Shown: positions 1-22,273 of the stretch, piece by piece
Position numbering within the stretch: position 1 is the stretch's first letter
How the letters are laid out: every line of letters starts with the position of its first letter
IMG/VR virus record: IMGVR_UViG_3300045790_000043
Location: 1-22,273 of that record
From: a virus
Length of the DNA stretch: 22,273 bases
Reading direction: 5' to 3' (one strand)
Program-made: the position numbers and the translations under genes
Notes under the pieces: generated by a model
The model's input: the letters and a program-made list of their open reading frames with translations, nothing else
Told to the model about the DNA's origin: nothing
The model's database searches: none

Positions 1-626
1 CCTGTTATCGCTTTACTTGGTGGCCCTTGTTCAATTTGGTTTATGACTTCAGCGGCGCAGCAATAGGCGTCTGCAATTTTATGGTATTCTTTTTTGGTCA
101 CGGTACTTCTGGGGCTGCTTAGACTGTGACGTTCACCGTAAAATATATTTTTAGCGTGACCATCTACACAAACAGCGTTTTTGCCCTGCAGATATTTGGG
201 CTGGCCTGCATATCTAATACAGTCATAAAATGATTTGGTTTTTAGTCCGTTCAATATTTCTCTGGTGGTGCTGGTTTCCTGTTCCAGAGTTTCGTTATCA
301 ATATCTAATATCAATATGGCCTTGGCCTTGTTTGGATTATAGGTCGATACCTTTATACTCTGCAGATCTGCACCAGCAGCCCAGCCCTGCGCCAAGTGTT
401 CAGCGTCCGTGACGTTTTTACTCCACTTGTTATTTGGAGAAACTGCAGAAGCTGCACCAATTACTCGCTCGACATTTACTCCTGTTTTCTTCGATATAGC
501 GTCAAATGTTTTGTAGGCTATATTGTACCATTGTTTCCCGTATTGTTTTGTCGCTTCCGGTGCAGAATAATATACGCCTAAAATATTAAGTGCAGACAGC
601 CTGCGCTGCAGTTCGTGATGTTCCAT
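1..626 (-). CDS. Phage protein of unknown function, 3' end cut by window edge; possible HhH-GPD-like fold
   Basis: The minus-strand frame is open from an ATG at 624-626 to position 1, giving 208 residues with no stop, so the C-terminus lies outside the window. The start is preceded by AAGGA nine bases upstream. I recall this as a phage family of unknown function, with blocks SPNNKW (63-68), LNGLKTKSFY (125-134) and VCVDGHA (152-158). The second and third blocks resemble the helix-hairpin-helix (LPGxGxKT) and catalytic-Asp (VDTH) segments of endonuclease III-type DNA glycosylases, with G127, K129 and D155 as possible equivalents. The spacing between them is longer than in Nth, so a glycosylase-like fold is inference only. 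It is transcribed divergently from the plus-strand early genes, and its leader carries the ACCAACTAA motif also found before three other genes. Confidence 0.8.
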   Translation of the reverse strand, partial: MEHHELQRRLSALNILGVYYSAPEATKQYGKQWYNIAYKTFDAISKKTGVNVERVIGAASAVSPNNKWSKNVTDAEHLAQGWAAGADLQSIKVSTYNPNKAKAILILDIDNETLEQETSTTREILNGLKTKSFYDCIRYAGQPKYLQGKNAVCVDGHAKNIFYGERHSLSSPRSTVTKKEYHKIADAYCCAAEVINQIEQGPPSKAIT

Positions 627-638
627 AATATGTGTTCC

Positions 639-647
639 TTAGTTGGT
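639..647 (-). promoter_or_regulatory. ACCAACTAA leader motif of the left-edge gene
   Basis: Read on the minus strand, ACCAACTAA runs straight into the Shine-Dalgarno AAGGA and ends 12 nt before the ATG at 626. It is a 9-nt perfect complement of the linker of the candidate small RNA at 13656-13731 (TTAGTTGGT, 13677-13685). Just upstream lies a 5-bp hairpin CTGGT/ACCAG with loop TTGACC (656-671). Its loop is complementary to the loop of the small RNA's 5' hairpin (TGACCA against TGGTCA). Confidence 0.55.
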
Positions 648-677
648 TTCGTTTACTGGTGGTCAAACCAGAAGCTC

Positions 678-705
678 AGAATAGCAGGTTAACAGTTGGG
701 CGCAA
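678..705 (-). promoter_or_regulatory. Weak sigma70-like promoter for the left-edge gene
   Basis: On the minus strand TTGCGC (705-700) is followed after 16 bp by TATTCT (683-678), about 50 nt before the start codon at 626. The -35 half is only a partial match, so this is a position-supported guess. Confidence 0.3.
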
Positions 706-823
706 GTTTAATAATTACGAAGAGGGAACCTGCCCACCAAATGAACGGGTTTTTTTGGATTTCTGTTGAAAATGATTTTATTTTTTTATTTTTTTTTTTG
801 CACCCCACTACCAAGGGCGCTAT

Positions 824-835
824 GTATGTACATAC
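824..835. repeat. Perfect 12-bp palindrome, candidate operator
   Basis: GTATGTACATAC reads the same on both strands. It lies between the two divergent genes, upstream of the plus-strand promoter-like element at 893. Such a site suits a dimeric repressor, but no matching regulator is recognised in the window and I saw no second full copy. Confidence 0.4.
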
Positions 836-892
836 GAGACACCTTATTTACATAGGTATTAATGCTATTACACGCGGAGGTCTTTTTTTCTC

Positions 893-921
893 TTGACTTA
901 CATTGGAGCGGTCTTTAGTTA
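893..921 (+). promoter_or_regulatory. Promoter-like TTGACT before the 965 gene
   Basis: TTGACT (893-898) is a near-consensus -35 hexamer, but the hexamers 16-18 bp downstream (around TTAGTTAT, 915-922) are poor -10 matches. The position, 44-70 nt before the start codon, is sensible. TAGTTA at 916-921 can also pair with TAACTA at 935-940, forming a small leader hairpin just ahead of the ACCAACTA motif. Confidence 0.3.
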
Positions 922-942
922 TCACCCCACCAGCTAACTATA

Positions 943-950
943 ACCAACTA
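943..950 (+). promoter_or_regulatory. ACCAACTA leader motif of the 965 gene
   Basis: ACCAACTA is followed by GGATTGGAAAG, which supplies the ribosome binding site, and ends 14 nt before the ATG at 965. It matches eight of the nine bases of the motif seen before the left-edge gene, primase and helicase, and can pair over eight bases with the small-RNA linker at 13676-13685. Confidence 0.5.
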
Positions 951-964
951 GGATTGGAAAGACT

Positions 965-1327
965 ATGAATGATACCAAAGTTAATGAACCAACTATAACT
1001 TTAACTAAACGAATGCTAAGTAAGAGCATTATAGATGCTAACAAGAGCCTCACTGTATTCTTCAAGGAGTACATTGGTGGTGGCAGCTATGACAGCATAG
1101 ATAATGGTACTAAGATGGTACACCCTGCTGTACTGTCTTCCTTTGACGCGAAGGAAGTTATGGAAACTACTATTACTTTGTACCGTAGACCCCGTGGAGA
1201 CAAGTTATTGTCTATACAAAACCTCTCTGCGTTTGCTAAAGAGGGTGATACTGTTAAATTTGACATGATGGATGATCAAATATGGATGGTTGTGCATACT
1301 CCATCTGAATTGGGTGATGCAGCATGA
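965..1327 (+). CDS. Hypothetical early protein, 120 aa
   Basis: I do not recognise this protein. It is soluble by appearance, with a Lys-rich first third (residues 1-35), a Gly/Ser stretch GGGSYDS (38-44), and an acidic C-terminal part ending HTPSELGDAA. No cysteine pairs, membrane segment or obvious helix-turn-helix are visible. The start has a purine-rich binding site (GGATTGGAAAG). It is the first plus-strand gene after the divergent control region and overlaps the next gene by four bases (ATGA), so the two are probably translationally coupled. Its early position would fit an anti-host or regulatory role, but nothing in the sequence shows this. Confidence 0.7.
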   Translation: MNDTKVNEPTITLTKRMLSKSIIDANKSLTVFFKEYIGGGSYDSIDNGTKMVHPAVLSSFDAKEVMETTITLYRRPRGDKLLSIQNLSAFAKEGDTVKFDMMDDQIWMVVHTPSELGDAA

Positions 1328-1656
1328 ACATATCACTAGACATGAGTGACTTTGGCTCTCTGTGGCACACAGCCTGCAAAGGCCTGACCCTAGAAAAGTC
1401 TAGGTTTGAGTACATGAAGGGCAAAAAGCTAAGTAACCTGCCCCCAATATACGATAACTATTTCTACTGGTTAGGCGATAACGATCTGCAGGCAATTGCT
1501 GCACTGCAGTTACTAAACCAATCTGGACACACCGCAGGTCTTTTTTGGGACACAGCCCCTATAAATGATGATCCTGATGATTATACACCTTGGGGCTACG
1601 TACTAATTACCAACCTTTCATACGAAAAGAATGAAAAAGTCGGTGAATTTACATAA
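1324..1656 (+). CDS. Hypothetical protein, 110 aa
   Basis: Unrecognised. The start overlaps the stop of the preceding gene (ATGA). The protein is rich in aromatic residues, with FYWLGD around 48-53, GLFWDT near 72-77 and a TPWGYV block near 88-93. An acidic NDDPDD stretch lies in the last third. There is no signal peptide or membrane helix. Coupling to the 965 gene suggests a shared early role. A 92-nt gap containing a -10-like TATAAT separates it from the next gene. Confidence 0.65.
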   Translation: MNISLDMSDFGSLWHTACKGLTLEKSRFEYMKGKKLSNLPPIYDNYFYWLGDNDLQAIAALQLLNQSGHTAGLFWDTAPINDDPDDYTPWGYVLITNLSYEKNEKVGEFT

Positions 1657-1707
1657 CAGGGAATAATCCCATGATGTTACTTGTACCTATTTTAGGATGA
1701 GTAGTAA

Positions 1708-1720
1708 TACTATAATAGTA
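1708..1720 (+). promoter_or_regulatory. TATAAT -10 box embedded in a 13-bp palindrome
   Basis: TACTATAATAGTA is a perfect inverted repeat (TACTAT-A-ATAGTA) whose centre contains a consensus -10 hexamer TATAAT (1711-1716). It lies 28 nt before the gene at 1749. No good -35 is visible 16-18 bp upstream (TATTTT), so it would be a weak or activator-dependent promoter, possibly controlled by a protein covering the -10. Confidence 0.35.
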
Positions 1721-1748
1721 GTAACGATAAACACTTAAGGAATATAAA

Positions 1749-2039
1749 ATGGCTAAGTCTAAAACAACAACTAAACCTGCAGATGACACTGTAACTCTTA
1801 AGCCTTCAGACCTGAGGGCAATACTTGACCTGTTTAACACAGTAGACAGCGTGTTAGACGATGTAATGGAGACATGTGATCTAAATCTATCCGATATCAG
1901 ACGGATACGTGAGACACTGTACCCTGTCTCTAGCAAGCTTAACTTCCGTCCACAGGTAGATGAGGATGGTACATGCAGACCGTGGCTACCTAAGGTATTG
2001 GCTACGGATGATAACGCTTGGTTCAACAGTGAAGCCTAA
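1749..2039 (+). CDS. Hypothetical 96-aa protein upstream of integrase
   Basis: Unrecognised. The ribosome binding site AAGGA sits eight bases before the ATG. The N-terminus is basic (KSKTTTK), followed by a helical middle (about residues 18-62) with DLRAILDLFNTVDSVLDD and an IRRIRE stretch, then a polar tail. The 3' end overlaps the integrase frame. A gene directly before an integrase is often an excisionase or small regulator, but no helix-turn-helix can be claimed, so this is context only. Confidence 0.65.
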   Translation: MAKSKTTTKPADDTVTLKPSDLRAILDLFNTVDSVLDDVMETCDLNLSDIRRIRETLYPVSSKLNFRPQVDEDGTCRPWLPKVLATDDNAWFNSEA

Positions 2040-2955
2040 AGACATAAATGATGATGATCCTACTATTGGTGGGATCATCTCCAAGTATAAACAATCTAGT
2101 ATGTTTAGAGCCTTGGCCCATAATAGTAAACGTAGTTACCTTAGTCACCTAGATCATGCTCTTGCCATGAAGGTGGGTAACAGTAAACGTCTGCTTAAGG
2201 ATACTATGTACAAAGACTTTAAGCGCAAGGACGCAAAGCAATTACACATGGATATCTCTGACTTAGTTAGCAGTCACAAGGCACGTCATACCATGACAAT
2301 CTTTAGGGTTGCATGGGAGAATGCAGTGGACAGTGAACTGGTAGAGTTTAATCCTTTCTCTAAGATGAAGCTCAAGGAAGAACCCTACCGCCATGTACTA
2401 TGGACACAGGAACAGATTGACGGTGTAATAGATTACTGTGATGCAAACAGCAGGACTTCTATTGGTACTCTAATCAGGATGTGTTTTGTCCTGTGCCAGA
2501 GGATAGGTGACATGAGGCAACTCAAGTGGTCTAACATTGTAGATGGACGTGCTAACTTCAAACAACAGAAGACAGGTACTAGAATGTCCCTGCCTCTAAA
2601 CGATGTTATCATGGATCGTCTTAGTCTTCATCCCGCACGTAACTCTAGCACAGTTATAGTATGCAATGAGACTACAGGTAGGCCGTATAGTTCAGACAGG
2701 ATCGATAAGACCTTTGAGAAGATCAGGGCTGGGTATGGATTGCCCAAGGTTATGTGTACCAACACTGACACAGAGACTAACCTCTGGATCAATGACCTTA
2801 GGACCACAGGCATAACAGATGCCATGAGGTCTGGCTGCACTGACAGACAACTGATGGCTCTCTCCGGTCACAAGAACCCTAAGATGCTAGAGAGATATGC
2901 TATACACGGTAACATAGAAGCTGACGTGGCTATGGAAAAAAGAGGAATGCAGTAA
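1960..2955 (+). CDS. int: Tyrosine recombinase (phage integrase)
   Basis: This is a site-specific recombinase of the lambda-integrase family, which would join phage attP to a host attB. Residues 34-135 form a SAM-like core-binding domain and 145-320 the catalytic domain. Catalytic residues visible (331-aa numbering) are R181 (QRIGD), K204 (QQKTGT), R281 (NDLRTT), H304 (SGHKN) and Y313 (LERYA). The His of the usual HxxR box is Asn278. The true start is uncertain: ATG 1960 overlaps the upstream gene by 80 nt, while ATG 2008 or GTG 2029 would shorten the protein by 16 or 23 residues without touching a domain. The next gene starts on the stop codon (TAATG). No attP core could be identified. Confidence 0.92.
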   Translation: MRMVHADRGYLRYWLRMITLGSTVKPKDINDDDPTIGGIISKYKQSSMFRALAHNSKRSYLSHLDHALAMKVGNSKRLLKDTMYKDFKRKDAKQLHMDISDLVSSHKARHTMTIFRVAWENAVDSELVEFNPFSKMKLKEEPYRHVLWTQEQIDGVIDYCDANSRTSIGTLIRMCFVLCQRIGDMRQLKWSNIVDGRANFKQQKTGTRMSLPLNDVIMDRLSLHPARNSSTVIVCNETTGRPYSSDRIDKTFEKIRAGYGLPKVMCTNTDTETNLWINDLRTTGITDAMRSGCTDRQLMALSGHKNPKMLERYAIHGNIEADVAMEKRGMQ

Positions 2956-3494
2956 TGCTTATGATTGTAGACAACTTTGTTAAGAGCGAACACTTTCTCG
3001 CATCTTTAAAAACCCATCAAGAGGAGTTCCCTGATGCCTTGGATGGCTGGTGGGAAGGATGGTGGGAAGTTAAGCCCCGTAATATATGGGAAGAACTTAT
3101 CCAAGGTATCTGGAGTAACTACCCTGACATTGAAACTATTAAAGGGTTCGAGTGGTGGACTAATACTCACACGGGCGCTGGTCTTGGGTGGCATCAAGAC
3201 AAGGATGAGACACTGGCAGAGGCTGCAACTCTAATTACTCCAGAGCATGGCTCTGTGTACTATCCTTATCCCCATCAAGTACAGGGTGGCATGCTACAGA
3301 TAGAGTATGATGAAGATCAGGCAGAAGCCATTGCTCCTATTCATAACAGACTTGTTATGTTTAATCCCTCTCGCCTACATAGGGTGACTAAAGTATACAA
3401 TGGTACACGTCACGCCTTTATCTGCAATATCTGGCGGGATCATAAGCCGTTGTCCTATGTAAAAAATAAAACCAGTGAAGGTAAAAAGACATGA
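2955..3494 (+). CDS. 2-oxoglutarate/Fe(II)-dependent oxygenase-like protein
   Basis: The 179-residue protein has the double-stranded beta-helix signature of 2OG-Fe(II) dioxygenases: iron ligands H80 and D82 (WHQDKD), a distal His142 (SRLHRV), and a basic residue R152 ten positions later (GTRHAF) for the 2OG carboxylate. A GGML block (111-114) precedes the distal His. The N-terminus is unusually Trp-rich (GWWEGWWEV, 31-39). The substrate cannot be read from sequence. Phage members of this superfamily include base, tRNA and protein hydroxylases. The start overlaps the integrase stop by one base and the end overlaps thyX by four, so it is coupled to both; linkage to thyX hints at nucleotide or DNA chemistry. 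Confidence 0.75.
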   Translation: MLMIVDNFVKSEHFLASLKTHQEEFPDALDGWWEGWWEVKPRNIWEELIQGIWSNYPDIETIKGFEWWTNTHTGAGLGWHQDKDETLAEAATLITPEHGSVYYPYPHQVQGGMLQIEYDEDQAEAIAPIHNRLVMFNPSRLHRVTKVYNGTRHAFICNIWRDHKPLSYVKNKTSEGKKT

Positions 3495-4186
3495 TTACTC
3501 AGGATGATATAGATGGCTTTAGCCAAGACAGTCCTTCGATAAAAGTGACGCATATTGATCACATGGGTAATGATTTATCAGTGGTTAATGCCGCACGGGT
3601 GAGTTTTGGTAAGCAAAGCAACTGGACTTACACTGAAGGTTATGACCGCCGACCTGAGTTATCAAGGTCTGATGCTAAGTTGATCAAGTATTTAGCAACT
3701 CACTCCCATTTTTCACCGTTTGGGCATTGTTTTGCTTCATTTCACATATCCGCACCACTTTTTGTGGCTCGTCAGCTTGTAAAACATAAATTTCTGCGTT
3801 GGAATGAGATTAGTCGCAGGTATGTGAGCGATACCCCAGAGTTTTATCGACCAGAAGCATGGCGCGGTCATAATCCTGACAAAAAACAGGGTAGTTCTGG
3901 TATTGTGAACATAATACTGGACGATGAGGTACAATGGCACAGGCAGCTTTCTACCTATCAGACCCTTCTTAGTGAGGGTGTATGTCCAGAGCAAGCACGT
4001 ATGGTATTGCCACAGTCGATGATGACTGAGTGGTACTGGTCAGGTAGCCTTGACGCCTTTGCAGATATGTGTGTGCTACGGTGTGCTAGTGACACACAGG
4101 CAGAGACCCGTGTAGTTGCAGATGGCATTAGTGAGGAGATGAATGCACACTGGCCTGTTTCTTGGCCTGCACTTACATCAAATTAG
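3491..4186 (+). CDS. thyX: Flavin-dependent thymidylate synthase ThyX
   Basis: ThyX methylates dUMP to dTMP using methylene-tetrahydrofolate and FAD/NADPH, supplying thymidine for phage replication. At 231 residues it has normal family length. The signature RHRxxSxNExSxRY appears at 98-111 as KHKFLRWNEISRRY, keeping His99, Asn105, Glu106, Ser108, Arg110 and Tyr111, but with Lys for both flanking Arg and Arg103 for Ser. The C-terminal block EQARMVLPQSMMTEW (167-181) is the usual dUMP/FAD-binding segment. It starts on the tail of the oxygenase gene (ATGA overlap). An 85-nt gap with a promoter-like element separates it from primase. Confidence 0.95.
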   Translation: MITQDDIDGFSQDSPSIKVTHIDHMGNDLSVVNAARVSFGKQSNWTYTEGYDRRPELSRSDAKLIKYLATHSHFSPFGHCFASFHISAPLFVARQLVKHKFLRWNEISRRYVSDTPEFYRPEAWRGHNPDKKQGSSGIVNIILDDEVQWHRQLSTYQTLLSEGVCPEQARMVLPQSMMTEWYWSGSLDAFADMCVLRCASDTQAETRVVADGISEEMNAHWPVSWPALTSN

Positions 4187-4189
4187 GCG

Positions 4190-4217
4190 TTGACAAAACC
4201 GCCAAAGTATATATCCT
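4190..4217 (+). promoter_or_regulatory. Candidate promoter for the primase-helicase segment
   Basis: A consensus -35 TTGACA (4190-4195) lies 16 bp before TATCCT (4212-4217) in the only substantial gap of the replication cluster. A transcript from here would begin with a small hairpin, CAACCC/GGGTTG with a four-base loop (4224-4239), followed by the ACCAACTAA motif. The hairpin has no U-tract, so it is not a standard terminator. Confidence 0.45.
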
Positions 4218-4247
4218 ACGGATCAACCCGTGGGGGTTGTACCATAG

Positions 4248-4256
4248 ACCAACTAA
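4248..4256 (+). promoter_or_regulatory. ACCAACTAA leader motif of primase
   Basis: ACCAACTAA is followed by AGAAAGA, the likely weak ribosome binding site, and ends 15 nt before the ATG at 4272. It is a perfect nine-base complement of small-RNA positions 13677-13685, and lies nine bases after the 4224-4239 hairpin, the stem-loop-then-motif order also seen at the left-edge gene. Confidence 0.55.
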
Positions 4257-4271
4257 AGAAAGACCTACGCA

Positions 4272-5036
4272 ATGACCTATGCAGAACAGTTAGAGATTAT
4301 AAAAGCTATACCTGTACGAGAAGGTGAGAGCAAAGTAATTCAGTGTCCATTCTGTTATGGGTTAAAGAAACTAGCCCTGTCTAAGTTTGACGGTAAGATC
4401 ATGTGGAATTGCTACAGGGCTAGTTGTAACGGTAAAGGTATATACTCTGGTAAGCGTAGTGCTGAAGCAGTTAAGAACTATCTAGAAGACACTGTAAGTA
4501 TTAGAAGGTCTAAGCACAGGCCTATGCCTACAGTTACTGCATCAGTATACAATCATCCAGAATGCATTAACTTTTTAGAGTTATGTAACAGTCTAGACGC
4601 CTACGAGAGAGGATACGTAAAGGTTAAGTATGCTCCTGCAGAAGACAGGGTTCTGTTCTGTGCAACCAATGGTGCTGTAGGTAGACTGCTATCAGGCTCT
4701 GGTCCTAAGTGGATCAGCTACGGTGAGCTACCTAGTGGCATACACGTTGGTGTAGGCTCTACTGCTGTGCTGGTTGAAGACGTACCCAGTGCCTGTAGTG
4801 TTAGTAGAATAGAAGGCATGGTTGGTGTGGCACTACTTGGTACTACTATCACCGCTGGTATCAAGAGTACTCTCTCAGAGTATGATAACTGTTATTTGGT
4901 ACTGGACAAGGATGCATCAGTTAAATCTTTGAAGCAAAGTAAAAGCATAAGTCGTAACATTAAAGTGCGTTTTACCTCAGAGGATTTAAAATACTTGACT
5001 ACGGATAAAATACAGGACTTAATACACATCAGCTAA
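4272..5036 (+). CDS. DNA primase, T7 gp4 N-terminal type, without helicase domain
   Basis: The protein would make RNA primers for lagging-strand synthesis. An N-terminal zinc-binding domain has Cys25, Cys28, Cys47 and Cys52. A TOPRIM-like domain follows, with the glutamate motif VED (168-170) and the DxD motif in LVLDKDA (D212, D214). At 254 residues the protein stops after TOPRIM; the helicase is a separate gene 36 nt downstream, unlike the fused primase-helicase of T7. It belongs with the helicase and polymerase that follow. Its leader carries the ACCAACTAA motif. Confidence 0.85.
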   Translation: MTYAEQLEIIKAIPVREGESKVIQCPFCYGLKKLALSKFDGKIMWNCYRASCNGKGIYSGKRSAEAVKNYLEDTVSIRRSKHRPMPTVTASVYNHPECINFLELCNSLDAYERGYVKVKYAPAEDRVLFCATNGAVGRLLSGSGPKWISYGELPSGIHVGVGSTAVLVEDVPSACSVSRIEGMVGVALLGTTITAGIKSTLSEYDNCYLVLDKDASVKSLKQSKSISRNIKVRFTSEDLKYLTTDKIQDLIHIS

Positions 5037-5053
5037 GTATAAATTAATAAGAT

Positions 5054-5062
5054 ACCAACTAA
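5054..5062 (+). promoter_or_regulatory. ACCAACTAA leader motif of helicase
   Basis: ACCAACTAA overlaps the Shine-Dalgarno AAGGA and ends 10 nt before the ATG at 5073, in the 36-nt gap after primase. It is identical over 12 bases (ACCAACTAAGGA) to the leader of the left-edge gene on the other strand. Pairing with the small-RNA linker would abut the ribosome binding site. Confidence 0.55.
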
Positions 5063-5072
5063 GGATATATGA

Positions 5073-6287
5073 ATGGACCATTCACTACTGAAAAATTTAC
5101 TAGAACATGAGTTCTACCTGCGTAATAAAGCCAAGCTACGTGCATCTCTCTTCGATGATACTATGCTGGAAGTGTATGAAGCTATTACATCCTCCCATGA
5201 TAAGTTTGGTATAGATATAACGGCTGTGGAATTATTTGCACACTGGAAGTCTACACATCCTACTGCTACCACATCATGGGCTGCAGAGGTTGAAGACCTT
5301 GTTGGCTGCATATCTAGTGCAGAACCTATATCAGACGCCATTGCGACAGATGTTATAGAGAATTTGTGGCGTCAGAGCGTAGGACTAGACATAGCTAACT
5401 TAGGTTTGTTGATGTCTGAGGGTGAATCCTCTGCAATGGATAGACTTAACACACTCCTTGACAGGGTGTCTGATGGGTATCTGCCTGATGACTTTGGTGA
5501 TGGTGTCACTGATGACATATACGAATTGCTTGCAGTCACTAGTAATGACAACCGTTTTAAGTTTAACATCGAAACCCTGTCCCGTCACGTATATGGAATT
5601 GGTGCTGGAGAGTTCGGATGCATTGCCGCCTACTCTAACGTGGGTAAGACTGCACTGGCTGTTAGTCTGTGTGCTGGTCCTGCAGGCTTCTGCCAACAGG
5701 GTGCGAAGGTTGTGTACATATGCAACGAGGAAATAGCTAAGAGAACCAAACTACGTGCCATAGGTTCTTACACAGGTATGACCCGTGAAGAGATAGACCT
5801 AGACCCATCTGCTGCTGCAGCCAGATACTCTGGTATAAAGGACAGACTTATCTTTGTTGACGCACAAGGATGGGACATACAAACGCTAGAGGGTTTCCTT
5901 AACAAAGAGAAGCCAGATATTTGTATGATTGATATGGCAGACAAAATCGAGTTGCATGGTAACTTTAACTCAGGACATGAGCGTCTGCGTGAGTTGTACT
6001 TCCGTCTCAGGGAGTGTGCTAAGAAATTTGACTGCGCCATTCTGGGAAATAGCCAGTGTAGTGCGGAAGCTGAAGGCAAGACCCGTATCACTATGTCTAT
6101 GATGGAAGGCTCTAAGGTTGGTAAGGCTGCTGAGTGTGATGTTATGTTGGGCATAGGCCGTATAAATTCTGGAGAGGATGATAACGATCCTAGCCGTTGG
6201 ATTACGGTAATGAAGAATAAAATCAGTGGATGGCATGGGACCGTGCAGTGTAACCTTGAGGCAGAGGTTAACCGTTATGTCGTTTAG
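5073..6287 (+). CDS. Replicative DNA helicase, DnaB/gp4 C-terminal type
   Basis: This is a RecA-fold hexameric helicase that would unwind the phage fork with the upstream primase. Residues 1-140 form a helical N-terminal part, and the ATPase core covers about 160-404. Walker A is AYSNVGKT (186-193), with Ala in place of the first Gly. CNEE (217-220) supplies the H1a glutamate, Walker B is CMIDMAD (284-290) with D287, and NSQCS (326-330) is the H3/sensor glutamine motif. The ribosome binding site is AAGGA. The gene's end overlaps the real polymerase start by 11 nt, so helicase and polymerase are translationally linked. Confidence 0.9.
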   Translation: MDHSLLKNLLEHEFYLRNKAKLRASLFDDTMLEVYEAITSSHDKFGIDITAVELFAHWKSTHPTATTSWAAEVEDLVGCISSAEPISDAIATDVIENLWRQSVGLDIANLGLLMSEGESSAMDRLNTLLDRVSDGYLPDDFGDGVTDDIYELLAVTSNDNRFKFNIETLSRHVYGIGAGEFGCIAAYSNVGKTALAVSLCAGPAGFCQQGAKVVYICNEEIAKRTKLRAIGSYTGMTREEIDLDPSAAAARYSGIKDRLIFVDAQGWDIQTLEGFLNKEKPDICMIDMADKIELHGNFNSGHERLRELYFRLRECAKKFDCAILGNSQCSAEAEGKTRITMSMMEGSKVGKAAECDVMLGIGRINSGEDDNDPSRWITVMKNKISGWHGTVQCNLEAEVNRYVV

Positions 6288-8445
6288 TCCTGACCAAGAG
6301 GTATTGATTGCTGACTTAGAGACTACTGTGGAGTTCTTTACTGATGGTAGGCGTCCTGATAATAGTCCCTTCAATCCCTTAAACCGTTGTGTATCTGCAC
6401 ACTGGGGTTGGCTAGGGTGGGATTCCTTGGATGACTATAGCTATAGTGTATATCATCACAACGAACATCTCACTGATGATAGCCCAGAAGCATTTCAAGC
6501 TGCTCTCTACAAGGCTAAGATTGTAGTGTTTCATAATGCTAAGTTTGACGTGCAGTGGCTACTAGAGATGGGCTTTGTTATCCCTGACACTCTAAAGATT
6601 TACTGCAGCATGATAGCAGAGTTTGTTTTGCAGAAGAGCCAGAGAAACTCTGTATCATTAAAGTTGTCTGCAGAACGTAGAAACCTATCTAACCAGAAAA
6701 AGTCTGATCTTGTGGACGATTTGTTTAAGTCTGGCGTAGGGTTTGAGGCTATGGACCTTAGTACCATGCTTGAGTACGCAGAGGCTGACATACGGACTAC
6801 TGCAGAGCTTTACCTACAACAGCAGAGTGATTTCTCCTGCGAAGAGAACAAGTCTCTGTTACCTGTAATAGATCACATGGGTGACATGCTGCTATTCTTA
6901 GTAGAGATTGAGCGCAACGGTGCTTATATCGACTTGGACGTGTTGAAGAGGGTTGAGACAGACTTTCTTAACGAGAAGATTGAGTTAACCAACCGTCTGA
7001 ACGAGATAGTTGAGCATATCATGGGTGATACCCCTATAAACCTGAACTCTGGTGATGATATGACAAAAGTTATATACTCTAGACGGGTTAGAGATAAGCA
7101 TGTTCATAAACTGACGTTTAACATTGGTACAAACGAGGCAGGTAAGGCACTACGGCCCCCGCGCATGACTCCATCACAGTTTAATTCTGCAGTACGAGCC
7201 ACAACTGACGTTGTATACCGGACAGATGCTGTCTGTTGCCCTGACTGTGCGGGAGAAGGTTCTATACAGAAGTTTAAGACTGTAACCAAGATAAAGTTGG
7301 GTAAGAAATACCGTGTTACTGGTGAGCCATATAAGAACCGTACTAAGTGTAAGGTATGTAAGGGCGTGGGAGCTATCTATCAGTCTAACGGTAAGGTTGC
7401 TGGCCTTAAAATGATACCAGAATCAGCCTTTGATGCATCTATGGGTGGGTTTAAGACTGACAAGGAGACTATAAAGAGGATGATTGCTACAGCAGAGTCC
7501 AAGAATAAGACTACGGCTGTTGAGTTTTTGATTAAGATAAGTCGTTTGAATGCAATAACTACCTACCTTGATAGTTTTGTAGCAGGTATACAGAAAGGTA
7601 CACGATCAGATGGAATACTTCATGCAAACTTCAACCAGTGCGTTGCTTCAACTGGGCGTCTGTCTTCTAGCGGCCCAAATCTTCAGAACCAGCCAAAGCG
7701 CGGCTTCCCTGTACGGTCTGCTTTTGTTAGCCGTTTTGATGACGGTATTTTGGTTGAAGCCGACTACTCAGGCCTCGAATTTAGAACCTGTGTTGAGCTA
7801 TCTAGGGACGCACAGGGACTAGCTGACATACTTGAAGGCAAAGACATTCATAGACAGACTGCCAGTATTGTACACCAGAAAGACCCAAGTGAAGTTACTA
7901 AAGAAGAAAGGCAAAGCTCGAAGGCCCAGACATTTTTGCCACTTTTTGGGGGAACTGGTGCAGGAATGCCAGAACATGTCAAGGCTTACTTTCATAAATT
8001 TTATGAAATATACCAAGGCATACATGGATGGCACGATCAGCTTATGGTTGGAACTCTAAAGAATGGTATTGTACAGACGCCTAGTGGTAGGCAGTACTTT
8101 TGGCCTAACGTGGTACGCACCCGTAATGGTAGGGTGTCTAACAGTACTCAGATATTAAATTATCCTGTACAGGGCTTTGCTGCTGACACTGTACAGTTAG
8201 CCTGCATAAGGGCGCACAGACTATTTAAGCAGCATAAACTTAAGAGCAAATTAATCTTGACTGTACATGATTCAATTGTTGTGGACTGTACTAAAGAAGA
8301 ATTTGAACAGGTTAAGTCTATCCTTCATACCGCTATGGTAGATGTACATGAGGAAATAGAGGCTAGGTTTAACTACAAGTGTGTAGTCCCTTTCGACATA
8401 GAGATAAGTATTGGAAGTAATTGGCTAGACCAGACGGAAATATAG
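6277..8445 (+). CDS. polA: Family A DNA polymerase with DnaJ-like zinc insertion
   Basis: This is the replicative polymerase with proofreading, about 722 residues. I chose ATG 6277 because GAGG lies nine bases upstream and the exonuclease motif IADLE follows at once; an ATG at 6226 would overlap helicase by 62 nt. Exonuclease acidic residues include D13 and E15, with YAEADIRTT near 167-175. A zinc module has two CxxCxGxG knuckles, Cys321/Cys324 and Cys358/Cys361, as in HMO-2011 polymerase. Polymerase motif A is EADYSGLEFR (D496; Gly and Phe replace the usual Gln and Leu). The O-helix has R545, K549, F553 and F557, where F553 equals E. coli Phe762 and F557 replaces Tyr766. Motif C is VHD (H664, D665). 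There is no 5'-3' exonuclease domain. Confidence 0.93.
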   Translation: MSFSPDQEVLIADLETTVEFFTDGRRPDNSPFNPLNRCVSAHWGWLGWDSLDDYSYSVYHHNEHLTDDSPEAFQAALYKAKIVVFHNAKFDVQWLLEMGFVIPDTLKIYCSMIAEFVLQKSQRNSVSLKLSAERRNLSNQKKSDLVDDLFKSGVGFEAMDLSTMLEYAEADIRTTAELYLQQQSDFSCEENKSLLPVIDHMGDMLLFLVEIERNGAYIDLDVLKRVETDFLNEKIELTNRLNEIVEHIMGDTPINLNSGDDMTKVIYSRRVRDKHVHKLTFNIGTNEAGKALRPPRMTPSQFNSAVRATTDVVYRTDAVCCPDCAGEGSIQKFKTVTKIKLGKKYRVTGEPYKNRTKCKVCKGVGAIYQSNGKVAGLKMIPESAFDASMGGFKTDKETIKRMIATAESKNKTTAVEFLIKISRLNAITTYLDSFVAGIQKGTRSDGILHANFNQCVASTGRLSSSGPNLQNQPKRGFPVRSAFVSRFDDGILVEADYSGLEFRTCVELSRDAQGLADILEGKDIHRQTASIVHQKDPSEVTKEERQSSKAQTFLPLFGGTGAGMPEHVKAYFHKFYEIYQGIHGWHDQLMVGTLKNGIVQTPSGRQYFWPNVVRTRNGRVSNSTQILNYPVQGFAADTVQLACIRAHRLFKQHKLKSKLILTVHDSIVVDCTKEEFEQVKSILHTAMVDVHEEIEARFNYKCVVPFDIEISIGSNWLDQTEI

Positions 8446-8474
8446 TTGACCCTGAAGGTTAACTGAGGTACAAT
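8446..8474 (+). promoter_or_regulatory. Strong sigma70-like promoter before the 8502 gene
   Basis: TTGACC (8446-8451), a 17-bp spacer and TACAAT (8469-8474) match five of six bases in each hexamer at optimal spacing. Transcription would start near 8481, leaving a 20-nt leader with GGAG (8492-8495) six bases before the ATG. It starts on the stop codon of polA and shares its -35 hexamer with the promoter at 13621, suggesting use of the host housekeeping RNA polymerase. Confidence 0.65.
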
Positions 8475-8501
8475 GTATATTCACACAAACTGGAGACTAT
8501 A

Positions 8502-9332
8502 ATGTCTGATATCATACCCGTAGAAGGCGGTCTGAGCCTACAAGAAATGGCTGCAGAACTGGGAGCATCTTCCGCACCCAAGGGACCAAAAATCCCCGCT
8601 TTGAAGATTAATTCTCAGGGCGAAGACAGAGATGGAAATCAAATTCCATTAGGCGCTTTTTTCTTAAATGTAGATGGCGTGAGAGCCTATGCTAAAGAGG
8701 GCGTTAAGATTCGTCCTTTATCCAATCATATCCAGTATATGCACTGGGGTGATGGGGTGCTTATTAATAAGTCACGTTTGATTAAGAATGCGCGTGAAGA
8801 GGCGAGGGACCAGTTAGGCGGTCTGATGTGCAGTATGCCTTCTTATGAAACATCTGTTAGCATGACGCCACAGCAACGTGAAGAGTACATTGGACGTGAT
8901 CGGTATCGTATCGTTCGCGCACTGTGTTCGTATGAAGGTACTACAGCCACTGGTGATACTGTTACTATTGAAAACCAGCCCTGTATCTTATCCCTGAAGC
9001 GTAAAAATTACGGACCATTCTATCACGATGTCCTTAATCGTTTACCTGCTGACACTAATATGTTTGATTTTGAAAGCGTATTAACTGCTGAGAAGCATAA
9101 GACTGATAAGGGTGCTGTGTATTATGTTATGCGCTTTGCTCCTCAGTTTACCAACAAGCTTCCTCTGGATCAAATGACATACGACAGCCTGTCTGCTGTG
9201 GTTGCTATGGTCAAATCAGAGAACCAGAAGATTGATGATAAGCACTTTGAAGCATTAAATCGTAAAAATGATGAGTCTGAACAGGACAGGATCATGGATG
9301 AAGTAAATACTCTTGAGGGCGATTTTCGCTAA
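8502..9332 (+). CDS. Conserved phage protein, candidate ssDNA-binding protein
   Basis: I recall relatives of this 276-residue protein only as hypotheticals in marine phages. It has a soluble mixed fold with basic/aromatic stretches (FLNVDGVRAYAK near 54-65, IRPLSNHIQYMHW near 71-83), a mostly beta-like core, and an acidic C-terminus ending DEVNTLEGDFR. Its place between polymerase and exonuclease, its own strong promoter and its acidic tail resemble the setting of T7 gp2.5, so a single-strand DNA-binding role is reasonable but inferred. No OB-fold signature can be verified by eye. The exonuclease starts on its stop codon (TAATG). Confidence 0.6.
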   Translation: MSDIIPVEGGLSLQEMAAELGASSAPKGPKIPALKINSQGEDRDGNQIPLGAFFLNVDGVRAYAKEGVKIRPLSNHIQYMHWGDGVLINKSRLIKNAREEARDQLGGLMCSMPSYETSVSMTPQQREEYIGRDRYRIVRALCSYEGTTATGDTVTIENQPCILSLKRKNYGPFYHDVLNRLPADTNMFDFESVLTAEKHKTDKGAVYYVMRFAPQFTNKLPLDQMTYDSLSAVVAMVKSENQKIDDKHFEALNRKNDESEQDRIMDEVNTLEGDFR

Positions 9333-10102
9333 TGGGTATTATCCATGATATGACAAATGAGGTATACCATGCTACGGCTGGTATATCCTCTTCACCCGTA
9401 AAGACGGTGTATAAAAAATCACTGTCTCATTGGAAAGGGGAGAAGCGTAGGCAAACGGCTGCTTTTACTATGGGGTCTGCTGTTCACGCTCTTCTATTAG
9501 AGGAAAATAAAAACATTGTTGTCAAAGGTCCAAAGACTAAAGCTTCTAAAGCTTTTAAGGACTTAGAGGAAACTCTTGATGCGGAACAGATACTACTGAC
9601 TGAAGTTGAGTGGTATACGGCTAAAGCAATATCTAAAGGTGCTTTGTCTAATCCTACCATCAAGTCTCTACTGCGTCACAAAGATCGTCAGAACGAGGTA
9701 TCCATCTTCGTAGAGTGTGAAGATACGGGACTTATGCTTAAAACTAGACCTGATTTAATGATCCTGTCTGAGCAAGGTTTGTACGATGTAAAGACTACAC
9801 AGGATGCAAGCCCAAGAGGGTTTTCAAAAGAGTGTACTTTGTATGCATACGACATTCAGGCAGCGTTTTATTTATATGTATGCCAACTTGCAGGTCTGGA
9901 CGTTAAGGAATTTTCTTTCTTGGCGGTTGAAAAGTCTGCACCGTATGTCAGCCATATGCACGTTGTTGGACCAGAGCTACTGGAATCTGCGACTATACGT
10001 ATGAAACAAGTGTTGCGTACTATTGCGGAAGCTAACAACAAGGAAGAATACGGCACTGGTTGGGGTGACTATACAATCCTTGGCAAACCATCGTGGCTCT
10101 AA
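9332..10102 (+). CDS. RecE/Cas4-like PD-(D/E)XK exonuclease
   Basis: The protein resembles the C-terminal nuclease domain of RecE (exonuclease VIII), which resects double-stranded ends. Visible features in order are YHATAGISSSPVK near 12-24, the family opening; H52 in MGSAVHALLLE; the metal ligand D141 in TRPDLMI; the DxK pair D152 and K154 in YDVKTT; and the QxxxY pair Q176 and Y180. The length of 256 residues is normal for a stand-alone phage member. It is coupled to the 8502 gene by a one-base overlap and to the next nuclease by ten bases. It could process concatemers or recombination ends with the candidate ssDNA-binding protein. Confidence 0.85.
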   Translation: MGIIHDMTNEVYHATAGISSSPVKTVYKKSLSHWKGEKRRQTAAFTMGSAVHALLLEENKNIVVKGPKTKASKAFKDLEETLDAEQILLTEVEWYTAKAISKGALSNPTIKSLLRHKDRQNEVSIFVECEDTGLMLKTRPDLMILSEQGLYDVKTTQDASPRGFSKECTLYAYDIQAAFYLYVCQLAGLDVKEFSFLAVEKSAPYVSHMHVVGPELLESATIRMKQVLRTIAEANNKEEYGTGWGDYTILGKPSWL

Positions 10103-10443
10103 CGCCACAATCTGCTAAGGCTAAAGGAAGACGGTTTCAGCAATGGTGCAGAGATAAGATTTTATCTACGTATCCAAAGCTGGAACCGGATGACTGCAGA
10201 TCAACATCTATGGGTGCAAATGGTGAAGACATACAAATGTCACCTGCCTGTAGAAAATTGTTTCCCTACTCTGTAGAGTGCAAGAACAACTCTAAAAACG
10301 CTATCTATAAAGTTATGGAACAAGCCGCCGCAAACTGCCCTAAAGGGGCAACTCCACTAGCCTTAATAAAAGCAGATCGACATAAGCCATTAGCGGTTGT
10401 CGATGCAGAACACTTCTTTCAACTAACAAAGAAAAGTAGGTAA
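10093..10443 (+). CDS. PD-(D/E)XK endonuclease-like protein
   Basis: A compact 116-residue nuclease of the type common in marine phages. The N-terminus is basic (AKAKGRRFQQWCRDK, 8-22). The catalytic set appears as E45/D46 in GEDIQMS, followed by E62 and K64 in VECKN, the usual D-x(n)-ExK arrangement. This suits a structure-specific or resolvase-like enzyme similar in role to T7 endonuclease I. The start is a GTG overlapping the exonuclease stop, with no strong Shine-Dalgarno, which points to translational coupling. Its 3' end contains CAACTAAC (10420-10427), a perfect 8-nt complement to the small-RNA linker, 19 nt before the next start codon. Confidence 0.75.
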   Translation: MALTPQSAKAKGRRFQQWCRDKILSTYPKLEPDDCRSTSMGANGEDIQMSPACRKLFPYSVECKNNSKNAIYKVMEQAAANCPKGATPLALIKADRHKPLAVVDAEHFFQLTKKSR

Positions 10444-10446
10444 CCT

Positions 10447-10776
10447 ATGAACGTACATGACCTAGACCCTGATGTATTAGCTATACACCTTAAAATAGAT
10501 GACGATGGAGACTTCCAAGTAACTATCGGTCATAACCTAGAAGAACAGGACTATGAGGAAGGTGAGTTAGAATTTTTCAATGATCTTCTTAACGGCATAT
10601 CTTTCAGTATTAACTTTGGTATTGAAACTATGGCTGCACAGGGAGCTATCATGCGTAAACTTCAGCAGTTTTCTGATGAAGAAGACGAAAACGAAATACT
10701 CTTTGAACCTGATGAAGCCTTAGTAAAGGCTATGCAAGATAGTAAAGTAGTATCTATAAAAAGAAAGTTAAACTAA
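10447..10776 (+). CDS. Hypothetical acidic protein, 109 aa
   Basis: Unrecognised. It is strongly acidic, with DDDGD (18-22), EEQDYEEGELE (32-42) and DEEDENE (76-82) clusters and a short basic tail (SIKRKLN). The binding site AGG lies six bases before the ATG, and the DUF3310 gene begins on its stop codon. Such acidic proteins sometimes mimic DNA or bind basic partners, but there is no direct evidence here. Confidence 0.7.
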   Translation: MNVHDLDPDVLAIHLKIDDDGDFQVTIGHNLEEQDYEEGELEFFNDLLNGISFSINFGIETMAAQGAIMRKLQQFSDEEDENEILFEPDEALVKAMQDSKVVSIKRKLN

Positions 10777-11051
10777 TGGCTAAGTGGGATATGTCTAAAC
10801 TTTCTAGTAAGTCTGACACTACTATGGTTGACAAACCCCCGCACTACAATCAATCTACCATTGAATGTATAGATGCTATGGACGCAATGGTAAAAGGTTC
10901 TAAAGTACCCTCACACCAAGCATATTGCTGGCAGAACAGTTTTAAATATCTGTGGCGCTGGCATTATAAAAATGGTTTAGAAGACCTAAAGAAGTGTCGT
11001 TGGTATTTAGATCGTTTAATACAACAGCTAGAGGATAATAAAAATGATTAA
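10776..11051 (+). CDS. DUF3310 family protein
   Basis: A 91-residue protein with the DUF3310 pattern: VDKPPHYN (18-25), IECIDAM (28-34), then YCWQNSFKYLWRW near 50-62 and NGLEDLKKCRWYLDRLI near 66-82. The family is widespread in phages and commonly lies among nucleotide-metabolism genes; its function is not established. Here it sits directly before MazG, with which it overlaps by eight bases, supporting a nucleotide-metabolism setting. Confidence 0.85.
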   Translation: MAKWDMSKLSSKSDTTMVDKPPHYNQSTIECIDAMDAMVKGSKVPSHQAYCWQNSFKYLWRWHYKNGLEDLKKCRWYLDRLIQQLEDNKND

Positions 11052-11505
11052 TCATCCAGACCCTGTAACTCTTAGCACAGTAGATGAAAGAGCCTTAGAC
11101 CTTATTGAAATAAAAGATGATACGTGGACCCCTCAAGAAATGGTTGTGGAGTTTGCTACTTGCATGGAACAGCCTTTAAATAAAGTTTGGCCCACTAGCC
11201 TCAAGCTAGAGGACTTACGTTGGAATATGATAAAAGAAGAGTACGGCGAGGCTCTAAGTGAAAGCTGTGAAGGAACTAATGAAGAGGCCATGCTTAAAGA
11301 ATTAGCAGACCTTGTGTATGTAACTTATGGGTATGCGGCTACCTATGGGTGGGACTTAGATGAAGCAGTACGGCGAGTACATAAAAGTAATATGTCTAAG
11401 CTAGGTAATGACGATAAGCCGTTAAAAAGACCCGATGGAAAAGTCCTTAAGGGACCAAATTATGAGGCATGCAATTTAAGCGACCTTGTGGAAAGAAAAG
11501 AGTGA
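11044..11505 (+). CDS. mazG: MazG-like nucleotide pyrophosphohydrolase
   Basis: An all-alpha NTP pyrophosphatase of the MazG/phosphoribosyl-ATP pyrophosphatase superfamily. It would hydrolyse (d)NTPs or related nucleotides to monophosphates, and in phages may alter nucleotide pools or alarmone levels. The metal-binding signature is visible as E66xxE69 (KEEYGEA) and E86xxD89 (KELADLVYV). The helical core runs about 56-120, and the C-terminal RPDGKVLKGPNY motif is typical of phage members. It overlaps DUF3310 upstream and ends two bases before the reductase start. Confidence 0.88.
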   Translation: MINHPDPVTLSTVDERALDLIEIKDDTWTPQEMVVEFATCMEQPLNKVWPTSLKLEDLRWNMIKEEYGEALSESCEGTNEEAMLKELADLVYVTYGYAATYGWDLDEAVRRVHKSNMSKLGNDDKPLKRPDGKVLKGPNYEACNLSDLVERKE

Positions 11506-11506
11506 A

Positions 11507-13405
11507 ATGGATAACTATTTACCAACTGACTATCAAACATTTATCGCAACATCCCGTTATGCCCGATGGCTAGAGAAAGAAGGCCGTAGGGAAAACTGGG
11601 GTGAGACTGTATCTCGCTATATGAAAAACATTGTCATGCCTATTACGGGTGACGATACATATATAAAAAGTATTGAAACAGCTATCCTCAGTCTAGAGGT
11701 TATGCCTAGCATGCGTTCACTGATGACAGCAGGCCCAGCCGCTGCCCGTGACAATACTTGTATGTACAATTGTTCCTACCTAGCAGTGGATGACGTTAAG
11801 GCCTTTGATGAGGCCATGTTCATTTTGCTATGCGGTACAGGCGTTGGGTTCTCTGTAGAGCGACAGTTCATAGAAAAGCTACCAGAAGTAACTAACCTAA
11901 TAGAAAGCGATACAGTAGTGTCTGTACGTGACAGTAAGGAAGGCTGGGCAAAAGCATTTAGACAGGTTCTAGCCCTGCTGTGGGCTGGAGAGATACCAAA
12001 GTGGGATGTTAGCAAAGTACGGCCTGCTGGTGCGCGTCTTAAAACCTTTGGCGGTAGAGCAAGTGGCCCAGCGCCCTTAGTAGATTTGTTTAACTTTACT
12101 GTACAGATATTTAAAAATGCAGAAGGACGTAAGCTATCTTCTATAGAATGCCATGACTTGATGTGTAAGGTAGGTGAAGTAGTAGTTGTAGGCGGTGTAC
12201 GCCGTAGTGCAATGATTTCTTTGAGCAATTTGTCTGATGATGGAATGCGGTATGCTAAGTCTGGTAAGTGGTATGAGAATGAGCCACAGAGAGCCTTAGC
12301 TAATAACTCTGTTGCCTACTCTAAGAAACCAGACAGTATGTCGTTCATGCGTGAGTGGATGGCTCTGGTTGAGAGTGGTTCTGGTGAACGAGGTATTTTT
12401 AATCGTCAGGCTGCTAAGACACAGGCTGCTAAGAATGGTAGGCGTGATCCTAACTATGAGTTCGGAACTAATCCTTGCAGCGAAATAATTTTAAGACCGA
12501 TGCAATTTTGCAACTTAACAGAGGTAGTTGTAAGAGCTACAGACACTGTTGATACTTTAGCTACTAAAGTTAAAATTGCTACCATACTAGGTACAATTCA
12601 AGCTACTTACATAAAGTTCCCGTATTTACGAAAGTCGTGGGAAAACAATACTTCTGAAGAACGTCTGCTTGGTGTATCGTTGACCGGAGTTATGGACAAC
12701 CCTCTAATGACTACTGCTAATGCAGCATTAGAACAAACCTTGGAGTATTTAAAAAATGTCGCTATTGCTACTAATGCTGAGTGGGCTGAACGCCTTGGGA
12801 TTCCTGTTGCTAGTGCTATTTCTTGTAATAAACCGTCTGGAACCGTATCGCAACTGGTTAATTCCAGTAGCGGAGTGCATGCTCGTCACAGCCCCTATTA
12901 TATTCGTACTGTGCGTGGTGATAACAAAGACCCTCTAACACAGTTTATGATGGATCAGGGCATACCTAATGAGCCAGAGGCTTTTAAGCCAGACCAGACT
13001 ACAGTGTTTAGTTTTCCTATGAAGTCACCAGAGGGTGCAATCTGTACTAAGGATACTTCTGCTATAGATCAACTTAAGACTTGGTTGATGTACCAAAGGC
13101 ACTGGGCAGAGCATAAGCCTAGTGTTACCATTAACGTCAAAAAAGACGAATGGTTTTCTGTTGGTGGATTTGTGTATGAAAACTTTGACGAAATGTCTGG
13201 GGTAAGTTTCTTGCCTTATGATGATCATACCTATCAGCAAGCACCTTATCAGGAATGTTCAGAAGAGGAGTATCATACACTACTAGAGTGTATGCCAGAC
13301 AAGATCGATTGGAGCCTTCTCTCTGATTATGAACTAGAAGATACAACCACTGGAATGCAAACTCTAGCTTGTTCTGGAGATTCCTGTGAGATTGTAGATA
13401 TCTGA
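11507..13405 (+). CDS. nrdJ: Ribonucleotide reductase, class II (adenosylcobalamin-dependent), monomeric type
   Basis: It reduces ribonucleotides to deoxyribonucleotides with a thiyl radical made from coenzyme B12, feeding phage DNA synthesis. ATG 11507 is preferred over an upstream TTG (11486) because a purine-rich site precedes it and the MazG stop lies just upstream. Key cysteines (632-aa numbering) are C89 (YNCSY), thiyl C324 with E326 (NPCSE), C335 (FCNL, 11 residues on, as C408/C419 in the Lactobacillus enzyme), and a C-terminal pair C622/C627 spaced CxxxxC for thioredoxin-type re-reduction. It is shorter than the roughly 740-residue Lactobacillus enzyme. ACCAACTGAC at codons 5-8 can pair with the full 10-nt small-RNA linker, including one G-U. 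Confidence 0.93.
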   Translation: MDNYLPTDYQTFIATSRYARWLEKEGRRENWGETVSRYMKNIVMPITGDDTYIKSIETAILSLEVMPSMRSLMTAGPAAARDNTCMYNCSYLAVDDVKAFDEAMFILLCGTGVGFSVERQFIEKLPEVTNLIESDTVVSVRDSKEGWAKAFRQVLALLWAGEIPKWDVSKVRPAGARLKTFGGRASGPAPLVDLFNFTVQIFKNAEGRKLSSIECHDLMCKVGEVVVVGGVRRSAMISLSNLSDDGMRYAKSGKWYENEPQRALANNSVAYSKKPDSMSFMREWMALVESGSGERGIFNRQAAKTQAAKNGRRDPNYEFGTNPCSEIILRPMQFCNLTEVVVRATDTVDTLATKVKIATILGTIQATYIKFPYLRKSWENNTSEERLLGVSLTGVMDNPLMTTANAALEQTLEYLKNVAIATNAEWAERLGIPVASAISCNKPSGTVSQLVNSSSGVHARHSPYYIRTVRGDNKDPLTQFMMDQGIPNEPEAFKPDQTTVFSFPMKSPEGAICTKDTSAIDQLKTWLMYQRHWAEHKPSVTINVKKDEWFSVGGFVYENFDEMSGVSFLPYDDHTYQQAPYQECSEEEYHTLLECMPDKIDWSLLSDYELEDTTTGMQTLACSGDSCEIVDI

Positions 13406-13593
13406 TGTTTGTATACATAGTAATACTGGTACACTTGGGGGGATATAAAGTACACGCCCCTAACATGGTATTTAAGACAGAAAGGCAGTGCTTTATATAT
13501 AAAAAACTAGACACAGATCGTCTTGTTAATAGCGCACCAACACCTAATTCTGAGGTAATATCTATGTGTATAAAATTACCTGAAAAAGTATGA
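13405..13593 (+). CDS. Small hypothetical protein, 62 aa
   Basis: It starts on the reductase stop codon (TGATG), so it is probably translated by re-initiation. It has a hydrophobic N-terminal stretch (MFVYIVILVHLGGY), basic residues in the middle and a PEKV end. The hydrophobic stretch is too short and uncleaved-looking for a confident signal peptide or membrane call. It is the last plus-strand gene before the convergent intergenic region. Confidence 0.55.
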   Translation: MFVYIVILVHLGGYKVHAPNMVFKTERQCFIYKKLDTDRLVNSAPTPNSEVISMCIKLPEKV

Positions 13594-13603
13594 TTCATAT
13601 AGA

Positions 13604-13637
13604 AATAGCCTACAGATCGCTTGACCTATAGGCTATT
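13604..13637. repeat. Inverted repeat overlapping the small-RNA promoter
   Basis: AATAGCCTA (13604-13612) and TAGGCTATT (13629-13637) are a perfect nine-base inverted repeat with a 16-nt spacer. The right arm lies inside the spacer of the promoter at 13621-13649, and the -35 hexamer lies between the arms. No U-tract follows, so a terminator is unlikely. A repressor operator, or an RNA stem at the end of the reductase transcript, are the two readings. Confidence 0.45.
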
Positions 13638-13649
13638 ACTTGGTATAAC
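13621..13649 (+). promoter_or_regulatory. Sigma70-like promoter of the candidate small RNA
   Basis: TTGACC (13621-13626), exactly 17 bp, then TATAAC (13644-13649): five of six matches in each hexamer. No plus-strand open reading frame follows; transcription predicted from about 13656 would meet a terminator after about 76 nt. The position of the start, on the first base of a hairpin, supports a dedicated RNA gene. Confidence 0.6.
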
Positions 13650-13655
13650 TACTAT

Positions 13656-13731
13656 GAAAGGTTTGGTCACCTTTCGTTAGTTGGTAGAAGCCCTGCACTG
13701 GTATTCCTTTCTCAGTGTGGGGCTTCTTTTA
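13656..13731 (+). ncRNA. Candidate phage trans-acting small RNA
   Basis: The predicted transcript of about 76 nt has three parts. A 5' hairpin (13656-13675) has stem GAAAGGT/ACCTTTC and loop TTGGTC. A 10-nt unpaired linker GTTAGTTGGT (13676-13685) follows. A 15-bp terminator hairpin (13686-13727) ends in TTTTATTT. The linker is complementary to ACCAACTAA in the leaders at 639-647, 4248-4256 and 5054-5062, to ACCAACTA at 943-950, to the reductase at 11521-11530, and to CAACTAAC at 10420-10427. The loop repeats TTGGT, so ACCAA could be recognised twice. GAAAGG can also pair with CCTTTC in the terminator loop (13706-13711), an alternative fold. Pairing next to ribosome binding sites suggests repression of early and replication genes. 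It overlaps no gene. Confidence 0.5.
13686..13731 (+). terminator. Intrinsic terminator at the convergent junction
   Basis: A 15-bp stem (13686-13700 with 13713-13727), a 12-nt loop and a T-rich tail TTTTATTT ending just before the virion operon's last stop codon (13733). Two of the pairs are G-U on the plus strand and would be A-C mismatches in a minus-strand transcript. The minus-strand tail is also not U-rich, so the structure is built to stop plus-strand transcription from the reductase operon and from the small-RNA promoter. Confidence 0.85.
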
Positions 13732-13732
13732 T

Positions 13733-16700
13733 TTACTTAACTCTTTTAATAGCGTTCACTACCGCACCACCAGCTTTAAGTAATGATTCTGTTTGATCTG
13801 TAACAGCATCTGGTAAAAGACTATAGCCAGCTTCTATTGCAGCCTCTCCACCACTTTCTTCCCCGTCTTCAGCCGTAAGTCCTCTCAAAGTACCTACAGT
13901 TAAATACTTTTCTAGCATTTCTCCTAGAATAGGGTCTGTAGGAGTTTTGTTATACTTAGCGGCAAGCTCTAAGAAGTATTCTGGTTCTGCAAGAAGCCTG
14001 ATAAGTATTTGATTTGCCTGTCTGTCGGGCATCATAGCATTAAGACCTGCAGCCGCACCTGTCCTGATTTGTGTACCAAGTCTAGTCAACGGACCAAGGA
14101 AAATGTTAATACCAGCCTGTACGGAAGATAAAGCAGCTTTATTATAGGCTGTAGAAGACTGACTTGGGTTAGAAGTAGCTCGTTGACCTTTAGCTGATAC
14201 CTTACCAGCCTCTAGTATCTGAGCAAATGCCTTAGTAAACTCACTGTCTGTACCATAAATATCTTCTGTTAGTTTTAAGAGGGGATCAAGACCTTCTTGT
14301 GCTTTTTGTATCTTATCTACGGATAGCTGCCTGACATCTGTTATGTCTGTTTGGGAGTTAAGGACTGTCTTTCTAGCATGCTGATTGTATGCTACCTTTA
14401 GACCGTCCATTATGATCTTCTTTTGAGATGGCCCTGCACTATCCGCTAGAGCCAATAACTCTGCTATCTCGTTAGTACTTTCTGGGCTGGTAAACATCTT
14501 AAAGAATTTGTCTTGGTAGTTATTAGTAGCAACTAGAGTATCGTCACCTCTTGCAAAGCTAAGTTTGGTCCTATTTCTATCTAAGAAATTGTTTATGACC
14601 ATACTCTGTATTTCTTCTTTCTTTGCTCCTGATAATTCTTTAGCCCTCAGTAATACTTCTTCCATAGCTTCGCGGGAGCCTTGAGCGGCATCTAGGTTCT
14701 TAACTAGCTGTTGTATTACATCATGTTTCTCAGGGAACGCCAGACGTAGTGATCTGGCATACTTTTGTAGGCTAGAAGAGAAGGAAGTAAAGTCTGCACC
14801 CTGCATACCCATGTCAGAGAGACGAATACTATCTGCAAAGGCACTAACTGTGTCAAATATAGTATAGTCTAACACTGCTTCTGCACGTCCTAGCGGTATA
14901 TTTCCCTGTGCGGGATCAGCAGTCTTTAAAAGGTTTACTAAGTTTAGTACCTTTTCAGGATTACCACTACCCAGAAGTTCATTAACTAAAAGTTCGTCTA
15001 AGTCTTCTGCATATCCTTGACCTTTCATTAAAATACCATCTGGGCCTTGTGCAGAAAGATCAGTGGGATCAGTCCTACCAATAGTTCTTTGATACAACTT
15101 ACCAAATTTTTGTAGAACTCCATCTCCTCTAAAGGCGGGAGAGAACGAATATTTATAGTATTTTTTTGCTGCAAGAGCTAAAGGTTTTATGGTGTCATCT
15201 TGTTCTGCAGCGAAGTCTAAGGCCTCACCATCTATATACTGCACAAACTTCCTTAGAACTGCTCCTCCCGCCGTAACTAACGGATCAGTACTAGCATACG
15301 CATTCTCTGCCATAACAGCGGCAAGAGGTCTAAGTTCTGTGTATAATTTAGCATAGGTCACCCCTTGTGAGGAAAGAAAGTCTGACATACCTTCTTCAAC
15401 CATCTCACCTAGTTTTGCTGACGAAGAGGCTGCGTCAAGAGTACCTTCTTCAACCATAGCGGCTATATCATTAGCAGCCTTACGCTGTATTGACTTTAAA
15501 CTATCTAACAAAACTCCTAGTGGAGAGTTTTTATTAAGGCCTGATAAGGCAGCATCTAACTGTTCTGGCTTTAACTCATCCAGAATGCCAATCATACCTT
15601 TAGCAGATACTTCACCCCCTTCAATTTCCATGAACAAAGCATTTTTTCTATTGCTTATGGCCTCAAAAGCATTCTGCATGCCTTGTTTTATTTCTGTTAA
15701 GGCTCCCTCTGCAGGTACTCCAATGTCTAGTCCTGATGCGGTTTCAAGGCGAGTTAATGCATCTATAAACTCTAAGTCATCAGGGTCTGTAGGTATTATT
15801 TTAGCCGCTGCATCATCAAAATTCTTTTGAGCCTGCTCTAAAGTAAGGTTAGCCCCGTCTACTATCTTCTGTCCTTCTTCTACAATAGCATCAGAGCTTC
15901 TAGCCATTACTCCTGTTGCGTCATCCGCATCAGAGTTTGCTATAAGATTATCTAAATCGTCAACCAAAGAAGCTTCTACGTTTTTCTGAGGGCCAGTAAT
16001 AGCCTTTTGTAGTGTACCCGTATTATCGCTAAGGGTAGCACCCGCCCTCATCTTTAGTAGTCCCGCCATATCTACGGTTCCATCTCCCTTTATAAAGGCA
16101 GAGATTGTGTCTACTACAATTTCATTTGTATCGTCACTATTAGATAAAAGCCTTGTAACTACCTTACTATTATCTTTTACAATCTGAGCAATCTCAGCAG
16201 CCCTTGCTGCAAACGCCTCTTTACTAGAGGAACTATCAATAAGGACCATACGTTCTATAAGGTCTAAATAAATAGCCCTATCTTTGCCGTTTATTAATCT
16301 ACCTCCTGATGAAGGCCTAAGGGCATCAACAATCCCTTTAAATATTAGATTGTATCCTACAGAAGTAACACCTTTGACAGTCTTAGCTGCAGTACTTATT
16401 ACACCAGCCCCGACCAGACCTTCAATGAAAACATTTACACGGGCTTCAATAGCGTCTGAAGATGCCTCACCGTCCTGTAAGTCTAGACCTTTAAATATAG
16501 CAAGGTCAGTATCAAAAGCAGCATTCTCACCTACTAAAAGGGTTTCCTCATCTGTACCTGTAGTTAACGCTCCCCCTAGAGCCGCAGAAATCTCTACGCC
16601 TATACCTCGTAGAAGCATTGGAGCGGTTTTAAGAGCATTGTATGCTACTTTGCCCGGAATAAATGCACCCAGTACTGCTGGACCACCATCTGCTATAAGA

Positions 16701-17302
16701 CTGTCTATAATGCTTTCAGAAGTATCATACTCTGTAGAAATGCTTTCGTAGTATTCAGTTAAGTCAGTGTCTACACCAAACAAACCTGTAGCCTTATCTA
16801 CACCAGCACCCATTAGTATGTTAAAATCACCTAGCGACTCAAACGCACCTCTCCCTAAATTCTGGGTAATACTTACTTTAGCTGGACCTTGGCCTATTTT
16901 TTCAGGCTGTCCTGTCAGAGAGTACCAAAGGTTTTGTGTTTTAGGTAGGTATGTTGAAAGCTCTGACCAATTAAAGTCAGCTTCTGGGGTGGGTACACCT
17001 TCAGTACTACCATCTTTGTTTGTATAGGTTAGACCTCGCGGAAAACTTCTAGCAAAACCTTCAGGATCGTCTGATTCCGCTTTTTCTTTTAGTTCTTGAA
17101 ATAGTTTAGAAGCCTCTGCATAAGACATACCTTCGTACATTTGACTGTTGATAAAGTTTACTTCTACAGTATCTTCACTTTCAGGTTTATCTTCAGTTTC
17201 GTCTTCATTTAGGTCTTCAAATGAAAGTCCTTTGCCTGTTGTATCAGTAACAACTTCTTCAGTTTCGTCTTCGTTTAGGTCTTCAAAGGAAAGTCCAGCC
17301 AT
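13733..17302 (-). CDS. Large internal virion (ejection) protein, 1189 aa
   Basis: This very large protein is the last gene of the minus-strand virion operon. Its start is backed by a strong Shine-Dalgarno AAGGAGG and overlaps the previous stop by one base (TAATG). The N-terminus contains two near-identical copies of GLSFEDLNEDETE (residues 3-15 and 25-37). Moderately hydrophobic Gly/Ala-rich stretches occur around 200-260 and 290-320. Most of the rest is Ala/Glu/Leu-rich and probably helical. Gene size, order after a transglycosylase-bearing protein, and composition fit the T7 gp15/gp16 class of core proteins ejected into the cell envelope. I see no enzymatic motif, so the assignment rests on context and architecture. 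Confidence 0.75.
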   Translation of the reverse strand: MAGLSFEDLNEDETEEVVTDTTGKGLSFEDLNEDETEDKPESEDTVEVNFINSQMYEGMSYAEASKLFQELKEKAESDDPEGFARSFPRGLTYTNKDGSTEGVPTPEADFNWSELSTYLPKTQNLWYSLTGQPEKIGQGPAKVSITQNLGRGAFESLGDFNILMGAGVDKATGLFGVDTDLTEYYESISTEYDTSESIIDSLIADGGPAVLGAFIPGKVAYNALKTAPMLLRGIGVEISAALGGALTTGTDEETLLVGENAAFDTDLAIFKGLDLQDGEASSDAIEARVNVFIEGLVGAGVISTAAKTVKGVTSVGYNLIFKGIVDALRPSSGGRLINGKDRAIYLDLIERMVLIDSSSSKEAFAARAAEIAQIVKDNSKVVTRLLSNSDDTNEIVVDTISAFIKGDGTVDMAGLLKMRAGATLSDNTGTLQKAITGPQKNVEASLVDDLDNLIANSDADDATGVMARSSDAIVEEGQKIVDGANLTLEQAQKNFDDAAAKIIPTDPDDLEFIDALTRLETASGLDIGVPAEGALTEIKQGMQNAFEAISNRKNALFMEIEGGEVSAKGMIGILDELKPEQLDAALSGLNKNSPLGVLLDSLKSIQRKAANDIAAMVEEGTLDAASSSAKLGEMVEEGMSDFLSSQGVTYAKLYTELRPLAAVMAENAYASTDPLVTAGGAVLRKFVQYIDGEALDFAAEQDDTIKPLALAAKKYYKYSFSPAFRGDGVLQKFGKLYQRTIGRTDPTDLSAQGPDGILMKGQGYAEDLDELLVNELLGSGNPEKVLNLVNLLKTADPAQGNIPLGRAEAVLDYTIFDTVSAFADSIRLSDMGMQGADFTSFSSSLQKYARSLRLAFPEKHDVIQQLVKNLDAAQGSREAMEEVLLRAKELSGAKKEEIQSMVINNFLDRNRTKLSFARGDDTLVATNNYQDKFFKMFTSPESTNEIAELLALADSAGPSQKKIIMDGLKVAYNQHARKTVLNSQTDITDVRQLSVDKIQKAQEGLDPLLKLTEDIYGTDSEFTKAFAQILEAGKVSAKGQRATSNPSQSSTAYNKAALSSVQAGINIFLGPLTRLGTQIRTGAAAGLNAMMPDRQANQILIRLLAEPEYFLELAAKYNKTPTDPILGEMLEKYLTVGTLRGLTAEDGEESGGEAAIEAGYSLLPDAVTDQTESLLKAGGAVVNAIKRVK
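17191..17296 (-). repeat. 40-bp direct repeat inside the internal virion gene
   Basis: Positions 17191-17230 and 17257-17296 are identical at 38 of 40 bases, with a 66-bp period (22 codons) that keeps the frame. It duplicates the acidic GLSFEDLNEDETE segment at the extreme N-terminus. The high identity suggests a recent duplication. Confidence 0.85.
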
Positions 17303-20300
17303 TAGTTACTACCTCCTTCAGGTAAGTAGTCCCCATCTGCATTTTTAACCATAACTACACTAGAACCAATTTCAAAGTCATATCCTAAAGCTTTTAGTTT
17401 TGCTTGTTGTGTTGCAGTTACAATTATTGTCACCTTTTCAGGTTTTATCTTTGGAGTCTCTATTGTTGTAGAACTTCCCCAGTTAGCCTTAGAAGCTTCA
17501 TACTGCGCTCTACGTTCAGGAGTAGCATCTGATAAGAAGTTTTCCTCTACCGAAAGTCCTATGCCTGTTCTATCAATAATATCGGTAACGGCATTTCCGT
17601 TTCTAAGACCTCCTTGATTATACAAGAATGCTTTAGTCGCACCGGACCTACGAATTTCTGCAGTCTCCAATTCTAGTTCAAGAGTATCATCCATTAATGA
17701 AAGAAAGTCTGGAAGGGAAACAATGCCTTTACCTAAGCTGTCTAAGATAGAATCCAGTTCTTTATTAGACAGAGCCTGACCTACAGAACCACGAACCTTA
17801 GCAATCTGATAGGCTACCCTTAGAAACTGTCCCGCAAACTCTTGTTGTTTTGCGTTTAACTCCCCTAAATCCCCTAAGATGGTGTTTTCCCATCTTTTTA
17901 TAACATTATTTTCAAATACTTCAGCGCCTACATTAGTTTCTGCGTTGGTTCCAGCGTCTTTAAACTGTTTTGTTACTACATTCCACGCATCTACCATAGA
18001 CTTTGCAAAGTCTGCTTTGTTACCTATAGACTGAATAATAGGGTTTAAAAGCTCTGGCGTTGCTTTTGCTTTTAGCTCCAGAAGACTGTTTGTTAAAATC
18101 TTAGCATCAAGTACAGAATTGACGGCGGCAGTAACCTGCCTGTTATAGGTTTTTATAAAAGTGTCAGCCCGTTGTGGGGTAAATAATTCACCTTTTGCAA
18201 TGTCATCCTCTGATACTACATTAAATGCCTCATCTTGCCAGACACGTTTACCATTAGCATCCAAGTATGCGTATACAGTGCTAGTTTGTGCAAGAGTTCC
18301 ATCCTCGCTGTATATATACAAAGACCTCGCTGTGCCTTCGTTTATAGATTGTTGCTCATCTGTTTTCATTTTGGCATTTTTAGCAACAGCAGCCTCATCG
18401 TCTATGGCTTGTTGTTTTACAAACGCTTCCCTTCGCTTGCCAAGCAGGTCTTTAAGAGTGTCTATTTTTTTCTGTTGTTCTATTTCTTCAGGAGTTCTTT
18501 CTGACCCTCTAGAAACAGACACCTGCATAGCCTCAACGATGCCTTCTTTGTTTATAACATCTTTTATGGATTTAATTCCTTCCATAAAGGTTTCAACAGA
18601 TTCTGCTTTAGCCACTTCAGCCAGACGTAATTTTTCTGCTGCAGTAATCTCTTCAGAGAAGCTGACTCTAGCTTGAGCAACTAAATTCTCTAAAACCTCT
18701 ATTTTAGCTAATTTTTCAACATCATTACCAGCTTCTAGTGTCCTAGCTCGTAGTACACTTTCTGCTGTTTTGACACCATTCAGGTCTGTTATGTTAGCCA
18801 TAAATGCTTCGTTGCTGTTCTCGAAGGCTGCTTGAGCCAGTTTTTCAGCTTCAGTTTTATCTTCTCTATCAACAATAGGTGATTGTGCATCTTGAAGCCT
18901 TTGAAATGCCTCAAGTTGTGTTGGATTAAGTATTTCATTCCTTGATTGCATACCTTTGTAGATAGCTATCTGAGCTTCCCGTGATTCTGGTGACATTTCA
19001 CCAATAGCAAAGTTGCCAGTTAAAGTAGCTATACGAGCGGTTACCCTTGCTTGGAACTCTACATCGTCTTTATACTTAGGATCGGTTTGAAACGATAATA
19101 CTTCTAGAAGAGATACATTACCTGAAAGAGGATCACTTTCTCCTGCACCTGTTGTTTCTTCTAAAGCAGCCATTTTTTTAAGTTGTTCAGACGCTCTTTC
19201 TCTAAGTGCAGGTTCTGTTAGAGAGTTAGTAGCAATAGATGTTAATTCATCTTTATTAAGACCCTTTAAGGGGTCTGGAACTATCTTAGCATATGTTGGG
19301 TTATTTATAGCTTCTTCTACATTTAAAGTGATAGGTTTTTCTAAAGCCGCATCAGTTTGTTCTGCAACTTCGCTGTCTGCAGCCACGGCCTCAACAGCAG
19401 CATCCATGCTAAGAATTGTACCATCTTGTACCTTAGAAATAATTTCATCTAGCTCTGCGTCTGATATTTTAGGCTGGTTGTTTGCATCTTTTTGACCTAT
19501 TGCCTGCCATCTTTTTGCAAATGCTGCCCGTAGTTCTTCTGGGGTAGCATTACCATCGCCGCTTGCTGCATTATTATTAGCTGTTGTGATAGTATCTTTA
19601 GCGTACCATTCAAATAATTTATCCTGAACCTCTTCATTAAAGACAGTATTACTATCAATACCCATCTTTTCAAGATCGCCGTTTCTCCCTGCACGGTCCA
19701 TAATGTCTCTTAAGGTTCGACCTACAAACTGGTGCTTACCTACCGGAGTATGAATCTCGTTAGTGTTAGATTTTGTTTTAGACCATTCAGCATACTCTCC
19801 ATCTTTTTTTACAAAGTCCAGTACTTCAGCCATAGTACTTGTAGAGGCATTGAAATTAGAAAACTTATTATTCTGTACACCCGTCCATAAGGCATTAATG
19901 TTATCACTGGATTCAGCAAAGGTTAGGGCGTTTTTAATAGGCTTGTATGCCCCAGTAGTAACTGCAGCATCTACGGTCTTTTCAGCCGTAACTGCAGGCG
20001 CAACATTTACTATAGGTATTGCGGCTTCCGTTTGATCGGTTACACTACCTGCTGATGGAGCAGAAGTAACTTTAGGGAAATCATTTTCTCCAACCCACTT
20101 ATTAATGTCATCTTGGTCAGGGTTTAAAAGTGCATATTCAAGTGCGCGACTGTATGATGTTGGATCAGATGTATCAAAACTATGAAATCTCATAGCAACC
20201 TTAGCCATCTTTGCAGCCTTAGCGTTTGCAGCTTCTTCTAATTTATCAGCCGCTGCTTTATCGGATTTAGTTTTAGCCTTGGCTGCAATTGCATCCTTGT

Positions 20301-20484
20301 TCATCTCTAGGTAGTTACCTGCAGCACGACCTATGCCTTGGATAAGACTTTCCTGTTCAGGAGCCTGAGCAAAACTAATGGACCCCTCGTTTACGCCTGC
20401 TTCAATTTCACGCCAACCCATCAACAGGCTCCCTACAATAATTAACCAAACAAAATTTCGGACTTGCCGAATAGCCTGCTTCAA
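17302..20484 (-). CDS. Internal virion protein with lytic transglycosylase-like domain, 1060 aa
   Basis: Probably a core protein ejected at infection that locally opens peptidoglycan. The lysozyme-like domain covers about 183-325: candidate catalytic Glu191 in TFAESSDN, and the structural block TPVGKHQFVGRTL (246-258), a typical G-x-YQF-like motif of SLT-type enzymes. The remainder is long, charged and helical (LAxxAFENSNEAF, AEKLRLAEVAKAE), suggesting coiled coils. The longest frame uses TTG at 20482-20484, three nt after the previous stop, and includes a hydrophobic stretch FVWLIIVGSLLMGW (11-24). ATG 20421, with GGGAG upstream, would remove most of it. Which start is used decides whether the protein has an N-terminal membrane segment. 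T7 gp16 is the closest functional analogue. Confidence 0.82.
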   Translation of the reverse strand: MKQAIRQVRNFVWLIIVGSLLMGWREIEAGVNEGSISFAQAPEQESLIQGIGRAAGNYLEMNKDAIAAKAKTKSDKAAADKLEEAANAKAAKMAKVAMRFHSFDTSDPTSYSRALEYALLNPDQDDINKWVGENDFPKVTSAPSAGSVTDQTEAAIPIVNVAPAVTAEKTVDAAVTTGAYKPIKNALTFAESSDNINALWTGVQNNKFSNFNASTSTMAEVLDFVKKDGEYAEWSKTKSNTNEIHTPVGKHQFVGRTLRDIMDRAGRNGDLEKMGIDSNTVFNEEVQDKLFEWYAKDTITTANNNAASGDGNATPEELRAAFAKRWQAIGQKDANNQPKISDAELDEIISKVQDGTILSMDAAVEAVAADSEVAEQTDAALEKPITLNVEEAINNPTYAKIVPDPLKGLNKDELTSIATNSLTEPALRERASEQLKKMAALEETTGAGESDPLSGNVSLLEVLSFQTDPKYKDDVEFQARVTARIATLTGNFAIGEMSPESREAQIAIYKGMQSRNEILNPTQLEAFQRLQDAQSPIVDREDKTEAEKLAQAAFENSNEAFMANITDLNGVKTAESVLRARTLEAGNDVEKLAKIEVLENLVAQARVSFSEEITAAEKLRLAEVAKAESVETFMEGIKSIKDVINKEGIVEAMQVSVSRGSERTPEEIEQQKKIDTLKDLLGKRREAFVKQQAIDDEAAVAKNAKMKTDEQQSINEGTARSLYIYSEDGTLAQTSTVYAYLDANGKRVWQDEAFNVVSEDDIAKGELFTPQRADTFIKTYNRQVTAAVNSVLDAKILTNSLLELKAKATPELLNPIIQSIGNKADFAKSMVDAWNVVTKQFKDAGTNAETNVGAEVFENNVIKRWENTILGDLGELNAKQQEFAGQFLRVAYQIAKVRGSVGQALSNKELDSILDSLGKGIVSLPDFLSLMDDTLELELETAEIRRSGATKAFLYNQGGLRNGNAVTDIIDRTGIGLSVEENFLSDATPERRAQYEASKANWGSSTTIETPKIKPEKVTIIVTATQQAKLKALGYDFEIGSSVVMVKNADGDYLPEGGSN

Positions 20485-20486
20485 TT

Positions 20487-21074
20487 TTACACCGCTCCAT
20501 CAACAAGCTCCTCTTCAACCAGTACTTCTTCGTCAGGTTCTAGTTCTTCGTCACCTAACATGGAGGACTGTTCTTCAGGAGAGGCTTCTGTAGTATCAAC
20601 CTCAGGAGGAGACATGAGGCCTCCAGACATACCTTCATCTGCAATAGTATCAGAAATATCTATCTGTGCAACCTCTTCATCATCATCTTCTAGAAGCCCC
20701 AGAGAGGCTCGTAGCAGAGTAGGAGTTATTTTCATACGGTTTTTGTCATCAGTACCCATCTCATACTTAATACCTGTACCCTTAGCTACAATCTCTATGT
20801 ATCGTGCTAGTGGGCCTGCTATTAGGATGGCTAGGTCAATAGGTATCTTTCCCTTAGAGATGCCCTGCATAAGAAGACCTGCTACTATAGTAGTAATATG
20901 TATATCAATCTGTAGCATAGAAGAGATCATCTCAGTTTCTGTCTCTTCATCCATCTTCTTGATGTAGTAGTCTACAGCCGCATCATAGTCTGTAATATCT
21001 GGTGGACGATGCCATGCATAATTACGAGTATCAGAAGTAAAGTTAGCACCGGGAATTGGACCTTTAAACTGCAT
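20487..21074 (-). CDS. Hypothetical virion-operon protein, about 195 aa
   Basis: Unrecognised in function. I chose ATG 21074 because AAGGA lies eight bases upstream; ATG 21080 is two codons earlier, and a longer frame from 21134 adds only a basic stretch that overlaps the previous gene. The N-terminal part has the polar block FKGPIPGANFTSDTRNYAWH. The middle contains a moderately hydrophobic helix (HITTIVAGLLMQGI and DLAILIAGPLARYI). The last 65 residues are very acidic (LLEDDDEEV, EELEPDEEVLVEEEL). Position between a fibre-like protein and the ejection proteins suggests a virion or assembly role. The acidic tail would suit a chaperone or an interaction with basic partners. Confidence 0.7.
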   Translation of the reverse strand: MQFKGPIPGANFTSDTRNYAWHRPPDITDYDAAVDYYIKKMDEETETEMISSMLQIDIHITTIVAGLLMQGISKGKIPIDLAILIAGPLARYIEIVAKGTGIKYEMGTDDKNRMKITPTLLRASLGLLEDDDEEVAQIDISDTIADEGMSGGLMSPPEVDTTEASPEEQSSMLGDEELEPDEEVLVEEELVDGAV

Positions 21075-21279
21075 CTTCATCGTCCTTCTTTTTGGACTTA
21101 GACTTACTCTTCTTAGAGCCTTTAGTCTTTTCATCAGCCTCTAAGAATTTCTCTTCAAACTCATCAAAGAATGCAGGGGTGTAGTAGAGACCACCTTCTC
21201 TAGCCTCAGATACTTTATCTGAAGTATTCCCTTTAAGGAAATCTTTGATTGATTTTTTTATAGCGTCCTCAAACTTCAT
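21064..21279 (-). CDS. Small hypothetical protein, 71 aa, with Lys/Ser tail
   Basis: The ATG at 21277-21279 overlaps the stop of the upstream gene by 11 nt, and its end overlaps the next start by 11 nt, so it is a coupled member of the virion operon. It has a helical N-terminal half (FEDAIKKSIKDFLKG), a central GGLYYTPAFFDEFEEKF, and a low-complexity basic tail of Lys and Ser followed by DDEDAV. No family is recognised. The Shine-Dalgarno is weak, so coupling is needed for translation. Confidence 0.6.
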   Translation of the reverse strand: MKFEDAIKKSIKDFLKGNTSDKVSEAREGGLYYTPAFFDEFEEKFLEADEKTKGSKKSKSKSKKKDDEDAV

Positions 21280-22273
21280 TGGAGATCATCCCATAGTTCA
21301 CCATTAGGTAGCCATCTATACCTGCGACAACTGCCTCTGGATGTGTTTTCTGTACTTCTTGTGCAATCACTCCAAAGGTAGGATACTGGTCTGCGCCAAC
21401 CCGTAGGCCTTCCTCGTTCCAATCCCACTGATAGAAGTTAATTCCCTTAAGCGTGTCTATCTTTCGTATATTAGTCTTAAGGCGTTTATCAGAAAGGGCT
21501 TTAACCACACCGATAATTTTTGATATGGTGTCTAGTGCATCGCCTGCTTTATTAGACTTAGCTGGCTGTGTCTGATTAAACTGTCCGGTTATAGTAGCCT
21601 TAAGTATTTCCATATCACGGTCTGACTCACTCTCAAACGCTTTAAAGATGTAGTCTAGAAAACTGTCTGCTGTGTCCCATAGCCTATTCTGTGCCTCTAT
21701 ACTTATGTCTAATTTAGCTCGTACATCAGATGATGCTGCTTCAAATTCCATCTTAGTATTTGTGGTAAGAACTGACTGACGCCATTTAGCATTACTAACA
21801 TCAATATTGTACTGCATTTCTGCATAGAACTTGTCTCTGCTGTCATCCATGTCTGCATTAAATTCTGCAGTATCGTTTATCTCTCCAGCATTAAACCTTG
21901 CCATAGCGTTAAATTCTTTAGCGTTCTGCATCTGTATCTGGGCATTAAGATTGTCGTAATACTTGTTCATCTCGTTTTGAGTTTCGGCTGTGAACAGACG
22001 TTGAGCGTTAATAATCTTGCTGTCCTCAAAGAGAGCCTGTACCATTGCTTCTTTGTTAATGACTTCTGCCTGCTGTTCGTTGGTTAGGTTCTTCAAGTCC
22101 ATCTCTAGGAAGGCCTTGGCATTCTGAACCGCCGCTGCTTGTCTAGCATCTAAGTTACCAAGCTCAAACTGGGCTAGTATCTTAGCTTTGTTTATGATAC
22201 CTTCCTGTCTATTGTCAAGATTTTTAACTGTAATAGACTGAAAGAATGCAGCTTCTTTATCTGCAATGCCTAG
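21269..22273 (-). CDS. Fibre-like virion protein with S74 intramolecular chaperone, N-terminus cut by window edge
   Basis: The frame is open to the right edge, giving 334 visible residues; the Met at 22102 is internal, because coding-quality sequence and a repeat continue upstream of it. The body is helical, with three consecutive 22-residue repeats beginning NLDNRQ, NLDARQ and NLTNEQ (visible residues 18, 40, 62), then FNA-containing repeats, as in an 11-residue-period coiled coil. The C-terminal 75 residues match the peptidase S74/endosialidase chaperone domain: LSDKRLKTNI with the Ser261-Lys266 dyad, then INFYQWDWNE and FGVIAQEVQKTHPEAV. Such domains trimerise the fibre and then cut themselves off. 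It may be a tail fibre or an appendage linker. Confidence 0.82.
   Translation of the reverse strand, partial: LGIADKEAAFFQSITVKNLDNRQEGIINKAKILAQFELGNLDARQAAAVQNAKAFLEMDLKNLTNEQQAEVINKEAMVQALFEDSKIINAQRLFTAETQNEMNKYYDNLNAQIQMQNAKEFNAMARFNAGEINDTAEFNADMDDSRDKFYAEMQYNIDVSNAKWRQSVLTTNTKMEFEAASSDVRAKLDISIEAQNRLWDTADSFLDYIFKAFESESDRDMEILKATITGQFNQTQPAKSNKAGDALDTISKIIGVVKALSDKRLKTNIRKIDTLKGINFYQWDWNEEGLRVGADQYPTFGVIAQEVQKTHPEAVVAGIDGYLMVNYGMISNEV

Follow-up and report, generated by a model that had tools for sequence, protein, structure and literature searches.

Putative small RNA gene at the early/late junction

The window, the whole stretch of 22,273 nucleotides that was analysed, is a virus record of 22 kb and has Roseobacter phage CRP-738 among its relatives. 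Its early genes run rightward (integrase, ThyX, primase, helicase, DNA polymerase and ribonucleotide reductase, RNR) and are followed by the putative small RNA gene and then by the leftward late genes. The features at the junction are:

13604-13637, + strand: conserved terminator-like hairpin (AATAGCCTA/TAGGCTATT) downstream of the RNR operon, with the -35 box of the small RNA in its loop
13621-13626 (-35) and 13644-13649 (-10), + strand: sigma-70-type promoter TTGACC-17-TATAAC with a 17-nt spacer
13656-13731, + strand: small RNA gene consisting of 5′ hairpin, linker seed and intrinsic terminator (sequence, fold, orthologues)
13656-13662 / 13669-13675, + strand: 7-bp stem of the 5′ hairpin; the start is predicted at 13656, its first base
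13663-13668, + strand: hairpin loop UUGGUC, the reverse complement of the GACCAA found at the start codons of targets; it forms the second seed
13669-13675, + strand: ACCUUUC, the hairpin's 3′ arm, which could base-pair with the Shine-Dalgarno sequence of targets (cofold structures)
13676-13685, + strand: 10-nt linker GTTAGTTGGT / GUUAGUUGGU, the first seed, which matches the phage's own leaders
13686-13734, + strand: intrinsic terminator with a 15-bp stem (13686-13700 / 13713-13727), then TTTATTT (sequence, fold)

The promoter, the start on the first base of the hairpin, the 7-bp hairpin, the 10-nt linker and the 15-bp terminator had all been proposed in a first-pass annotation of this DNA, and all were confirmed in the sequence. 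The small RNA, which has a U-rich tail, folds at -35 kcal/mol (z = -6.0), and none of 200 shuffled sequences was equally stable. TTGAC is kept in nearly all relatives, its columns being invariant in their alignment. With its own promoter and intrinsic terminator, both conserved in relatives, the locus qualifies as an independent transcription unit, as judged by sequence alone. An Rfam search of the window returned no family at the small RNA and two chance hits elsewhere in the window.

The promoter overlaps the terminator-like hairpin of the RNR operon, the -35 box lying in the terminator loop in nearly all relatives. The T-run of this hairpin is weak in the window and strong in CRP-738.

Conservation of the RNA gene

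The first-pass annotation had suggested searching related phages at the convergent junction. Sequence and structure searches found orthologues of the RNA gene in about 40 related phage records, positioned after RNR at or near the convergent early/late junction, and the linker and the leader motif co-vary among them (see below). The cultured roseophages CRP-738, CRP-3, CRP-212 and CRP-235 carry the gene. Linker types vary between phages (TTAGTTGGT, TTCGTTGGTT, CTAGTTAGAAT, TTCAAGTTAGAT and TTCAAGTTTAGTG). Both the RNA and the motifs are absent from the other HMO-2011 lineages searched (HMO-2011, CRP-345, CRP-207, CRP-603 and CRP-13) and from the cobavirus CRP-5.

The sequence of the 5′ stem is variable while its pairing is kept. 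Because stem length varies, an automatic consensus fold of the MAFFT alignment missed this stem, and it was tested on two sub-alignments. In the long-hairpin group 97% of the cells were paired and 4 of the 10 pairs had two-sided changes; the corresponding values in the short-hairpin group were 95% and 5 of 8. Stem covariation scores were 0.54 and 0.52, as compared to 0.00-0.16 for slid structures. A conserved RNA structure with compensatory changes, as expected of a base-pairing small RNA, is thus present, and because of these changes the locus is inferred to act as a functional RNA and not just as DNA.

Covariance-model matches on the minus strand before the helicase gene (records L114, L152-154, L165-167, L189 and L192) were rejected as extra copies of the RNA: they represent a primase-helicase terminator. 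A terminator-like hairpin lies between primase and helicase in several relatives (L132, minus strand, 9850-10000; L114, L152, L165 and L192), and therefore the helicase may have its own promoter.

Record L188 has three tandem copies of the small RNA (14414-14530, 14931-15059 and 15486-15606) with different loops and linkers. The 15-nt complement of the second copy, CTAAACTGAAAAAGG, is in the leader of the leftward gene 58-786 of the same contig. These copies are possibly duplicated RNA regulators in the course of divergence.

Predicted target sites in the window

The nonamer ACCAACTAA occurs exactly at 639-647 (-), 4248-4256 (+) and 5054-5062 (+), and as the complement of the linker at 13677-13685 (-). 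The predicted target sites are:

639-647, - strand: ACCAACTAA, which lies 13 nt ahead of where the left-edge gene starts (3-626, - strand; DUF7178, PF23802, E 8e-30)
929-937, + strand: ACCAGCTAA, a second near-site before gene 965-1327 (leader match)
943-950, + strand: ACCAACTA before gene 965-1327, which has no known family (leader match)
4248-4256, + strand: ACCAACTAA before the primase gene (4272-5036), whose homologue is annotated as primase in CRP-738
5053-5080, + strand: two-part site of the helicase gene (5073-6287, DnaB_C), made up of TACCAACTAA (5053-5062) and, overlapping the start codon, GGACCA (5075-5080)
10420-10427, + strand: CAACTAAC, an 8-nt match before gene 10447-10776, a probable site (leader match, duplex energy)

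Exact 9-nt copies of the linker complement thus stand, as had been claimed, upstream of the Shine-Dalgarno sites of the left-edge gene, primase and helicase, and the 8-nt match reported ahead of the 965 gene was found at 943-950 (within ACCAACTAG at 943-951). Sites with at most one mismatch numbered 16 in the window, as compared to 7.5 in dinucleotide shuffles, and none of 100 shuffles reached 16. The helicase site is the longest inverted repeat that the window shares with the small RNA. A duplex-energy check over the phage start regions, also proposed earlier, favoured the genes that had been named: among the 23 start regions of the window, helicase ranked first, the 965 gene second, primase fourth and the left-edge DUF7178 gene sixth, with the 10447 gene third.

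In two leaders of the window the motif continues into UAAGGA, part of an extended Shine-Dalgarno sequence, and for this reason TAA alone is weak evidence. This doubt is removed by the comparison between phages, in which the leaders follow the linker.

Co-variation of the linker with early-gene leaders

In most RNA-bearing phages, several early genes carry in their leaders, just upstream of the ribosome-binding site, a complement of up to 14 nt to the linker of that same phage, as a rule no more than about 25 nt from the start codon. Bases specific to the phage often lengthen the match. For example, the matches were of 14 nt in L103, of 14, 12, 11 and 11 nt in L110, of 12 nt in L155 and of 11 nt in L185; in the helicase leader they were of 11 nt in CRP-3 and 9 nt in CRP-212. 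CRP-235 sites have an extra A, CTAAACTTG instead of CTAACTTG, as the linker of this phage requires. Each of the four cultured phages carries sites that match its own RNA. An unpaired seed complementary to leaders of genes located elsewhere is therefore present in these genomes.

Exact 9-mers of the linker complement had a 70-fold higher density in the -35 to -8 interval of gene starts than at other positions, and 39 start regions had the site in the sense orientation, none in the antisense. In members of the wider group without the RNA, linker-type motifs and GACCAA were each found in 2 of 211 start regions. Gene starts on metagenome contigs came from a simple caller; the annotated genomes gave the same picture.

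Own and swapped linkers were compared by permutation, with fixed-length seeds, 12 genome groups and the RNA locus excluded as a target. The trace was 5.33 against a permutation mean of 1.96, and none of 50,000 permutations was as high (p<2e-5). This test supersedes an earlier one in which the RNA locus of CRP-235 had itself counted as a target. Related genomes remain non-independent despite the reduction to 12 groups. The first-pass annotation would have been refuted by relatives that keep the leader motif while the linker changes without compensation; this was not the case, as the leaders change with the linker.

There were exceptions. Some phages that carry the RNA have few or no linker sites; at the gene starts of L143 and L140 no linker sites of at least 8 nt were found. 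Linkers of the same type taken from other phages did as well as the own linker in CRP-738, L101 and a few more.

Tandem CCAA repeats (CCAACCAACCAAC) serve as target sites in several leaders of L117, L118 and L110, and the linker could therefore pair in more than one register.

The hairpin loop as a second seed

The hairpin loop, in most cases UUGGUC and otherwise a variant of it, can pair with GACCAA, which stands at the start codon or immediately ahead of it. Own loops scored above permuted ones (p=2e-5). At the helicase start, the loop finds a complement of 10-11 nt in most long-loop phages, unequalled by other start regions; the matches are TGGACCAATC in CRP-738, TGGACCAATCA in L099 and L101, ACCAATCATTA in L132, and ATGGACCAATC in L110 and L123. 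In L155 the loop is UUUGGUUAU and the leaders have ATAACCAA. The helicase start of CRP-235 showed no match to its own loop. In some phages (L146-L151) the GGACCAAT motif is ahead of the start codon and not within the coding sequence, so that it is not simply a protein motif. The comparisons support the loop as a second co-varying seed, predicted here from sequence in addition to the linker seed of the first-pass annotation.

Both sites are present in many leaders. They flank the Shine-Dalgarno sequence in the order needed for RNA pairing, with a median gap of 7 nt. For example, CAACCAACGAAAAGGACCAATaaaATG in L110 is a two-part site straddling the Shine-Dalgarno sequence. Some targets have only one of the two sites. 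Many of the predicted duplexes would cover nearly the whole ribosome-binding site, since the hairpin's 3′ arm is also able to base-pair with the Shine-Dalgarno sequence. When own RNA-leader pairs were compared with shuffled leaders, no shuffle was as good in 5 of 6 pairs; the remaining pair, from L155, was within the range of the shuffled leaders (17/200).

Predicted target genes in other phages

Predicted targets elsewhere include genes for DUF932, DUF2786/DUF7168, an integrase (L103) and, among the targets of L185, a weak HTH protein, as well as small leftward early genes. Four leftward early genes head the list of targets in both CRP-3 and CRP-212. In CRP-3 these four best targets reached -14 to -19 kcal/mol, the helicase was fifth, and other start regions reached -7.3 at best. 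The terminase and portal genes of CRP-3 and CRP-212 were without a site, as were the late genes examined. These results come from accessible-seed tests at gene starts, which replaced a ranking of full-length duplexes over all 60-nt windows of the contigs that had favoured G+C-rich windows. They support a set of putatively targeted early genes much larger than that named in the first-pass annotation.

Proposed mechanism and role

The comparisons establish, at the level of nucleotide sequence, a predicted RNA gene, its conserved structure, the co-varying complementarity of two seeds, and the lack of sites in the late genes examined. That two separate seeds co-vary with their sites shows, as far as such comparisons can, that the pairing matters. 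We consider it very probable that the locus specifies a trans-acting antisense small RNA whose pairing with the leaders of early genes would block their translation; transcription, repression and role are inferred. The RNA, about 76 nt long, would be transcribed from a host-type promoter of its own. Loop, 3′ arm and linker belong to its 5′ half, which comes close to a phage ribosome-binding site in inverted form: the linker would pair just upstream of the Shine-Dalgarno sequence, the 3′ arm with the Shine-Dalgarno sequence and the loop at or just before the start codon. The targets would be the replicative helicase, the primase, DUF7178, DUF932 and other leftward early genes. The duplex would prevent ribosome binding and so turn these genes off together. 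Repression is inferred because the predicted duplex covers the ribosome-binding site.

Two roles fit this antisense RNA about equally well in the absence of expression data: shut-off of early genes during infection, or an RNA-based repressor of immunity or lysogeny. The earlier suggestion that one RNA could shut down early and replication mRNAs together thus stands for the pairing with multiple genes, which co-variation and energies support, while shut-off itself is only one of two plausible roles.

In the second role, to which we give serious weight short of an even chance, the RNA would do a job like that of the c4 RNA of P1/P7 or the CI RNA of P4 instead of a timed lytic shut-off. The difference is one of role only, as the mechanism is the same antisense pairing. 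CRP-3, which bears the RNA, was shown to integrate at tRNA-Met (PMC6918029), and the int-containing members of its subgroup are thought to be temperate (PMC9038755); by text search, neither paper names a repressor. The promoter is of the host type, the targets are replication and early genes, including the integrase in L103, and the seeds diverge between close relatives; if the immunity role is true, such seed drift would create immunity groups. Against this role, no resident prophage of the group was found in a scan of one genome per species, which gave only distant helicase matches on MAG contigs, and a repressor protein of unknown family could exist. The fuller proposal is one we offer only tentatively: that these temperate marine phages have the RNA instead of a protein as their master repressor, which would block early and replication translation, silence the prophage and give superinfection immunity, with seeds and sites drifting together.

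Alternative explanations of the leader sites

The motifs could be oriented DNA operators for an unknown phage repressor, with the junction copy as one more operator and the RNA as incidental. Oriented operators in leaders are known from mycobacteriophages, and the stoperators of L5 are likewise many, short, asymmetric and oriented. The sites described here are asymmetric and in a single orientation, and their specificity differs between phages. A test for G-U wobble did not separate RNA pairing from DNA sites; it was confounded by the tandem CCAA repeats and by edge positions. However, L5 stoperators are bound by protein at the DNA level without an RNA gene and would be independent of one, whereas these sites track the linker and loop of a single RNA gene. 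The junction copy is always in the single-stranded linker of a conserved promoter-hairpin-terminator gene with compensatory stem changes, a separate part of this RNA, the loop, changes together with a second site in the same leaders, the two sites following the antiparallel order needed for RNA pairing, and the sites cluster tightly around the ribosome-binding site and not at promoters. We therefore regard operators as a very improbable explanation.

If the sites are taken as RNA-pairing sites, the RNA might still activate or protect its mRNAs. The direction of the effect is not readable from sequence, and activation by small RNAs that open leader structures is known. The predicted duplexes, however, cover the Shine-Dalgarno sequence and extend to the start codon, as is usual in repression, which leaves activation little room. 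A chance similarity, with ACCAACTAA a part of the extended Shine-Dalgarno sequence as the UAAGGA of two leaders might suggest, is hardly credible and was refuted by the own-linker matches in the leaders of other phages, which extend up to 14 nt outside the Shine-Dalgarno sequence, and by the permutation test.

Comparison with known phage RNAs

In mechanism, the closest relative of this antisense RNA is the c4 RNA of P1 and P7. Both have two separate pairing regions around the ribosome-binding site; c4 is cut from the same transcript as its target. Membership of the c4 family fails, as there is no Rfam match and the new RNA has its own promoter and targets kilobases away on both strands. Pairing of a small RNA with phage leaders is also the basis of immunity by the P4 CI RNA, which acts by transcription termination in one operon, whereas the new RNA would be expected to target the translation of many genes. 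The sar RNA of P22 and OOP of lambda are both cis-encoded. The target of PreS of lambda is host dnaN, unlike the phage early genes predicted here.

A 2025 review of phage small RNAs, in the parts available, covers the single-target antisense RNAs sar, c4, OOP and PAK_P4as15 and the trans-acting VpdS and PreS (PMC12197685). There, c4 is a small phage RNA that controls a phage gene, ant, by base pairing and is linked to P1/P7 heteroimmunity, whereas the new RNA has its own promoter and terminator and several predicted targets across the genome. Similarly, sar and OOP control phage genes as antisense RNAs, sar having ant as its single target and OOP affecting cI expression, whereas the new RNA would be multi-target. 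VpdS of VP882 and PreS are trans-acting like the new RNA, and VpdS affects phage and host mRNAs; they differ in not being described in those parts as two-seed antisense to the ribosome-binding sites of phage early genes with co-evolving seeds. The same parts of the review held no multi-target early regulon of this kind (PMC12197685). A text search of the comparative paper on HMO-2011-type phages found no mention of promoters, terminators or repressors (PMC9038755). As far as we found, an RNA switch of this kind has not been described in the open literature searched.

Phage antisense RNAs are mostly known as single-target or host-directed; the one described here seems to govern an entire early regulon. 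Two seeds co-evolved with many sites across a widespread marine phage group provide unusually clear natural evidence of a joint change in the specificity of an RNA and its regulon. The RNA also offers a testable answer to how lysis, lysogeny and superinfection are controlled in integrase-bearing phages for which the papers text-searched describe no repressor.

In practice, the sites can be used on unannotated phage contigs to recognise early genes and the true starts of genes. In CRP-3 gp60 (L228, 9686; record 52685), the annotated start is inside a two-part site, and an in-frame ATG just after TGACCAA fits better; target sites can therefore correct gene starts.
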